This document shows positions 1 to 64,000 of a DNA stretch of 64,000 bases, piece after piece (position 1 is the stretch's first letter; every line of letters starts with the position of its first letter). A program made the translations under genes and the position numbers. Under the pieces are notes generated by a model, which was given only the letters and a program-made list of their open reading frames with translations, made no database searches and was not told the DNA's origin. The DNA lies in the NCBI GenBank assembly GCA_028281465.1, contig JANQJV010000029.1, positions 1 to 64,000 of the forward strand. Reading direction: 5' to 3'. The stretch is from Azospirillaceae bacterium (GTDB taxonomy: Bacteria; Pseudomonadota; Alphaproteobacteria; Azospirillales; Azospirillaceae).

Positions 1-109
1 CGAGCCGCTCCGCATCCTCCTGGTCATCTGCCGGCCGGACGGGAGAGGGGCAAGTCGCCGGTCATCGAGCAACATGTCAACAGATTGCGCCGTTGGTATC
101 ACTGTCGAA

Positions 110-136
110 GGGCCGGGGGGGACATGACCCCGGCCC
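110..136 (-). terminator. GC-rich hairpin after atpA
   Basis: A perfect 9-bp stem (GGGCCGGGG at 110-118 with CCCCGGCCC at 128-136) with a 9-nt loop lies 20 nt past the atpA stop. No T-tract follows on the minus strand, so it may be a 3'-end stabilising hairpin or a weak terminator. Confidence 0.35.
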
Positions 137-156
137 CTTTGGGGGGCATGTATGCC

Positions 157-1989
157 CTACGGCATGCCCTCGATCTCTGCCTTGAGACGATGGAATTCGG
201 GGGAGTTGTCGGCGGCGTAGTTGAAGTTCTTCAACAGACCGGTCAGGCGGGTGAAGAACGACCGCGCCTCGGCCTTGTCGGCGAAGCTGTACGTTCGGTC
301 GATGGCGGCGGTGACCAGGTCGAAGCTGATTTTCTGCCGCGCTAGAGGGGCGGACACGTCCACCGGGTCAAAGGCGTCCTGCTGCAAGTACACCAGATCG
401 AGCATCACGGCCTTTTGGTGCGTGACGAAGTCGTCCAGCGTCACGCCCTCTTCACCCGTCACTTGCATCATCTGATTGATCGCCTCGCCGTGACGCAGCA
501 GCATCTGCAAGCGTTTGACCCGGTCGATCCAGCCGCGCCCCTGCTGGGCCTCGAACCAGGGGGCGAGTTGGTCCAGGTAGCGCGACCACGACAGGAGTGG
601 GTCGACCGCCGGGTAGAAGCGCTTGTACGCGCGTTCGGCGCTCAGGCCCAGGAAGGTCTTGACCGTGCCCAGGGTGGATTGGGTCACCGGCTCCTCGAAA
701 TTGCCGCCGGCTGGCGACACCGTGCCGATCATGGTCAGGCTGCCCGTGCCGCCGTCGGCCAGGCGCACCATGCCGGCGCGCTCGTACAGACCCCGGATCG
801 CGGAATCCAGATAGGCCGGAAACGCCTCTTCGCCGGGAATCTCCTCCATGCGTCCGGAGGTCTCGCGCATGGCCTGGGCCCAGCGCGAGGTGGAATCGGC
901 GATCAGCAGTACATCGTAGCCCATCTGCCGGTAGTATTCGCCGAGGGTGATGCCGGTATAGATCGAAGCCTCGCGCGCCGCCACTGGCATGGATGAGGTG
1001 TTGCAGATGATCACCGTGCGGTCCATCAGCGAGCCGCCGCCGCGCGGGTCGGTCAGCTTCGGGAATTCGGTGATCGTCTCCACCACTTCGCCGGCGCGCT
1101 CGCCGCATGCCACGACGATGACGATGTCGACCGCGGAATGGCGGGAGATCAGGTTCTGCAGTACGGTCTTGCCGGCGCCGAACGGGCCGGGAATGCAGCC
1201 GGTGCCGCCGCGTGCGATCGGGAAGAAGGTGTCGATCAGTCGCAGTGTGGTGATCATTGGTTCCGATGGATACAGCCGTTCGCATACGCGCCGCCGCAGC
1301 ATCGAATCGGCCAAGGCGATGCGCACGGGCCAGCGCTGCATCAGGGTGAGTTCGCATTCTCGGTCGCGCGCGTCGCGCAGACGCGCCACCGGCGTGTCGA
1401 CGGTGAACGAGCCTTCCTGAATCCAAGACACGGTGGCCGTACCGGCCTGATCGAACGGCACCATGATCTTGTGCGTCCAGCGGCCCTCCTGCACCGTGCC
1501 CAGGCAGTCGCCGGCGCACACCTCGGCGCCGCTGCGCAGCACCGGCTGGAACGACCATTTCTTGCCGCGGTCGAGCGCGTCCATCGCATGGCCGCGTGGC
1601 AAGAAATAACCGTGCTCGGCCGCCAACGGTTCCAGCGGGTTCTGTAAGCCGTCATACACTTGGCCGAGCAGCCCCGGCCCCAAGGTTACCGACAGGAGTT
1701 GGCCGGTCTGTTCCACCGGGTCACCGATGCCGACGCCACGCGTGCTCTCGAACACCTGCGCCACCGCCGTGCGGCCTTCGATGCGCAGGATTTCCCCCTT
1801 CAGGCGTTCGAGGCGCCTGCCCGGGCCAGCGCAGAGGCAAATGTGGATGACCTCGTTCTTGACCAGCGGCCGCCGCGTGCCGTCGGCCGCGGCGGTGCTT
1901 TCCAGGCGGATCAGATCGTCCTGCACGGCGATGACCCGGGCGGTGGCATCGATGTCGTCGATTGGGGCGGCGTGTGTGTCGGGGGGCAT
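157..1989 (-). CDS. atpA: V-type ATPase catalytic subunit A
   Basis: Catalytic A subunit of a bacterial V/A-type rotary ATPase; it hydrolyses or makes ATP in the peripheral A3B3 head. 610 residues, close to the family norm. A Walker A motif GPFGAGKT lies near residue 267 and the A-subunit stretch DSTSRWAQAMRE near 360. The insert between the N-terminal barrel and the P-loop, typical of A subunits, is present. It is the last gene of the operon, 9 nt after the DUF2764/C-like gene. In most bacterial V-ATPase operons A directly precedes B; here they lie at opposite ends. Confidence 0.96.
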   Translation of the reverse strand: MPPDTHAAPIDDIDATARVIAVQDDLIRLESTAAADGTRRPLVKNEVIHICLCAGPGRRLERLKGEILRIEGRTAVAQVFESTRGVGIGDPVEQTGQLLSVTLGPGLLGQVYDGLQNPLEPLAAEHGYFLPRGHAMDALDRGKKWSFQPVLRSGAEVCAGDCLGTVQEGRWTHKIMVPFDQAGTATVSWIQEGSFTVDTPVARLRDARDRECELTLMQRWPVRIALADSMLRRRVCERLYPSEPMITTLRLIDTFFPIARGGTGCIPGPFGAGKTVLQNLISRHSAVDIVIVVACGERAGEVVETITEFPKLTDPRGGGSLMDRTVIICNTSSMPVAAREASIYTGITLGEYYRQMGYDVLLIADSTSRWAQAMRETSGRMEEIPGEEAFPAYLDSAIRGLYERAGMVRLADGGTGSLTMIGTVSPAGGNFEEPVTQSTLGTVKTFLGLSAERAYKRFYPAVDPLLSWSRYLDQLAPWFEAQQGRGWIDRVKRLQMLLRHGEAINQMMQVTGEEGVTLDDFVTHQKAVMLDLVYLQQDAFDPVDVSAPLARQKISFDLVTAAIDRTYSFADKAEARSFFTRLTGLLKNFNYAADNSPEFHRLKAEIEGMP

Positions 1990-1998
1990 GGGGCGGTC

Positions 1999-2703
1999 CT
2001 ACGCCAGGAGCGGGGCCAAGGAGTCTGGATGCGTGTCGAGTGCTTGCGTCACCAGGGCGTCGAATCGGGCCAAGGCAGCCTCTGGATTCTGCGCCAGCCA
2101 GCGCGCCACCAGGTTCCAGCGCAGCACATACAACACGATGGCCGCGAAGTCGAAGTCGTGCCCCAGGGCGTACCGGTCAAGCAGGTTCCAGGATTGCGCC
2201 AGAATCAGACGCTCCAAGCCCACGCTGTCGCCGGCGGTCAATAGGGCAGCCGCCTCGGGCAGCCAGGGGAAAACACAGGTGAGGCCGAAATCGGCAACAC
2301 TCCATTGGCGCGCCATCCAGCCGGTCCACCGGCCCACGCCCCAGACCGACCGCGGTGCCGGCGGTGGGTCGCCTCGCTGCCGGCGGCGCAGGGCGGCCAG
2401 GGCCGTGCGCATCTCGAGCTGGTCGCGCACCAGGGCGTACAGCGTGGGGTGACGGGTGGTGGCGGCGAGCAGCGCGTCGGCGCTCGCCACGGCCGCCGTT
2501 TCGGTCTCGGCGAGGTGGCTGCGATGGCGGGCCAGGGTTGTTTCGATCTGCGCCAAGAGGGCGGCATCCACTTCCGCTAGCAGGCCGAGCCGCTGCTCCA
2601 ACCGGTAGCGCGAGATCGGTAGCTGCTTCTGTGTGAACGGACGCCCGAGATGCGGCAGGCTGGCCATGAGCATGACATATTGGGTGGCGCCGCCGTCGGT
2701 CAT
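1999..2703 (-). CDS. DUF2764 family protein, C-like stalk subunit of V-type ATPase
   Basis: 234 residues. The start (MTDGGATQYVMLMASLPHLG) and helical composition fit DUF2764, which occupies the subunit C position in V-type ATPase operons of spirochetes, chlamydiae and Bacteroidetes, where it probably links the stalk to the ring. The start at 2703 is chosen because its ATGA overlaps the stop of the upstream membrane protein. It is followed 9 nt later by atpA. The assignment rests on position plus the weak N-terminal motif; primary sequence of this family is poorly conserved. Confidence 0.75.
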   Translation of the reverse strand: MTDGGATQYVMLMASLPHLGRPFTQKQLPISRYRLEQRLGLLAEVDAALLAQIETTLARHRSHLAETETAAVASADALLAATTRHPTLYALVRDQLEMRTALAALRRRQRGDPPPAPRSVWGVGRWTGWMARQWSVADFGLTCVFPWLPEAAALLTAGDSVGLERLILAQSWNLLDRYALGHDFDFAAIVLYVLRWNLVARWLAQNPEAALARFDALVTQALDTHPDSLAPLLA

Positions 2704-3857
2704 TGGGTGGCGCCCCCGGCCACGGCCAGCGGACCCAGGCAGGCCGGTAGCACGGTGGCGCGGATGTCGGCGCGCCATGCTTGGCCCAGGTCGCTTTGCA
2801 GGCGGGCGATCAGCACGCGCAGCCGTTCTTCGTATTGCTCGCGGTGCAGGTATTCGTCCGCCGTGGTGATGGCGAAGTCCAATGCCCAGGCGGTGCTGAT
2901 GGCGATGGCCATGCCGGCCAGAAGGCCCGGGCCGTAGCCGATCAGCCCGAGCTCCGTGGTCTCGGCGACGCTGCTGGCGACGCGCCAAACCGACAGGCCG
3001 GCAGCCACGCGGACGATGGCGCCGAGAATGCGCGCGATGATTGGCCGCGGCGTTCGGATCAGCATGGAGGTCGCCAGTTCCGGTCCGACGCCGAGCGGTC
3101 CGTCGATGCCGGCAAGCGGGCGTGGAAAAGCGAACGGCGCGGCGGTGGCGTCGAGCGGGGCGTGCAGAAGCAGCGGTTGTACCTGTCGTGATGCCGGGTC
3201 TGGTGGTGCCAGGGTCGGGTGTACGTGCTGCGTGACAAACGCCTCCAACTGTCGCCACTCGTCGGCACTGAGTCGTTGCAATGCCGTGCTCGCCTCCGTC
3301 TCCAGTTGCGCCTGTGCGGCGCGCAGGGCCGGCTGGGTCCGGTCCGGCTGCAGGGCGATCTCGTTGAAGGTGTCGGTGATCTGTGTTTCGACCCGACGGT
3401 GCTGTTCGTTCAGGTCGACGTACAGTCGGAATTGTGCCAAGTTCTCGGCGAAACTGAAGATCAGTCCGCGAATCGTCTCCAGGTAGCGGTAGGAGCTGGT
3501 TTCCCAACCGAACACCCAGTCGGCGAAGGCCGGGGCGCGGCGCCGAACACCGTCGAACACGCGGTTCAGTTCCTCCGCGGAGCGGTTTTCCAGATCCTCC
3601 GCCATGGTCGTGCAGAACCGGTCGTGCCGGTCGTCGCGTCGTTCCTCGTAGGCGATCACCTCTGTCACACCGGCGCGGCCGATGTGCACCACGCCAGCGG
3701 CATCGCGCCACGCCACCGGTACCTGGGCTGACTGGGCCAAGGCGTGCCAGGGCAGGAGCAGCAGCCAGAAAATCGCATTCGCCAAGCAGTTCGGCCAGGA
3801 TCGTCGAAATACCCTTCGACCCGAAGAGGGGGCCCCCGACGGGGCGGCCCGTGCCAT
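2700..3857 (-). CDS. uncharacterised membrane protein X inside the V-ATPase operon
   Basis: About 385 residues if the ATG at 3857 is used; upstream in-frame sequence runs into G-rich repeats and looks non-coding. A hydrophobic segment near residues 30-46 ending HALAQSA looks like a signal peptide or anchor. A helical central region (residues 60-200) follows, then a Gly/Ala-rich hydrophobic region (270-335) and a charged tail (YLHREQYEERL). It overlaps the DUF2764 start by 4 nt, so it is translationally coupled to V-ATPase genes, yet it is not a known V-ATPase subunit. It resembles the 357-residue protein at 17443-18516 in layout. Function unknown. Confidence 0.75.
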   Translation of the reverse strand: MARAAPSGAPSSGRRVFRRSWPNCLANAIFWLLLLPWHALAQSAQVPVAWRDAAGVVHIGRAGVTEVIAYEERRDDRHDRFCTTMAEDLENRSAEELNRVFDGVRRRAPAFADWVFGWETSSYRYLETIRGLIFSFAENLAQFRLYVDLNEQHRRVETQITDTFNEIALQPDRTQPALRAAQAQLETEASTALQRLSADEWRQLEAFVTQHVHPTLAPPDPASRQVQPLLLHAPLDATAAPFAFPRPLAGIDGPLGVGPELATSMLIRTPRPIIARILGAIVRVAAGLSVWRVASSVAETTELGLIGYGPGLLAGMAIAISTAWALDFAITTADEYLHREQYEERLRVLIARLQSDLGQAWRADIRATVLPACLGPLAVAGGATQ

Positions 3858-4131
3858 GCGTCGCCGTGAATGGAAACGGAGCAAACCGGTTGCCAGGGGA
3901 GATTGGACAATGGACTCCGCGCATGCCCCCAGTGGGAGGGGGGGGCCAAGTGGGAGGGGGGGGCCATGAGAGCAACCGGGCGAGGAGAGGGCCGCCGGGC
4001 GGGCGGGGGACAATTGCCCAAGCCGACCCCCCCTCACCCCACTCCCTCTCGGCGAGGGAGAGCGGCGTTGATCGGTCACGCTTGTCTCAGATCTGCCATG
4101 GATATGCATAATCACTTCCGGATACTGCCGA
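3858..4131. other. G-rich intergenic region with tandem and dispersed repeats
   Basis: This gap divides the V-ATPase operon into B-D-I-K-E and X-C-A. It holds an 18-bp unit (GTGGGAGGGGGGGGCCAA) repeated twice at 3932-3967, and a stem CTCCCTC-TCGGC-GAGGGAG near 4041-4059 of the CCCTC/GAGGG type common as dispersed genomic repeats. No gene is seen. It could contain a terminator or an internal promoter. Confidence 0.6.
3932..3967. repeat. 18-bp tandem duplication, poly-G containing
   Basis: Two adjacent 18-bp copies, each with a run of eight G; the copies differ only in the last base. It lies in the gap upstream of membrane protein X. Confidence 0.85.
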
Positions 4132-4833
4132 CTACCGCACCATGCCCTCCAAAAGGGCGCGGAAGCGCGGTTGGACATGTTCCATCAGCACGGCGGCAAC
4201 CGCCCGGTCGCTCAGATCGAGCACGACGGCTTGCCCTGTCAGGCGGACGCGCAGGCCGGCGTGTCCATCGTCGGCGTTGAGGAACGTGACACCGGCGCGC
4301 AGCACATCGCCGGTGGCGGCCAGTACCAGCTCGGTTAGCGGGCTGTCGTGCAGGTCGTCCGGCCGTCTGCGGAGCTGTTCCAGATCGATGGCGTCGCGCG
4401 GTAGGATCACCTCCAGCGCCTGGCGGTCGTCCAATGCCAGCGCATCTCGGCCGCGGGCGGCGACGAGCAGGATCAATCGGTGCAGCAGGGCGGGGTCGTG
4501 CAGGCTTTCCGACACCAGCCGCCCGATCTCGCCGGCGAAGCGCTCGGTCAGCGTGCGCTTCATGCCGAGCACGGCGTCGCGTGCTGCCAGCGCCATGGCC
4601 TCTTGCGCCGCCGTGCGGTCCCGGGCGGCCTCCGCCTTCGCCGTATCGAGCATGGTGGCAGCGTCGGCGTGTGCCTGGGCGAGGATGGCTCGTGCTTTGG
4701 CTTCCGCCTCGGCGACCAGGCGCTCGGCCTCGCTTTGCCCGGCGCGGATGCCTTGGTCGCGCAGCTTGCCGATCAGCCGGTCGACGCCACTGGCGACGCG
4801 GGCCGGGTCGTCGGCGGGGACATCCTGGGCCAT
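4132..4833 (-). CDS. atpE: V-type ATPase subunit E (peripheral stalk)
   Basis: 233 residues. The N-terminal half is a long charged Ala-rich coiled coil (AEAEAKARAILAQAHADAATM, residues about 35-55), followed by a globular C-terminal domain, as in NtpE/AtpE, the subunit that ties the head to membrane subunit I. The start at 4833 was chosen as the first ATG after the subunit K stop (4 nt away); in-frame sequence further upstream runs through subunit K. No G/H partner subunit is visible, as in the seven-gene V-ATPases of spirochetes and chlamydiae. Confidence 0.88.
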   Translation of the reverse strand: MAQDVPADDPARVASGVDRLIGKLRDQGIRAGQSEAERLVAEAEAKARAILAQAHADAATMLDTAKAEAARDRTAAQEAMALAARDAVLGMKRTLTERFAGEIGRLVSESLHDPALLHRLILLVAARGRDALALDDRQALEVILPRDAIDLEQLRRRPDDLHDSPLTELVLAATGDVLRAGVTFLNADDGHAGLRVRLTGQAVVLDLSDRAVAAVLMEHVQPRFRALLEGMVR

Positions 4834-4837
4834 GGGG

Positions 4838-5302
4838 TCACTCCGTAGGCAGTCCGGCACTGATGACGAGCGCGAAGATGAAGGCGAAGACGGCGAAGCC
4901 TTCAACGATGGCCGCCGGCGCCAGGGAAAGACCGAAGATTTCTGGCTTGGCCTTGGTTGCTTGGATCGCCGAGGCACACAAATGGCCCTGGCGGATGCCG
5001 CTGATCATCAGAGCCAGACCGGATAGCACACCGATGGCGAGAATGCCCGGGCCCGCCGTGTTGGACAGCGCCTGATTGAGCGTGAACATGACCACGATGC
5101 CGTAGATGATCTGCGATGACGGCATGGCCGCCACGCCGATGTAGCGGCCATAGCCGCCATCGGTTTCGAGGATGGCGCCGATGGCGGCCTGTCCGGCCAC
5201 AGCGCAGCCGATGATGCTGCCGATGCCACCCAGGGCCATGGGCGCGAAGACGCCGATCCACCCGCCGGCGGCGAACACGATGACCATCTCGTTCACGACC
5301 AT
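4838..5302 (-). CDS. atpK: V-type ATPase proteolipid subunit K (c-ring)
   Basis: 154 residues forming two helical hairpins (four membrane helices), the size of NtpK-type 16-kDa proteolipids. The ion-site Glu lies in helix 4 (AAIVEGFAVFAF, near residue 130). Gln residues equivalent to NtpK Gln65 (PSSQIIYG) and Gln110 (GIRQGH) and the helix-2 Tyr are present, so the site resembles that of Na+-translocating rings. Start 5302 overlaps the subunit I stop by 10 nt; an internal ATG at 5287 is an alternative. It sits between subunits I and E. Confidence 0.93.
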   Translation of the reverse strand: MVVNEMVIVFAAGGWIGVFAPMALGGIGSIIGCAVAGQAAIGAILETDGGYGRYIGVAAMPSSQIIYGIVVMFTLNQALSNTAGPGILAIGVLSGLALMISGIRQGHLCASAIQATKAKPEIFGLSLAPAAIVEGFAVFAFIFALVISAGLPTE

Positions 5303-7074
5303 CCCTCTCGTTTGGCAAAGCGGCGGAACGGCGTGCCTTCGCCGGCCAGCCCCCAATTGAAGAATTCGATGAAGTTCAGGCGAAGCCCGTGCACCACGCC
5401 GCTCATCAAGCACAAAGCCAGGTTGAGACTGTGGCCCAATAGCAGCAAAAGCATGGCGAGAAACAGCCCCGGTCCGGGCAGGCCGGTCGCCAGGTCCTCC
5501 GCCAGGCGATTGAACGTGAGCGCCAGCGAAGAGCCGGCCAGGCCCAGGGCGAACAGACGCATGTAGCTGAGCACGTCGCCGAAGGCCGAGGTGACTCGAG
5601 TCAGTGCCAGCAAGCCGTCGAGGCCGCGCCATAGGAGGTCGATGCGTCGGTGGACCGGCCGGTCGCTGCCGAACGCCAGCACAGTGGCGAGGCCGGCGGT
5701 GGTGAGCGCCGCGCCAACGGGGGTCGCGCCCTGCCAAAGGGCCAACCCGCCAAGGATGCCGCCGATCCAACCGACCGGCTGCCAGCGCCCGGACGGCGTG
5801 GCCGCGCGCCAGGCCACCACGCCCAGGGCGACGATCAAGTGCAGGCAGCCGATCAGGATCGACAACCGCATCATGGCGCCGTAGTCGTTGAGATCGATGA
5901 CGGCAAGCCGGGCCAGCCAGGTGCCAGTCGGCGGATTCAAGCCGAAATAGCCGCCGATCAGAACGCCGTAGGCCACTGTGCTGCCGGCCAGCACCAGACC
6001 GAGGGTGCGCAGACGGCGGCCGGCCGGTGAGCCGCCGAACGACGTGCGGAACAGGCCGATCAGGAGCAGCAGCATTAGCCCGTAGCCGGCATCCGCCATA
6101 ATCATGGCGAAGAAAATGGCGAAGGAGACGAACAGCACCGCCGACGGGTCCCATGAACCATAGGGCGGGGTCTTGTAGAAGTTCACCACATCTTGCGCGC
6201 TGTCGAACGGCGCCGAATTCTGCAGCAGCGTCGGCGGGGTGTCTTGGAGTCCCGGTGCCTCGACCAGGCACGCCAACCCGGTACGCTCGGCCAACGCCTC
6301 AACGCCGGACAGATCTGCCACAGGCACCCAGCCCTGCACAGCGAACACGCCCTGGTCGTCGTCCAGTGTCTGGTCGGCGGCGGCGCGCAGGGCGGCCGCG
6401 TCGTCCGCGGCGGCCAGGTTGCGGCGCATCAGATGCAGCCAGCGCGTCAGGTGTTCGCGCTCGGCGGCCAGATCCTCGATATGGTTCTCGACCAAGTCGA
6501 GCTGATGGTGCACCTCGGCCAGGGCGAGCGGGCCGACATGGGCGCGCGGCACCGGCATGGCCGCAGGCGGTGGTTCCTCCCGCGCGACCACCACGACATG
6601 GGCCAGCCGGTGCGACCGGTGGACGATCTCGGTCGGGATGTCGGCCGGGAGCTGGTCCAGTTTGGTCAGGGGCACGGTGTAGAACCACAGCCGATGCCCG
6701 TCCAAGGCCGAGAGATCGGGCAGGGTGAAGGTGCCCCAGGGTTCCAACTCCTTGAGGTGGCGCTGCAGGGTGTCGCGGCGGTCGCGCGCGGTGCGCAACG
6801 CCTGTTCGGTATGCAGCGTCCGGCGGACCACGGCAGCCATGTCGAAGCTTGGATCGTGGCGCACCGGGCGGCGGTGATGCGGTGCCTGGCTCAGGAACCT
6901 CAGCGCCTTGAGGGCATCTTCCGCGCGTGCCGACGGCGCGTTTTCAGGCTCCGCCGGCAGTGACGCGAGCGGCAGCACATGCATGGTGCCGAGCGCTTGC
7001 AGCCCGGCCAGGGCGTCGATTTTGTCGGCGGCGAGGCCGAACAATGTCACCTTGCGGACGGGCGCGATGCTCAT
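5293..7074 (-). CDS. atpI: V-type ATPase membrane subunit I (a subunit)
   Basis: 593 residues. A soluble N-terminal half (residues 1-300, with coiled-coil stretches) begins MSIAPVRKVTLFGLAADKID, the usual start of NtpI-like proteins. The C-terminal half has about seven membrane helices and forms the ion half-channels against the c-ring. The start overlaps the subunit D stop as ATGA and its stop overlaps the subunit K start, so D, I and K are translationally coupled. Confidence 0.93.
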   Translation of the reverse strand: MSIAPVRKVTLFGLAADKIDALAGLQALGTMHVLPLASLPAEPENAPSARAEDALKALRFLSQAPHHRRPVRHDPSFDMAAVVRRTLHTEQALRTARDRRDTLQRHLKELEPWGTFTLPDLSALDGHRLWFYTVPLTKLDQLPADIPTEIVHRSHRLAHVVVVAREEPPPAAMPVPRAHVGPLALAEVHHQLDLVENHIEDLAAEREHLTRWLHLMRRNLAAADDAAALRAAADQTLDDDQGVFAVQGWVPVADLSGVEALAERTGLACLVEAPGLQDTPPTLLQNSAPFDSAQDVVNFYKTPPYGSWDPSAVLFVSFAIFFAMIMADAGYGLMLLLLIGLFRTSFGGSPAGRRLRTLGLVLAGSTVAYGVLIGGYFGLNPPTGTWLARLAVIDLNDYGAMMRLSILIGCLHLIVALGVVAWRAATPSGRWQPVGWIGGILGGLALWQGATPVGAALTTAGLATVLAFGSDRPVHRRIDLLWRGLDGLLALTRVTSAFGDVLSYMRLFALGLAGSSLALTFNRLAEDLATGLPGPGLFLAMLLLLLGHSLNLALCLMSGVVHGLRLNFIEFFNWGLAGEGTPFRRFAKREGWS

Positions 7075-7694
7075 GGCGCTGATTCCATTGTACGCCTTAC
7101 CATGTCTGTACGCTTGCGCTTGGCCAATTTCGCACGTACAACGGCTGCACGCTCCTGATCCGACAGAGTGATCTTGATCCGCTCGATGGCATTGCGCGAC
7201 CGCGGGATCAGAACCTTGTCGAACAGGTTGACGCGCTGGGTGACCTTGCGCACTGCGGCGTTGAGCAGCGCTAGACGCTTCTTCTGTACGTGTTTTCGTA
7301 CGTTCAGTCGAATGGCTTCCTGTACGTCTTGGCTCAGGCGGTCGAGCCAGTGTGGCGATTCAAGAATAGCGTACGGCCGTCGGGAGACGTACACCTGCCG
7401 CAACACGGGTAACCGGGTGCCAACCAGATTCTCTTCGCCGATATCGGCGCCATCAAGCGTGCACAGCCGGTCGAGCACGAGGCTGCGGTCACCGGACATG
7501 GGCAGGGATTCGGCCAGGTTGCGGCGCAGTCTGGCTAGGTCGGCGTCGGTTTGTTTCAGTGCCGCCTGTGCTTTGGCGCGCTCGGCCAGGAGCTGCTGGC
7601 GCTTCAGATCCAAGGACGGTAGGAAGCGCTTGAAGGTGTCCAGGCGCCGGGTTTCGCGCTGCAATGCCGCCTTATTCAGTCCGAGCCGCGCCAT
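7071..7694 (-). CDS. atpD: V-type ATPase subunit D (central rotor shaft)
   Basis: 207 residues, beginning MARLGLNKAALQRETRRLD and ending in a basic helix, as in NtpD, the antiparallel coiled coil that rotates inside A3B3. The start at 7694 lies within the 3' end of atpB (23-nt overlap); an ATG six codons earlier would overlap more. The terminal segments are helical and rich in Arg, Lys and Leu. It is the second gene of the operon, coupled to subunit I by a 4-nt overlap. Confidence 0.92.
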   Translation of the reverse strand: MARLGLNKAALQRETRRLDTFKRFLPSLDLKRQQLLAERAKAQAALKQTDADLARLRRNLAESLPMSGDRSLVLDRLCTLDGADIGEENLVGTRLPVLRQVYVSRRPYAILESPHWLDRLSQDVQEAIRLNVRKHVQKKRLALLNAAVRKVTQRVNLFDKVLIPRSRNAIERIKITLSDQERAAVVRAKLAKRKRTDMVRRTMESAP

Positions 7695-9069
7695 CGTCCA
7701 CCACCGCACCTCGGGGGTGCCTGGCCGGGAAATACGTGTCGATCAGGCCCTGTTTCATGAGCAGCTCTTCCGGCGCGAAACACTCGGCCAGCGTTTGCCA
7801 GCTCAGATCGAGTGCCGCCTCCAGCGGCATAGAGACGCCGATGTCCATGAAGCGCGGCCGGAACAGCGCGCCGAACTTGAGCAGCTTCTCGTCGAAGTCG
7901 CTCAGCTCGAACGCCATCGCCTTTTTCTGCTCGGCGTCGCGTGCGCCGGAATACAACCGGATCATGGTGTTCATGATCTGGGCGTGGTCCTCCCGGGTCT
8001 TCCCACCGATCACGTGTTGCTTCAGGCGCGACAGCGAGCCGAACGGGTCGATCATGCCGTCGTGCAGGTAGAACTGGCCTTCGGTGATGTAGCCGGTGTT
8101 GTCCGGCACCGGGTGGGTGACGTCGTCGCCGGGCATTGTGGTGACCGACAGGATGGTAACCGAGCCGGCGCGTGCGAAGTCGCACGCCTTCTCGTAGCGC
8201 CGGGCCAATTGCGAATAGAGGTCACCGGTGTAGCCGCGGTTGGACGGCACCTGTTCCATCGCAATGCCGACTTCCTTGAGCGCATCGGCGAAGGCGGTCA
8301 TGTCGGTGAGGAGCACCAGCACACGCTTGCCTTCCTCCACGGCGAAGCGTTCGGCCACGGCGAGCGCCAGGTCGGGCACCAACAGGCGCTCCATCACCGG
8401 GTCGGCGGCCAGGTTGACGAACATGACGGTGCGCGAGAACACACCGGCGTCTTCGAAGGTTTTGCGGAAGAAGTGGAAGTCGTCGAAGATCAGCCCAAGG
8501 CCGCCGAACACAACGATGTCCGCATCAGCCTGGATGCCGATGCGGGCCAGAAGCCGGTTGTAGGGTTCGCCGGCGACGGAGAAGATAGGAATTTTCTGGC
8601 TTTCGACGAGCGCGTTGAACACGTCGATCATGGGAACATCGGTGCGCACCAGCTTGGAGGCCAGCACCCGGCGCATGGGGTTGACCGAGGGACCGCCGGT
8701 GTCGAGCTTGGGGTCGGCGGACAGGTCGGGCCCGCCGTCATAGGGCTGGCCGGTGCCGCGGAAGATGCGCCCGAGGATATTGGCCGAATAGGTCACCTGC
8801 ACCGGGTGGCCGAGGAAATGGACCGAAGCGGCGGTGGACAGGCCCTTGGTGCCGGAGAACACCTGCAGGGCGACCGCGTCGCCGTCCAGATTGATCACCT
8901 GGGCCATCCGGGTGTCGCCGAACCGGTCGGTGATGCCGGCCAGATCGCCGAGCCGCGGCGCCGCCCCGGCCCCGGTCCCGGATGCCATCAGCCCGTGCGG
9001 CACGCGCACTTTGAGGATATCGCCGGTGATCTCCAGGACGTCGGAGAAGCGAAGCAGGGCGTGCGTCAT
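7672..9069 (-). CDS. atpB: V-type ATPase regulatory subunit B
   Basis: 465 residues, the normal length. It starts MTHALLRFSDVLEITGDIL and carries the B-subunit patterns NPMRRVLASKLVRTDVPMIDVFNALVESQKIPIF (described by its ends at about residues 110-143), GEPYNRLLARI and LTDMTAFADALKE. There is no canonical P-loop, as expected for the non-catalytic nucleotide-binding subunit. It is the promoter-proximal gene here, separated from its usual partner A by the whole operon. A relic of a second copy of its 5' end lies 1.7 kb upstream at 10763-10834. Confidence 0.96.
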   Translation of the reverse strand: MTHALLRFSDVLEITGDILKVRVPHGLMASGTGAGAAPRLGDLAGITDRFGDTRMAQVINLDGDAVALQVFSGTKGLSTAASVHFLGHPVQVTYSANILGRIFRGTGQPYDGGPDLSADPKLDTGGPSVNPMRRVLASKLVRTDVPMIDVFNALVESQKIPIFSVAGEPYNRLLARIGIQADADIVVFGGLGLIFDDFHFFRKTFEDAGVFSRTVMFVNLAADPVMERLLVPDLALAVAERFAVEEGKRVLVLLTDMTAFADALKEVGIAMEQVPSNRGYTGDLYSQLARRYEKACDFARAGSVTILSVTTMPGDDVTHPVPDNTGYITEGQFYLHDGMIDPFGSLSRLKQHVIGGKTREDHAQIMNTMIRLYSGARDAEQKKAMAFELSDFDEKLLKFGALFRPRFMDIGVSMPLEAALDLSWQTLAECFAPEELLMKQGLIDTYFPARHPRGAVVDDGAARTE

Positions 9070-9340
9070 ACCGTGGTTCCGGGCGTTACGGGCGGGAGCG
9101 CGCGGGGGCAGGGCAGCGTTGATGTGGCCTCTCCGCATCAGGCTAACACCGCTCGGTGACACGGCGGGTGGCATGGTCCGTGTGCGACCGTGTGCCGCTG
9201 GTTCGACGAGGCAGAGGATGACCGCAGGTGTTGGGCGGCTCTCCCTTATGAATCCGCGATCTTGAAACGACGCCGCTCCATGGTCGGCAAGATGTGGGGA
9301 AATGGCCCGCCTTTTTCGAGATGGCTGCTGACGTTGAAAG

Positions 9341-9468
9341 GGTTCGAAGCGCCAGCGAACGCGATGCGCGGCGCGAGTCCGTGACCCGAGGTCAGGTCTG
9401 CGTCGTGGCAAGCCGAAATGCGGGTATTCAGGTACCGGCAGGGGTGTCGGTTGCCAAGGTGTGATAAT
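9341..9468 (+). repeat. diverged direct repeat, copy 1
   Basis: Aligns with 9611-9740 at a constant offset of 272 bp over its last 80 bp. Shared blocks include GCGCGAG, GGTCAGGTCTGCG, GGGTATTCA and TGCCAAGG. Copy 1 is more GC-rich than copy 2. Confidence 0.8.
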
Positions 9469-9610
9469 AAAAAATGCGAAAACTCAATATAATCACGTGA
9501 AACATAAAAAATATAGTGATATTGTTGTAAGGCAAATTTGTTCTACATATTTAATGCATTTCTTCGTTGGCAATTGTTGTGATCGAACTGAAAATTGATC
9601 CAGTTCAAAA

Positions 9611-9740
9611 GGTTGGAAGTGAAAGCGAATGCCATTTTTGCGGCGCGAGCCTTTGGCCAGGGGTCAGGTCTGCGCCGTTGCTACCCGCGATGTGGGTATT
9701 CATGCATCACCAGGAGTGTCGAGTGCCAAGGGGTAATGAT
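9611..9740 (+). repeat. diverged direct repeat, copy 2
   Basis: Second copy of the element at 9341-9468, with the AT-rich island between the two. The copies are clearly related but too diverged for a recent duplication. Confidence 0.8.
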
Positions 9741-9753
9741 CATGGGCAAATGA

Positions 9754-9766
9754 GATCATTATGATC
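9754..9766. promoter_or_regulatory. perfect 13-bp palindrome upstream of secreted protein
   Basis: GATCAT and ATGATC arms around a central T, about 150 bp before the start at 9918 and next to another TGATCA. It is a possible operator; the binding protein is unknown. Confidence 0.3.
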
Positions 9767-9917
9767 ACATATAGTATTTAAAATTATGTATACTGCGCAA
9801 AGGAGAAGTGAGTTTTTTGGCAGCGCATCACGGTTTTTCTTTGCAAGAAGTTCCACTTTGCGGAAGAACTACTCCCGCCCTCACTTGATTGGGTGGTATC
9901 AGATTGGGAGGTGTGCT

Positions 9918-10436
9918 ATGAAACGTAAAGTGTGTCGTTTTCTTGCTGGAACCATTGTGGCCGTAGTCGGTGCAATACCGGCTTCAGCCGACACAATTTT
10001 CTGCGTTGGAGCCCGGACAGACGTCTTCTTCAGTTCCTTTTCTACTAACGAAGTTGGGATCATAATAGCAGTAAATAGACAATCAAACGTGCCGGATTAT
10101 GGCGAAGTTGTCGTGACCGCAGATAATTACTATGGTCGAGACCCGAATATAATCAGTGATTACTGGAACCAATTGATCCCGAGTTCGGCCATCCTGAATG
10201 CGGGGTGTTACATCGTCTCGATCAGTGCCAAGCCGGGACCACCTGGAATCGAGCCTTGGATCTGCGGCAAAACCCAGAGTGCCGTGACCGTGGCCGGTGC
10301 TTCCATTACGGGCCGCGTCAGCTTCCCGGGTCAGATTCCGACACCAGTCGGCAGCGTTCATATCCCCGACGGCCTGAGCACAACGCCGGTGGATGTCAAT
10401 AACGGAGATACACCGATTTGTCCGCCGCCGGGCTGA
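9918..10436 (+). CDS. secreted protein of unknown function
   Basis: 172 residues. The start at 9918 follows a strong ribosome site (GGGAGGTG, 9906-9913). Residues 1-24 are a signal peptide (MKRKVCRFLAGTIVAVVGAI, then PASA-D). The mature part is beta-rich with three or four Cys (FCVGA, AGCYIV, WICGK, ICPPPG) that could form disulfides in the periplasm. I do not recognise a family. GC content is lower than in neighbouring operons and the gene stands alone among repeats and gene relics, so it may be acquired. A hairpin with a T-run lies 130 bp downstream. Confidence 0.7.
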   Translation: MKRKVCRFLAGTIVAVVGAIPASADTIFCVGARTDVFFSSFSTNEVGIIIAVNRQSNVPDYGEVVVTADNYYGRDPNIISDYWNQLIPSSAILNAGCYIVSISAKPGPPGIEPWICGKTQSAVTVAGASITGRVSFPGQIPTPVGSVHIPDGLSTTPVDVNNGDTPICPPPG

Positions 10437-10565
10437 ACGGCGTCGGTTGTCCTTGATCGGATAGGCATCGTGTCCTGACTTCGTCGGCCGGTTCATCTCT
10501 GATCACGCAATGACAATATAATAGTCTCGTTCATGCGACCTTGCCGGCTGATTGAACGATCCTTG

Positions 10566-10597
10566 AAAAGCGTTCGGCGTATTGCTGAGCGCTTTTT
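10566..10597 (+). terminator. Rho-independent terminator candidate
   Basis: AAAAGCGTTC (10566-10575) pairs with GAGCGCTTTT (10587-10596) with one G-T wobble around an 11-nt loop, followed by another T. It could end the transcript of the secreted protein gene, or act in both directions. Confidence 0.55.
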
Positions 10598-10762
10598 GTG
10601 CCGTATCAGTGCTGCAATGTAACTCTTTACAGAGCCCCCTGCGCCATGAAATTCTGTAAAAATGTTCTTATGACAGAATTGTTTTTAATTTCAGTTTACT
10701 AAAATCCAATAGAGTGATAATGTTCTGAAAGATCAAAGTGCTGGGCCAGTTGTCATGTCCTA

Positions 10763-10834
10763 GTGAGATCAGTCCGCGTATCTTGAGAATATCGACAGTG
10801 ATCGACAGTGCATCAGAGAGCCGAAGTAACTGCG
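10763..10834 (-). pseudogene. relic of V-ATPase subunit B 5' end
   Basis: The minus-strand translation LLRLSDALSITVDILKIR matches 13 of 18 residues of intact AtpB near its start (LLRFSDVLEITGDILKVR); GLISLG then matches GLMASG after a short deletion. The DNA also aligns with 8986-9060. The reading soon leaves any similarity to subunit B, so only about 24 codons survive. It has the same orientation as the operon. Confidence 0.7.
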
Positions 10835-10851
10835 AAAATCCCCACCGGTGC

Positions 10852-11010
10852 GAAGGTGGTGTCCTGACGATCCCGGCGCACCGCCCGACCTGCGTGGGGG
10901 CATAAGCGACGGCGAAAGCCCCGAAGAGGCGCTGCGCACTATCGACGGGGCCATTCAAGAGTGGCTTCACGATGCCGTCCGCCTTGGCCGCCCGGTCCCC
11001 TTGCCGGCTG
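10852..11010 (+). pseudogene. HicB-type antitoxin relic, frameshifted
   Basis: One frame reads PDLRGGISDGESPEEAL and then AIQEWLHDAVRLGRPVPLP, the core pattern of HicB antitoxins. The preceding strand of the fold (EGGVLTIP, from 10852) is in another frame, with about 10 extra bases between. The N-terminus is missing where the fragment meets the atpB relic, and no hicA toxin gene is adjacent. It is best read as the remains of a toxin-antitoxin module. Confidence 0.65.
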
Positions 11011-11415
11011 GACCGCTGACTTCCATTGGGCCGGGACTGAGTTGGATCGACGTTGCGACCGGTTCAAGCAACGGGGGCAGCACCGCCAGCCAATCTGGCT
11101 GACTGTTTTCGAAGCCGATGTACCGATGGGGTCCACTCTCGTTCTCACCGTCTGCCGCCGTCCCGCAGAGGATGAACCTCTGGACGGGTCGTGGCCACAT
11201 CCCGGAGCGCCGACGCCCCGTCGGCCCAGCCCGTCAACCTACCCCAAGGACGGCGCCATCAACCCCCCGGATTTAGGTTGAATCAATTGGCTCGGGATTA
11301 GCTCTCGCGTCATGCTCGACCATCGAGACCGTCTATGTGGTCGATTGAAAGACCGGTTCGCCAAGAATTCACGATTCCATGTGCCCCCTGCTGTGCCGGC
11401 CGGCCAGTCCGGACC

Positions 11416-13227
11416 TTACGGCGGCTCGGCCCACCAGGTCTCCAGCACGATGCCCCACGTGGCGTTCACCGCCGGCCGGTGGATGTGCGACCAGCGGGCG
11501 ACCGTGTCGACGCCCGAGTAGAACAGCGGGACGCTGTACCACCCCGACAGCAACACCCGATCCAGCGCCCGGACCCGGGCGACCAGGTCGGCCCGGTCGG
11601 TCGTCCCGGCCAGAGCGCCGGCGATGGCATCAACCACCGGCGAGCGAACGCCCGGATAGTTGCGCGACCCCGGCTGGTCCGCCGCCTCGCTGCCAAAGTA
11701 AAAAAGCTGCTCCTTGCCCGGCGACAGTGTCGAAATCCATTGGTGCAGCACCATGTCGTAATCGAAATCATTCAGGCGGGCAAAGAACTGGGCGCTGTCC
11801 ACGGTGCGCACCGCCGCGGTGATGCCAAGCCGCTCGAGGGTCCGCGCGAACTCCAAAGCAAGCTTCTCGTCTGCGGGATTGGCGAGGAGGATCTCGAAAG
11901 CAAGGGCTTGGCCGTCCGGTCCGACCCGGCGGCCATCGAGCACACGCCAACCGGCCTGATCGAGAACCTGCGTTGCCGTGCGCAAATTGCGGCGCAGACC
12001 ACGCGGGCCGCTGCCGTCGGTCCGTGGTAGCCGCAAGGCCTCGGTCGACACGGCCGCCGGTAATTGGTCGGAGAAGGGCCGGAGCACGGCCAATTCCGCC
12101 GCCGATGGCACGCCGTGGGCGGCCAGCTCGGAATTCGGGTAGTAGCTTTCGATCCGCCGATAGGCATCGCGGAACAGCGTGCGGTTGATCCATTCGGCAT
12201 CGAATGCATGGGTCAGCGCGCGCCGCACGTGTGGGTCAGCGAACATGGGGCGGCGGGTGTTGAAGATGAACGCGCGCATGGGGTCAACGCGGCCATGCGG
12301 CAACGCCTCCAAAACGATCCGGCCGTCGTCCAATGCCGGCCCGGCATAGGCACTGGCCCAGCGCTGTGGATCGGCTTCGCGCCGCAGGTCGACGGCGCCC
12401 GCCCTGAACGCCTCAAGCGCAATCGTATCGTCACGATAATACTCGTAAGTCATCGTATCGAAGTTGTAATGGCCCTTGTTGACCGGCAGGTCGCGGCCCC
12501 AATAATCGGGCACCCGCTCATAACGGATGCGCCGCCCGGGTTCGACGGCGGCGACACGATACGGGCCGCTGCCCAACGGCGGCTCCAGGGATGTGCGGCC
12601 GAAGTCGCGCCCCTCCCACCAGGCCTTGGACAGAACCGACAGAGAGCCCATGGTCAAGGGCATTTCGCGATCGTAACGACCATCTGGTTCCGGTTTGAAA
12701 TCGAAGCGGACGGCATGCGGACCGATCGCTGCGGCCTTGGCGACTTTGGCGTAGTAACTGCGGTGGTTCGGCCGACCCTGGTCGCGCAGGATGCGCCAGG
12801 AGAACAAGACGTCGTTCACCGTGACCGGTGTGCCATCGTGCCAGCGCGCGGCCGGATCGAGGTGGAACACGACATGGGCTCGGTCCGCAGGCAGCTCCAC
12901 GGCGCGGGCGATCAGACCGTACAGGCTGAACGGCTCGTCCCAGCTACGCGCCAGCAGGGTTTCCTGCGGCAAATGCAGACCCGCGGCCCGGCGGCCGCGA
13001 ACAATATGCGCATGCAGACTATCGAAACCACCGATCACCGACTGACGCAACGCCCCGCCCTTGGGCGCCGTCGGATCGGCGTAGTCGAAATGCTGGAAAT
13101 CCGCCGGGTACTTGGGCACGCCTTGCATGGCGATGCCATGAACGGTGTCGGCGCCGGCGCCGACCACCGGCGCGGGCAGCAGCATACCGACCAACAGGAT
13201 TGCGGCAGAGCGGCGCAGCAGGTCCAT
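11416..13227 (-). CDS. YejA-like peptide ABC transporter substrate-binding protein
   Basis: 603 residues with a signal peptide (MDLLRRSAAILLVGMLLPAP, then AGA). The SBP_bac_5 (family 5) fold shows in GIAMQGVPKYPADFQHFDYA, the YejA/microcin C-type start, with RWHDGTPVTVNDVLFSW near residue 125 and SGPYRV near 220. It should bind oligopeptides or a related ligand in the periplasm. The usual permease and ATPase genes (yejBEF) are not adjacent; both neighbours are unrelated and on the opposite strand or far away. It either serves a transporter encoded elsewhere or is an orphan receptor. Confidence 0.9.
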   Translation of the reverse strand: MDLLRRSAAILLVGMLLPAPVVGAGADTVHGIAMQGVPKYPADFQHFDYADPTAPKGGALRQSVIGGFDSLHAHIVRGRRAAGLHLPQETLLARSWDEPFSLYGLIARAVELPADRAHVVFHLDPAARWHDGTPVTVNDVLFSWRILRDQGRPNHRSYYAKVAKAAAIGPHAVRFDFKPEPDGRYDREMPLTMGSLSVLSKAWWEGRDFGRTSLEPPLGSGPYRVAAVEPGRRIRYERVPDYWGRDLPVNKGHYNFDTMTYEYYRDDTIALEAFRAGAVDLRREADPQRWASAYAGPALDDGRIVLEALPHGRVDPMRAFIFNTRRPMFADPHVRRALTHAFDAEWINRTLFRDAYRRIESYYPNSELAAHGVPSAAELAVLRPFSDQLPAAVSTEALRLPRTDGSGPRGLRRNLRTATQVLDQAGWRVLDGRRVGPDGQALAFEILLANPADEKLALEFARTLERLGITAAVRTVDSAQFFARLNDFDYDMVLHQWISTLSPGKEQLFYFGSEAADQPGSRNYPGVRSPVVDAIAGALAGTTDRADLVARVRALDRVLLSGWYSVPLFYSGVDTVARWSHIHRPAVNATWGIVLETWWAEPP

Positions 13228-13380
13228 GATTTTCCTCGCTCGCTTCGTCCGGCCCGGCGGGCCGCATGCGGTTTCGACACCTACGCCGTCAGCTGCCCTG
13301 GGGGCAAGGCGCTTGGCGCCGGTCCGCCGATATGCTGTGCTGATGGCTTCCTATGCAAAACCGAACTCGGGAGTGAAACG

Positions 13381-13905
13381 ATGATGCGCACGCGGCTGGA
13401 GGTGGTCCAGGGCGACATCACGCGCGAACGGGTGGACGCCATCGTCAACGCCGCCAACACGGCGCTCAAACGCGGTGGCGGCGTGGATGGCGCGATCCAC
13501 CGCGCTGCCGGACCTGGCCTTCAGGTCGAATTGGACCGGATCGGCGGATGCCCGACCGGAGACTGCCGGCTCAGCAGCGCCCATGACGTTCCCGTTCAAG
13601 CGCTTATCCACTGCGTCGGACCGGTTTGGCATGGTGGCAACGCGGGCGAGGCCGAGCTGCTGTCCGCCTGCTACCGCAATGCCATCGCACTCGCCCGCCG
13701 TCACGGCCTGGACAGCCTGGCCTTTCCCGCCATCAGCACCGGTGTGTACGGCTATCCGGCCGAGGACGCCGCCACCGTGGCCGTCGCCACGGTGCGCGCC
13801 GCCACGACCCCGCCCAACGGCATCAACGAAGTGCGGTTCGTATGTTTCGATTCCGAAACTACCGCTATTTACCAGAAACTCTTAGAGCTGGATGTCGACT
13901 CGTGA
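13381..13905 (+). CDS. macrodomain O-acetyl-ADP-ribose deacetylase (YmdB type)
   Basis: 174 residues, a single macrodomain. The ADP-ribose-binding motifs are clear: GDITRERVDAIVNAANTALK followed by GGGVDGAIHRAAG, and AFPAISTGVYGYP near residue 120. The family removes acetyl groups from O-acetyl-ADP-ribose or reverses ADP-ribosylation. The start at 13381 is the first of two consecutive ATG codons. Its stop overlaps the GTG of the next gene, so the two are probably co-expressed. Confidence 0.92.
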   Translation: MMRTRLEVVQGDITRERVDAIVNAANTALKRGGGVDGAIHRAAGPGLQVELDRIGGCPTGDCRLSSAHDVPVQALIHCVGPVWHGGNAGEAELLSACYRNAIALARRHGLDSLAFPAISTGVYGYPAEDAATVAVATVRAATTPPNGINEVRFVCFDSETTAIYQKLLELDVDS

Positions 13906-14339
13906 CCCGCATTCACACGCTCACGGTCGACATCTCGGCATCGGCCGCTCGGGTCTGGTCGGTTCTCGTCGATGTCCGAGACTACCCACGCTGGAATCCG
14001 TTTCTGACGATCACGTCCGGCCGCCTCCGCCACGGCGGCCGGATCACGGTGGTGGCGACGCCGGCCGACCACCCGCCGCTGACGCTGCGTGCTCGGGTGC
14101 AACGCGTTCTGAAGCCGGTTGAATTGGTGCTCATCAGCCAACCCCTGGTCCCGGGTTTCTTGCAAGGTGAACACCGATTTCGAATCGAGTCGTTGGCTGG
14201 AGACCTAAGCCGGCTGTGCATACACGGCCAATTCGCCGGTGCGCTGAGCGTCGTATGGCCGGACCGTCTCGAGAACGCCGGACGCGATGGCTTCACCGCC
14301 ATGGCCCAGGCGCTCAAGGAACGCACGGAATCCGGCTGA
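13902..14339 (+). CDS. SRPBCC (START-like) family protein
   Basis: 145 residues. The pattern SASAARVWSVLVDVRDYPRW, with WNPF following, is the N-terminal strand and helix of SRPBCC proteins, which form a deep hydrophobic ligand pocket. The start is GTG at 13902, overlapping the macrodomain stop (GTGA). The C-terminal helix (GRDGFTAMAQALKERTES) fits the fold. The ligand is unknown; the coupling to a macrodomain gene gives no obvious clue. Confidence 0.82.
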   Translation: MTRIHTLTVDISASAARVWSVLVDVRDYPRWNPFLTITSGRLRHGGRITVVATPADHPPLTLRARVQRVLKPVELVLISQPLVPGFLQGEHRFRIESLAGDLSRLCIHGQFAGALSVVWPDRLENAGRDGFTAMAQALKERTESG

Positions 14340-14579
14340 ATGCTGCAATGCAAAAAGCGGCTTTGCCGGACCGTTCGGCATCGCTATGATACCGCACGGC
14401 GAACGTATTGCGAGGCATCCCGAGGTGGCGGCCCCAGGGGCATGGTCCGGTTTTGTTCGACCTAGCTCACTGGATAGATTACAGGATCTGCTCCACCTTC
14501 GCCGCGCGCCGTCACCGCTCGGAATCTCGGCCGGAATCGGTGCTTATCATTCCCCATTGCCGGAGCGCGCAACCACCCC

Positions 14580-17288
14580 ATGACCATCCGCAATCTCGAT
14601 TTCCTGCTCAAACCAACATCCGTGGCCGTGATCGGTGCATCGCGGCGCGCGAATACGGTCGGTGCGGTGGTTGCCCGCAACCTGTTCCATGCCGGCTTCG
14701 GTGGGCCAATCATGCCCGTGCATCCGCGGGAATGCTCCATCGAAGGAGTCCTGGCCTATCCTTCCGTGGCGGATCTGCCGCTGACCCCCGATCTGGCGCT
14801 GATCTGCACACCACCCGATACCGTGCCGGGCTTGATCGACGCGCTCGGCCGGCGCGGCACCAAGGCGGTGGTGGTGGTGACGGCCGGGTTCGGAGAATTT
14901 GGGACGGAAGGTGAACGGCTGCAGCAGAAACTGCTCGACGCGGCAAAGCCACACCTCTTGCGGGTGCTCGGCCCGAATTGTGTCGGCCTTCTGATCCCAG
15001 GCATCGGTTTGAATGCCAGCTTCGCCCATGTCGCCGCGCTGAAAGGCGACGTTGCTCTGGTGGCACAGTCGGGCGCCGTTGTGACCGCCTTGTTGGATTG
15101 GGCCGCAGCCCGAAAGATCGGCTTTTCGCACATGATTTCGGTCGGCGATATGGCCGATGTGGATTTCGGCGATCTGCTCGACTATCTCGCAGCCGATGGC
15201 TCCGTGCGTGCCATCCTGCTGTACGCTGAGGCGTTGACCCACGCGCGCAAGTTCATGTCGGCCGCACGGGCGGCTGCGCGCCAGAAACCAGTCATCGTGA
15301 TTAAGGCGGGACGGTCGGACGAGGCGGCCAAGGCCGCGCGGTCGCATACCGGCGCGCTGGCCGGCGCGGACGATGTGTACGACGCCGCCTTCCGCCGGGC
15401 CGGCGTCCTGCGCGTGCACGACCTGGACGAATTGTTCGACGCGGTGGAGACCTTGTCGCTGGGCACGTCCGCGACGAGTTTCGCCCAGTGCATGCGCGGC
15501 CGGTTGGCCATCATCACCAATGGCGGCGGCATCGGTGTCATGGCCACCGACAGCCTAATCGAAGACGGCGGCAAACTGGCCGAGCTGAGTCCGGACACGG
15601 TCGAAAAACTGGATGCCGTGCTCCCAAAGACTTGGTCGCGCGGCAATCCGGTCGACATTATCGGCGACGCCAATGCCAAACGCTATGCCGAAGCTTTGAA
15701 GGTCGTGCTGGATGACCGCAACACCGACGCGATCCTGGTCCTGAATTGTCCGTCGGCGGTCGGCGACAGCTTGTGGGCCGCCCAGTCGGTGGCCGAGACG
15801 GTCGATGCGCAGAAGGCAGGCCGGCGCCGCCCTGTGCTCACCAGTTGGCTCGGTGAGGGCACGGCGGCCGATGCCCGCCGCCTGTTCGCCGCTCACCGCC
15901 TGCCAACCTATCACACGCCGGGCGACGCCATCCGCGGTTTCATGCATCTGGTGCGCTACTACCGCAACCAGGAACTCCTCATGGAAACGCCGGCCTCGGT
16001 GTCGGACGCGTACGAAACCCAGACCAACACCGCCCGCGATCTGATCGACGGCGTGATGCGCGATGGCCGGGAATGGCTGACCGAATATGAAGCCAAGAAA
16101 CTGATTGCGGCCTACGGCGTGCCCGCGGTCGACACCCGGCATGCTGCCGACCCGGACGCAGCGGCCGAGGCGGCCCGCGCCATCGGCGGTTCCGTCGCCC
16201 TGAAGATTTCGTCGCCCGACCTGACGCACAAATCCGACATCGGCGGCGTCGTCCTGAGACTGAACGATCCGGAGCGGGTGCGCGCCGAGGCGATCCGCAT
16301 GCTCGGCCGCATCCGCCTGATTGCACCAGACGCGCGGCTCGACGGCTTCACGGTTCAGAAGATGGCCAACCGCTCGGAGCCCCATGAGCTGATCGTCGGC
16401 ATGACCGAGGACCGGTTGTTCGGGCCGGTGCTCTTGTTCGGTCAGGGAGGCACCGGTGTGGAAGTCTTGGCCGACAAGGCGCTGGCGCTGCCACCGCTCA
16501 ACCTGACCCTGGCACGGGACGCCATGGCGCGCACCCGGATCTGGAACCTGCTGCGCGGCTACCGGGCCCGCAAACCGGCCGCCATCGACGAAATCGCCGC
16601 GACCTTGATCAAGATATCCCAGCTTGTGATCGACTTCCCTGAGATCGTCGAGTTGGACATCAATCCGCTGCTTGCCGACGGTGACGGCGTGCTCGCCTTG
16701 GATGCCCGGGTCAAGGTCGGCATTCCGAGCCTGCCGGGTGCCCGGCGGTTGGCCATCCGACCCTATCCGAAATCCCTGGAAGAAGAGGTGCAGCTCAGGG
16801 ACGGCCGCGCATTCCTGCTACGTCCGGTGCGGCCGGAGGACGAACCGGCCCTGCTGCGTCTCGTCGACCGGCTCACACCCGAGGATATCCGGCTGCGCTT
16901 CTTCGCGCCGATGAAGCACCTGTCGCACAAGATGGCAGCTCGGCTGACACAGATCGACTACGACCGCGAGATGGCGCTGGTGGCCGTCGACCAATCTGCC
17001 GGCACGGACGGCGGCGAACTGCGCGGCGTGGTGCGCATTTCGGCGGATCCCGACAATGTCCGCGCCGAATACGCCGTCGTGGTGCAAAGCGATATGAAAG
17101 GCATGGGGCTTGGGTCTTTGCTGATGCGAAAGATTCTTGACCACGCCCGTACCCGCGGCCTGTCCGAGATATTCGGCGAGGTGTTGCGCGAAAACACCGG
17201 TATGCTGGCGCTCTGCCAACGGCTTGGGTTCACACGGCAAGAACACCCCGATGAGCCGAGCATCGTCGAGGTACGCCTGACTCTCTGA
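14580..17288 (+). CDS. NDP-forming acyl-CoA synthetase fused to GNAT acetyltransferase
   Basis: 902 residues. Residues 1-460 match the CoA-binding and ligase alpha part of ADP-forming acetyl-CoA synthetases (VAVIGASRR; GPNCVGLL). Residues 480-700 are the ATP-grasp beta part (ALKISSPDLTHKSDIGGVVL, GFTVQKM, ELDINPLL). Residues 715-902 are a GNAT domain (RPVRPEDE, VVQSDMKGMGLGSLLM). The architecture is that of Pat/YfiQ protein acetyltransferases. The segment RSHTGALAG near residue 255 keeps the His phosphorylated in true synthetases, so ligase activity may persist alongside lysine acetylation. Confidence 0.92.
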   Translation: MTIRNLDFLLKPTSVAVIGASRRANTVGAVVARNLFHAGFGGPIMPVHPRECSIEGVLAYPSVADLPLTPDLALICTPPDTVPGLIDALGRRGTKAVVVVTAGFGEFGTEGERLQQKLLDAAKPHLLRVLGPNCVGLLIPGIGLNASFAHVAALKGDVALVAQSGAVVTALLDWAAARKIGFSHMISVGDMADVDFGDLLDYLAADGSVRAILLYAEALTHARKFMSAARAAARQKPVIVIKAGRSDEAAKAARSHTGALAGADDVYDAAFRRAGVLRVHDLDELFDAVETLSLGTSATSFAQCMRGRLAIITNGGGIGVMATDSLIEDGGKLAELSPDTVEKLDAVLPKTWSRGNPVDIIGDANAKRYAEALKVVLDDRNTDAILVLNCPSAVGDSLWAAQSVAETVDAQKAGRRRPVLTSWLGEGTAADARRLFAAHRLPTYHTPGDAIRGFMHLVRYYRNQELLMETPASVSDAYETQTNTARDLIDGVMRDGREWLTEYEAKKLIAAYGVPAVDTRHAADPDAAAEAARAIGGSVALKISSPDLTHKSDIGGVVLRLNDPERVRAEAIRMLGRIRLIAPDARLDGFTVQKMANRSEPHELIVGMTEDRLFGPVLLFGQGGTGVEVLADKALALPPLNLTLARDAMARTRIWNLLRGYRARKPAAIDEIAATLIKISQLVIDFPEIVELDINPLLADGDGVLALDARVKVGIPSLPGARRLAIRPYPKSLEEEVQLRDGRAFLLRPVRPEDEPALLRLVDRLTPEDIRLRFFAPMKHLSHKMAARLTQIDYDREMALVAVDQSAGTDGGELRGVVRISADPDNVRAEYAVVVQSDMKGMGLGSLLMRKILDHARTRGLSEIFGEVLRENTGMLALCQRLGFTRQEHPDEPSIVEVRLTL

Positions 17289-17442
17289 CGGTGTCTGGAG
17301 AAGCCTGGGTGGATGGCCTTGGGGCCCATCGGTCAAAGGGTCCCGGACACACGGTCTTGATCCGTCCGGCACTTCGACCCTAGACTTGCGCATACGGGCC
17401 CGGCAGACGGACGGCCGTGCCGTCAACATTTCCAGAGCGGTC

Positions 17443-18516
17443 ATGTTTCGCATTTTCAAAGCTGTCGGGGCTGTTCTGTGGTTGGCCGTAATCGTTGTCG
17501 TTCTGGCCTATTTCGGCCGCTCGCTGATCGATTTCGGTGTCCTGCCGGTCCAGCTCGGTCACCCGAGCACGCGGCACATGCCGATCGTACCGTCCGTCTC
17601 GTGGAGCGCCATCAACGAAGACATCCGCACGGCGGTCCAAGAGTCACGCAAAGAAGCGATGGCAATGGCGGAACGCCGGCTGGCGGAATGGCACGAAACG
17701 CTCATGCACCGCGTGGATAGCGATTTTCTAGAATGGTACTTCAATTATTTTAATCAACAACTTATCGGCCTCAGCTATGCTTACCATACGGTGCATTCTT
17801 ATGTGGTCGGCAGTGCACGATCGCCCAGTGAACAGGTGATCGAAACCATTCAGACCCAATTCACCAATCGGGTGCTGCGACCGGAGATCGCCCAGCTCGA
17901 ACTGGAGGCGATGACCCGCGATGTGGTGGAGGCGTTCATCCTCACGCTGCATCGGCGGCTCGACGAGATTCCCAGCAAATATGCCATGCAGCGCGAAGAT
18001 TGGGATCGGCATCTCGAATCCATCGCGTTGATCGCCTCCACGGTGGAAGGCGCCCGCACGGTGCCCGTGACCCTGAAGGCGTTAACAACGGGCGTGACGG
18101 TGGCCAGCGGCGCCATGGTGGCAAAGGCGTTCGGCCCGATGATCAAGTCCGCCGCCAGCAAGGTGGTGACGGTCCTGACCACCAAAGCCATCGGAACGGC
18201 AGCAGCGGCCACCACGGCAGCGGCGGCTACGACCGCGGCGGCAGCCACAGCCACATCCGCGGGGACCAAGGCGGCGGCAGGAACCGTGGCCTCGGGTTTG
18301 CTGGGACCGATCATGGCCGCCGGCATCCTGGGCTGGGATTTGTACGACCATGCCAAGACAGTCGAAGAAAACCGCCCGATCATGCGGACCAATATCAATG
18401 ATTACCTGATCCATTTCGGGCGGGCCATGCTCGAAAACGACGGCTCCATTGGCAGCGTCGTTCATGACATCGAAGTGGCGATCTTCCGCGGTCTGGCCCG
18501 CGCCGAAGGTCTCTAG
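17443..18516 (+). CDS. uncharacterised membrane protein, X-like
   Basis: 357 residues from ATG 17443 (MFRIFKAVG). One membrane helix at residues 5-25 (VLWLAVIVVVLAYFG), a helical region with DFLEWYFNYFNQQLIGLSY near 95 and QTQFTNRVLRPEIAQLEL near 140, then a long Ala/Thr-rich stretch (235-285), a second hydrophobic segment (GLLGPIMAAGILGW) and a charged tail. Layout and some local patterns resemble protein X of the V-ATPase operon (FADWVF; QITDTFNEIALQP). The Ala/Thr-rich part contains near-repeats of TAAAATTAAAAT. The gene stands alone; function unknown. Confidence 0.75.
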   Translation: MFRIFKAVGAVLWLAVIVVVLAYFGRSLIDFGVLPVQLGHPSTRHMPIVPSVSWSAINEDIRTAVQESRKEAMAMAERRLAEWHETLMHRVDSDFLEWYFNYFNQQLIGLSYAYHTVHSYVVGSARSPSEQVIETIQTQFTNRVLRPEIAQLELEAMTRDVVEAFILTLHRRLDEIPSKYAMQREDWDRHLESIALIASTVEGARTVPVTLKALTTGVTVASGAMVAKAFGPMIKSAASKVVTVLTTKAIGTAAAATTAAAATTAAAATATSAGTKAAAGTVASGLLGPIMAAGILGWDLYDHAKTVEENRPIMRTNINDYLIHFGRAMLENDGSIGSVVHDIEVAIFRGLARAEGL

Positions 18517-18540
18517 GGCTGCGACCGCCGCGGACGCACA

Positions 18541-18576
18541 CCGGTTGCACCACCAGGCCCGGTTGCACCACCAGGC
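18541..18576. repeat. perfect 18-bp tandem duplication
   Basis: CCGGTTGCACCACCAGGC occurs twice without a gap, 25 bp after the stop of the X-like membrane protein. Confidence 0.9.
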
Positions 18577-18694
18577 AGTGTGCGCTAACGGATCGGCCTT
18601 GAGCCAAGCCGACACCAATGGGCCGCATCAGACGGGCCGGGCCGCAAAGCGCACGCCCCCCTCTGCAACCGGCCCACCCCACCGGGAGGACCCC

Positions 18695-19861
18695 ATGCGC
18701 CGTGTCTCGACCGTTCTGGCCGCCGCAATTCTGGCCGTGTCCAGCACTGCCGCTGCCGATCCGCTGAAGATCGGCATGATCACAACCTTGTCCGGCCCCG
18801 GAGCCGGTCTCGGCATTGACATCCGAGACGGCTTCCAACTGGCGCTCGACCGTCTCGGTGGGATGCTTGGCGGCGTCGTGACCCAGGTTGTGGAAGGCGA
18901 CGATCAACGCAAACCCGATATCGCCGTGCAGTTGGCTCGACGCATGATCGCACGCGATGGCGTCCACATCGTCACCGGCATCGTCTGGTCCAATCTGGCA
19001 CTGGCGGTCATGCCCACGGTGGTGCGTGGGGACGTTTTCTTCATCAGCGCCAACGCTGGCCCATCGGCGCTGGCCGGCGCGCAGTGCAACCCGTATTTCT
19101 TCAACGTCGCCTGGCAGAACGACAACAACCACGAAGCCATGGGCCAGGTCGTCCAAGACCGCGGTTTCGACAACGCCTATCTAATGGCCCCCAATTATCC
19201 CGCCGGCAGGGACGCGCTGGCTGGCTTCAAGCGCTTCTACACCGGCGGGATCGCCGGGGAGGTCTACACGCCGCTGGGCCAGCTCGACTATGCCGCGGAA
19301 CTGGCGCAGCTACGCGCGGCGGCGCCGGATGCCGTGTTCGTGTTCTACCCGGGCGGTATGGGCATCAATTTCGTGAAGCAGTACGAGCAAGCCGGGCTGA
19401 AGGCCGCGATCCCGCTGTTCGGTCCGGCCTTTTCTTTCAGCCAGGATATTCTCGCAGCCGTGGGGGACGCGGCTCTCGGCGTCAACAACACGGCACAGTG
19501 GAGCCCGGACTTGGAGACGCCGGAAAACCAAGCCTTCGTCGCGGCGTTCCAGACGACATATGGTCGGATTCCGTCGCTGTATGCCTCGCAAGGCTACGAC
19601 GCCGCCCTGCTGATCGACAGTGCCGTTCGGGCCGCCGGTGACAGGTTTGACGACGACACGATCCTGCGTGCCACTTTGCGCGAGGCCGCCTTCGACTCCG
19701 TCCGCGGTGCCTTCCGCTTCAACACCAACCACTACCCGATCCAGGATTTCTACCTGCGCGAAGTGGTGAAGAACGACGCGGGTGTCTTAACCAACCGTGT
19801 CGTCCGCAAGGTGTTTGACCAACACGGCGATGCCTATGCCGACACCTGTGGCATGCCCTGA
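18695..19861 (+). CDS. branched-chain amino acid-type ABC transporter substrate-binding protein
   Basis: 388 residues with a signal peptide (MRRVSTVLAAAILAVSSTAA, cut before ADPLKIG). The type I periplasmic-binding fold of the LivJ family is shown by KIGMITTLSGPGAGLGIDIR, GIVWSNLALAV and GYDAALLIDSAV. The start follows a strong ribosome site (GGGAGGA, 18684-18690). The ligand cannot be read from sequence; this family also binds aromatic acids and amides. It is followed by a LivH permease gene, but LivM and both ATPases are not seen. Confidence 0.92.
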   Translation: MRRVSTVLAAAILAVSSTAAADPLKIGMITTLSGPGAGLGIDIRDGFQLALDRLGGMLGGVVTQVVEGDDQRKPDIAVQLARRMIARDGVHIVTGIVWSNLALAVMPTVVRGDVFFISANAGPSALAGAQCNPYFFNVAWQNDNNHEAMGQVVQDRGFDNAYLMAPNYPAGRDALAGFKRFYTGGIAGEVYTPLGQLDYAAELAQLRAAAPDAVFVFYPGGMGINFVKQYEQAGLKAAIPLFGPAFSFSQDILAAVGDAALGVNNTAQWSPDLETPENQAFVAAFQTTYGRIPSLYASQGYDAALLIDSAVRAAGDRFDDDTILRATLREAAFDSVRGAFRFNTNHYPIQDFYLREVVKNDAGVLTNRVVRKVFDQHGDAYADTCGMP

Positions 19862-19929
19862 GCCGCCCACCTCGCAGCGGGAGCGATGGACGTTTTGCGG
19901 CGTAGCGATGGGAGCAGAGCGACCGAGCC

Positions 19930-20853
19930 ATGGCGATCGATCCGTCCCTTGCCATCGAGCAGACCCTGAACGGTCTCCAGCTCGGCGTCATGCTGTTTCT
20001 GATTGCCGCCGGACTCACGTTGGTTTTCGGCATCATGGACCTGATCAATCTGGCCCATGGCTCGTTCTATATGTTCGGGGCGTATCTGACCGCCACCTTT
20101 GTCGGGATGTTCGACCATTTCGGTCTGGCCGTTCTGGGTGCGGTGGCGTGCGCCGCGGCCTTGGGCATCGCGATCGAACTGGTGGCCATGCGCACCCTAT
20201 ACCAGCGTGACCACCTGGATCAGGTCTTGGCCACCTTTGGACTGACCCTGCTCGCCAACGAAGCGGTTAAGATGACTTGGGGGCCGGTACCGATTTTCCT
20301 GAATCCACCTGCGGCGCTCGACCAGACGGTCACCGTGTTCGGCATCGCCTACCCGGCCTTCCGCCTCGCCATCATTGCCGTCGGCCTGGCGGTGGGCCTA
20401 TTCCTGTGGTGGCTGATCCGGCAAACCCGCCTGGGCATGCTGATCCGCGCCGGAGCGACCAACCGCACCATGGTGCTCGCCCTCGGCGTCGACATTCGGC
20501 GCATCTTCACCACTGTCTTCGCCATCGGCGCGGCTTTGGCCGCCTTGGCCGGGGCCATGGCCGGCCCGATCCTGGCTGTGCAAGTGGGCATGGGGGAGGA
20601 GATCCTGATCCTGGCCTTCGTGGTCGTCGTCATCGGCGGAATCGGTTCGGTGCGCGGTGCCCTGGTCGGAGCCCTGCTGGTGGGCCTGGTGGACACCCTG
20701 GGCCGAATCCTGCTGCCGTCCGCATTGGCCGCCCTGTTCGATCCGGCCACAGCGGCCGGGACCGCCGGTGCGCTTGCCTCCATGTCCATCTACATGCTCA
20801 TGGCCGTGGTTCTGGCACTCCGGCCACAAGGCCTGTTCCCGACCAGCCGTTGA
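19930..20853 (+). CDS. LivH-family ABC transporter permease
   Basis: 307 residues with about eight membrane helices. The LivH core GLTLVFGIMDLINLAHGSFY appears at residues 29-48, and the ATPase-contact region RAGATNRTMVLALGVDIRR near 180. It lies 68 nt after the binding protein gene. The cognate LivM permease and LivG/LivF ATPases are absent, and the next gene is a MetX-like hydrolase. The transporter must borrow components or these genes lie elsewhere. Confidence 0.92.
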   Translation: MAIDPSLAIEQTLNGLQLGVMLFLIAAGLTLVFGIMDLINLAHGSFYMFGAYLTATFVGMFDHFGLAVLGAVACAAALGIAIELVAMRTLYQRDHLDQVLATFGLTLLANEAVKMTWGPVPIFLNPPAALDQTVTVFGIAYPAFRLAIIAVGLAVGLFLWWLIRQTRLGMLIRAGATNRTMVLALGVDIRRIFTTVFAIGAALAALAGAMAGPILAVQVGMGEEILILAFVVVVIGGIGSVRGALVGALLVGLVDTLGRILLPSALAALFDPATAAGTAGALASMSIYMLMAVVLALRPQGLFPTSR

Positions 20854-20974
20854 CGTCGTCAGGACGCGGGCGGCCCCTGTGCCCATCCGCATGGCGGCGT
20901 GTCTCGGCTTTGTGCGACGGCGGATCGTCCCAACGACCTTCAGCCCAATAACATTCAGAAGGAGAAGCATCGCC

Positions 20975-22183
20975 ATGGCAATCGACAAGGCCGGCCATCG
21001 GGCCGGCATCCTGCTGGCCATCGCCGCCGTGCTGGCGACCACCGTCGGCTCGCGTTCCGAGGCTTACGACGGGCTGGTGGAAAAGAAGGTCTTCTCCATG
21101 CCGGCCTACTCGACGGTCGGCGGTGAGACCATCAAGAACGTCCAGATCGGCTGGGAGAGCTACGGCCAGCTCAATGAGGCGAAGGACAACGCCATCCTCA
21201 TCACCCATTTCTTTTCCGGAACATCCCATGCGGCCGGCCGGTACAGGGCCGATGATGCCCGCCCTGGCTATTGGGACGCCATCATCGGCGCCGACAAACC
21301 GATCGACACCGACCGGTTCTTCGTCCTCAGCTCAGACACGTTGGTCAACCTGAATGTGCACGCCCCGATGGTGACCACGACCGGGCCGGCCAGCATCGAT
21401 CCGACCACCGGCGAACCCTATGGGCTGGATTTCCCCATCGTCGGCATCCGTGACTTCGTCAATGTGCAGAAAGCGCTGCTGGAGAGCCTGGGCATCGACC
21501 GCCTGCATGCCGTTGTCGGCGCTTCCATGGGCGCCCTGCAGGCGATCGAATGGGGAGCCGGATATCCGGACATGGTCGACCGAGTCGTCGCTGTGATTGG
21601 TGGGGCCGAGGCGGACGCGTTCCTGATCGGCTGGCTGAACCTTTGGGCAGCCCCCATTCGGCTCGACCCGAACTGGAACGGAGGGGATTACTATGACGGG
21701 CCGGCCCCGACCGCTGGCCTGACCGAAGCACTCAAACTGGTGACGCTGCAGGCGCGCGCCTGGCCCTGGGCGGTCGACACTTTCGGCCGCACCTGGGCCG
21801 TGGAAGACCGCAATCCGGCCGCCTCCTTCGACAACTATTATGAGGTGGAAGCTTGGCTGACGGCGGCGGCCTCGGCCCGAGCCGCCGTGTCCGACGCCAA
21901 CCACTTCCTCTACCTGGTCAAAGCCAACCAGACCTTCATCGCCAATGGCGGCCCCACCTTGGCGGATGGCCTGAGGGGCATGACCATGCCGGTGCTGCTG
22001 CTACCGGCCGTGGGTGACCTCATTTTCTTCCCGGAACTGGCCACGGCGCCGATGGCCGAGATGCTCGAGGCCCAAGGCACGGCCGTCACGGTTGCCGATG
22101 TCGACGGACCGCTCGGTCACCTCAATGGCATTGCGTTCACAGGCGCCCACGGCGACCTGATCCGAAGATTCCTGACGGAATGA
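20975..22183 (+). CDS. secreted MetX-like alpha/beta hydrolase
   Basis: 402 residues in the homoserine O-acetyltransferase-like (MetX) alpha/beta hydrolase family. Nucleophile elbow GASMGALQ near residue 185, catalytic Asp in AVGDLIFFPE and His in PLGHLNGI are all visible. Unlike cytosolic MetX, it begins with an apparent signal peptide (AGILLAIAAVLATTVGSRSEA, residues about 9-29). A strong ribosome site (AGAAGGAGAAG) precedes 20975. Its place behind a binding protein and permease suggests it acts on the imported compound in the periplasm. It is unlikely to be the methionine-pathway enzyme. Confidence 0.85.
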   Translation: MAIDKAGHRAGILLAIAAVLATTVGSRSEAYDGLVEKKVFSMPAYSTVGGETIKNVQIGWESYGQLNEAKDNAILITHFFSGTSHAAGRYRADDARPGYWDAIIGADKPIDTDRFFVLSSDTLVNLNVHAPMVTTTGPASIDPTTGEPYGLDFPIVGIRDFVNVQKALLESLGIDRLHAVVGASMGALQAIEWGAGYPDMVDRVVAVIGGAEADAFLIGWLNLWAAPIRLDPNWNGGDYYDGPAPTAGLTEALKLVTLQARAWPWAVDTFGRTWAVEDRNPAASFDNYYEVEAWLTAAASARAAVSDANHFLYLVKANQTFIANGGPTLADGLRGMTMPVLLLPAVGDLIFFPELATAPMAEMLEAQGTAVTVADVDGPLGHLNGIAFTGAHGDLIRRFLTE

Positions 22184-22366
22184 CCACCGCTGACGAACGA
22201 ACTGTGGGGCCCCGGTTGTGCCGACAGACTATCTGTTCTGGGAAAGCTGAAGACTACCGCCCCTCGCCTTTTTGGGGGACAGGGGTTCGGGAAAGGCTGT
22301 TTGGACCTGACCTGTCCCCGGCATCGCGCGAGCGGCCCCACTGTTACGCGGGGCTGCTCCGCGGCC

Positions 22367-22389
22367 ACCCTCTCCCAGAGGGAGAGGGT
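22367..22389. terminator. perfect 10-bp hairpin between convergent genes
   Basis: ACCCTCTCCC pairs with GGGAGAGGGT around AGA, followed by CAAAATA. It lies between the convergent hydrolase and methyltransferase genes. The CCCTCTCCC type is a common dispersed genomic repeat; here it may act as a bidirectional terminator. Confidence 0.5.
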
Positions 22390-22455
22390 CAAAATACACG
22401 TCTTGCACAATGGCCACGATAAAGCTCACGGCCGGTGCAATCCGGTGCTGCCGGA

Positions 22456-23310
22456 TCAAGCCGCCGGCTTGCGGAAATGCAGAATGCCCCAGGCGAGATG
22501 ACCCTCGCCGGCGGCCTCGACCCAGTTGGCCAACCCGGTGAGCATGCGGTCGACATAGGCCGTCGAGGCGATGGCAATCATTTCGTCGTAGCGCGCACTC
22601 AACATCCGGCGCACCGCCTCATAGTGCCGTCCCAAATTCGGTGTCAGATCTTCGATCCCAATGAGTTCGAAACCGATCGCCACGGCGGCTTCCCGATAGA
22701 ACCGGAACGACCCCAGCGAGGACAAGTGCAGGCGGTCGTATACCGGTTGCAACACACCGGGCGGGCACTCGTCGGCTTGCATCGGGTCGGTGAAGACGAA
22801 CTCGCCGCCCGGACGCAGCACACGGTGAACCTCGCGCAGAACCCGCAGCCGGTCGCCGCTGTGCAAGATGGCATCTTCGGACCAGACCACGTCATACGAC
22901 TGATCCGACGCCGGAATGTCCTCGAACGATCCGTGGATGACGGAGATGTGACGGGCCAACCCTTGTTCCAGGTTCTGCCGCCGATTGGTTTCGTTCTGGA
23001 CGTCGCTGAGGTTGAGACAATCGACTTGGCAGCCTTTGGCCGCGACCAACTGGCGCGCCGCCCCGCCATACCCGGCACCGATATCGAGCACACGCGTGTT
23101 CGCCGACAGCCCGGTCAGCCGCGCCATCATGCGCGACACAGTCCGCCGGCTGGCTTCGGCAATCGGCTCATCTGCCGTGTCGTAGAGACCGACATGAATA
23201 TCCTCGCCGCCCCAGATTTGGCTGTAGAACCGGTCGGCATCGTGACTGTCGTAATAGGTCTCGGCGACTTTGACCGCTTCGTCGGCGCGTCTACGGATAT
23301 CAAGGCTCAT
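22456..23310 (-). CDS. sarcosine/dimethylglycine N-methyltransferase
   Basis: 284 residues. The N-terminal signature YYDSHDADRFYSQIWGGEDI, followed by HVGLY, is characteristic of sarcosine/dimethylglycine methyltransferases. The SAM-binding motif DIGAGYGGAAR is near residue 70. It would carry out the last methylations of glycine to betaine, giving a compatible solute. The start at 23310 overlaps the upstream glycine/sarcosine methyltransferase by 11 nt, so both steps are encoded in one unit. Confidence 0.92.
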   Translation of the reverse strand: MSLDIRRRADEAVKVAETYYDSHDADRFYSQIWGGEDIHVGLYDTADEPIAEASRRTVSRMMARLTGLSANTRVLDIGAGYGGAARQLVAAKGCQVDCLNLSDVQNETNRRQNLEQGLARHISVIHGSFEDIPASDQSYDVVWSEDAILHSGDRLRVLREVHRVLRPGGEFVFTDPMQADECPPGVLQPVYDRLHLSSLGSFRFYREAAVAIGFELIGIEDLTPNLGRHYEAVRRMLSARYDEMIAIASTAYVDRMLTGLANWVEAAGEGHLAWGILHFRKPAA

Positions 23311-24124
23311 AGGTCTTCTCCGCCACATGGATGAAGAAATCGGGGTCGGCCTCCTGATAAGTCTCCTTGAAGTCACCGTAAGATGTGACTTTCTGGAAGC
23401 CGGCCTCGGTGATGAGCCGACGCACGTAGTTTTTGCGCAGCGGAAACATGTTCAACGTATACCGGCTGCGATCCGGAAATTCGTAGACGAAGCGTGCCAA
23501 ACCGTCGTCCAGATGTTCCGGATAAGCACTGACACGGTCGCCACAGTAGTAGTACTTGTGCTGGCTGGAAAAACCATGGTCGAGCATGGCGTCATAATTG
23601 CGCTGATCGAGAATCAAGACACCGTCGATCTTGAGCGCCGCATAGAATTCGGCCAGCGCCCGGCGGCGGTCACGCTCGTCGAACAGATGGGTGAAGGAGT
23701 TGCCCAGGCAGATGATGGCGTCGTATTTGCCCTGGATATCCCGATTGAGCCAACGCCAGTCGGCGAAGACGGTTCGCAGGATGATACCCTGGGCATTGGC
23801 GTTTTCGAACGCCTTGGTCAGCATGGTCGGACTACCGTCGGCGCTGGTGACGTCGAAACCGGCCTTGATTAGCTGAACCGAATGGAATCCCGTGCCGGTG
23901 GCAACGTCGAGGATTCGGTGTTTGCCGCGGGCCCGCAAGACCTCGATGAAGAAACGCCCCTCACTTTCGGCGCGCGCCCTCCAGTCGATCAGCTCATCCC
24001 ATTTTTCAACGAAATTCTGAACGTATTCGGCTTGATAGTGATCCGATTGGCGCACGGCGGTCGGGTCGTCGCCATAGTCTTGCCGGTCCCGTTGCAACAG
24101 TTTGGCGACAGCGGTTGTGGACAT
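23300..24124 (-). CDS. glycine/sarcosine N-methyltransferase
   Basis: 274 residues. The stretch DHYQAEYVQNFVEKWDELID, then RARAESEGRFF, is diagnostic of glycine/sarcosine methyltransferases of halophiles. The SAM motif DVATGTGFHSVQL is near residue 78. It makes sarcosine and dimethylglycine from glycine, feeding the next gene to form betaine. The start at 24124 has a purine-rich GGAAGAGGGG about 10 nt upstream. The pair implies de novo betaine synthesis, an osmoadaptation trait. Confidence 0.93.
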   Translation of the reverse strand: MSTTAVAKLLQRDRQDYGDDPTAVRQSDHYQAEYVQNFVEKWDELIDWRARAESEGRFFIEVLRARGKHRILDVATGTGFHSVQLIKAGFDVTSADGSPTMLTKAFENANAQGIILRTVFADWRWLNRDIQGKYDAIICLGNSFTHLFDERDRRRALAEFYAALKIDGVLILDQRNYDAMLDHGFSSQHKYYYCGDRVSAYPEHLDDGLARFVYEFPDRSRYTLNMFPLRKNYVRRLITEAGFQKVTSYGDFKETYQEADPDFFIHVAEKTYEP

Positions 24125-24784
24125 GGCCTCTAGCCCCTCTTCCAGGTTAATCGGCGGGACCGACGAGCGGCGCGGACCACCCTGACGGCGCAGAGATGCA
24201 CCCGCGCAGCGTCGGTGCGTGTGGGCAAGTCGCATCAGTGTGCCGAACCAACGGACAATAAATCTGCTGATCCGACAGAAGACCTGCCGAATGCCTTACA
24301 AACGTCTTCAGAAAACGCTCGACGGCAAGGACCATACACAGAGTGTCGAAGAATATCCACAGAAATCTGTTGTCTTTGTGAAACTAAAAGAAACCATTTT
24401 CTTGATTATAGCCGAATGAATTTTTTGAGGAATTTTTTCCGAACCTGGCCTTCGGTCAAGATATCATGATCACGAATTCAGTTTCTTTATTCCTGACCTC
24501 AGGCCGGGATGGCTTCTATTTCCAACAACCACTTGGACTCGGAGGTGCGCACGATGACCACGGCCAATACCGGGCGATGGTCACCAAGAAACGCGCACCG
24601 GTTGCGGTTGCTCGCTGGCACCTGATCGCGGCACGACAGAGCCCGAGGCGGTCGCACGGATCAGAGGGTGGAAACCAACGCCAACATCCGGACAGCGGAG
24701 TCGCCGCATCGGCCGCCGCGGAGAGGCACCCCAGAATCCGTCCGTCCCGCTCCCCAACGGCCCGAAATGGATCGTTCTCACGGG
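24125..24784. other. intergenic region with a RidA-like relic
   Basis: 660 bp. 24330-24470 is AT-rich. A short frame at 24219-24419 gives a Lys-rich peptide that I cannot assign and do not call. 24499-24605 on the minus strand carries the tail of a Rid-family protein. The promoter of the betaine genes should lie in the first 200 bp, but no clear boxes were found. Confidence 0.55.
24499..24605 (-). pseudogene. Rid/YjgF family C-terminal relic
   Basis: The minus-strand frame ends FLGDHRPVLAVVIVRTSESK then WLLEIEAIPA and a stop. The pattern GDHRPV...VV.V......LLEIEAIA is the C-terminal strand of Rid (enamine/imine deaminase) proteins. No N-terminal half is seen upstream in any frame, so this looks like the remnant of a deleted gene. 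Similarity was judged by eye. Confidence 0.5.
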
Positions 24785-25999
24785 TTAGTCGGTTCCTGCA
24801 TCGAGCCGGGCCGGGATCGTCATGGTCACCGCCGTGCCCAAGCCCGGGGCGCCGGAGATTCCAATTCGACCACGGAACGGTCCAGTCACCGTATTGAATA
24901 CGACGGTCAGACCGAGACCTTTGTGGCCGCGTCCGCGTGCCGTCGTGAAGAAGGCATCGAATGCCCGCCCGGCCACATCGGCCGAAATGCCAGCCCCGAA
25001 ATCGCGCACGGTGACCGTGAAAGCGGGATCGCCATCGTCCAGACGCGCTTCAGACACCGTTATCTCGATGAGACCCTCCACGCCCTCGGCATATCCGTGG
25101 GCCTCCACGTTCTGGAACAGATGATGCAACACGCGGGCGAGCAGTAGACGATAGCCGTTCCAGATCGGCCCCGATGCCGGGTTGGGCACCTTGAACGTCA
25201 AGCTCGTCTTTGCCGGCCGGGCCCGGAACATCGCCACCGAATCGCCGATCGCCTCGGCCAGATTGATCGGTTGCACGTCTTCAGCGTGGTGGCTGGCGGC
25301 CAGGTCGCAGAACATCTGGACCAGTGCCACCACTCGTCGCAGCCCCGAGGCGAGCAGGGTCACCGGTTCGCGCAGGTGCCGGGGATCGAGACCGGCCGCC
25401 GGATCGCCCAGATCGGCTTCGGTCAGACGGTCTTCGATGAGGCTGATACAGGTGGTGCAGACCCCAATCGGGCTGTTCAACTCGTGGGCGATGCCGGTCA
25501 CCATCTGGGTGATGGCGTGCTGACGTGCCGTCTCCAAAGCTGCCGCACGCAATTGGCTGTCGTGTTCCTCGCGGACCAGACGCTGCGTGGTCTCTCGAAT
25601 GCGACCGCTGAGTTCGGACAACAGGTTGGACAAAAGCGGCGGCGACTTGGCGATGAAGCCCAGAAACTGGTCGCGCGGCATCAGGAACAGGTCGCTCGGG
25701 CAATCCGTCACCACGCTGGCCGAGCGTCGGTCGCCATCGATCAGGGCCATTTCGCCGAAGTAGTTGCCAGGGCCAAACCGGGCGACCCGGCTCTCGTGCC
25801 CGCGGTCGTCGTGTCGGAGCACGGTGACCCCACCGCTCAGAAGCACATAGAGGGATTCACCGAGATCACCCTGGCGGAAGATGACCGTGTCCGCGGGCAC
25901 AGCGAGTCGCCGGCCCAAAGCCACCACACTCTCCAGTTCATGCCTTGCTAAGGGCTGGAACAGCCCGATGCCGGCCAGGATGTCAATCAGATCGGTCAT
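24785..25999 (-). CDS. histidine kinase with N-terminal cyclic-nucleotide-binding domain
   Basis: 404 residues. Residues 1-125 form a cNMP-binding (Crp-type) domain with GNYFGEMALIDGDRRSASV. A coiled helix leads to the H-box TGIAHELNSPIGV (His near residue 172). Residues 270-400 are the HATPase domain (HHLFQNVEAH, DFGAGI, GHKGLGLTVV). There are no membrane helices, so it is cytoplasmic and may sense a cyclic nucleotide or simply use the fold. No response regulator gene is adjacent, so its partner is unknown. Confidence 0.9.
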   Translation of the reverse strand: MTDLIDILAGIGLFQPLARHELESVVALGRRLAVPADTVIFRQGDLGESLYVLLSGGVTVLRHDDRGHESRVARFGPGNYFGEMALIDGDRRSASVVTDCPSDLFLMPRDQFLGFIAKSPPLLSNLLSELSGRIRETTQRLVREEHDSQLRAAALETARQHAITQMVTGIAHELNSPIGVCTTCISLIEDRLTEADLGDPAAGLDPRHLREPVTLLASGLRRVVALVQMFCDLAASHHAEDVQPINLAEAIGDSVAMFRARPAKTSLTFKVPNPASGPIWNGYRLLLARVLHHLFQNVEAHGYAEGVEGLIEITVSEARLDDGDPAFTVTVRDFGAGISADVAGRAFDAFFTTARGRGHKGLGLTVVFNTVTGPFRGRIGISGAPGLGTAVTMTIPARLDAGTD

Positions 26000-26105
26000 T
26001 GCACCCGTCGTCGCGGCCCCCCCGCGGCATGGCTGCGCGGGCCGGTGTCATCCGCGCGACGATCGTAACACACTATCTTGTGTGGCTCGCGGCTCTGCTG
26101 CGCCG

Positions 26106-27401
26106 TCAATCCAGCCCACGCATCCGGGCCAAGACGTGGCCAGCCAGAACCAGCGAGCCGGTGATCAGAATCCGTGCTGGTCGCCCGCCGGTGGTCGCGT
26201 CTGCGAGAGCCTGACCAAGCCCGTCCGCCGTGCCGGTCACCGGCACGCCGAGTTGGGCGGCCACGCCGGCCAAAGTCGCCGGAGCGTGACAGTCCGGTTC
26301 GCCCGGAATGGCGATGGCAATCAGCTTCGCCACCCGGGGTGCCAACGGTGCGAGGAACGCCTCCGGCCGCTTGCGCGCGAGCATGCCGAGCACGACGATC
26401 AAGGGCCGCCCGTCGGCGGTGTGCCGCCAGCGATCCGCCTGGATCGCCAGCGCGGCGCCGGCCGAATCGTTATGGCCACCGTCGAGCCACACTTCGGCCA
26501 TTGCGGGAACCGGCCAGGGCACTGCCCGCCTGTCCAATGGCTGGAGGCGCCCTGGCCACGTCGCTTCGACAAGTCCCGCCGCCACCGCGGACTCCGCGAG
26601 GACGTCCCCTGGCAGAAGATCCGCACAGCACACGGCCGTTGCCGCATTCGCGATCTGATGGTCGCCGACCAGGCTCGGATGGGGCAAAACAAGTCGCCGA
26701 TGCACCGTTTCGATCTCGATTTCATCGTGCCGGCACTCGACCACCACCGGGTGCAGCGGCGCACCCAGGGTTTTCGCCGCTTCAGTCAACACCGTCATTG
26801 CCACCGCATCCGGCTGCGGCGCCAGCACTGCCGCCACGCCGGACCGGAAAATGCCGGCCTTGTGCGCGGCAATTTCGGACAGGGTCTCACCCAATTCCAG
26901 CGTATGGTCGCGTGAGATGCGGGTCACGGCGGTCACTGCCTTGGTTTTGAGCACATTGGTCGCGTCGTCGCGCCCACCCAGGCCCGTCTCAAGCAACACA
27001 ACATCCGCTGGTGTCTCGGCGAACGCCAGAAACGCCGCCGCCGTGGTGGCTTCGAACCAACTGACCAACGCACGTCCAGCGTCCCGTTCGATGCGATCGA
27101 GCAAGGCGAGGAAGCCGTGATCCCCGAGCGGTTGCCCCCCGACGCTGATCTGCTCGGCCCAGCGTACCAGATGCGGACTCGTGAACACATGCACGCTCCG
27201 GCCCGCCGCCTGCAGGATGGCGCGCAGGAATGCGATGGTCGACCCCTTGCCGTTTGTCCCGGCGACATGCACCACTGGGGGCAGTGCTCGATGCGGATCG
27301 CCGAGGCGTTCCAAGACCCAACACAGTCGATCGAGGGAATAATCGATGCGCTCCGGGTAGTCCCGGCGCAACCGAGCCAGAACGATGTCGTCCCCGTTCA
27401 C
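26106..27401 (-). CDS. folC: folylpolyglutamate synthase / dihydrofolate synthase
   Basis: 431 residues. The Mur-ligase-like motifs are HVAGTNGKGSTIAFLRAIL (P-loop, near residue 45), TSPHLVRWAEQI and ETGLGGRDDATNV. It adds glutamate to dihydropteroate and to folates. It is the last gene of trpB-trpA-accD-folC, overlapping the accD stop as ATGA. This four-gene order is common in alphaproteobacteria. Confidence 0.95.
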   Translation of the reverse strand: MNGDDIVLARLRRDYPERIDYSLDRLCWVLERLGDPHRALPPVVHVAGTNGKGSTIAFLRAILQAAGRSVHVFTSPHLVRWAEQISVGGQPLGDHGFLALLDRIERDAGRALVSWFEATTAAAFLAFAETPADVVLLETGLGGRDDATNVLKTKAVTAVTRISRDHTLELGETLSEIAAHKAGIFRSGVAAVLAPQPDAVAMTVLTEAAKTLGAPLHPVVVECRHDEIEIETVHRRLVLPHPSLVGDHQIANAATAVCCADLLPGDVLAESAVAAGLVEATWPGRLQPLDRRAVPWPVPAMAEVWLDGGHNDSAGAALAIQADRWRHTADGRPLIVVLGMLARKRPEAFLAPLAPRVAKLIAIAIPGEPDCHAPATLAGVAAQLGVPVTGTADGLGQALADATTGGRPARILITGSLVLAGHVLARMRGLD

Positions 27402-28408
27402 TCCGGTCGCCGGTCCGCCTGCCCTGCGGCCGGTTCCACCGGCTCCGCCGTATCGGCCGGTTCTGGCACAGGATCGGCCTCGGAGCGGGCCGCGTCGTCG
27501 TTGAACGGCAGCTTGGGTGTCTCGCTGCTCTGGCCCAAAACCACCACCTCCGCAGCCGGTGTGCGATGCACCAGCAGGTCGAAGACACGGATCAGCGTGT
27601 CGCGGAGATCCTTGCGGTGCACAACGATGTCGACCATGCCGTGTTCGAGCAGGTACTCGGCGGTCTGAAACCCCTCGGGCAGAGCCTCGCGGATGGTGTT
27701 TTCGATCACGCGAGCGCCGGCGAACCCGATCTGTGCGCCCTGTTCGGCGATCTGTATGTCGCCCAGCATGGCGAAGGATGCCGTAACCCCCCCTGTGGTC
27801 GGGTCGGTCAAAACGACGACATAGGGCAGACCCGCTTCCTTCACCTGCTCGATCGCCAACACCGTCCGCGGCATCTGCATCAGGGACAGGATGCCCTCCT
27901 GCATCCGGGCACCGCCCGAAGCAGGAATGGCAACCAAAGGGGCATCCTGCAGAACGGCAAGCCGCGCCGCCGCAAGAAGGCCCTCGCCCACCGCCAACCC
28001 CATCGAACCGCCCATGAAGCGGAAATCGAACGCTGCGATCACCACGCTCATGCCGCGCATACGACCGAAGGCAACGATGATGGCATCGCTGCGGCCACTC
28101 TTGGCCTGGGCCTCCTTCAGCCGGTCGACATACCGCTTCTGGTCGCGGAACTTCAGTGGATCCGTCGATGTCTTGGGCAATTCGATGGTCTGATACTCAC
28201 CGTCATCGAACAGCAAGGCCAACCGACGAATCGGATCGAAGCGCATGTGGTAGCCGCAATGCGGACAAACATGCAGGTTCTCCTCCAACTCGCGATGAAA
28301 AATCATCGCCTCGCAGCTCGGACACTTGTGCCAAAGGTGTTCCGGCACCTCGCGCGGTGCAACCAAAGCCCGAATCTTCGGTCGGACGTAATTGCTGAGC
28401 CAATTCAT
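27398..28408 (-). CDS. accD: acetyl-CoA carboxylase carboxyltransferase subunit beta
   Basis: 336 residues. An N-terminal four-Cys zinc finger (CPSCEAM and CPHCGYH, residues 28-50) precedes the carboxyltransferase domain ([36 protein letters not shown]). With AccA it transfers the carboxyl group from biotin to acetyl-CoA, the first step of fatty-acid synthesis. The last 50 residues are a low-complexity Pro/Glu/Ala tail. It overlaps the neighbours on both sides by 4 nt. Confidence 0.96.
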
Positions 28409-29292
28409 GTCGCATTCCCGATGCTGCGATCCTTGTCGCGACCGGCGCGCACCCCGGCGGCAAGAGCCTCGACCAGTTCCACCACCGCCGGCACCAGACT
28501 CGGCTGCGGCCGACCATCCCCGTCCAGATGGTCGGCAATCCGGCCGACAATGGCCGAGCCGACCACCGCCGCATCGGCCACCCGGGCCACAGCGCCGGCT
28601 TGCATCGGTATTTTGATGCCGAAACCAACCGCCACCGGCAACGCTGTATGGCGACGCAGACGCGTAACGGCCGTGGCGATGTCAACATTGTCGGCGGTGC
28701 TTGTCCCGGTGATACCGGTGATCGCGACATAGTAGACGAAGCCGCTGGTGTGACGCAAAACGGTCCGCAACCGGACATCGTCGCTGGTCGGCGTGGCCAG
28801 GCGGATGAAGTTGAGGCCCGCGTGCAATGCCGGCAGGCACAGCTCCTCATCCTCCTCAGGCGGTACATCGACCACAATCAGCCCGTCGACACCGGCTTGT
28901 CGGGCCGCATCCAAAAAGCGCTCGGTTCCAAAACGAAAAATAGGGTTGTAATATCCCATGAGCACCACGGGTGTCTCATCATCCTGCTGCCGAAACCCAG
29001 CGACCAGGTCCAAAGTGCGTTCCATGGTCGCACCGGCCTTGATGGCGCGCAGCGACGCCGCCTGGATTGCTGGCCCATCGGCCATGGGATCGGTGAACGG
29101 CATTCCAAGCTCAATGAGGTCCGCCCCCGCCCCCGGTAGGTGCTGGAGCAAAGCGGCACATGTCCCATGATCCGGATCACCTGCGGTTACAAAGGTGACG
29201 AGTCCGGCGCGCCCCTCCCGCCGCAGTGCCTCGAACCGATGACGGATGCGACCGCTTTCGGCGACTGGAGTTTGCTCGGCCGCCCCACTCAT
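28405..29292 (-). CDS. trpA: tryptophan synthase alpha chain
   Basis: 295 residues, slightly longer than typical (about 265-280) through an N-terminal stretch. The active-site Glu and Asp are in [19 protein letters not shown]; the phosphate-binding loop GFGIK is near residue 225. It cleaves indole-3-glycerol phosphate to indole, which passes to TrpB. It overlaps the trpB stop and the accD start by 4 nt each. Confidence 0.96.
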
Positions 29293-30500
29293 AGGGCTGT
29301 CTCCAAGGCATCGGCGATCGTGAAGATATCCTTGTCACCTCGACCACATAAATTGACAACAAGCAGATGATCCGTGGCAAGAACCGGGGACCGCATGGCG
29401 ACATGGGCGAGCGCGTGGGCTGGTTCCAAGGCGGGCAAGATGCCTTCCAGACGGGCACAAAGCTGGAACGCGGCCAGCGCCTCTTGGTCGGTTACGGCGA
29501 CATACTCGACACGGCCAGTATCGTGCAGCCATGCATGCTCCGGGCCGATGCCGGGATAGTCTAGCCCAGCGGAAATTGAATGCCCTTCCAAGATCTGACC
29601 TTCGTCGTCCTGCAGGAGGTAGGTCCGGTTGCCGTGCAAAACTCCTGGCCGGCCCCCCAACAACGAGGCAGCGTGAGCACCGGTGGTGATGCCATGGCCA
29701 CCGGCCTCGACCCCAATCATGCGCACCTCCGGTTCGTCCAAGAACGGGTGGAACAGACCCAGCGCATTGGAACCGCCGCCGATGCAGGCCACCAGCGTGT
29801 CCGGCAGCCGACCTTCGGCGGCCAGCATTTGGTCGCGCACCTCTGATCCGATGATTGACTGGAAATCCCTCACCATGGCCGGATACGGGTGGGGGCCTGC
29901 GGCGGTGCCGATCAGGTAATAGGTGTCATCGACATTGGCGACCCAATCACGCAACGCCTCATTCATGGCATCCTTGAGTGTGCGTGCGCCCGATTCCACC
30001 GGAACCACCTCCGCACCCAAGAGGCGCATGCGGAAGACGTTCGGCTTTTGCCGTTCCATGTCCACGGCCCCCATGTACACAGTGCACGGCAGGCCGAACC
30101 TGGCACACACCGTCGCCGTGGCAACACCATGCTGACCGGCCCCGGTCTCGGCAATGATGCGCCGCTTGCCCATGCGCCGCGCCAACAGGATTTGGCCGAC
30201 ACAATTATTGATCTTGTGTGCGCCCGTGTGATTGAGCTCATCTCGCTTGAAATAGATCTTTGCCCCGCCGAAATGACTGGTCAGCCGTTCGGCGAAATAG
30301 AGCGGGCTCGGCCTACCAACATAATGCGTAAGGAAAGACGACAATTCCACCCAGAAATCTCTGTCGTGCTTGAGGTCACCGTAGGCACGCTCCACCTCAA
30401 GGATCAACGGCATAAGGGTTTCGGCAACGAAACGACCACCGTAGAGGCCAAAGCGACCGGCTTCATCGGGTCCGGAACGATAGGTGTTGAGGCTTGGCAT
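29289..30500 (-). CDS. trpB: tryptophan synthase beta chain
   Basis: 403 residues from the ATG at 30500 ([18 protein letters not shown]); longer in-frame extension upstream is not TrpB-like. The PLP Lys lies in HTGAHKINN near residue 95, and the PLP phosphate loop is GGGSNA near 240. It condenses indole with serine. It is the first gene of the operon; trpF, often just upstream in relatives, is not present. Confidence 0.96.
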
Positions 30501-30643
30501 GACGGATTCAGGCGTCGGGTACGGGGCGGTCGCATCTGACCGGCCCAGGATCAGCGGTGCCCCCACAGTATCGATACGCCGCCGCTTTTCCAAGAACGCC
30601 GTTGGCACGCCAACGCCGACCCCACTAGCATGGCGTTGACAGA

Positions 30644-30669
30644 TCGTGAGCGCGGGTCGTGAGCGCGGG
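30644..30669. repeat. 13-bp tandem duplication
   Basis: TCGTGAGCGCGGG occurs twice in a row in the divergent gap between trpB and the small membrane protein. Confidence 0.85.
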
Positions 30670-30716
30670 GTGGCCCAGCGACAGCGGTGGCATGGCGAGA
30701 GGAGCACTGACATTCC

Positions 30717-30917
30717 GTGGCCCCAACCCCAGAGACTTTGGAATTCCTGGTGAATCTCGTTTTCCTGCTGGTGACCGGGGGCGTCGCTTGGCACGCAATC
30801 CGGCACCCAGGCGAATCCGGGCGACCGGACATGGTGCGTCTCCTGTTCGGCGCGATTGCGGCCCTCTATTTCTTTGTTGTGCTCCTGCAGGATGTGTTGG
30901 ATATGCCTCTGTTCTGA
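30717..30917 (+). CDS. small two-helix membrane protein
   Basis: 66 residues with a GTG start at 30717, preceded by GAGAGGAG at 30697-30704. Two membrane helices ([40 protein letters not shown]) are joined by a short charged loop. It is divergent from trpB. No family is recognised, but the ribosome site and hydrophobic pattern favour a real gene. Confidence 0.6.
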
Positions 30918-31032
30918 TCCGGTTTTTGGGGCACCATGGCTGTCCGACCTTGCATCCTTGCGCCATGATCTTAACTTCAATCTCCGAAGGCTGATCCGAA
31001 AAGGTAACCACTGAACTTTATCGAGTGCCGCC

Positions 31033-31692
31033 ATGTCCGTTGCAGATGCACCGTCTCCTGCCCAGTCCGCAGCGACTGCCGATAGCCCGATCGTCTACCG
31101 CATTGATCGGCTCGATCGGATTATCGACGTCAGCTCAACGTGGTACCAGTTTGCCGATGCCAATGACGGGACACCGACGGTGGCGCGCATGCTTGGCCAA
31201 TCAATCTGGAACGGGATCAGTGAGCGTCATACGCGGAGCGTGTATCAGCTACTGTTCGACGCGGTCCGCGCGAGCGAACAACCCGTCTCCTTTCCGTACC
31301 GGTGCGACAGCCCGACACTGGAACGACATATGCGGCTCAGCGTTTCAGCCGAAGAGGATGGGCAGCTCCATTTTCACAGCGAAGTGTTGGCGATGAAGCC
31401 GCTGCCCGAGCTGTTCCGCGTGGTTGGGAGCTTTCCCTACAGCATTCAACGGGTCAACATCTGCAGCCAGTGCCGCAAGATCAGGATCGGTGACCAATGG
31501 GTCGAGGTGGCCGACGCTTTCCTGAGCGGCAACCTGACCAGCCGTCACAACTTCTTCCTCGCTGTCTACCGTCTCTGCCACGGGTGCAAACACCGCATGG
31601 AGTCCGTCTCTGCCAGCTTGATGGAAACAGCAAAACTGAACCACCGCAAAGTCCAGGACATCATGGCCCGTTACCGCGAAGCCATCGCCTGA
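31033..31692 (+). CDS. PAS-like protein with C-terminal zinc ribbon
   Basis: 219 residues. Residues 18-120 read like a PAS-type sensor fold ([30 protein letters not shown]). Residues 145-195 hold paired CxxC motifs ([14 protein letters not shown] and [10 protein letters not shown]) that should bind zinc. The middle part is helical. There is no output domain I can name. It ends 6 nt from the convergent glpX stop. It may sense a ligand and bind nucleic acid or protein through the zinc ribbon; that is inference. Confidence 0.75.
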
Positions 31693-31698
31693 TAGCGG

Positions 31699-32700
31699 TC
31701 ACGCGTCAGGCCATGACGTTGCGTCGATCCCCTCCGCAGGATGGCGTGCCGAGATGAGTCGTGTCGTTCCCGTGGCCGAACGCATCACCACCGATTGGGT
31801 GGTCACATAGGCTCCGCGACGATGCACGCCTTGGAGCATGGTGCCGTCGGTCACCCCAGTCGCAGCAAACACCACATCGCCAGCGGCCAGGTCAGTCAGA
31901 TCGTACGTACGCTCAAGATCCGTGATGCCACAGCGTGCCGCGCGAGCCCGTTCGGCATCATTGCGAAAGGTCAGTCGACCCTGCATTTGCCCACCGATGC
32001 AGCGCAAGGCTGCGGCGGCCAGAACGCCCTCCGGCGCACCGCCGGTGCCCATATAGGCATCGATGCCGCTATCAGGATCGGTGGTGTTGATGACGGCGCT
32101 CACATCGCCGTCGGAAATCAGCACAATCCGCACACCGGTCTCGCGCAATTTAGCAATCAATGCGGCGTGGCGCGGACGGTCGAGAACGCAAACGGACAGA
32201 GACGCAATCGGCACGTCCTTGGCCTTCGCCAGGGCCGCCACGTTGTCGCGCGGATCCGCTTGCAGATCGACGATGCCGTTCGGCAATCCGCCACCGACCG
32301 CAATTTTCTCCATGTACACGTCTGGCGCATTGAGAAACCGACCGGCGTCCGCAAAGGCCAGGACAGCCAACGCGTTGGGGGCAGCCTTAGCGGTCAGCGT
32401 GGTCCCTTCCAGGGGATCGAGGGCAATGTCCACCTTCGGGCCCAGACCCGTCCCCACCGATTCCCCAATGTACAACATCGGTGCCTTATCGCGCTCGCCT
32501 TCTCCGATCACAACGGTGCCGTCAACAGCCAGATGGTTGAAAGCTCTTCGCATGGCATCGACGGCCGCCTGATCGGCCTGCTTTTCCTGACCGAGACCGA
32601 TCCAGCGCGACGCCGCCAATGCCGCCGCCTCGGTCACGCGCACCGCCTCCATGGCCAGGCTGCGCGAAGCACCGACCGGGTTCTGGGTTGATTCGGACAT
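31699..32700 (-). CDS. glpX: class II fructose-1,6-bisphosphatase
   Basis: 333 residues. GlpX signatures: GEGERDKAPMLYIGE near residue 66, DPLEGTTLTAKAAPNALAVL near 93, and GTGGAPEGVLAAAALRC near 217. It removes the 1-phosphate of fructose 1,6-bisphosphate for gluconeogenesis or the Calvin cycle. It lies downstream of hom after a 118-bp gap; this order with an aminotransferase gene is usual in the group, where recJ often follows but is absent here. Confidence 0.96.
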   Translation of the reverse strand: MSESTQNPVGASRSLAMEAVRVTEAAALAASRWIGLGQEKQADQAAVDAMRRAFNHLAVDGTVVIGEGERDKAPMLYIGESVGTGLGPKVDIALDPLEGTTLTAKAAPNALAVLAFADAGRFLNAPDVYMEKIAVGGGLPNGIVDLQADPRDNVAALAKAKDVPIASLSVCVLDRPRHAALIAKLRETGVRIVLISDGDVSAVINTTDPDSGIDAYMGTGGAPEGVLAAAALRCIGGQMQGRLTFRNDAERARAARCGITDLERTYDLTDLAAGDVVFAATGVTDGTMLQGVHRRGAYVTTQSVVMRSATGTTRLISARHPAEGIDATSWPDA

Positions 32701-32818
32701 GGCGACCTCCTTCCTCTGCGCCAGCTAAAGTCGGCCAGCGACCTCATCGCCTGGAATCGCCGTCGGGGCTTCGGCCGACAGCAGAGGGCCGCCCAACGGT
32801 CATCGGCCCACGCCGGCT

Positions 32819-34111
32819 TCAGAACGATTCGATGCGAATCAAGCAATGGGATTCGACGCTGTCGAGGCCGCTGATTGCCGCAAGTCCGCGCAGCATCTTC
32901 GCCTCGTCGGTCGGGTGGGTGGTCAGAACGACCGGAACCAGTTCACCCGGGTCGCGCCGGCGCTGGATGAACTGTTCGATGGACACGCCTTGGGCGCTGA
33001 GCGCCTGGGCAATGGCGGCCAGAACGCCGACCTCATCGCGGACCTGCAGACGGAGATAATAGGCGCCGGTGCGGGTGGACAATGGTGCAGGTGGACGGGC
33101 ATCTAGTCGATCGAACGGCATCCCGAAAGCAGGCAGGACACGCCCGCGCGCCACGTCGACCAGATCCGCGACCACGGCCGAGGCGGTCGGTCCAGCACCG
33201 GCACCGCGGCCAACCAAAACCACCCGGTCGACGAAATCACCTTGGGCGATGACCGCGTTGAAGACGTCATCAACCTGAGCGATCGGCGACTCCGCAGGCA
33301 CAAGGCACGGGTGAACGCGCTGCTCCAACTGCGTGCCATCCGCGCGGGCGATGCCGAGCAGCTTGACGCGGTAGCCCAAGTCTTCGGCGAACCGAATGTC
33401 ATCGCCCGTCACATGACGGATGCCTTCGACGTTTTCGGCCCTGAAGTGAACGGTACAACCGAAGCTCACCGCGGCCAGGATGGCTAGTTTATGGGCGGCA
33501 TCGATGCCATCGATGTCGAGGCTCGGATCTTGCTCCGCATACCCCAGAACCTGCGCCTCGGCCAGGACACGCTCGAACGGCTCACCGGTGGCGCGCATGC
33601 GCGACAAGATGTAGTTGCAGGTGCCATTTAGGATACCGTGCACCTCGGTTACCCGGTTGGCCGCCAGGCCTTCGCGCAACGCCTTGATAACAGGGATACC
33701 GCCGGCAACGGCCGCCTCGAACAGAAGACCCTGGCCACCCTCTTGGGCCCGCTCCGCCAAATCGGTACCGTGATGCGCGATCAGTGCCTTATTCGCCGTC
33801 ACCACGTGTTTACCGGCCGCCAGAGCAATTTCGCACACACGGCGAGCGATGCCGTCGGCTCCGCCAATCAACTCGACCACCACATCGATCCCGGGCGCCG
33901 CGGCCATGGCCGCGGCATCCTCCCACCACGCATAGGCTGATAGATCGATGCCGCGGTCGCGCTTGCGGTCGCGCGCGCTGACCGCCACGACCTGCACCGG
34001 TCGACCACAGCGCATGGCCAGGGTGGCGCCGTGGAGCTGCAGAAGGCGTGTGGTTTCAGCGCCGACCGTGCCCAAACCGGCGATCGCGATGCGCAACGGA
34101 TCCAACATCAT
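32819..34111 (-). CDS. hom: homoserine dehydrogenase
   Basis: 430 residues. NAD(P) fold GLGTVGAETTRLL near residue 12, catalytic signature GGIPVIKALREGLAANRV followed by GILNGTCNYILSRM, and a C-terminal ACT domain (RLQVRDEVGVLAAIAQALS, residues about 350-425) that usually gives threonine feedback. It makes homoserine for threonine and methionine. The start at 34111 (two ATG codons in a row) overlaps the aminotransferase stop by 4 nt. Confidence 0.95.
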   Translation of the reverse strand: MMLDPLRIAIAGLGTVGAETTRLLQLHGATLAMRCGRPVQVVAVSARDRKRDRGIDLSAYAWWEDAAAMAAAPGIDVVVELIGGADGIARRVCEIALAAGKHVVTANKALIAHHGTDLAERAQEGGQGLLFEAAVAGGIPVIKALREGLAANRVTEVHGILNGTCNYILSRMRATGEPFERVLAEAQVLGYAEQDPSLDIDGIDAAHKLAILAAVSFGCTVHFRAENVEGIRHVTGDDIRFAEDLGYRVKLLGIARADGTQLEQRVHPCLVPAESPIAQVDDVFNAVIAQGDFVDRVVLVGRGAGAGPTASAVVADLVDVARGRVLPAFGMPFDRLDARPPAPLSTRTGAYYLRLQVRDEVGVLAAIAQALSAQGVSIEQFIQRRRDPGELVPVVLTTHPTDEAKMLRGLAAISGLDSVESHCLIRIESF

Positions 34112-35364
34112 GCTTGCGCCCGCGCCAACGACAGGATTTGTGCCGGTGGTGGTGGCACGGCGGCGAGGGCCGGCATCGCCGCACCGCAGCGGTTTAAGAA
34201 CAGTTTGATGTTGCGGCATGCCTGGCGGATGCGTTGCTGGTTTTCCACCAGCGCGAGCCGAACGTGATCGTCGCCATATTCACCAAAGCCGATCCCGGGC
34301 GACACGGCCACTTTGGCCTCACGAAGCAGCAGCTTGGCAAACTCCAAGGATCCGAGATGATGCAAATTGGGCGGTATCGGGGCCCAGGCGAACATCGTGG
34401 CGGGGGGCGCCGGAACCCGCCAACCTGCGCCGGTGAGGCCCTCGATCAACACGTCGCGCCGGGCCCGGTACAAGGCGCGGATCTCGTCGACGCAATCCTG
34501 TGGGCCGTTCAGTGCCGCAACCGCGGCAACCTGGATCGGTGTGAAGGCACCGTAATCCAGATAGCTCTTGATGCGTGCCAAGGCCGAAATCAGGGTTCGG
34601 TTGCCGGCCGCGAAGCCAATGCGCCAGCCCGGCATGCTGTACGTCTTGCTCATGGAGGTAAATTCCACCGCGATATCGCGCGCTCCATCGACCTCCAAGA
34701 TCGACGGCGGTGGATCGCCGTCGAAATAGATTTCCGCATAGGCCAGGTCCGACAGGATGTAAACGTCGTGCTTGCGGCAAAATGCGACCACCTCGCGGTA
34801 GAAATCGAGATCGACCACCTGCGCCGTCGGATTCGATGGGTAATTCAGGACCAAGGCCGTGGGCGATGGCACGCTGTGCTTCACGGCGCGCGCCAATTGC
34901 TCCATGAAGGTGAAATCCTGCCCCACCGGCAGGTGCCGGATCGCCGCCCCGGCCAAGATGAATCCGAACGGATGGATCGGGTAGCTCGGGTTGGGCACCA
35001 GAATGATGTCACCCGGACCGGTAATGGCCTGGGCGAGATTGGCCAGACCCTCTTTGGACCCGATGGTGACGACCACTTCCTTTTCCGGATCGAGGTCGAC
35101 ACAAAACCGGCGCCCATAATAGGCGGCGACAGCCCGACGCAGTCCAGGGATGCCACGCGAATTGGAGTAGCGGTGAGTCTTGGGATCGTTGACCGCCTCC
35201 ACCAGTTTGTCGACGATGTGGCGTGGTGTCGGCTGGTCAGGGTTGCCCATGCCGAAATCTACGATGTCTTCACCGGCTGTCCGTGCCGATGCCTTCATGG
35301 CATTCACGTCGGCGAACACGTAGGGCGGTAATCGCTTGATACGGTGGAATTCGGGATCGGTCAT
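34108..35364 (-). CDS. AlaC/DapL-type class I aminotransferase
   Basis: 418 residues. PLP-dependent fold type I, with NYPSNPTAQV near residue 178 and the PLP Lys in SMSKTYSMPGWRIGFAAGN near 245. The start MTDPEFHRIKRLPPYVFADV is typical of the group annotated as LL-diaminopimelate or alanine-synthesising aminotransferase next to hom in alphaproteobacteria. The substrate cannot be fixed from sequence. Coupling to hom suggests a role in aspartate-family or alanine metabolism. Confidence 0.88.
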   Translation of the reverse strand: MTDPEFHRIKRLPPYVFADVNAMKASARTAGEDIVDFGMGNPDQPTPRHIVDKLVEAVNDPKTHRYSNSRGIPGLRRAVAAYYGRRFCVDLDPEKEVVVTIGSKEGLANLAQAITGPGDIILVPNPSYPIHPFGFILAGAAIRHLPVGQDFTFMEQLARAVKHSVPSPTALVLNYPSNPTAQVVDLDFYREVVAFCRKHDVYILSDLAYAEIYFDGDPPPSILEVDGARDIAVEFTSMSKTYSMPGWRIGFAAGNRTLISALARIKSYLDYGAFTPIQVAAVAALNGPQDCVDEIRALYRARRDVLIEGLTGAGWRVPAPPATMFAWAPIPPNLHHLGSLEFAKLLLREAKVAVSPGIGFGEYGDDHVRLALVENQQRIRQACRNIKLFLNRCGAAMPALAAVPPPPAQILSLARAQA

Positions 35365-35501
35365 GGCGATCTGTTCAACGTTGAAGCGCGATTGGCCGGT
35401 GGCTGTTCTCTGTTTTAGGGTGCCATGACAAGCAACGCGAGCGCGAACTCCGTTCCTACACACCTTTCTCCATCCCATCCTTGCATCGGGCCCACCAGAC
35501 C

Positions 35502-37325
35502 ATGCCCCCCGTGTCGCTCCCCCCGTGCTTTATCGTGCTCGGCCCACGCGGGCTGAGCCTGGCGCAATGCCTCGCCGTCACTCTGCCTGGCGCCCGCATC
35601 CACGCGCGCGCCGATCGGGTCGATCCCAGTGCCGTGGACACTTGTTTCGAGTCCGTTGCCGACCACGTGGCCGGATTGTTCCGCCGAGGTCATCCGTTGA
35701 TCCTGCTGTGCGCCACGGGCATCGCCGTGCGCGCCATCGGTCCGCTGCTGACCGACAAGCAGGGCGAACCGCCGGTGGTGGTGGTTGCCGACGACGGACG
35801 CTGCGTCATCCCGCTCGTCGGCGGCCACCACGGGGCCAACGATCTGGCACGGCGCTTGGCGGCCCATCTCCACGTCCCAGCCGCCGTGTCAACCGCCGGC
35901 GATCTCGCCTTTGGGGTCGCTCTGGACGATCCGCCGGCGGGTTGGCGACTCGCCAATCCCGATGCGGTCAAACCGTTTACGGCTGCGCTGTTGGCCGGCG
36001 ACCGCTGCAAGCCGGACGGGGCGATGCCGGACTGGCTCGGCCGGTCGGCTCTGCCGTTCTCGCCGGATGGTGCCCGCACCATCACGGTCGGAGAAAGGGT
36101 CATCGATGGCTCGGCGCACCGCTTGGTATACCATCCGGCCACCCTTGCCGTGGGACTGGGCAGCGCGCGACACGCGTCGGTGGAGGAAGCGGTCGGTCTG
36201 GTCCAGCACACTCTTGTCGACCATGGCCTCGCCGCCCAGGCCGTCGCGGTGGTCGTGTCCATCGACGTCAAGATGGACGAGCCGGCCGTCTGGGCTGTCG
36301 CCGACGCCTTGGGTGTCCCGGCGCGCTTCTTTCCGGCCGCCCGGCTGGACGCGGAGACGCCGCGCTTGACCCATCCGTCGGACGCCGTATTCGCCGCGGT
36401 TGGCTGCCACGGCGTGGCCGAATCGGCGGCCCTGGCGGCGACCGGTGCGGACGGATGGTTGATGGTACCGAAACGCAAGACCGCTCAGGTGACCTGTGCT
36501 GTCGCCAAAGCGCCAGCACCGATCGACGCGACAGCGGTCGGTCAGCGGCGCGGCCATCTGATCATCCTGGGCACTGGTCCCGGCTGGTCCGGTTGGCGCA
36601 CGGCGGAGACCGACCACCTGCTGGCCAAAGCCGAGCACTGGGTCGGCTATCGGCTCTATCTCGACTTGTGCGGCCCGTTGGCGCCGGGACAAAATCGGCA
36701 TGACTTCGACCTTGGTGATGAGGTGGCACGGGCCCGCCACGCGCTGGACCTTGCCGCCAAGGGCGCCGAGGTGGCGCTGATCTCCAGCGGCGATCCCGGC
36801 ATTTTCGCCATGGCCGCGGTCGTCTTCGAGCTGTTAGATCAGGGTACCGAACCGGCCTGGCAGCGTCTGGCGGTTACGGTGGTCCCGGGCATCACCGCCA
36901 TGCAGGCCGCCGCAGCGCGCGTCGGTGCACCACTCGGCCATGATTTCTGCGCCATCTCTTTGTCGGATTTACTGACGCCCTGGCCGGTGATCGCTCGACG
37001 GCTCGAAGCCGCCGCTGCGGCAGACTTCGTCACCGCTTTGTACAATCCGGTATCCCAACGCCGGCGCTGGCAGATCGAGACCGCGCGTGAGTTGTTCCTG
37101 TGCCACCGCCCGTCGGACACACCGGTGCTGCTGGCGCACAATTTGGGCCGACCCGGCGAGCAGGTGCGCACTGTGCCGTTATCGGACCTGTCGGCCGATG
37201 ACGTCGACATGCTGACCCTGGTGCTGATCGGCGCTCGAACCACTCGCCGCCTCGGCGGCGTCGCTGAACCGGTGCGCCTCTATACGCCGCGCGGATACCC
37301 CATCAAGACGGGCGAAACGCCATGA
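35502..37325 (+). CDS. cobJ: CbiG-CobJ fusion: cobalt-precorrin-5A hydrolase domain and precorrin-3B C17-methyltransferase
   Basis: 607 residues. Residues 1-345 match Cbi[21 protein letters not shown] near 65, [16 protein letters not shown] near 107, and the C-terminal GLGSARHAS and [14 protein letters not shown] blocks. Residues 350-600 are the CobJ/CbiH SAM methyltransferase ([52 protein letters not shown]). It carries out ring contraction and C17 methylation in corrin synthesis. It is divergent from the aminotransferase gene, with no cobalamin riboswitch seen in the 137-bp gap. cobM overlaps its stop. Confidence 0.93.
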
Positions 37326-38182
37326 CCGTCTACTTTATCGGCGCCGGCCCCGGCGCAGCGGATCTCATCACCATACGCGGCCGAGATCTGATCGCCCGTT
37401 GCCCGGTTTGTCTCTATGCTGGCTCGCTGGTACCGCCTGCCCTGGTCGCCCAGGCACCGACAGATGCCCGCGTGATCGACACCGCGGCCCTGACACTCGA
37501 CCAGATTCTGGCCGAAATGGTGGCCGCGCACGGCGCAGGACACGACGTAGCGCGCGTGCACTCTGGCGACCCGTCGCTCTATGGTGCCATCGGTGAGCAA
37601 ATGCGCCGGCTCGACGCGCTCGCCATTCCCCATGATGTGGTGCCGGGAGTCCCGGCCTATGCCGCCGCCGCCGCGGCGCTCCGCACCGAGCTGACTTTAC
37701 CGGGCGTTGCCCAGAGCATCGTGCTGACACGCACCGCCATGAAGGCTTCGCCCATGCCGGACGGCGAGACGCTGGCGGTCTTCGGCGCCACCGGCGCCAC
37801 GCTGGCGATTCACCTGTCGATCCGCAACATCGGCCAGGTGGTCACCGACCTGACACCCTTACGCGGGCCGGAATGCCCCGTGGTGGTGGTCTATCGAGCG
37901 AGCTGGCCGGACCAAATCGTTCTGCGCGGCACATTGGCCGACATTGCCGAACGGGTTCGGTCGGCGAAACTGACCCGGACAGCCCTCATCCTCGTCGGGC
38001 GAGTCTTGGCACCGGACGAATTTGTTGACAGCGCGCTGTACAATCCAACCCATCGGCACCTGATGCGTCCGAGCAGGACAGAGGCATCGGAGGGACAAAC
38101 GCACCGGACGCATGCGGAGAGGCCATGCACGTCATTCGGACCGGATCGATCGATTTCGGGGCTTGACATTGACGACAAATAG
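37322..38182 (+). CDS. cobM: precorrin-4 C11-methyltransferase
   Basis: 286 residues. TP-methylase fold: [20 protein letters not shown] at the start, [18 protein letters not shown] near 80, [20 protein letters not shown] near 110, [10 protein letters not shown] near 190. It methylates C11 of precorrin-4 or its cobalt form. It overlaps the cbiG-cobJ stop by 4 nt. The last 30 residues are poorly conserved. It faces the cobK end of the minus-strand unit. Confidence 0.94.
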
Positions 38183-38226
38183 AAACGATTTTAGGCAAAC
38201 GCGACGCAATTGCGAAGCATAGGGTC

Positions 38227-38457
38227 ATGGCGTTGAACCTGGACTTCCTGAAGACCACGGCACCGTCCCGCCAGCGACGGTCGGCTGTGCGGCATACGCA
38301 CGTCCGCCACAATTTGCCGCCGGATGTCATGGCTGCGATCCGAACCGGCGACCGAATTCGGGAAGGCTTGCACACGACCTGTCTGGTGGTGGCCATGGGC
38401 GCCTCGGCTCAGCTTCTCATCCTTCTGATCCAACAGGCATCTGACTTGGTGTTTTGA
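38227..38457 (+). CDS. small hypothetical protein with one membrane helix
   Basis: 76 residues: a basic N-terminal half and one hydrophobic helix near the C-terminus (LVVAMGASAQLLILLIQQA). It lies between convergent cobM and cobK. TTGACA about 60 bp before the start could be a -35 box. No family is recognised; codon pattern is compatible with coding, but confidence is moderate. Confidence 0.45.
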   Translation: MALNLDFLKTTAPSRQRRSAVRHTHVRHNLPPDVMAAIRTGDRIREGLHTTCLVVAMGASAQLLILLIQQASDLVF

Positions 38458-38512
38458 TGGCGACGACCACATGGCTGCTGATGGCTATGCTGGTCCTGTC
38501 ACCGTTGCCCAA

Positions 38513-39277
38513 TCATGGGCGGTCCGCCGCAGGTGGTCCGAAGCCCAACCCGCCTAGCCAATTCAAGGCCGCCTCAATGGTTTGGACGACCGGCGGCGGC
38601 GGAGGGGGTGGACGGTCGATCATCAGCACGGGGATTCCCAACATCCGAGCTGCAACGATTTTGCCCGACGCACCCCCGCTGTTGCGGGTCACCATCACCT
38701 CGATACCATGGGTGGTCAGAAAGTCCATTTCGGCCGCTTCGGTTTCGGACGGCCGCGCCTGAATCCAGACGGCGCCGGGCAAAGACATGGGCACCTCTGG
38801 CGGATCAATACTGCGGACCACATATTGGTGCTCTGGTCGGGTATGGAATGAACCCACTTGGCCCCGACCCAAGGCCAGAAAGACACGGCTTGGGCGGGCC
38901 GGTAGAGTCGCTGCGGCGGCGGCTTCGTCGGCGACGGCGTACCAGTGATCACCCAACCGTGGCAACCAAGCCGGTCGTTGCACCACCAAACGCGGTGTGC
39001 CGGTGCGGACCGCCGCCACGGCAGCATGGGCCGACATGGCGGCAGCGAAGGGATGGCTGGCGTCGACCAACGCGCCAACGCGGCGGTTGTGCAGGTAGGT
39101 AACGAGACCCTCCACGCCGCCGAAGCCACCGATCCGTCGACCCGGCCGGAGCTGGCGCGCCGCCCTGGTTCGGCCCACGTGGGACAAGACCACGGCCATG
39201 CCGGGCACCGCTCCGGCCGCCTCCGCCAAACGGTACGCCTCCGTCGTACCGCCAAGAATCAAAATCTCTGCCAACAT
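38513..39277 (-). CDS. cobK: precorrin-6A reductase
   Basis: 254 residues. It starts MLAEILILGGTTEAYRLAEA, the NADPH-binding beginning of CobK/CbiJ; DASHPFAAAMSAHA near residue 73 and VTRNSGGASGKIVAAR near 198 are family hallmarks. It reduces the C18-C19 double bond of precorrin-6A. A run of seven prolines sits near residue 222, in a loop. It is the last gene of the minus-strand cob unit. Confidence 0.94.
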   Translation of the reverse strand: MLAEILILGGTTEAYRLAEAAGAVPGMAVVLSHVGRTRAARQLRPGRRIGGFGGVEGLVTYLHNRRVGALVDASHPFAAAMSAHAAVAAVRTGTPRLVVQRPAWLPRLGDHWYAVADEAAAAATLPARPSRVFLALGRGQVGSFHTRPEHQYVVRSIDPPEVPMSLPGAVWIQARPSETEAAEMDFLTTHGIEVMVTRNSGGASGKIVAARMLGIPVLMIDRPPPPPPPVVQTIEAALNWLGGLGFGPPAADRP

Positions 39278-39321
39278 AGTTCCGTATCCGGAATATTCGC
39301 GGTGCAGAAGATAGTCCCAAT

Positions 39322-40029
39322 TCAGAGGCGAAATGCGGCCCCGCGCCGGTGCACGATAATCATGGAGAAATAGGGTACGGACTCCGCCGACACCGCTGAT
39401 GCCGGCACCACACGTTGGGAGTCCATGGTTGCCCGCTCCACATAATGCGCCCGGTCGATCATCCCCAGGCGCAGTAAAACGGCACGCACGCGCTCGAAGT
39501 GTCGACCGACCTTGATGATCGCGGCGGCATCGCAGGCGGACAGGCGGTCAGCCAGAAGATCATCCGGCAAAGGCGCTGGGATCACGGTGAGAATATCGTT
39601 CCGGGCCGTTAACGGTGCGCCGATCACAGCCGCACAGGCGGTGAGCGACGACACACCGGGCACCACCTCAACGCGGTGTTCGGCAGCCATGCGGGCAAAC
39701 AGGTACAAGAACGAGCCGTAAAAGAACGGATCGCCTTCGCACAGAAAGGCAACATCGCGCCCATCCGCGAGATGACCACCGATGTCGTGTGCCGCCCGAT
39801 CATAGACGGTATCGGCCGGAAAGTGCTCGGCACTCATGGGCATACGCAGAACGATCTCGACCTGTCCACTGGGTAGATGCGGAGTGGCGATTCGATGCGC
39901 CAGGCTCGGCCCAGTCTCCGGCGCCGGATACGCGATCACCGGCACCTTGCGAATGATCCGAGCCGCCTTGAGGGTGAGCAGCTCGGGATCGCCGGGTCCA
40001 ACCCCAACCCCGTACAATGTTCCAATCAC
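39322..40029 (-). CDS. cobI: precorrin-2 C20-methyltransferase
   Basis: 235 residues. It starts MIGTLYGVGVGPGDPELLTL, the usual CobI/CbiL beginning; AFLCEGDPFFYGSFLYL near residue 93 and EVVPGVSSLTACAAVIGAPL near 118 are the SAM-methylase blocks. It adds the C20 methyl. It lies between cobL (49 nt) and cobK (44 nt). Confidence 0.95.
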   Translation of the reverse strand: MIGTLYGVGVGPGDPELLTLKAARIIRKVPVIAYPAPETGPSLAHRIATPHLPSGQVEIVLRMPMSAEHFPADTVYDRAAHDIGGHLADGRDVAFLCEGDPFFYGSFLYLFARMAAEHRVEVVPGVSSLTACAAVIGAPLTARNDILTVIPAPLPDDLLADRLSACDAAAIIKVGRHFERVRAVLLRLGMIDRAHYVERATMDSQRVVPASAVSAESVPYFSMIIVHRRGAAFRL

Positions 40030-40078
40030 GTTCTGTGTCCCGTCATCGATCGCCCCTCGTCCAGTTGCCGCAGCGGTC

Positions 40079-41287
40079 TCATGATTTTGTCAGGGCCAGT
40101 TGGGTGACCGGACGCAAACAGCGCCAGGCCGTGTGCGGACCGAGTGACTCGGCGCGAGAAATCGCGAGCCGGACCAGGCGGCCACCGATCCGGGCGTGCC
40201 GGTCGACGAGAACACCCTCACCCTCAAGGGTCACCGCGTTGGCGACAAGGCGCCCGCCTGCCCTCAGGCTGCGCCAGCACGTGTCGAAAACGCCTTGTGT
40301 GGTTAGTCCACCGCCGATGAAGACCGCATCCGGCCTCGTCAACCCACCCAAGACGTCCGGCGCCGTGCCGGCCACGATCTCCAACCCGGCCGCCCCCAGC
40401 GTGGCGGCGTTCTCGGTCAGAATGGCGAGCCGGTCAGCATCGTTCTCCACGGCAATGGCGCGGCAACGCCGGTGGCTGCGCATCCATTCGATGGCCACCG
40501 AGCCGCAGCCGGCGCCCACGTCCCACAACATCTGGCCGGGCATGGGCATGAGGGCGGCGAGGGTGGCAGCACGCACTTCGCGTTTGGTCAACTGGCCGTC
40601 ATGCCGAAACGCGTCGTCAGGTAAACCGGGCGTCCGAGCCAACGGTGCCGTCCCGCGCGCCGGACGGCACTCCACTGCCAGGGTGCAGAGGTCGTCGACC
40701 GGTTCCGCCGGCCAGGACACGGCGTGTCCCTCGACCACGCGTTCGCGCGGCCCTCCCAGATTCTGCAAGGCGACCAGCCGGCTCGGCCCATACCCCTGCA
40801 GACACAGGGCACGCGCGACGAGAGCCGGCGTGCGACCGTCGGTGCACAGGAGCACGAGATGCGCGTCCGGTTGGAGGAAGGCGTTCACCAGAGTCGTCGG
40901 CCGGCCGTGCAGTGACAGCGCTTCCACCTCCTGCACAGCCCACCCCAAGCGGGCACAGGCCAGGCTGAAGGCGGACGGAGCCGGCAGCACCATCATCTCG
41001 TCCACCGGAATGCGTCGTGCCAACGACGTTGCGACGCCGAACCAAAACGGATCACCGCTGGCCAGGACGCAAACACGCTGCCCCCGGAGCGCCGCCACCG
41101 ATTCCAGACTTTGCTCGATTGGCGAGCGCCAGACGTGCCGCGGGCGGGCGTCCTCCGGGAGCATGGCTAGATGACGGGCGCCGCCCACGAGCGTCGTCGC
41201 CGAGTCCACCACCGCGCGGGCGACCGTACCAAGGCCGGCCACACCATCCTCACCGATCCCCACGACGCTGAGCCACGGCGCGGTCAC
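40079..41287 (-). CDS. cobL: precorrin-6Y C5,15-methyltransferase (decarboxylating)
   Basis: 402 residues. The start is GTG at 41287 (overlapping the cobH stop as GTGA); in-frame sequence further upstream belongs to the cobH region. Residues 1-200 are the CbiE-like methylase (WLSVVGIGEDGVAGL; VLASGDPFWFG). Residues 220-400 are the CbiT-like domain (LTKREVRAATLAALMPMPGQ; WDVGAGCGSVAIEWMR). It adds the C5 and C15 methyls and decarboxylates C12. Confidence 0.95.
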   Translation of the reverse strand: MTAPWLSVVGIGEDGVAGLGTVARAVVDSATTLVGGARHLAMLPEDARPRHVWRSPIEQSLESVAALRGQRVCVLASGDPFWFGVATSLARRIPVDEMMVLPAPSAFSLACARLGWAVQEVEALSLHGRPTTLVNAFLQPDAHLVLLCTDGRTPALVARALCLQGYGPSRLVALQNLGGPRERVVEGHAVSWPAEPVDDLCTLAVECRPARGTAPLARTPGLPDDAFRHDGQLTKREVRAATLAALMPMPGQMLWDVGAGCGSVAIEWMRSHRRCRAIAVENDADRLAILTENAATLGAAGLEIVAGTAPDVLGGLTRPDAVFIGGGLTTQGVFDTCWRSLRAGGRLVANAVTLEGEGVLVDRHARIGGRLVRLAISRAESLGPHTAWRCLRPVTQLALTKS

Positions 41288-41943
41288 GGGCTGCCCAGGT
41301 CGGCCAGGGCATTGAGAGCCGCCGCCGCCATGGCGCTGCCGCCGCGTCGGCCGTGCAAGGTTAGGAACGGTACGCCATGGCCACCGTCCGCAAGGGCCCG
41401 CTTCGACTCGGCGGCACCAACAAATCCCACCGGAAAGCCCAAAATGGCGGCCGGTGGCGGATCCCCGTCTGCCAAAATCTCGAGCAAGCGAAACAGAGCC
41501 GTCGGCGCGTTGCCGATGACCACGACGCTGCCCGACAGGTGCGGCCGCCAAAGCTCGACCGCCGCCGCCGATCGGGTCGTGCCATCCCTCTGCGCACGGG
41601 CTGAGGCCTCCGGATGATCAAGAAAGCAACGCACCTCCGAACCGGCACCAAGCTGTGTACGCAGGATGCCGGTGGCCACCATAGCCGTGTCGACGAGAAC
41701 CGACCGGCCGACCGCCAAGGCCTGACAGGCTGACGTGCCGACGGTCGGCGACCAATCCAGATCGGCCACAACGTCGGGCATGCCACAGGCATGCACGATC
41801 CGCATGAACACGGGAGCCAAGTCGGGCGGCATGGCGACGCCATCCAGTTCGGCGGCAATGCGGGCGAAGGATTCCTGATAGATCGCCGACGGGTCGCGCA
41901 GATACGCCGGCATCCCCGTCCCAGTTTGCGGTGGTACCCTCAT
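41284..41943 (-). CDS. cobH: precorrin-8X methylmutase
   Basis: 219 residues. Family blocks: YLRDPSAIYQESFARIAAEL near residue 14, the catalytic His in IVHACGMPDVV near 50, and GNAPTALFRLLEI near 145 followed by GFPVGFVGAAESK. It moves the C11 methyl to C12, giving hydrogenobyrinate or the cobalt form. An internal ATG at 41913 (MPAYLRDP) is an alternative start. It is coupled to cobL. Confidence 0.95.
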   Translation of the reverse strand: MRVPPQTGTGMPAYLRDPSAIYQESFARIAAELDGVAMPPDLAPVFMRIVHACGMPDVVADLDWSPTVGTSACQALAVGRSVLVDTAMVATGILRTQLGAGSEVRCFLDHPEASARAQRDGTTRSAAAVELWRPHLSGSVVVIGNAPTALFRLLEILADGDPPPAAILGFPVGFVGAAESKRALADGGHGVPFLTLHGRRGGSAMAAAALNALADLGSP

Positions 41944-41959
41944 AGGTCAAACCCAGAAC

Positions 41960-43000
41960 TCAGGGCCGGGCCAAGCTGACCGGTCCGTGCGGATGGTCGG
42001 CATGGGGGTAGGGGGCATGGTGGCCGTGGCCATGATGGTGATCATGATGATGATGGTGGTGGTGGTCGTGCCCGGCGGCATGGCGATGCCCGACCGTGTT
42101 GCCCGGATGGGTCGCCGGCGCGTCGGTACCGATACCTTCGACATGGTGGTGATGGCTCTGCTGCGGCGCACCGACTTCGGCTTCGAAACCGAGGATCGCC
42201 TCACGATACTTGCAAAGCTGACAGTTCATGTTCGGGCTGCCATCGACGAGTTCCGCAATACGGTCGATGAAGCTCTCGACCACCATCGGATGATCGTTCA
42301 GGTAACCCGCCTTGACGAACTCGATCTCGGGGAAGCGCGCCGCGACGCGGTCGGTGTGGGCATAGATGCGCTGCACCAGGATGCCGGTGAAGAGGAAGTA
42401 CGGAAACACGACGATGCGGCGGTAGCCGAGCCGCGCGGCATGCTCAAGTGCCGGACCAACCAAAGGAAATGTGACACCAGAATAGGCCGTCTCGGCCCAG
42501 CCGAAGCCAAGGCCTTCCCACAACAGACGAGTCACCTTAGCCACGTTGCCGTTGGCATCGGGATCGGAGGCGCCGCGTCCGACCACCAGAAGCAGGGTTT
42601 CATGGCGGCCAACCACCCGACCAGCCGCCGCCATGGCGGCCTCGACGCGGTCGCCTGCGGCCCGCAGCAGTTTCGGGTCAATCGCCAAATCGCGCCCGTA
42701 GCGGATTGTCACGTCGGGATACCGGGCCTGATACGTGTTCAGCACGGAAGGAATGTCGTTCTTGGCATGCCCGGCAGCAAACAGCATACCGGGTACCGCC
42801 AGCACCGTTGTCACGCCGTCGGCGCGCAGTCGATCCAACGAGTCGGCGAGCACCGGACGGGCAAACTCCAAGTAGCCCCAATCCACGGTCCTGTCTGGCA
42901 GGCGTGCGCGCAAGGCACCCGCCAGACGGTCGAATTCCGCAATCGCGCCGGGGTCGCGGCTGCCGTGGCCGCAGAGCAGAACGCCGGTGGTCTGTTTCAC
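41960..43000 (-). CDS. cbiX: CbiX-type sirohydrochlorin cobaltochelatase with His-rich tail
   Basis: 346 residues from the GTG at 43000 (chosen because LLCGHGSRDPGAIAEFDRLA begins right after it and AAGGA lies 14 nt upstream). Two chelatase half-domains: residues 1-125 and 130-260 (GRGASDPDANGN; VVFPYFLFTGILVQRI). A CxxC (NMNCQLCKYREAILGFE) near residue 265 and a tail of about 60 residues with roughly half His follow. CbiX inserts cobalt early, as in the anaerobic-type route; the tail probably stores metal. It is divergent from cobC. Confidence 0.9.
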   Translation of the reverse strand: MKQTTGVLLCGHGSRDPGAIAEFDRLAGALRARLPDRTVDWGYLEFARPVLADSLDRLRADGVTTVLAVPGMLFAAGHAKNDIPSVLNTYQARYPDVTIRYGRDLAIDPKLLRAAGDRVEAAMAAAGRVVGRHETLLLVVGRGASDPDANGNVAKVTRLLWEGLGFGWAETAYSGVTFPLVGPALEHAARLGYRRIVVFPYFLFTGILVQRIYAHTDRVAARFPEIEFVKAGYLNDHPMVVESFIDRIAELVDGSPNMNCQLCKYREAILGFEAEVGAPQQSHHHHVEGIGTDAPATHPGNTVGHRHAAGHDHHHHHHHDHHHGHGHHAPYPHADHPHGPVSLARP

Positions 43001-43149
43001 GATGGGATCGAATCCTTGTGCACGAGGGCGTTGGACGGCAGCCTGGGGCTGGCCGACCCACCGCATCATCTCTGCCGGCACCGGACCGGTCAAGTCGGCC
43101 ACACCGATCCGGCCACCCGTCCCGAACACCGCACGGCCCCACGCCGCCC

Positions 43150-44244
43150 ATGCCAGACCCCGAGACCAACCCCGTGGACCCCGAGTGGACGCTCTATGAC
43201 GTTCCTGCACCCAGCCACGGTGGCGCACTGGCGGCCGCGGAAGCCCAGTTCGGCCGTCCCATCGCGCCGTGGATCGACCTGTCGACCGGCATCAATCCAT
43301 GGCCCTACCAGGTCGGTGCCATACCGGCCGCGGCCTGGAGCCGCTTGCCCGAAGCAGAGACATTCGCCGCGCTCAAGCACGTCGCCGCCACTTTCTACGA
43401 CCTCCCGGCGGACGCCGGCCTTGCGGCCGCACCGGGTTCACAGACGCTGATCCAGATGATCCCGGCGCTGCTGCCACGCCACCTGGCAGTCGTGCGCGGG
43501 CCGACGTATGCCGAACATGCCCGGTGTTGGCGCCTCTGGGGCCATCCGGTCCACGAGGTCACGGGTGCCGACGACTGGACCGCGGCACTGATGGACCCGT
43601 CGGTGCGCTATGCTTCGGTCGGCAATCCGAACAATCCGGACGGCCGTATTGTCCACCGATCGGAACTGCTGGCAGCGGCCGACCGCTTGGCGGCCCGAGC
43701 CGGGCTTCTGGTGGTCGACGAGGCGTTCGCCGATGTCGATCCGTCGATCAGCCTGGCCGCGCACGCCGGCCGGCCCGGCCTCGTCTTGCTCCGCTCGGTC
43801 GGCAAATTCTTCGGCCTGGCCGGTCTCCGGCTCGGCTTCGCACTCGGGCCGACCGCTCTGACGGATCGGCTGACGGCCGCCTTGGGCCCGTGGGCGGTCA
43901 GCGGCCCGGCCCTGACGGTGGCCCTGAAAGCATTGGCCGATCGCCCTTGGCACGCACGCACCCGCGCCGAGCTGCGAACCGCCATGGCGCGCCTGCGCAC
44001 CCTCCTAGCCGGCCATGATTTGCCGCTGTCGGGCGGGACCGCCCTCTTCCAATTGGTCGAGCATGCGGACGCGGCCAATCTGCATCGCCATTTGGCGCTC
44101 GCCGGCGTACTCACCCGGCGCTTTGCCGATCGACCTCACTGGCTGCGTATTGGCCTACCGGCCCACAACGACGCTTGGCATCGCCTGGATCGCGCTTTGG
44201 CCAACTTCTTTGCCCGTCTCTCAGACGGGACCGGACCGTCTTAA
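43150..44244 (+). CDS. cobC: threonine-phosphate decarboxylase (CobC/CobD type)
   Basis: 364 residues. PLP fold type I: HGGALAAAEAQFGRPIAPWI then DLSTGINPWPY at the start, VGNPNNPDGR near residue 158, and the PLP Lys in SVGKFFGLAGLRLGF near 220. It makes (R)-1-amino-2-propanol phosphate for the nucleotide loop. It is divergent from cbiX over a 149-bp gap. The usual partner cobD/cbiB is not adjacent. Confidence 0.92.
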   Translation: MPDPETNPVDPEWTLYDVPAPSHGGALAAAEAQFGRPIAPWIDLSTGINPWPYQVGAIPAAAWSRLPEAETFAALKHVAATFYDLPADAGLAAAPGSQTLIQMIPALLPRHLAVVRGPTYAEHARCWRLWGHPVHEVTGADDWTAALMDPSVRYASVGNPNNPDGRIVHRSELLAAADRLAARAGLLVVDEAFADVDPSISLAAHAGRPGLVLLRSVGKFFGLAGLRLGFALGPTALTDRLTAALGPWAVSGPALTVALKALADRPWHARTRAELRTAMARLRTLLAGHDLPLSGGTALFQLVEHADAANLHRHLALAGVLTRRFADRPHWLRIGLPAHNDAWHRLDRALANFFARLSDGTGPS

Positions 44245-44405
44245 GACCTGCAGACATGAGCATCTCAATTTTTTGAGTGCGCAATTTGATTCTTGTCGCT
44301 GCGGCAATTCGATCGGCGGGCCCATCGGCTCCGGAGATGGTTCAATGGGGCGAGCGGCATGCCAAGCACCGCCGTCTTGCCGCCCAGCATCGGGGTTCTT
44401 CGATT

Positions 44406-44420
44406 TTGTGCAGTGCACAA
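44406..44420. promoter_or_regulatory. palindrome upstream of phasin -35 box
   Basis: TTGTGCA-G-TGCACAA, a perfect 15-nt palindrome containing TGC-N3-GCA. It ends six bases before the TTGACA at 44427. A PhaR-type operator is likely by context. Confidence 0.55.
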
Positions 44421-44426
44421 TAGTGA

Positions 44427-44454
44427 TTGACAATTTTGGTTCAGGTTCTTACGT
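44427..44454 (+). promoter_or_regulatory. sigma70-like promoter of phasin gene
   Basis: TTGACA at 44427-44432 and TTACGT at 44449-44454, spaced by 16 nt. It lies between two palindromes and 64 nt before the phasin start. Confidence 0.45.
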
Positions 44455-44460
44455 CTGCTT

Positions 44461-44479
44461 CATGTTGCAATGCAACATG
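44461..44479. promoter_or_regulatory. palindrome downstream of phasin -10 box
   Basis: CATGTTGCA-A-TGCAACATG, a perfect 19-nt palindrome containing TTGC-N3-GCAA. It covers the expected transcription start, so a bound protein would block transcription. Confidence 0.6.
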
Positions 44480-44517
44480 GTTTCCGATCCACCGCGAACC
44501 GAAGAGGACAGGCGATC

Positions 44518-45003
44518 ATGAACCCGTTTATCGATGCCGCGACCACTATGTTCGACTCCATGAGTTTCCGTCCAAAGACCGATCTGCAGACCTGGATGGC
44601 AGCCGGGCGCGATCAACTCGCCGAAGCTGGCCGCAAAATGGTCGCCGGCTACGAAGAAGCGGCAGCCATGGGTCAAGCCAATATGGACGCTGTGATCGAA
44701 GCGGGTGACGCCCTGGCCAAAGGCGCCGGTGCGGTGGGCCAAGCGGTCGGCACCCTTACCCAGTCGGCTATCGAACAATCCATGGCCGCCGGTCAGTCGG
44801 TTCTGGCCGCGCGGACACCGGACGCGATGGTGACGGCGCACGCGGCACTGGTGAAGGTCAACCTGGAGAACACCTACGCGGGAATGGTGAAACTGGCCGA
44901 CGTGTCAACGGCCGCCAGCAAGGCCGCCTTGGCTCCCCTGGCCGCCCGCGCCGGAGCGGTCATGGAGCAAATCAATCAGCCGCTGATGGCACAAGCCCGT
45001 TAG
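44518..45003 (+). CDS. phasin (polyhydroxyalkanoate granule protein)
   Basis: 161 residues, all-helical and rich in Ala, with the phasin-like beginning MNPFIDAATTMFDSMSF and the central amphipathic helix (WMAAGRDQLAEAGRKMVAGY; EEAAAMGQANMDAVIEAGDA). Such proteins coat polyhydroxyalkanoate granules. The start at 44518 follows GAGGACAGG. The promoter is flanked by two palindromes of the TGC-N3-GCA type, consistent with control by PhaR, which leaves DNA when polymer forms. No pha synthase genes are in the window. Confidence 0.82.
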   Translation: MNPFIDAATTMFDSMSFRPKTDLQTWMAAGRDQLAEAGRKMVAGYEEAAAMGQANMDAVIEAGDALAKGAGAVGQAVGTLTQSAIEQSMAAGQSVLAARTPDAMVTAHAALVKVNLENTYAGMVKLADVSTAASKAALAPLAARAGAVMEQINQPLMAQAR

Positions 45004-45694
45004 CACGGGCCGCATCCGGCGTCCCCCGCCCGGTGCCGCGGAACCGGGTGGGTGATCGTGTTTGATGGGACGACCCATTAAACCATTGGTTGGTTGGGGG
45101 ATTGGAACGCTTGCCAAGGAACCAGACCGAGCGACCGGCGTCGGCTACCCGGTCTCACCACGTTGGGTAACGAACGGTCCCCCTCCGACGCCGATGCCGA
45201 TTGGTCACGCTTGCCGACGATTGTCATTGGCGAACGCAAGGCGATCGATCGGACCGATCGCCTGCCAAACGGGTTGGCGACATGGGTGATGCCGCAAATT
45301 TGACGTAATCCACAGTCGCGCAACCGCTTCGGTACGGCCAGACGCTGCACTGTGGCAGTCCGCACGTGTCGCTCCACTGTCCGGCGCGGGTCCGAGGCTC
45401 TGTCTTCATCCGCAGCGATCAATTGATTTTCCAGGATAGATTTTGATTTCTCCCAAGCGCCGCTATCGAAGACTTGACTTCGTGCAGAAAATCAGAGCCG
45501 GCGCAAAGACAGGATGGCGCAATTCCATCGGACAATACGGATGACACCGGCGTATTTGGACTTGGTCGCGCTTGCGGGGGTTGGACCAACTCCGTATAAG
45601 GAGGGCGAACGGGTTCCAGGAACTCCGAATCCGGGTCTTTGTGTTGCCGTCCGGCCGGTCGGCACGGTCGTCAAGAACACTAGGGAGAAATGTA
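45004..45694. other. intergenic region after phasin
   Basis: 691 bp. A GC-rich hairpin lies just after the phasin stop (45025-45052). The segment from 45047 (GTGGGTGATCGTGTTTGAT) resembles 46671 onward (GTGGGTGACCGTGTTCGAT) upstream of the third hairpin gene. No gene is recognised in any frame. Confidence 0.6.
45025..45052 (+). terminator. hairpin after phasin gene
   Basis: CCCGCCCGGT pairs with ACCGGGTGGG (one G-T wobble) around an 8-nt loop, 21 nt after the phasin stop. No strong T-tract follows. Confidence 0.4.
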
Positions 45695-46030
45695 ATGAAG
45701 CGGCCCCCCATTATTCGGTTTCTTCTGATGATTTGTGTGGCCGTTCTGGCCCTCGGTTTTGTTCAAACCGCGCACGCCCAACCGAGCAACGAACCGATTG
45801 AGAAAACCGCATTCGTCAGTCCGGAAACGGTGGGCGTCGGCTGCGGTGCCGGTCTCGTCGCGGGTGCGTTCGCGGCAGCTCTGCCCGCGGTCTGGCCCCT
45901 GCCGGGTCAGCCCACCCTTGTCACCCTGCCGATCGTAACCGCGTGGGGCCTGATCGGGTGCGCCGTGGGCGTCGCCGCAGGCTTGAGCGCGGTTGTCACC
46001 CAGGCTGTCCTCGACTCCTCGCGGATGTGA
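45695..46030 (+). CDS. small secreted hairpin protein 1
   Basis: 111 residues with a strong ribosome site (AGGGAGAAA). Signal peptide 1-30 (FLLMICVAVLALGFVQTAHA, cut before Q). After a short acidic linker come two Gly/Ala-rich hydrophobic segments, each with a Cys: TVGVGCGAGLVAGAFAAALP and GLIGCAVGVAAGLSAVVTQA. Proteins 2 and 3 share the plan. No known family. It could sit in the membrane as a hairpin or assemble through glycine-zipper helices. Confidence 0.75.
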   Translation: MKRPPIIRFLLMICVAVLALGFVQTAHAQPSNEPIEKTAFVSPETVGVGCGAGLVAGAFAAALPAVWPLPGQPTLVTLPIVTAWGLIGCAVGVAAGLSAVVTQAVLDSSRM

Positions 46031-46144
46031 TCCGCACGGCCTTGACCTGCGGCCTTGTTACGCCGCTATCACGCGATGGGTGACGCTCGATCTCGCTTCG
46101 GTTTGGATTGGGTGGAGCGACCGTCCCACTTCGGGAGTTTTGAA

Positions 46145-46555
46145 ATGAAGGCTCGTATCCTCGTTCTGGCATTCTTGTCTGTGTGCCTTGCGTTCGGCAG
46201 CATCGCCGGCGCCAAGCGCGCCCAGGCGCAGCTCATCACACCGTATTTCGTCGCCATGCTGGCCGGTCCCGTCTCGGATGGCTCATCGGTCATCTTGGTG
46301 AAGAAGCGCGAAAACTTCATCAGCATCGAAACGCCGATTATCGCTTGCACATCGGGTGCCGGCGCCGGCCTTATCGTGACCTTTCTGCCGAGCCTCTTCA
46401 ACTGGATGACCACCGGTCTTTGGATGCCGGTCGATATGGGCGAGGCGCTCCTTCTATCGCTCTACGGCTGTGTCGTCTCCGGTGTCGGCGGTGTCGGCGG
46501 TGCTCTCACCGAACTGCTGTTCATCACCCTCAACCCGCCGGAACATCACGGCTGA
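46145..46555 (+). CDS. small secreted hairpin protein 2
   Basis: 136 residues. Signal peptide 1-29 (RILVLAFLSVCLAFGSIAGA, then KRAQA-Q). An extra segment of about 30 residues (LITPYFVAMLAGPVSDGSSV) precedes the two Cys-bearing hydrophobic segments: IIACTSGAGAGLIVTFLPSL and LSLYGCVVSGVGGVGGALTE. Same layout as proteins 1 and 3 in the same direction. Function unknown. Confidence 0.72.
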   Translation: MKARILVLAFLSVCLAFGSIAGAKRAQAQLITPYFVAMLAGPVSDGSSVILVKKRENFISIETPIIACTSGAGAGLIVTFLPSLFNWMTTGLWMPVDMGEALLLSLYGCVVSGVGGVGGALTELLFITLNPPEHHG

Positions 46556-46829
46556 TAAGGGCTTGGCGGCAGGGGATCAAAGTTCCGGTCGTGAGGGGAT
46601 TGGACGCATCGGCCACCAGGCCCTGGGTAAGGCCGATCCCACCCCAACCACACGAGTGGGTGCCACACGCGTGGGTGACCGTGTTCGATTGGTGGCCCAC
46701 TGCGGACGGTCCGCATGATCGCACAGCACCGAGCGGATCGGCTAGACCTCCGCAGAAATGTGTTCGGTTTCCGCGTATCGGTTTCGCTCTCTTTGGCTGC
46801 CGTACCAAACTGATCCGGGAGATATCCTA
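46556..46829. other. gap between hairpin genes 2 and 3
   Basis: 274 bp without a gene. It contains two near-identical 15-bp units (CACACGAGTGGGTGC and CACACGCGTGGGTGA) and a segment resembling 45047-45070. Confidence 0.5.
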
Positions 46830-47177
46830 ATGAAGAAGTTTCTAATGTCGCGTTTTCTGCGCAGCTTCTGCGCAGCTTTCTTTGCCATTGCCCTGATCTT
46901 TCCGTCCGTGGCCCAGGCCCAAACCGAGCCCGCGCCGCAGGTGGAAGAGGAGTTTGTCAGCTGGGACACGCTGACCGTCGGCTGCGCCGCAGGCGGCTTT
47001 GCTTCCGGTGTTGCCATGCTCCTGCCACTTTTCACCACCTATGCGGCCGGCGGTCCGACCTTCGTCACCTGGGAGCTGATGGGTGGCTGGATCGGCCTGG
47101 GCTGTGCGGTCGGCATCTGGGCAGGTGCGCTTGCCATTGGCACGGCTCTTCTGTTGGAAGGCGGTGGCGAGGCCTAA
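46830..47177 (+). CDS. small secreted hairpin protein 3
   Basis: 115 residues from the ATG at 46830, after a GGGAG ribosome site. Signal peptide 1-30 (SFCAAFFAIALIFPSVAQA, cut before Q). An acidic linker (EEEFVSWD) leads to TLTVGCAAGGFASGVAMLLP and GWIGLGCAVGIWAGALAIGT. It is closest to protein 1: (T)VGC(A/G)AG and GC-AVG blocks are shared. Downstream is the convergent DUF2948 gene. Confidence 0.75.
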   Translation: MKKFLMSRFLRSFCAAFFAIALIFPSVAQAQTEPAPQVEEEFVSWDTLTVGCAAGGFASGVAMLLPLFTTYAAGGPTFVTWELMGGWIGLGCAVGIWAGALAIGTALLLEGGGEA

Positions 47178-47299
47178 GGCAACAAGCCCACCGCAACCCT
47201 AGTCGGCTCCTGCTGCAACGGCGGATCGCGTTTTGGCGCGGTCCGCCGTTTCTATTTGCCCTCGTAGCTGACGCTTGTGGCGCCGCTGCCGGTTTCCCG

Positions 47300-47809
47300 T
47301 CACCGGACGCCACCAAGAGCCAATCGCTCCGCCCCTTGGCCAGCGGGAGCCTCGCTATCGTCTTGTACAATGTCATGGCCGGGCCTGCGGCGGCTGGGCC
47401 ACGGCTCGCCGATGTCCTCCAGACGACATTCCCATTTCGGCGCTTCGAGCCGGATGCTCACGTCGCCGGCAAAGGCGAGTATCAAGCCGTCGGCATCCGG
47501 CTGAATGGTCAACAGCTCAAGCAATGTGCCCGGTTTTCGTAAGTCCAGATTGCGTCGCCGCACGGCCTCGACACCGTCAATGGTAAGACCGCAGTTCGTG
47601 CGTTCGTAGACGGGTCGGCTACCGCCGTCACCACTGTCAAAAGGCTGCGCGCCGGTCTCCCATTTGAAGCGGTTTGCCACCAGAACGAACTTCTTTTCTT
47701 CGGTCAAGAAGCACATGTCCTGCACGGGCACGATCGCATCTTGCAAGCAGGCGGCCAGGATGGTCAGGTCCGTCCGATCGATCGCCCTGAGCTTGATGAG
47801 CTTGCTCAT
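47300..47809 (-). CDS. DUF2948 family protein
   Basis: 169 residues. It starts [20 protein letters not shown] and contains [11 protein letters not shown], as in DUF2948, a family found next to murA in many alphaproteobacteria. Function unknown. Its start overlaps the murA stop by 4 nt. The last 25 residues are low-complexity. Confidence 0.88.
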
Positions 47810-49104
47810 TCTTCCCCTTTCACCCGTTCGATATCGGCGCCGCAGGTGGCCAGTTTCTCTTCCAGACGCTCGTAGCCCCGGTCCAAATGGTAGATTCGGT
47901 TGAGCGTCGTCGTTCCCTTCCCCACCAGACCGGCCAGCACCAAGGAAACGGATGCCCTAAGGTCCGTTGCCATGACTGGTGCGCCGGTCAAGGCACCAAC
48001 TCCGCGCACCAAAGCCGATGAGTGATGGACGGTGATGTTGGCCCCCATGCGAGCCAGTTCGGGGACATGCATGAACCGGTTTTCGAAGATGGTCTCAGTA
48101 ATCATGGCCGCCCCACGCGCCGTGGTCATCAGTGCCATGATCTGGGCCTGGAGATCCGTGGGAAAACCTGGAAACGGTTCGGTCATCACGTCGACGCCCT
48201 CTAGCAAATCACCGGTGCGACGCACGCGCAGGCCACCACTGGTTTCGGTCATCTCCACACCGGCCGCACGCAGGCTGGCGGCTACCGATTGGATCAAGTC
48301 GAGCCGCATGCCGAGCAACTCAACATCGCCATCGGTCATCGCAGCGGCCATGGCATAGGTGCCGGCCTCAATGCGGTCTGGAACAATGATGTGACGGGCA
48401 CCGTGCAACCGATCGCGTCCAACGATCCGCATCGTGTCTGTGCCGATGCCGGAGATATCCGCACCCATGGCCACAAGACACCGGGCCAGATCTGTCACCT
48501 CGGGTTCACGTGCCGCGTTGGTCAACACGGTTTCGCCGCGTGCCAGTGTCGCGGCCATCATCAGGTTTTCGGTTGCGCCGACGGAGACCATGGGAAACAG
48601 GATCTCCGCGCCGATCAATCCCCGCGGTGCCCGTGCCTCAATGTATCCCCCCTGCAGATCGATCTCCGCCCCCATCTTGCGCAGGCCTGCGATATGCAAA
48701 TCGACCGGCCGGGTGCCGATGGCACATCCACCAGGCAGGGAGACCAACGCCTCGCCGCATCGGGCCAACAGGGGTCCGAGCACGAGCACACTCGCACGCA
48801 TCTTGCGCACGAGATCGTAGGGCGCGGTGGTGTCACGGATGTGCGCGGCATGCAGGGTCATGCTGCGCACACCGCGCGGCTTGGCGCCATTGGCGTTCGC
48901 ATCCGTATCGCCAATTTCCACACCGTGGCCGCTTAGCAACCGACACAATGTGCGGATATCCGCTAAGCGCGGAACGTTCTCGAGACTCAACGGTTGGTCG
49001 GTGAGCAGACTTGCCGTGATCAGGGGCAAAGCGGCGTTCTTCGCACCGCCAATCGGGATGTGGCCGCTGAGTCTGCGACCTCCCGTGATTTTGAGTTTGT
49101 CCAT
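47806..49104 (-). CDS. murA: UDP-N-acetylglucosamine 1-carboxyvinyltransferase
   Basis: 432 residues. It starts [20 protein letters not shown], then AKNAALPLI; the catalytic Cys is in [15 protein letters not shown] near residue 125, the residue attacked by fosfomycin. First committed step of peptidoglycan synthesis. It is coupled to DUF2948 downstream; hisD, often next in relatives, is absent. Confidence 0.96.
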
Positions 49105-49210
49105 CGGGCCATAAATCCGTGCCGGAGAGACCCCCTTTAGGTGGCCTGTTGCGTCTCCGTGTCAACGGACAGTGTCCGACTGCGGCCCGATACCTCCCCA
49201 CCACAAACCG

Positions 49211-49438
49211 TCACGTCTCGCCGGTCTGCCCCATCGGCCCCGGTCGCGGCGACGGCTCGTCAAGCCACTCGCTGACCGATTCGGCGGGCTGATCCCAATC
49301 GCCCGTGACGTTCGCGGCACCGGTGTCGGACATATCGCTGCGGGCACGAGCCTGCTCTTTGCGCCGTCGCAGGTTGTGTCGCAGCGCCTCGGCAGACCGT
49401 TGCTGTCGGTCCGGCCCAACCGGACCGCTGGCAGTCAT
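49211..49438 (-). CDS. small basic protein of unknown function
   Basis: 75 residues from the ATG at 49438. The stretch QRSAEALRHNLRRRKEQARAR is typical of small conserved alphaproteobacterial proteins near cell-wall genes. An acidic C-terminal half follows. It lies 4 nt after the next gene's stop, so the two form a unit upstream of murA. Confidence 0.6.
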   Translation of the reverse strand: MTASGPVGPDRQQRSAEALRHNLRRRKEQARARSDMSDTGAANVTGDWDQPAESVSEWLDEPSPRPGPMGQTGET

Positions 49439-49442
49439 GGGC

Positions 49443-49829
49443 CTAGACAAGATGACCGATGCGCGGACCGAGAAACACAGGCCCGACCGCCGCCCGTTCA
49501 AGCCGCTCCTGCGCCTCAGCGAGCAAACGCAAGGACTCCACCATCAGCCCAAGCGCTTCATGGACTTCGCTCTGGCTGCGTCCCGTACCGAGACCGGCGG
49601 AAAACAGGAAACTGTCCAAATGGTTCACGGCCGACACCACGGCATCGCTGGCTGCCGCCAATCGCTGCGCCGGTCGCACGGCGGGTGCGACTCGCGCAGG
49701 CCATTCACCACTGCGAATCAGGAACCGTTTGATCGCCACGGGCCGACCGGTGTGCGACCATCCGCGTCGGCGAACTGGAACGCGAATGCGGGCACGCCTT
49801 GTGGCAACGACCGAATCTGAGTGCTGCAT
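49443..49829 (-). CDS. hypothetical helical protein
   Basis: 128 residues. The first 45 residues are Arg-rich and may be partly non-coding; from about residue 50 a helical segment (RLAAASDAVVSAVNHLDSFL; EALGLMVESLRLLAEAQERL) looks genuine. No family recognised. It is 4 nt upstream of the small basic protein gene, which supports it being real; the start is uncertain. Confidence 0.45.
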   Translation of the reverse strand: MQHSDSVVATRRARIRVPVRRRGWSHTGRPVAIKRFLIRSGEWPARVAPAVRPAQRLAAASDAVVSAVNHLDSFLFSAGLGTGRSQSEVHEALGLMVESLRLLAEAQERLERAAVGPVFLGPRIGHLV

Positions 49830-50566
49830 GTCCTACCCCCCGGCTCCAATCCGAGGCCGACCCCGGCCCGGATCATGTCTTGCTATCCGCCATTCGACGC
49901 CATATCCGACGTGCGGCAGACTGCGATGGCTCTCCAACCGCTCCCGACGGGCCTACGCGCGCCGCTTGCGGACCGTTTTCCCGGCCTCAGCTCGCGCGCG
50001 CTGTCTCTCTTTCAGGCAGTTTAGCACGGTCTGGCCGATTGCCGACGGTCGGTGACAGCTCCGTCCCCCACAGCCAGCGCGGTGTCACCATGGCGCCACA
50101 AGAGGTCCAAGGCACTGCAATCGCTGATTGTTATCCATTGACCTCGCCGGAATTTGTCGTGTTGAAGACCGGGAACGGAACGCGATCGCAAGACTCCATC
50201 ACCAGTCCGACCGGCGAGTGCGTCCCTGCCGGCACCTGGCCGGCCCGCAACCCCGAGCCATCCGGCCGGAACTTCCGTTTCCGGCCCATACCGTCCCTGG
50301 AACCGCGTCCAAACAGCAATTTGGCACAGCAATTTGGCTTGGTGCTCCGCGTTGTCGGTTGAGTCGCCAATACTCCGGGGTCCTCCGACACCGGCGACCG
50401 GCGCGACCGGGCTCTTCCGTCGCCCCAGCGCCCGGTCGTGTCGCCATTGTCAAGTCCGCGCCCACATTGCCCGGGGCCCCACATGATGCAGGTGGTTGCA
50501 TCGCCCGGCGCGATCGGTCTTGTTGTCCCGACCGACACGCCGACTGGCCCAGCCCCAATCTCGCCC
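49830..50566. other. intergenic region without recognised gene
   Basis: 737 bp. Several open frames occur on both strands, as expected from the GC content, but none shows family patterns, a good ribosome site or a signal peptide until 50567. I see nothing else. Confidence 0.5.
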
Positions 50567-50881
50567 ATGCCGAAACCGTTCCGCCGTGCCCGCCTGGTGA
50601 CCCTGTCCACAGTGGCCGTCCTTGCCACGGGAACACCGGCCACTGCACAGACCGCGATCCCTTGTCTACGGCCACAGCCGCCGGCCTGTGTCGGCGTCGA
50701 CCAGACCTTCTCGACCCAGATTCGTATCGAGGTCTGTCACCGGCAAGTCGAGCGGTATGTCGAAGAGGTCAGAGGTTACCTGGCCTGCCTCAACGCCGAA
50801 CACCATGAGGCCGGTCGGCAGCTTGAAGCCACTGTCGATTCGTTCAACTGCCGACTGTCGGGTCGAACCACGTGCCGCTGA
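50567..50881 (+). CDS. small secreted Cys-containing helical protein
   Basis: 104 residues from the ATG at 50567. Signal peptide 1-26 (ARLVTLSTVAVLATGTPATA, then Q). The mature part has CLRPQPPACVG, then a helix VCHRQVERYVEEVRGYLACL and DSFNCRLSG. The spacing C-x15-C ... FNC resembles small periplasmic proteins seen in Rhodospirillales. Likely disulfide-linked. Function unknown. Confidence 0.62.
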   Translation: MPKPFRRARLVTLSTVAVLATGTPATAQTAIPCLRPQPPACVGVDQTFSTQIRIEVCHRQVERYVEEVRGYLACLNAEHHEAGRQLEATVDSFNCRLSGRTTCR

Positions 50882-50995
50882 CAACGCCCCTTGTCCACGG
50901 GGACGGCGGCGCCCTATGACAAGCCCCGGGTGCGGCCGCGGCGGTGGGCTCGGACGACCGGCGGCGGAGACAACGGCGAACAGCAGGAGACGGTG

Positions 50996-51400
50996 ATGCG
51001 GAATCGGCGAAAGCGGCAGCGGGTGGCCGGAGGCCTCGTCCTGGCCGCAGCAGTGCTGGCCATGCCCACGGACGGTCAGACGACCAGCTTCGTGGAGATC
51101 GACAACCTCACCGATCGCCCGGTCTGCTTGTCGGCCGTGGGCCGCGGCCTGCGTTGCGTTTGGGGCCGCAGCCTGGAGGCCGTCCCGATTGGCGGGATGA
51201 CGACACCGACAGGCATCTTGCAGATGTCCTCAGAGTGTAGTTTCTCGGAAACAGTTGTGCTGGCATGCGAATCACATTGCTTGGTGCCGATCAGCACACT
51301 CACTCGAGGTGTCATAACGGTCACGCCGGACTATCTGGTGGTGCAGATCACCCGCGACAGCGAGACTCGGCTCTGCCCACCGGAAGACCAGGCCAACTGA
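50996..51400 (+). CDS. small secreted beta-rich protein
   Basis: 134 residues, ATG at 50996 after AGGAG. Signal peptide 1-28 (GGLVLAAAVLAMPTDGQ). Beta-strand pattern FVEIDNLTDRPVCLSAVG with six Cys in all. The C-terminus RLCPPEDQAN recalls ICPPPG of the secreted protein at 9918-10436, though overall similarity is weak. Function unknown. It precedes the MoxR gene by 79 nt. Confidence 0.62.
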   Translation: MRNRRKRQRVAGGLVLAAAVLAMPTDGQTTSFVEIDNLTDRPVCLSAVGRGLRCVWGRSLEAVPIGGMTTPTGILQMSSECSFSETVVLACESHCLVPISTLTRGVITVTPDYLVVQITRDSETRLCPPEDQAN

Positions 51401-51479
51401 AAGGTCGGCTGTTCGGGCCGGTTGCCCCCTGCCACATTGAACCGCCCGGCCGGAACCAAGGCTGGGCCTGTATGGGACC

Positions 51480-52421
51480 ATGACACCTTCTGAGTCCGTT
51501 CCCGAATCTGTGGATTCGACCATCGAGCTGCTCTCGGCCGGCGATTACGTGGCCGACCGCGCCCTAGCCACTGCGCTCTACCTCGCCATGCGCCTCAAGC
51601 GACCACTCTTCCTGGAAGGCGAGGCCGGAGTCGGCAAAACCGAGATCGCCAAAGTGCTGAGCCGCACGCTCGAACGTCGCCTGGTCCGTCTGCAATGCTA
51701 CGAAGGACTGGACGTGGCATCGGCGGTCTACGAGTGGAACCATGCCCGCCAGATGCTGGAGATTCGACTGGCCGAAGCCGCCGGTGGCGCCGATCGAACC
51801 AGATTGGCCGCCGACCTGTTCTCCGAGCGTTTCTTGATCCGCCGCCCCCTGCTGCAGGCCCTAAAGCCCGAACCGGGGTCGGCGGGAACGATCCTTCTCA
51901 TCGACGAACTTGATCGCGCCGACGAACCGTTTGAAGCCTTCTTGTTGGAAGTGCTCTCCGACTATCAGGTCACCATCCCGGAGATCGGCACCATTGTCGC
52001 CGACCAACCACCGATCGTGGTCATCACGTCCAACCGGACTCGGGAGATTCACGACGCCCTGAAACGCCGGTGCTTCTATGCCTGGGTCGACTATCCGGAC
52101 GCGGACCGGGAACTGCGCATCCTCAAAACCAAAGCACCCAACACGGCCCCTCGGTTGTCCGCCCAGATCGTCGCCTTTATCCAGCGGCTACGGGGCATCG
52201 ACCTGTTCAAGGCACCGGGTGTGGCCGAGACGCTGGACTGGGCCCAAGCGCTCACACAACTTGACAAGCTGGAGCTGGACCCGCAGGCGATCGACGATAC
52301 CCTGGGCACCATCCTTAAGTATCAGGACGATATCGCCAAACTCCAGGGTAGCGAAGCGCACCGGCTTCTGGCACAGGTCAATGCGGAGCTGGCCGCCAGC
52401 AGGGCGGCGGCGGGCCCATGA
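51480..52421 (+). CDS. MoxR-family AAA+ ATPase (CoxD type)
   Basis: 313 residues. Walker A GEAGVGKTE near residue 47, Walker B LLIDELDRADEPFEAFLLEV near 140, sensor ITSNRTREIHDALKRRC near 185. In carboxydotroph and related operons CoxD works with CoxE to mature the Mo-Cu or Mo hydroxylase active site. Here it overlaps the VWA gene by 4 nt, the same pairing. Confidence 0.93.
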   Translation: MTPSESVPESVDSTIELLSAGDYVADRALATALYLAMRLKRPLFLEGEAGVGKTEIAKVLSRTLERRLVRLQCYEGLDVASAVYEWNHARQMLEIRLAEAAGGADRTRLAADLFSERFLIRRPLLQALKPEPGSAGTILLIDELDRADEPFEAFLLEVLSDYQVTIPEIGTIVADQPPIVVITSNRTREIHDALKRRCFYAWVDYPDADRELRILKTKAPNTAPRLSAQIVAFIQRLRGIDLFKAPGVAETLDWAQALTQLDKLELDPQAIDDTLGTILKYQDDIAKLQGSEAHRLLAQVNAELAASRAAAGP

Positions 52422-53659
52422 CAGGAGAGGTGACAGCCAGCAACGCCGGACGCATGGCCGCCAACATACTGCATTTTGGCAGGGTGCTGCGCGCGGCCGG
52501 TTTACCGGTGGGGACAGGCCGCATTCTCGACGCCATCGAAGCGGTGGAGACCGTCGGAATCGGCACACGCGAAGATCTTTTTTGGACCCTGCACGCCGTC
52601 TTGGTCAATCGCCAGGACCAACGCGCGCTGTTCGACCAGGCTTTCCACATTTTCTGGCGCAACCCAGACATCCTGAAGCAGATGCTATCGGTCATGCTGC
52701 CTAGGGTCCGCGTCGATAGGGATCGTGGCGGCGAGATGTTGGTGCGACGAGTCGCCGAAGCCTTGCAGGCCCCGGACCCAGGCTCCGATGCCGGCATTGA
52801 CGATGCGGCACCGACCGAACTGCGCATCGACGCGACCCTGACCTGGTCGGCCCACGAGCAACTGCGCACCAAGGACTTCGAGCAGATGAGCATCGAAGAG
52901 CTGGCCTTGGCCAAAGCAGCGCTGCACAACCTGCGCTTACCCCTCCCTGAGGTGGCAACCCGCCGATTCGCACCCCATCCAGCCGGTCCACGCATCGACA
53001 TGCGCAACACACTGCGGCGCACGGTGCGCAGTGGCGGTACAATCATAGACCTGGCGCACAAAAAAATGCGCCGTCACCCGCCACCGCTCGTGGTGCTGTG
53101 CGACATCTCGGGGTCGATGGATCGCTATGCACGCATGGTGCTACACTTCCTGCACGCCGTAACCAATGACCGCGACCGAGTACACAGCTTCCTATTCGGC
53201 ACGCGACTGACCAACATCAGCCGGCATCTGCGGCACAAAGACGTGGACGTGGCCTTGAAGCGGGTCGCCGATGCCGTGGTTGACTGGTCGGGTGGCACCC
53301 GTATTGGCCTGTGCCTGGACGCCTTCAACCGGCTATGGGGCCGCCGGGTCTTGGCGCAAGGTGCCGTCGTGTTGCTCATCACTGACGGCCTTGATCGGGA
53401 CGGTGCCGACGGCCTGGACCGGGCCATGGACCGGCTGCACCGGAGCTGCCGGCGCCTGATCTGGCTCAATCCGCTGTTGCGCTTCGATGGCTTCGCGCCA
53501 AAATCCGCAGGGATCCGAGCCATGTTGCCGCACGTCGACGACTTCCGGCCGGCACACAACCTGTCCAGCCTGACGACGCTGACCGAGGCGCTTGGGACGT
53601 CCCCATTGCCCACTGCCGAAGCCAGTTTGCGCGCATGGCGTGAGGAGGCACGACAATGA
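52418..53659 (+). CDS. VWA-domain protein (CoxE type)
   Basis: 413 residues. The C-terminal von Willebrand A domain has the MIDAS motif CDISGSMDRYARM near residue 230. The N-terminal half is the CoxE-type helical region. It partners the AAA+ protein in cofactor insertion or hydroxylase maturation. It overlaps both neighbours by 4 nt. Confidence 0.93.
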   Translation: MTGEVTASNAGRMAANILHFGRVLRAAGLPVGTGRILDAIEAVETVGIGTREDLFWTLHAVLVNRQDQRALFDQAFHIFWRNPDILKQMLSVMLPRVRVDRDRGGEMLVRRVAEALQAPDPGSDAGIDDAAPTELRIDATLTWSAHEQLRTKDFEQMSIEELALAKAALHNLRLPLPEVATRRFAPHPAGPRIDMRNTLRRTVRSGGTIIDLAHKKMRRHPPPLVVLCDISGSMDRYARMVLHFLHAVTNDRDRVHSFLFGTRLTNISRHLRHKDVDVALKRVADAVVDWSGGTRIGLCLDAFNRLWGRRVLAQGAVVLLITDGLDRDGADGLDRAMDRLHRSCRRLIWLNPLLRFDGFAPKSAGIRAMLPHVDDFRPAHNLSSLTTLTEALGTSPLPTAEASLRAWREEARQ

Positions 53660-53985
53660 CCGCTCTAACCGACCACGATGCCGTGCTGGAACAGGCGGCT
53701 GCGTGGCGCGCCGAAGGGCGCGGTGTGGCGTTGGCCACCGTCATCGCCACCTGGGGGTCGTCACCGCGACCCATGGGCAGCCTGCTGGCGGTCGACGAAT
53801 CGGGGGCCATGACCGGCTCGGTGTCCGGCGGCTGCATCGAAGGGGCCGTGGTACACGAAGCCCGCGACGTGATCCGGACCGGCGAACCACGCCGCATGAC
53901 CTTCGGCGTGACCAACGAAATGGCGTGGGAGGTTGGGCTGGCCTGCGGCGGCGAAGTGCAGATATTCGTCGAGCGAGTGGAATGA
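53656..53985 (+). CDS. XdhC/CoxI-type domain protein (short)
   Basis: 109 residues, only the N-terminal XdhC_CoxI domain: ATVIATWGSSPRPMGSLLAV and VSGGCIEGAVVHEA. XdhC proteins bind the molybdenum cofactor, protect its sulfurated form and load it into hydroxylases. The Rossmann half is encoded by the next gene, overlapping by 4 nt. Confidence 0.9.
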   Translation: MTALTDHDAVLEQAAAWRAEGRGVALATVIATWGSSPRPMGSLLAVDESGAMTGSVSGGCIEGAVVHEARDVIRTGEPRRMTFGVTNEMAWEVGLACGGEVQIFVERVE

Positions 53986-54695
53986 AACAGGACACACTGC
54001 TGCGCCTGATCGAGGCGCGGGCAACCAAGCGTCCGGTGGCTCTGGTCACCGACCTCGGGACGGGCCAGCAGTCGCTGGTGTTCGAAACCATCGTACAGGG
54101 TGATTTCGGCCTGTCCGACGATGCATTACGGACTGTTCGCGATCGGCTCGCGCAGGACCGAAGCGGCCCGGTGGCTCTCGGGGACGACATCGAGGGGTTC
54201 GTGGCCGTGTTCGCCCCTCCACCCCGCCTGCTGCTGGTCGGCGCTGTGCATATCGCCCAGGCGTTGGTGCCGATGGCTGCCCAGGCCGGGTTCGATGCGG
54301 TGGTGATCGATCCACGCCGAGGATTTGCCTCCGAAGCCCGCTTTCCCGGCCTCACCGTCGTCCCGGAGTGGCCTGACGACGCCCTCAAAGCCATCGGCCT
54401 CGACCACCGGTGTGCCCTCGTGACGCTAACCCACGATCCCAAGCTCGACGATCCGGCGCTGGCAGAAGCGCTGAACGCACCCGTCTTCTTCATCGGCGCC
54501 TTGGGCAGCCGCAAGACCCATGCGGCCCGGCTTGAGCGCCTGACGGCGATGGGGTTGGCCGACACCCAACTGGCGCGCATCCACGGTCCGGTCGGTCTGC
54601 CGATCGGCGCCGACTCACCAGGGGAAATCGCCGTTTCGATTCTGGCCCAGGTGGTTGCGCACCGGCGGGGCAAGGCTCCCGAATCCAACGCATGA
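53982..54695 (+). CDS. XdhC Rossmann-domain protein
   Basis: 237 residues: an N-terminal linker region, then the XdhC C-terminal Rossmann domain (PRLLLVGAVHIAQALVPMAA near residue 83; FFIGALGSRKTHAARLERL near 170; IHGPVGLPIGADSPGEIAVS). Together with the preceding 109-residue protein it makes up a full XdhC. Start at 53982 by 4-nt overlap. The usual GAGHVA is GAVHIA here. Confidence 0.9.
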   Translation: MKQDTLLRLIEARATKRPVALVTDLGTGQQSLVFETIVQGDFGLSDDALRTVRDRLAQDRSGPVALGDDIEGFVAVFAPPPRLLLVGAVHIAQALVPMAAQAGFDAVVIDPRRGFASEARFPGLTVVPEWPDDALKAIGLDHRCALVTLTHDPKLDDPALAEALNAPVFFIGALGSRKTHAARLERLTAMGLADTQLARIHGPVGLPIGADSPGEIAVSILAQVVAHRRGKAPESNA

Positions 54696-54707
54696 TGGCA
54701 GCGACCC

Positions 54708-56354
54708 ATGCTCTTCCAACGAATGGCCGTCACTGACGCCGAAGGGACGGTTTTGGCCCATGGACTGAAGGTCGGCTCGGCGAAGTTCCGCAAGGGCCGT
54801 TTGCTGACGGCCGACGATGTCGACGCGCTGCTGCGGCACGGTGTGGTCGAGGTGACCGGTGCCCGGCTCGAGCCGGGGGATGTTGCGGAGGACGAGGCAG
54901 CCACACGGGTTGCCATGCGGCTCGCAGGGCCGGCCCTGACCCGCGCTGCGGCTTACACCGGTCGCGTCAACTTGTTCGCTGCCGCAGCAGGCCTGTTCAC
55001 CGTGGACCGGGCGCGGCTCGACGATCTGAACCGACTTGACGAGTCGATCACCGTTGCGACTCTGCCGGACCTCGCCTTGGTGGCGCCGCGCGACATGGTG
55101 GCGACCATCAAGATCATTCCATTTGCAGCCCCTGCGACCGCTCTGGATGCGGTTGATTGTCTGGCCCCCCTGGCGGCTCCTCCGATCCTGGCGGTACGAC
55201 CGTTCCGACCACTGCGCACCGCCCTGATTCAGACCCGTCTCGAAGATACGAAAGCCGGCATGTTGACCAAGACGACATCGGTCACCCGGGAGCGACTGTC
55301 CAGCCTGGGGGCGACCCTCGATCATGAGGCGGTGACCGACCATGCCGTGCCGGCTTTGGCGCGTGGCATCGCTGGGATCGACCCAGGAGTCGTGGACCTG
55401 ATCCTGCTCGTTGGGGCGTCGGCGATCACCGACCGCCGCGATGTCTTGCCGGCCGCCATCGAAGCGGCCGGCGGCACGGTCGAGCACTTCGGCATGCCGG
55501 TCGACCCGGGCAATCTGCTCCTGCTGGCACACCTCCACGACCGTCCGATCTTGGGCCTACCCGGCTGTGCCCGTTCACCCAAGTTGAACGGCGTGGATTG
55601 GGTGCTGCGCCGGCTGGCTGCCGGCGTCCCCGTGCGGCGGGACGATATCGCTGGCATGGGTGTAGGCGGTCTATTGGCCGATATCCCAAACCGCCCGCTG
55701 CCGCGGACCGAAACCGGCCGAGCACGCGCTACGAACGGACCACAGGCTCCCCGTGTGGCGGCCGTGATCCTGGCCGCTGGCCGGTCGACCCGCATGGGAC
55801 CGCAGAACAAACTTCTGCTGCCGTTCCAGGGCAAACCGCTGGTGTTGCATACTGTGGATGCAGCCCTGGCCTCCCAGGTCGATTCGGTGATCGTGGTCCT
55901 CGGCCATGAGGCCGACCGGGTGCGTGCGGCGCTCGGTGATCGGACGGGGGGCGATCGCCCCGTCGAGCTCGTGCCCAATCCACTGTTCACCGATGGGCTA
56001 AGCGCGTCGCTGCGTGCCGGCGTGGCAGTACTCCCAGATCGTGTCGATGCGGCGCTGGTTTGCCTGGGCGACATGCCCAACGTGACGGCGGAAACGCTAG
56101 ACCGACTGATCGCCGCTTATGCGCCGGCCGAAGGCCGGGCGATCTGCGTTCCCACGGTGGACGGAAAGCGTGGCAACCCGGTGTTGTGGGACCGGCGGTT
56201 CTTCGCGGACATGGGCAACCTCGCCGGCGATGTCGGCGCCAAACACCTGATCGGCCTTAACAACGACGTCGTAGCGGAAGTCGCCATGGCCGGTTCTGGC
56301 ACTCTCACCGATATCGACACGCCCGCAGACCTGGCTGACGCCCGCGATTCCTGA
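54708..56354 (+). CDS. MoeA-like molybdopterin-binding domain fused to MocA-type nucleotidyltransferase
   Basis: 548 residues. Residues 1-335 resemble the molybdopterin-binding (MoeA/MogA-like) domain, with ILLVGASAITDRRDVLPAAI near 225. Residues 345-545 are a MocA-type NTP transferase (VILAAGRSTRMGPQNKLLLP; LGDMPNVTAE), which makes molybdopterin cytosine dinucleotide. That dinucleotide is the cofactor form of xanthine-dehydrogenase/CO-dehydrogenase family enzymes in bacteria. It completes the maturation operon, 12 nt after the XdhC gene. Confidence 0.9.
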   Translation: MLFQRMAVTDAEGTVLAHGLKVGSAKFRKGRLLTADDVDALLRHGVVEVTGARLEPGDVAEDEAATRVAMRLAGPALTRAAAYTGRVNLFAAAAGLFTVDRARLDDLNRLDESITVATLPDLALVAPRDMVATIKIIPFAAPATALDAVDCLAPLAAPPILAVRPFRPLRTALIQTRLEDTKAGMLTKTTSVTRERLSSLGATLDHEAVTDHAVPALARGIAGIDPGVVDLILLVGASAITDRRDVLPAAIEAAGGTVEHFGMPVDPGNLLLLAHLHDRPILGLPGCARSPKLNGVDWVLRRLAAGVPVRRDDIAGMGVGGLLADIPNRPLPRTETGRARATNGPQAPRVAAVILAAGRSTRMGPQNKLLLPFQGKPLVLHTVDAALASQVDSVIVVLGHEADRVRAALGDRTGGDRPVELVPNPLFTDGLSASLRAGVAVLPDRVDAALVCLGDMPNVTAETLDRLIAAYAPAEGRAICVPTVDGKRGNPVLWDRRFFADMGNLAGDVGAKHLIGLNNDVVAEVAMAGSGTLTDIDTPADLADARDS

Positions 56355-56406
56355 GACGGGGCACCGTCAACCCCCAGACGTTGCACCGATCCCGCGGTCG
56401 GGGCGC

Positions 56407-57378
56407 TCACCGTCCCCACACCGTTGTGGAGAGAAAACGCTGCGCCAAGAACCTGTACGTATCCTTGAGAAGCGTCTCCACTTTTGGGTTGCGCTCCAAG
56501 ACTGCGCCGCACCAAGCCTCAAGCATGTCGTCCCAATCCATGAGCTTCCAATGTAGTTCATCGCGCATTTTACGCGTAAACGCCACTTGGGCATCGAACG
56601 TACGCAACAAGGATAGAATTTCACCGGATTGAGCATCGACCTGGAGGAAGATGCCATCGATCTCCACGATTGGTTTGCGCAAGAGCTTGCCCATTTGAAT
56701 TACGTCATTGCTGATTGACCGATCGGTGCGATAGATTTGCTGAAGCTTGCTCAGAGATCCGGCAATGCCCTTTACGGACCCGAACCGATCCCGCAAAGCC
56801 TCGATGTAGGCAAGCTCATGCGCAAAGGCGTCGATCATCTTGCGCACATCATCGTCCTTACCGGCGCCGGCGCCAAGCCGTTCGGACAGTTGTTGATACG
56901 CCTCGTTGATGCGCGCTTGGGTTTGCGGGTCTTCCAAGACCTGTTCAAGTTGAGAAAAATCACTGACTACCACCTCGTTGCCCGAAATCCAGGACGCCAA
57001 CTGCAGCGCGAGCCGCCCGTTGGCGATGCTGCGGTGCCGATCGTCCACCGACCACGAGGCCGTGCCGTCCAGAAGCTCTCGCGGAATCGATTCACCGGGT
57101 CGGATCACCTTGACGTAGCGCAAGCTGTTTTCAACCACGGCCAACAATTGCTCGTCCGGACCGTCCGCCGGAATATCGAAGGTCGAGCGCAGAGTGCGGA
57201 GAGGTACAGCTCCCATGGTGGCGCCCAAAGGCACGTTGAATACCGCGTGGCTTTTGTCCGGTGTCAGCGAAAAATACGCTCCCGCGATAGCGAACACCTT
57301 GTTCTCGAAAACGAAATGGGTTGACGACGAGACGTCGCCAGATTGTTCCGGCACAGATTTGGGATTGCCTCCGCTCAC
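56407..57378 (-). CDS. hypothetical cytoplasmic protein
   Basis: 323 residues from a GTG at 57378, preceded by GAGAGG; in-frame sequence upstream is low-complexity and likely non-coding. Regions: a beta-rich N-terminus (FVFENKVFAIAGAYFSLTPD), then long helical segments (QLEQVLEDPQTQARINEAYQ; KMIDAFAHELAYIEALRDRF) suggestive of a coiled coil. There is no signal peptide or membrane helix. No family recognised, though codon use and length support a real gene. It is convergent with the MocA-fusion gene. Confidence 0.7.
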   Translation of the reverse strand: MSGGNPKSVPEQSGDVSSSTHFVFENKVFAIAGAYFSLTPDKSHAVFNVPLGATMGAVPLRTLRSTFDIPADGPDEQLLAVVENSLRYVKVIRPGESIPRELLDGTASWSVDDRHRSIANGRLALQLASWISGNEVVVSDFSQLEQVLEDPQTQARINEAYQQLSERLGAGAGKDDDVRKMIDAFAHELAYIEALRDRFGSVKGIAGSLSKLQQIYRTDRSISNDVIQMGKLLRKPIVEIDGIFLQVDAQSGEILSLLRTFDAQVAFTRKMRDELHWKLMDWDDMLEAWCGAVLERNPKVETLLKDTYRFLAQRFLSTTVWGR

Positions 57379-58086
57379 CTGGCACCTGCCTCTCACCTGT
57401 TTCCGCCGACGGCCCAGGGCCCTTTTGCCAGGCCGTTCCAGTACCGGCGTCCGAGTCACAGCCACCCGACCGTCCGAATCGGTCGACTTGGCGGCGGGAC
57501 CGCCTCCACGCATGCCCCGACCGTGCGGGGCGGGCATGGTAATGGACCAGACCCAGCCGAACAAGGTGCGGCACCGATCGTCACCCATGGCGGCCCCGTG
57601 TGGCCGGGTGCCACAGCGTCCACAACATGGCATTGATCTAGGAGGCAGCCTTGGACGATCCTGACGACGTGCCGGCGACCGGCAAGGTGACGGTGCGCAT
57701 CTGAGCCGGAGTGAGCGCATGACGACCCAAGGGGCGCCAGCCGTCCCGGCAAAGCCATGACCCGGCCGCCGTCAACCGGGTTCGGACGGCGTCGGACCGG
57801 TCGGAACCACCGGTGCCAATTCGGAACCGACCACACGCCGGTCGCTATCGAGCTGGTGCCAGGCCAAGTGTCTGCTCCGCAGTCGCAGTCAGAGTCAACA
57901 CAGCGGCCTTCCGGCGCCCATCGCCGCACGGACCCGCCGGAACGGCTTCATGGACGCGCCCCGGCACCCGACCATGCCCCACAGGTGCCGTACGGCACCG
58001 CCGTCACGACGGATGACGTGACAGACGGGTGAGCTTTGGCTATACAAAAACTCGTTCTCGCCCCCAACACGGCATAAGGCACTGCA
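57379..58086. other. intergenic region without recognised gene
   Basis: 708 bp between divergent hypothetical genes. Open frames occur but none has a family pattern or convincing start. Promoters for both flanking genes are expected here; no clear boxes were picked. Confidence 0.5.
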
Positions 58087-58473
58087 ATGGTTTTCGCGGC
58101 ACTTAGTCTTGTTGCCATGATTTTCTTCGGCGCAGCTTTTGATGATTTTTCTAGGTCTTTACTATCCCTGATTTTCGCCGTTGTTTTTCTTCTTGTTTTT
58201 GAGCATTATTTTGGAAAAGGCTGGAATCACTTCTTCGTCCTGTCGATCAGCAGCATGGTCCCGTATCCAATCTGGCTGACCATGGACCATTGGGCGCCGA
58301 TGGCGGAACGCCATGACATGGCCACTCTGCTGACCATCCTGCCATTCGCCGTCGTCCTGACCCTTGGGCTGGACTTCCTGTTCCGACACATGCGCAACAA
58401 GCAAGGCGATACGCGCCCTTTGGTCCGCCGTCGGGCTGCGCTCAAGGGCAATGTGCTCCGCCGGCTCACCTGA
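58087..58473 (+). CDS. hypothetical membrane protein, three to four helices
   Basis: 128 residues. Hydrophobic segments MVFAALSLVAMIFFGAAF, LLSLIFAVVFLLVFEHYF, FFVLSISSMVPYPIWLTM and LLTILPFAVVLTLGLDFLF, with a basic C-terminal tail. The 5' third is less GC-rich than its surroundings. No family recognised. It lies 93 nt before the dehydrogenase gene. Confidence 0.65.
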   Translation: MVFAALSLVAMIFFGAAFDDFSRSLLSLIFAVVFLLVFEHYFGKGWNHFFVLSISSMVPYPIWLTMDHWAPMAERHDMATLLTILPFAVVLTLGLDFLFRHMRNKQGDTRPLVRRRAALKGNVLRRLT

Positions 58474-58566
58474 ACCGGAGACCGTCACGGCGTGATGGGT
58501 TGACTTCTAGGCAACACCCGGCGGAGACAGAAGCGATCCCCCCACCCAACGATCAACAATGGAATC

Positions 58567-59652
58567 GTGCCCGTGAGCAATACCACCGTCATCGTTTTGG
58601 AAGGCGACCAAACCGGCCAGGAGCTCCTGGAAGAAGGCCTCCGGGTGCTTGACCCGGCCCTGACTCAGTGTGGCCTGACCTTCGAGCGCTTCAACCTCTC
58701 ACTCGCCAATCGGCGCCACACCGGCAACCAGGTTGTGCGAGATGCCGCAGAGCGGATTAAGCAAACCGGTCTCGGCATCAAAGCCGCCACCATCACGCCA
58801 GACGAAAAGGGCGATGTGGGCAGTGCCAATGCGCTGCTGCGCGAGCTTCTGGAAGCGCAGGTGATCCTGCGCACAGGTCGCCGCATACCGTCAGTCCGTC
58901 CGATTGCGGGCGTGCACCACCCGATCGCCGTCATGCGCATGGCGGTGGAAGATGCCTACAATGCCAAGGAGTGGCGGGAGGGCAGCGGCCTCGATGAAAT
59001 CGCCTACAGCACACGAAAACTGTCGCGGCGAACCTGTCGGGCGGTTGCCGAATACACCTTTTTGTATGCGCGACGCAGTCACGCCAAGGTGTTTGGCGGA
59101 CCGAAATACACCGTGAGCCCGGTTTACGAAGGCCTCTTCAAGGAAGAGCTGGATGCTGCCCACACGCGTTATCCAGATGTGCGCTACGATCCACAGCTGA
59201 TCGACGCCACCTACGCCCTGCTGTTGGAGACCACCGGTGAGGCCATGGTGATCCCCGCCCTCAACCGCGATGGCGACACGCTGAGCGATTTGGTGTTGAA
59301 GATGTTCGGCTCGATCGCTGGTGCCGAGTCGGTGATCCTGCATCTGGACGAGCAGTTCGAGGTCAAGCGCGTCCTGGCTGAAGCGCCGCACGGTACCGCG
59401 CCCAGCCTGGAAGGTAAGAACGTCGCCAATCCCATGGCGATGATCCTGGCCGGCGCCGCCCTTCTGCGACACATCCCCGGCGAACGTCCGGCGCGGGCGT
59501 CGCGCGCCATTTATGAAGCCGTCTTCGAAACCGTATACGCCGGCTGCCGGACGACCGACTTAGGCGGTCAAGCCACGACTTCGGAGTACACGGCTGAAGT
59601 GATTCGCCGAGTCGGCGGCAAACTTGAAGTTTGGGATGCTCTGGGCGACTAG
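58567..59652 (+). CDS. isocitrate/isopropylmalate dehydrogenase-family protein
   Basis: 361 residues with a GTG start; a second GTG two codons later is possible. Family motifs: ITPDEKGDVGSANALLREL near residue 78, the substrate Arg region LRTGRRIPSVRPI, and the Asp cluster LNRDGDTLSDLVLKMFGSIAG near 235, then EAPHGTAPSLEGKNVANPMA. The first glycine loop, usually GDGIGPE, is GDQTGQE here. The length fits the NAD-type enzymes rather than the 400-residue NADP isocitrate dehydrogenases of the group. The exact substrate is undecided. Confidence 0.88.
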   Translation: MPVSNTTVIVLEGDQTGQELLEEGLRVLDPALTQCGLTFERFNLSLANRRHTGNQVVRDAAERIKQTGLGIKAATITPDEKGDVGSANALLRELLEAQVILRTGRRIPSVRPIAGVHHPIAVMRMAVEDAYNAKEWREGSGLDEIAYSTRKLSRRTCRAVAEYTFLYARRSHAKVFGGPKYTVSPVYEGLFKEELDAAHTRYPDVRYDPQLIDATYALLLETTGEAMVIPALNRDGDTLSDLVLKMFGSIAGAESVILHLDEQFEVKRVLAEAPHGTAPSLEGKNVANPMAMILAGAALLRHIPGERPARASRAIYEAVFETVYAGCRTTDLGGQATTSEYTAEVIRRVGGKLEVWDALGD

Positions 59653-59812
59653 CCGAAGCGCCGCGTCGCGAGGTGCACCACATATGTACGACAGTCTGGT
59701 TCTCAGACTTTGGGCGGCCCGGCCGGGTACTGCGGTTCACGGTCGGAACGCGCCACAAGTGTAATACACCGGCATCACATCAGGAAACGAGCCGCGAAGG
59801 GTCGCATTACGA

Positions 59813-60676
59813 ATGGATGAGGACCTGCTTACAGTTCTACTGCGAATCGCCGGTGCCGTGGATCGGATGGCACCGGCCGCTGCCGCCGCCTCCGACCTGA
59901 CCGCCGCCGATGCGTTCGTGTGGCGCGCCGATCTGGGCTGGCTGGACCCGGTCGCCACCGTCAACCGCCTCGACCTTTCGCTGTTATGCGGCATCGAATC
60001 GCAGCGTGACCGCCTTCTCGACAACACCCGTCGCTTTGCCCGCGGCCTGCCGGCCAACAACGCCCTGCTCTGGGGTGCCCGCGGCATGGGCAAGAGCTCA
60101 CTGGTCAAGGCCGTCCATGGCGCTGTGCTTGCTGAAACACCGGGCTCCGTGGCGCTCATCGAAATTCACCGGGAGGATGTGACCACCTTACCCCGCCTGC
60201 TTACTCTATTGCGTGGCACAGGTCGGCGTTGCGTGCTGTTCTGCGATGATCTGTCCTTCGACTCTGAAGACACCCAATACAAATCGCTAAAAGCGGTCCT
60301 CGAAGGTGGGATCGAAGGACGACCCGACAACGTGTTGTTCTACGCCACGTCGAACCGGCGCCATCTGATGCCGCGCGAGATGATCGAGAATGAACGGTCC
60401 ACGGCGATCAACCCGAGCGAAGCCGTGGAGGAAAAGGTGTCTCTTTCGGATCGGTTCGGGCTGTGGCTCGGCTTCCACCATTGCGACCAGCCCACGTTCT
60501 TCGCCATGGTAGAGGGCTATGCTGCCGCCTTCGACCTCGCCGTTGATCCAACCGAACTGCGCGCCGGCGCAGTCGAATGGTCCATGGGCCGGGGCAGCCG
60601 GTCGGGTCGGGTCGCCTGGCAATACATCCAAGATCTGGCGGGTCGACTTGGGCAACCGTTGGCTCCAACCCAGTGA
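59813..60676 (+). CDS. DUF815 family P-loop ATPase
   Basis: 287 residues. Walker A WGARGMGKSSLVKAVHG near residue 88 and Walker B VLFCDDLSFD near 142, followed by KSLKAVLEGGIEGRPDNVLF and ATSNRRHLMPR, the DUF815 core. AAA+-like. In relatives it sits next to yajC and opposite the pcm/LysM genes, as here. Biological role unknown. Confidence 0.92.
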   Translation: MDEDLLTVLLRIAGAVDRMAPAAAAASDLTAADAFVWRADLGWLDPVATVNRLDLSLLCGIESQRDRLLDNTRRFARGLPANNALLWGARGMGKSSLVKAVHGAVLAETPGSVALIEIHREDVTTLPRLLTLLRGTGRRCVLFCDDLSFDSEDTQYKSLKAVLEGGIEGRPDNVLFYATSNRRHLMPREMIENERSTAINPSEAVEEKVSLSDRFGLWLGFHHCDQPTFFAMVEGYAAAFDLAVDPTELRAGAVEWSMGRGSRSGRVAWQYIQDLAGRLGQPLAPTQ

Positions 60677-60786
60677 CATCTTTTCCGATCCGGCATGCAA
60701 TTGCGATGAATTGACGCATGTCACCGCAGGGTCTACGCCTATCGGATTAAACCAATCAGACAGGCCCCCATCCAGGAGACCATGCC

Positions 60787-60873
60787 ATGACCCATGCAAT
60801 GATTCGCCCATTGATCCGCACCGTGCTGATCGGTCTGTCCGTTGCCGGTGTCGCCGCGGCCCATCTGGTCTAA
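60787..60873 (+). CDS. 28-residue hydrophobic peptide
   Basis: MTHAMIRPLIRTVLIGLSVA, then GVAAAHLV and stop. CAGGAG lies about 10 nt before the ATG. A single hydrophobic segment with a basic start suggests a membrane-bound small protein. The evidence is the ribosome site and composition only. Confidence 0.4.
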   Translation: MTHAMIRPLIRTVLIGLSVAGVAAAHLV

Positions 60874-60951
60874 TCGCGGACCGACGAATGCAGGTAATGT
60901 CTTGGCTGGACGACCGTGGGGCACGGCATCAGAAACGCCGGTCCGGTAGAC

Positions 60952-62262
60952 TCAAGACTCCCTGAGGTAGCGGCTCGGGTCGATGGCTTCGGTGCCGCGC
61001 CTGATCTCGAAATGCAGCTGTGGCCGGTTCACCGCCCCGGTGGCACCGACGGTGCCGATCGCTTCGCCCCGTCGCACACGTTGCCCACGTTGCACGGTGA
61101 TTCGATCAAGGTGCCCATAGGCCGTAACCCACCCGTCGCCATGTCGAATCAGTAGAAGGTTGCCAAAACCGCGCAGCTCGTTGCCGGCATAGGCCACAAC
61201 ACCGGCATCAGCCGCCAGCACCGGCGTGCCATCGGCGGCAGCAATGTTGACACCATCGTTGTGAGTACCGTCCGGTTTCAGTCCAAATTCAGAGAGCACA
61301 GGCCCCGTCACGGGACGGAGAAATCCGCTCTTGCTGCGCGGCGGTGTCGGCGGTGGTGGCGGCAGCGCCGTAACCGCGGAAGTCACCGTCTGCTCGGCCG
61401 GTCCTTCAGCCCGCCCCGGGGGGATGCGCAGCGCACTCTCCGATGACGGAACGCGGCCCGATGACGGAACGCGGCCCGATGACGGAATGCGGCCCGATGA
61501 CGGAATGCGGCCCGCCGAAACCGACGGCTCGGGTCGTGGCATCGGAACCGGGGTGGACTCCACAGCCCGTTCGGGAACACCCGTCTCGGAAACAGTAGCC
61601 TTGACCGCCGGTGGCGGCTCCGCCAACGCCCCATCCCCGTCGATGTCGGGAGGAATGGTCGGAGACACCACGGGATTTGACACAGTTACGGTGCTGCGTG
61701 TCGTCCCCGGCCGCGATCCACGGCCTGCCGGTGTTGACTCGATCGGCGTCACCGGCCGTGCCTGAGCCACCACCGGTGCCGGCAGCGGACGTCCACCAAT
61801 CGGTGCTGGCAGACGTAACATCTGGCCGACCTTTATAACATAGGGCTGGGGAATGCCGTTGAGACGCACCAATTCCGAGGCATCCACGCCATAGAGCCGG
61901 GACAGTCCATAAACCGTATCGCCATGGCGCACGAGGTGGGTGCGGGATTGCGGCAAGACCAGGCGCTGGCCGATCTGCAAAATGAAGGGCGATTGCAATC
62001 CATTGAGCTCGATCAGGTCACGCATCGGCACCTGATGGCGCCGAGCCAACCCATAGACCGTATCACCGGCCCGGACGGTAACTCGATCGGCCCGCCCCAT
62101 CTCGAGCGGCTGGAGCGCCGGAGCAGGCGCACCCTGCCGGATACAGCCGGACAACGGCAAAACCAGGACCAAGCCGATGGCAACCGCTACACCGGCTCCG
62201 GCACATGTGGGTCGGCGTCCGAATCGCCGTCCGCCAGCAGAGGCACGAAACGAACCGGCCAC
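60952..62262 (-). CDS. LysM-M23 lipoprotein, NlpD/EnvC-type amidase activator
   Basis: 436 residues; GTG start at 62262 overlaps pcm by 76 nt because no later start exists before the lipobox. Lipoprotein signal ending LPLSGC (Cys near 40), two LysM domains (RAGDTVYGLARRHQVPMRDL near 62; RHGDTVYGLSRLYGVDASEL near 112), a Pro/Ser linker with four hexapeptide repeats, and a C-terminal M23 domain. Zinc-ligand positions are degenerate (NDGVN for HxGxD; QLH for HLH). It probably activates amidases for cell division rather than cutting peptidoglycan itself. Confidence 0.92.
   Translation of the reverse strand: MAGSFRASAGGRRFGRRPTCAGAGVAVAIGLVLVLPLSGCIRQGAPAPALQPLEMGRADRVTVRAGDTVYGLARRHQVPMRDLIELNGLQSPFILQIGQRLVLPQSRTHLVRHGDTVYGLSRLYGVDASELVRLNGIPQPYVIKVGQMLRLPAPIGGRPLPAPVVAQARPVTPIESTPAGRGSRPGTTRSTVTVSNPVVSPTIPPDIDGDGALAEPPPAVKATVSETGVPERAVESTPVPMPRPEPSVSAGRIPSSGRIPSSGRVPSSGRVPSSESALRIPPGRAEGPAEQTVTSAVTALPPPPPTPPRSKSGFLRPVTGPVLSEFGLKPDGTHNDGVNIAAADGTPVLAADAGVVAYAGNELRGFGNLLLIRHGDGWVTAYGHLDRITVQRGQRVRRGEAIGTVGATGAVNRPQLHFEIRRGTEAIDPSRYLRES
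61441..61512. repeat. four 18-bp tandem repeats in the LysM protein linker
   Basis: Four adjacent copies of CGATGACGGAACGCGGCC; copies 1-2 and copies 3-4 differ by one base. On the minus strand they encode GRIPSS/GRVPSS hexapeptides in the flexible linker. Confidence 0.95.
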
Positions 62263-62848
62263 AATACCTCCTGGTCAAAACCCGAGTCTGTCCGCCGGTA
62301 GCGCACCACGTCCTGTTCGTAGCGTCCGCCCACTGGCGCAACCATGATACCGCCGACGACGAGTTGCGCACACAAGGCCTCGACCAGCGCCGCACTGCCA
62401 CCGGCTGTGACCATGATGCGATCGAACGATGCCTGTTCCGGCCAACCTTTGGTTCCGTCCCCAAGCCGCGTGGTGATGTTGTGCAGACCGAGCGTCCGAA
62501 AGCGTTGGTCCGCATCGTCATACAGGGAACGGATGCGCTCGATGGTGTAGACCCGACGACACAGCTTGGCCAGAACCGCGGCCTGATAACCGCAGCCAGT
62601 GCCAATCTCCAACACCCGGTCCCGTTCGCGCAAGTCGAGCGCCTGGGTCATCATGGCAACCACAATCGGCTGCGAGATGGTCTGCCCATGTCCGATCGGC
62701 AGAGGCGTGTTCTCGTAAGCCTGATCGACGAACGATTCCGGAACGAAGCGTTCGCGCGGAACGCGCTCGATCGCCGACAAAACGGCCGTGTCGCTGACGC
62801 CGGCGCGACGCAACGCCATGATAAGCTTGATCTTTCGCGCCTCAAGGT

Positions 62849-62852
<4 letters not shown>
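62187..62852 (-). CDS. pcm: protein-L-isoaspartate O-methyltransferase
   Basis: 221 residues. PCMT signatures: RVPRERFVPESFVDQAYENT near residue 30, GHGQTISQPIVVAMMTQAL near 54, SAM motif VLEIGTGCGYQAAVLA near 84. It repairs isoaspartyl residues in aged proteins. It overlaps the surE stop by 4 nt and the lipoprotein gene by 76 nt. surE-pcm is a widespread pair. Confidence 0.96.

Positions 62853-64000
<1,148 letters not shown>

Follow-up and report, generated by a model that had tools for sequence, protein, structure and literature searches.

In the outer membrane, TraT assembles as a decameric barrel of helices (PMC11733297); the transmembrane complexes of SlyB are ring-shaped (PMC13067283). 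Like the 17 kDa antigen, both are lipoproteins, and TraT has a large extracellular domain. The proteins described here resemble these three as small exported Gly-rich helices that would, as we infer for the present case, pack into membrane assemblies. They differ from the SlyB/TraT type in having neither a lipobox nor an extra domain and in carrying a Cys in each helix.

The gene cluster

The window, a 64,000-nucleotide stretch of DNA from an Azospirillaceae bacterium, includes three consecutive genes on the forward strand. Gene A (45695..46030) encodes a protein of 111 aa (P0001) with a signal peptide to AHA|Q and a hairpin that includes Cys50 and Cys89. The 136-aa product of gene B (46145..46555; P0002) has a signal peptide to AQA|Q, the conserved segment MLAGPVSDGSSVILVKKR and a hairpin with Cys68 and Cys109, and gene C (46830..47177) encodes 115 aa (P0003) with a signal peptide to AQA|Q and a hairpin with Cys52 and Cys92. 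All three cleavage sites were assigned by visual inspection of the sequences. All three genes have proper starts, each preceded by a GGGAG ribosome-binding site, and each product has two hydrophobic segments with 19-residue hydropathy peaks of 1.6–2.0. The open reading frames and the pattern described in the original prediction, i.e. tandem genes for a signal peptide before Q and two Gly/Ala-rich segments each with a Cys, were confirmed. The Cys indeed lies at the same place in each segment; the motif first given for it was less exact than the GCxxGxxxG found here, which in helix 1 of P0001 corresponds to residues 49–57 (45839..45865, forward strand; from alignment statistics).

Just 3' of gene C lies a terminator-like hairpin (47217..47250, forward strand) of 15 pairs followed by a T-rich tail. 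Among five terminator-like sites in the region, compared with 3.4 expected by chance, its stem is much the longest. It likely marks the end of the transcription unit. Upstream of the cluster, a profile search identified an aminotransferase gene (PF00155) and a phasin gene (44470..45003, forward strand; PF09361, E=4e-13), the latter treated here as a neighbour. Downstream, on the opposite strand, are a DUF2948 gene and a gene of the EPSP-synthase type, read as murA.

Distribution and relationships of the family

Within the order as the genome collection delimits it (82 genomes, all from one family), profile searches revealed 47 members in 8 genomes, with 2–7 per genome. These are the window genome (7), the related metagenome-assembled genome (MAG) G009 (6), five lake/bog MAGs of genus g6 (6–7 each) and Azospirillum oleiclasticum RWY-5-1-1 (2). 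The members of the window genome outside the cluster are three genes between glnD and murJ and one on contig C178. Conservation in relatives was therefore found by the profile search proposed at the outset, and no characterised family was matched; the occurrence expected in Rhodospirillales was borne out for relatives of the window genome, at a far narrower extent (8 of the 82 genomes). In samples of 385 genomes of the class and 398 of the phylum, with at most 14 candidates scored per genome so that very divergent members may exist elsewhere, no members were found beyond the window genome, apart from one false match. This match, in G645 of the phylum sample (E=8e-4), was attributed to chance, as it falls within an ORF of 545 residues that resembles a thiamine-pyrophosphate enzyme. 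Plasmids and viral contigs gave no family relatives, and an origin of the family from a plasmid or phage was rejected on this ground.

The view that no known family fits was upheld. Searches of Pfam, NCBIfam and PHROGs with P0001, P0002 and P0003 gave nothing meaningful; the PHROG hits were at chance level and lent no support to holins or other phage membrane proteins. A profile of 18 members matched no PDB sequence. Pfam families of glycine-zipper lipoproteins were not matched up to E=10 by the three proteins or up to E=0.1 by the 18 members. There is also no lipobox: the mature protein begins with Q after AxA, and its first Cys lies ~20–40 residues further in. Given the missing lipobox and profile match, the proteins were filed as an undescribed family rather than with the glycine-zipper lipoproteins.

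The order A-B-C is kept in G009, which belongs to another genus. The G009 orthologs of genes A (L128:6844-7179) and C (L128:7946-8323) are 66% and 54% identical, respectively, and gene B has orthologs in all eight family-bearing genomes. In a maximum-likelihood tree, A, B and C each pair with their own counterpart in G009 (all starred), and a 100/100 split sets the A/C and B types apart from the VFFGC type and the members found in the glnD-murJ region; several branches are long, and the other joins are uncertain. The genes are thus paralogues that diverged after duplication, as proposed, and this duplication is not recent: since each has its own ortholog in a second genus, where the gene order is the same, the duplications are old. 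Of the 47 copies, 29 have a paralogue no more than 2.5 kb away, and at least one A/C-type and at least one B-type member occur in each of the eight genomes. Such co-occurrence would fit the mixed membrane assembly suggested at first, though few lineages stand behind the count.

When the window genome is compared with G009, the mature part has a dN/dS of ~0.16–0.31 (~0.16 for gene A), and the signal peptide a higher value. Purifying selection acts on the mature part and is relaxed in the signal peptide.

Several more distant candidates were encountered. A tandem pair in G020 (L173:4976-5908, reverse strand) encodes highly diverged candidates whose two Cys are set among Gly in a way that resembles the family. 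The same kind of Cys-Gly pattern is seen in a candidate of A. oleiclasticum (L174:4903-5379, forward strand; E=0.003) located between purF-like and SDR-like genes, which might connect the family with a wider superfamily in Azospirillum; two of these distant candidates have E values of 0.001–0.003. Another tandem gene set, at L170:9649-11001 and L169:1-252, specifies small exported products (MRKLLITAIVALIGV...AQTQAQ) whose two Gly/Ala-rich segments lack Cys; the two products tested had no match in Pfam.

Conserved features and predicted structure

The window genes and 44 others encode a signal peptide and two GCxxGxxxG helices with Cys about 40 residues apart. In L089, L171 and L172, which have a long N-terminus, a membrane segment replaces an evident cleavable signal. 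Both Cys are kept in all 37 aligned members, one per helix, which is far from what chance would give, and the mature protein has exactly these two and no third. Their spacing is 40 in 29 of 37 (range 35–42), and 35–40 in seven additional members beyond the alignment. Position +3 is G for Cys1 and G or S for Cys2 throughout (37/37 each), positions −1 and +7 of both Cys are occupied by Gly or another small residue in nearly all of them, and P is present at +14 of Cys1 in 34. Both helices nearly always bear the same motif, GCxxGxxxG, so that nearly every aligned member has two helices with the GxxxGxxxG spacing of the glycine-zipper kind. B-type proteins have an extra N-terminal segment with AGPxSDG, SV and KKR, and 27 columns are invariant over the whole protein in eight sequences.

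Structure prediction, suggested with the original prediction for homo- and hetero-oligomers, was carried out on single chains by AlphaFold2 with 13 sequences and gave a signal helix followed by a helical hairpin at moderate confidence (pLDDT ~75). The hairpin was obtained for both P0002 (helices 62–90 and 98–129; helix pLDDT 83–92) and P0003 (45–73 and 81–112). The helical hairpin fold and the existence of the family are well supported. In the P0002 and P0003 models, the limits of the helices suggest that the Cys of a pair are out of level along the hairpin by ~10 residues (~15 Å), and a disulfide inside one hairpin is therefore not supported by the models. A Cys link between hairpins, or a wrong register of the models, would be the alternatives.

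The helical prediction also bears on the possibility that these are secreted surface-active coat proteins assembling outside the cell. Chaplins are likewise small, secreted and hydrophobic, with two Cys and several paralogues. The present proteins differ in being predicted as membrane-type helices, not β-rich, and in having no chaplin match in Pfam, which makes such a role very unlikely.

Foldseek gave no significant structural relative, the best values being E=1.5 in the PDB, for TraT as the top match of P0002, and 0.1 among viral proteins, where no structure had a lower value. P0003 gave weak matches to tripartite α-pore proteins (E 6–9). Together with the small, exported, Gly-rich helices occurring in sets of two or three, these would be in line with membrane-active peptides of the bacteriocin or α-pore type, the paralogues being parts of a multi-part pore. 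The α-pore matches lack significance, however, genes for immunity, export or processing were not recognised near the inspected loci, and conservation at stable chromosomal sites such as glnD-murJ sets the family apart from bacteriocins, so this role is regarded as improbable.

Genomic context

The main flanking ORFs at the inspected loci, read by eye and in part checked with profiles, are housekeeping genes. The loci differ by genus: the phasin gene adjoins in the window genome and G009 (L025; ~690 bp upstream of the cluster), an FAD oxidoreductase gene in g6, and the A. oleiclasticum locus lies between a CCA-adding-enzyme-like gene and a phosphatase-like gene. Other neighbours are glnD, murJ and a pyrD-like gene. 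No neighbour is general across the loci, and the context thus gives no function.

In particular, the earlier reservation that nothing ties the cluster functionally to the phasin gene proved justified, as this neighbour is shared with one other genus only. Polyester-granule proteins acting with the phasin would be suggested by that arrangement and by a sub-threshold oleosin match of one member (E=0.02). The proteins carry export signals and granules are cytoplasmic, and no phasin was recognised at the other inspected loci, so that a granule function is extremely doubtful.

Secretion-system genes were not recognised among the main ORFs adjoining the inspected loci, which counts against pilin-like subunits polymerising into a filament. 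VirB2/TraA pilins of type IV secretion share the general plan, in which a signal cleaved at AxA|Q precedes a small hairpin of two hydrophobic helices, and VirB2/TrbC proteins are sometimes present in tandem copies. The family differs from them in giving no TrbC/VirB2 match in Pfam at E up to 10 and no PDB sequence match to any pilin, and it has paired Cys in place of the pilin pattern; VirB2 is not known to carry such a Cys pair. Pilin-like subunits are accordingly given little credence.

The two Cys, absolutely invariant inside hydrophobic helices, might instead serve as thiol ligands, binding or passing a soft metal or carrying redox equivalents, and small Cys-containing mercury carriers of the MerF type also have two membrane helices with conserved Cys. 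The proteins studied differ from the MerF type in their export signal and in having a single Cys per helix, not CC or CxxC, and no metal-resistance genes were recognised beside any inspected locus. Metal or redox handling is thus unlikely.

Several other links were considered and rejected. Hidden divergent members at the glnD-murJ junction of other genera were not seen: glnD directly precedes murJ, with no insert, in five other genomes examined, and only in the window genome and G009 did a member turn up there. Each of the five g6 MAGs has a further member that begins ~8 bp downstream of a TMEM43/LUMA-family (PF07787) gene (L166:3824-5459, L167, L168, L169 and L170), and in L171 a member with a long N-terminus is divergent beside a second TMEM43 gene. 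A general TMEM43 link was dismissed, as the window genome has no TMEM43 match. A shared EcfG-type stress promoter was seen in 1 of 36 upstream regions against 0.6 expected. Nor does the family follow phototrophy, since reaction-centre genes occur in 18 of the 82 order genomes and are absent from the family-bearing g6 MAGs and A. oleiclasticum.

The window genome itself carries two distinct pairs of L/M genes for photosynthetic reaction centres, which share ~70% identity (L192, G000:C168:1101-2765, forward strand; L193, G000:C271:577-2251, reverse strand). G009 also has two L/M types (C130; fragments on C78 and C251). Its C130 pair is 78–80% identical to the C271 pair, and the L/M duplication therefore seems older than the two genera. 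In G005, an apparent IS607-type recombinase and TnpB pair (L028:975-2209; read by eye) lies between two family members.

Proposed function

The explanation that we favour, tentatively and at a strength somewhat short of probable, is that these are exported membrane hairpins of the glycine-zipper kind, which assemble with themselves or with paralogues and whose Cys pair ties helices or subunits together. As lineage-restricted small membrane proteins, they would lose the signal peptide at AxA|Q after Sec export, and the mature protein is predicted to fold into an antiparallel two-helix hairpin. GCxxGxxxG would give each helix a packing surface of the glycine-zipper type, with Cys beside the first Gly. 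The hairpins may then insert in an envelope membrane and use these surfaces to pack into homo- or hetero-oligomers whose subunits are paralogues, much as glycine-rich helical hairpins do in other small membrane assemblies. Periplasmic oxidation could pair two Cys, within or between hairpins, and so lock the packing. The tandem arrays would provide different subunits, the most conserved putative pair being one B-type (P0002) and one A/C-type (P0001/P0003) gene. By analogy, the closest known mode of working would be that of glycine-zipper envelope hairpins such as TraT and SlyB.

This membrane-hairpin explanation is supported by the invariant Cys pair and the small residues around it, the AlphaFold2 hairpin and purifying selection, as well as by the clustering of paralogues, the presence of A/C and B types in every family-bearing genome and the A-B-C order. 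The offset in height of the Cys counts against a simple disulfide in one hairpin, unless the register of the models is wrong. B-type proteins also conserve a KKR ahead of helix 1 that would face the periplasm, in conflict with the positive-inside rule for the inner membrane, and the lack of a significant Foldseek relative was also counted against this explanation. A fuller version, namely a disulfide-linked, all-α, hetero-oligomeric envelope ring or sheet built from non-lipoprotein hairpins processed by signal peptidase I and arisen in one bacterial family, has a slender chance of being correct. As a guess, the role in the envelope would be structural or stress-protective, not enzymatic.

Judged by sequence, this is a real, undescribed family with no match in the libraries searched and confined to few genera. 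It can be recognised by a simple exact signature, GCxxGxxxG twice, ~40 residues apart. The named isolate A. oleiclasticum has only two clear copies, side by side (L082:8428-9244, contig NZ_JABFFR010000002.1), and hence function is approachable there through one small locus. As a multi-copy, selected family of few genera, it would be a clear case of a lineage-specific envelope component and could reveal the role of invariant Cys inside membrane helices.
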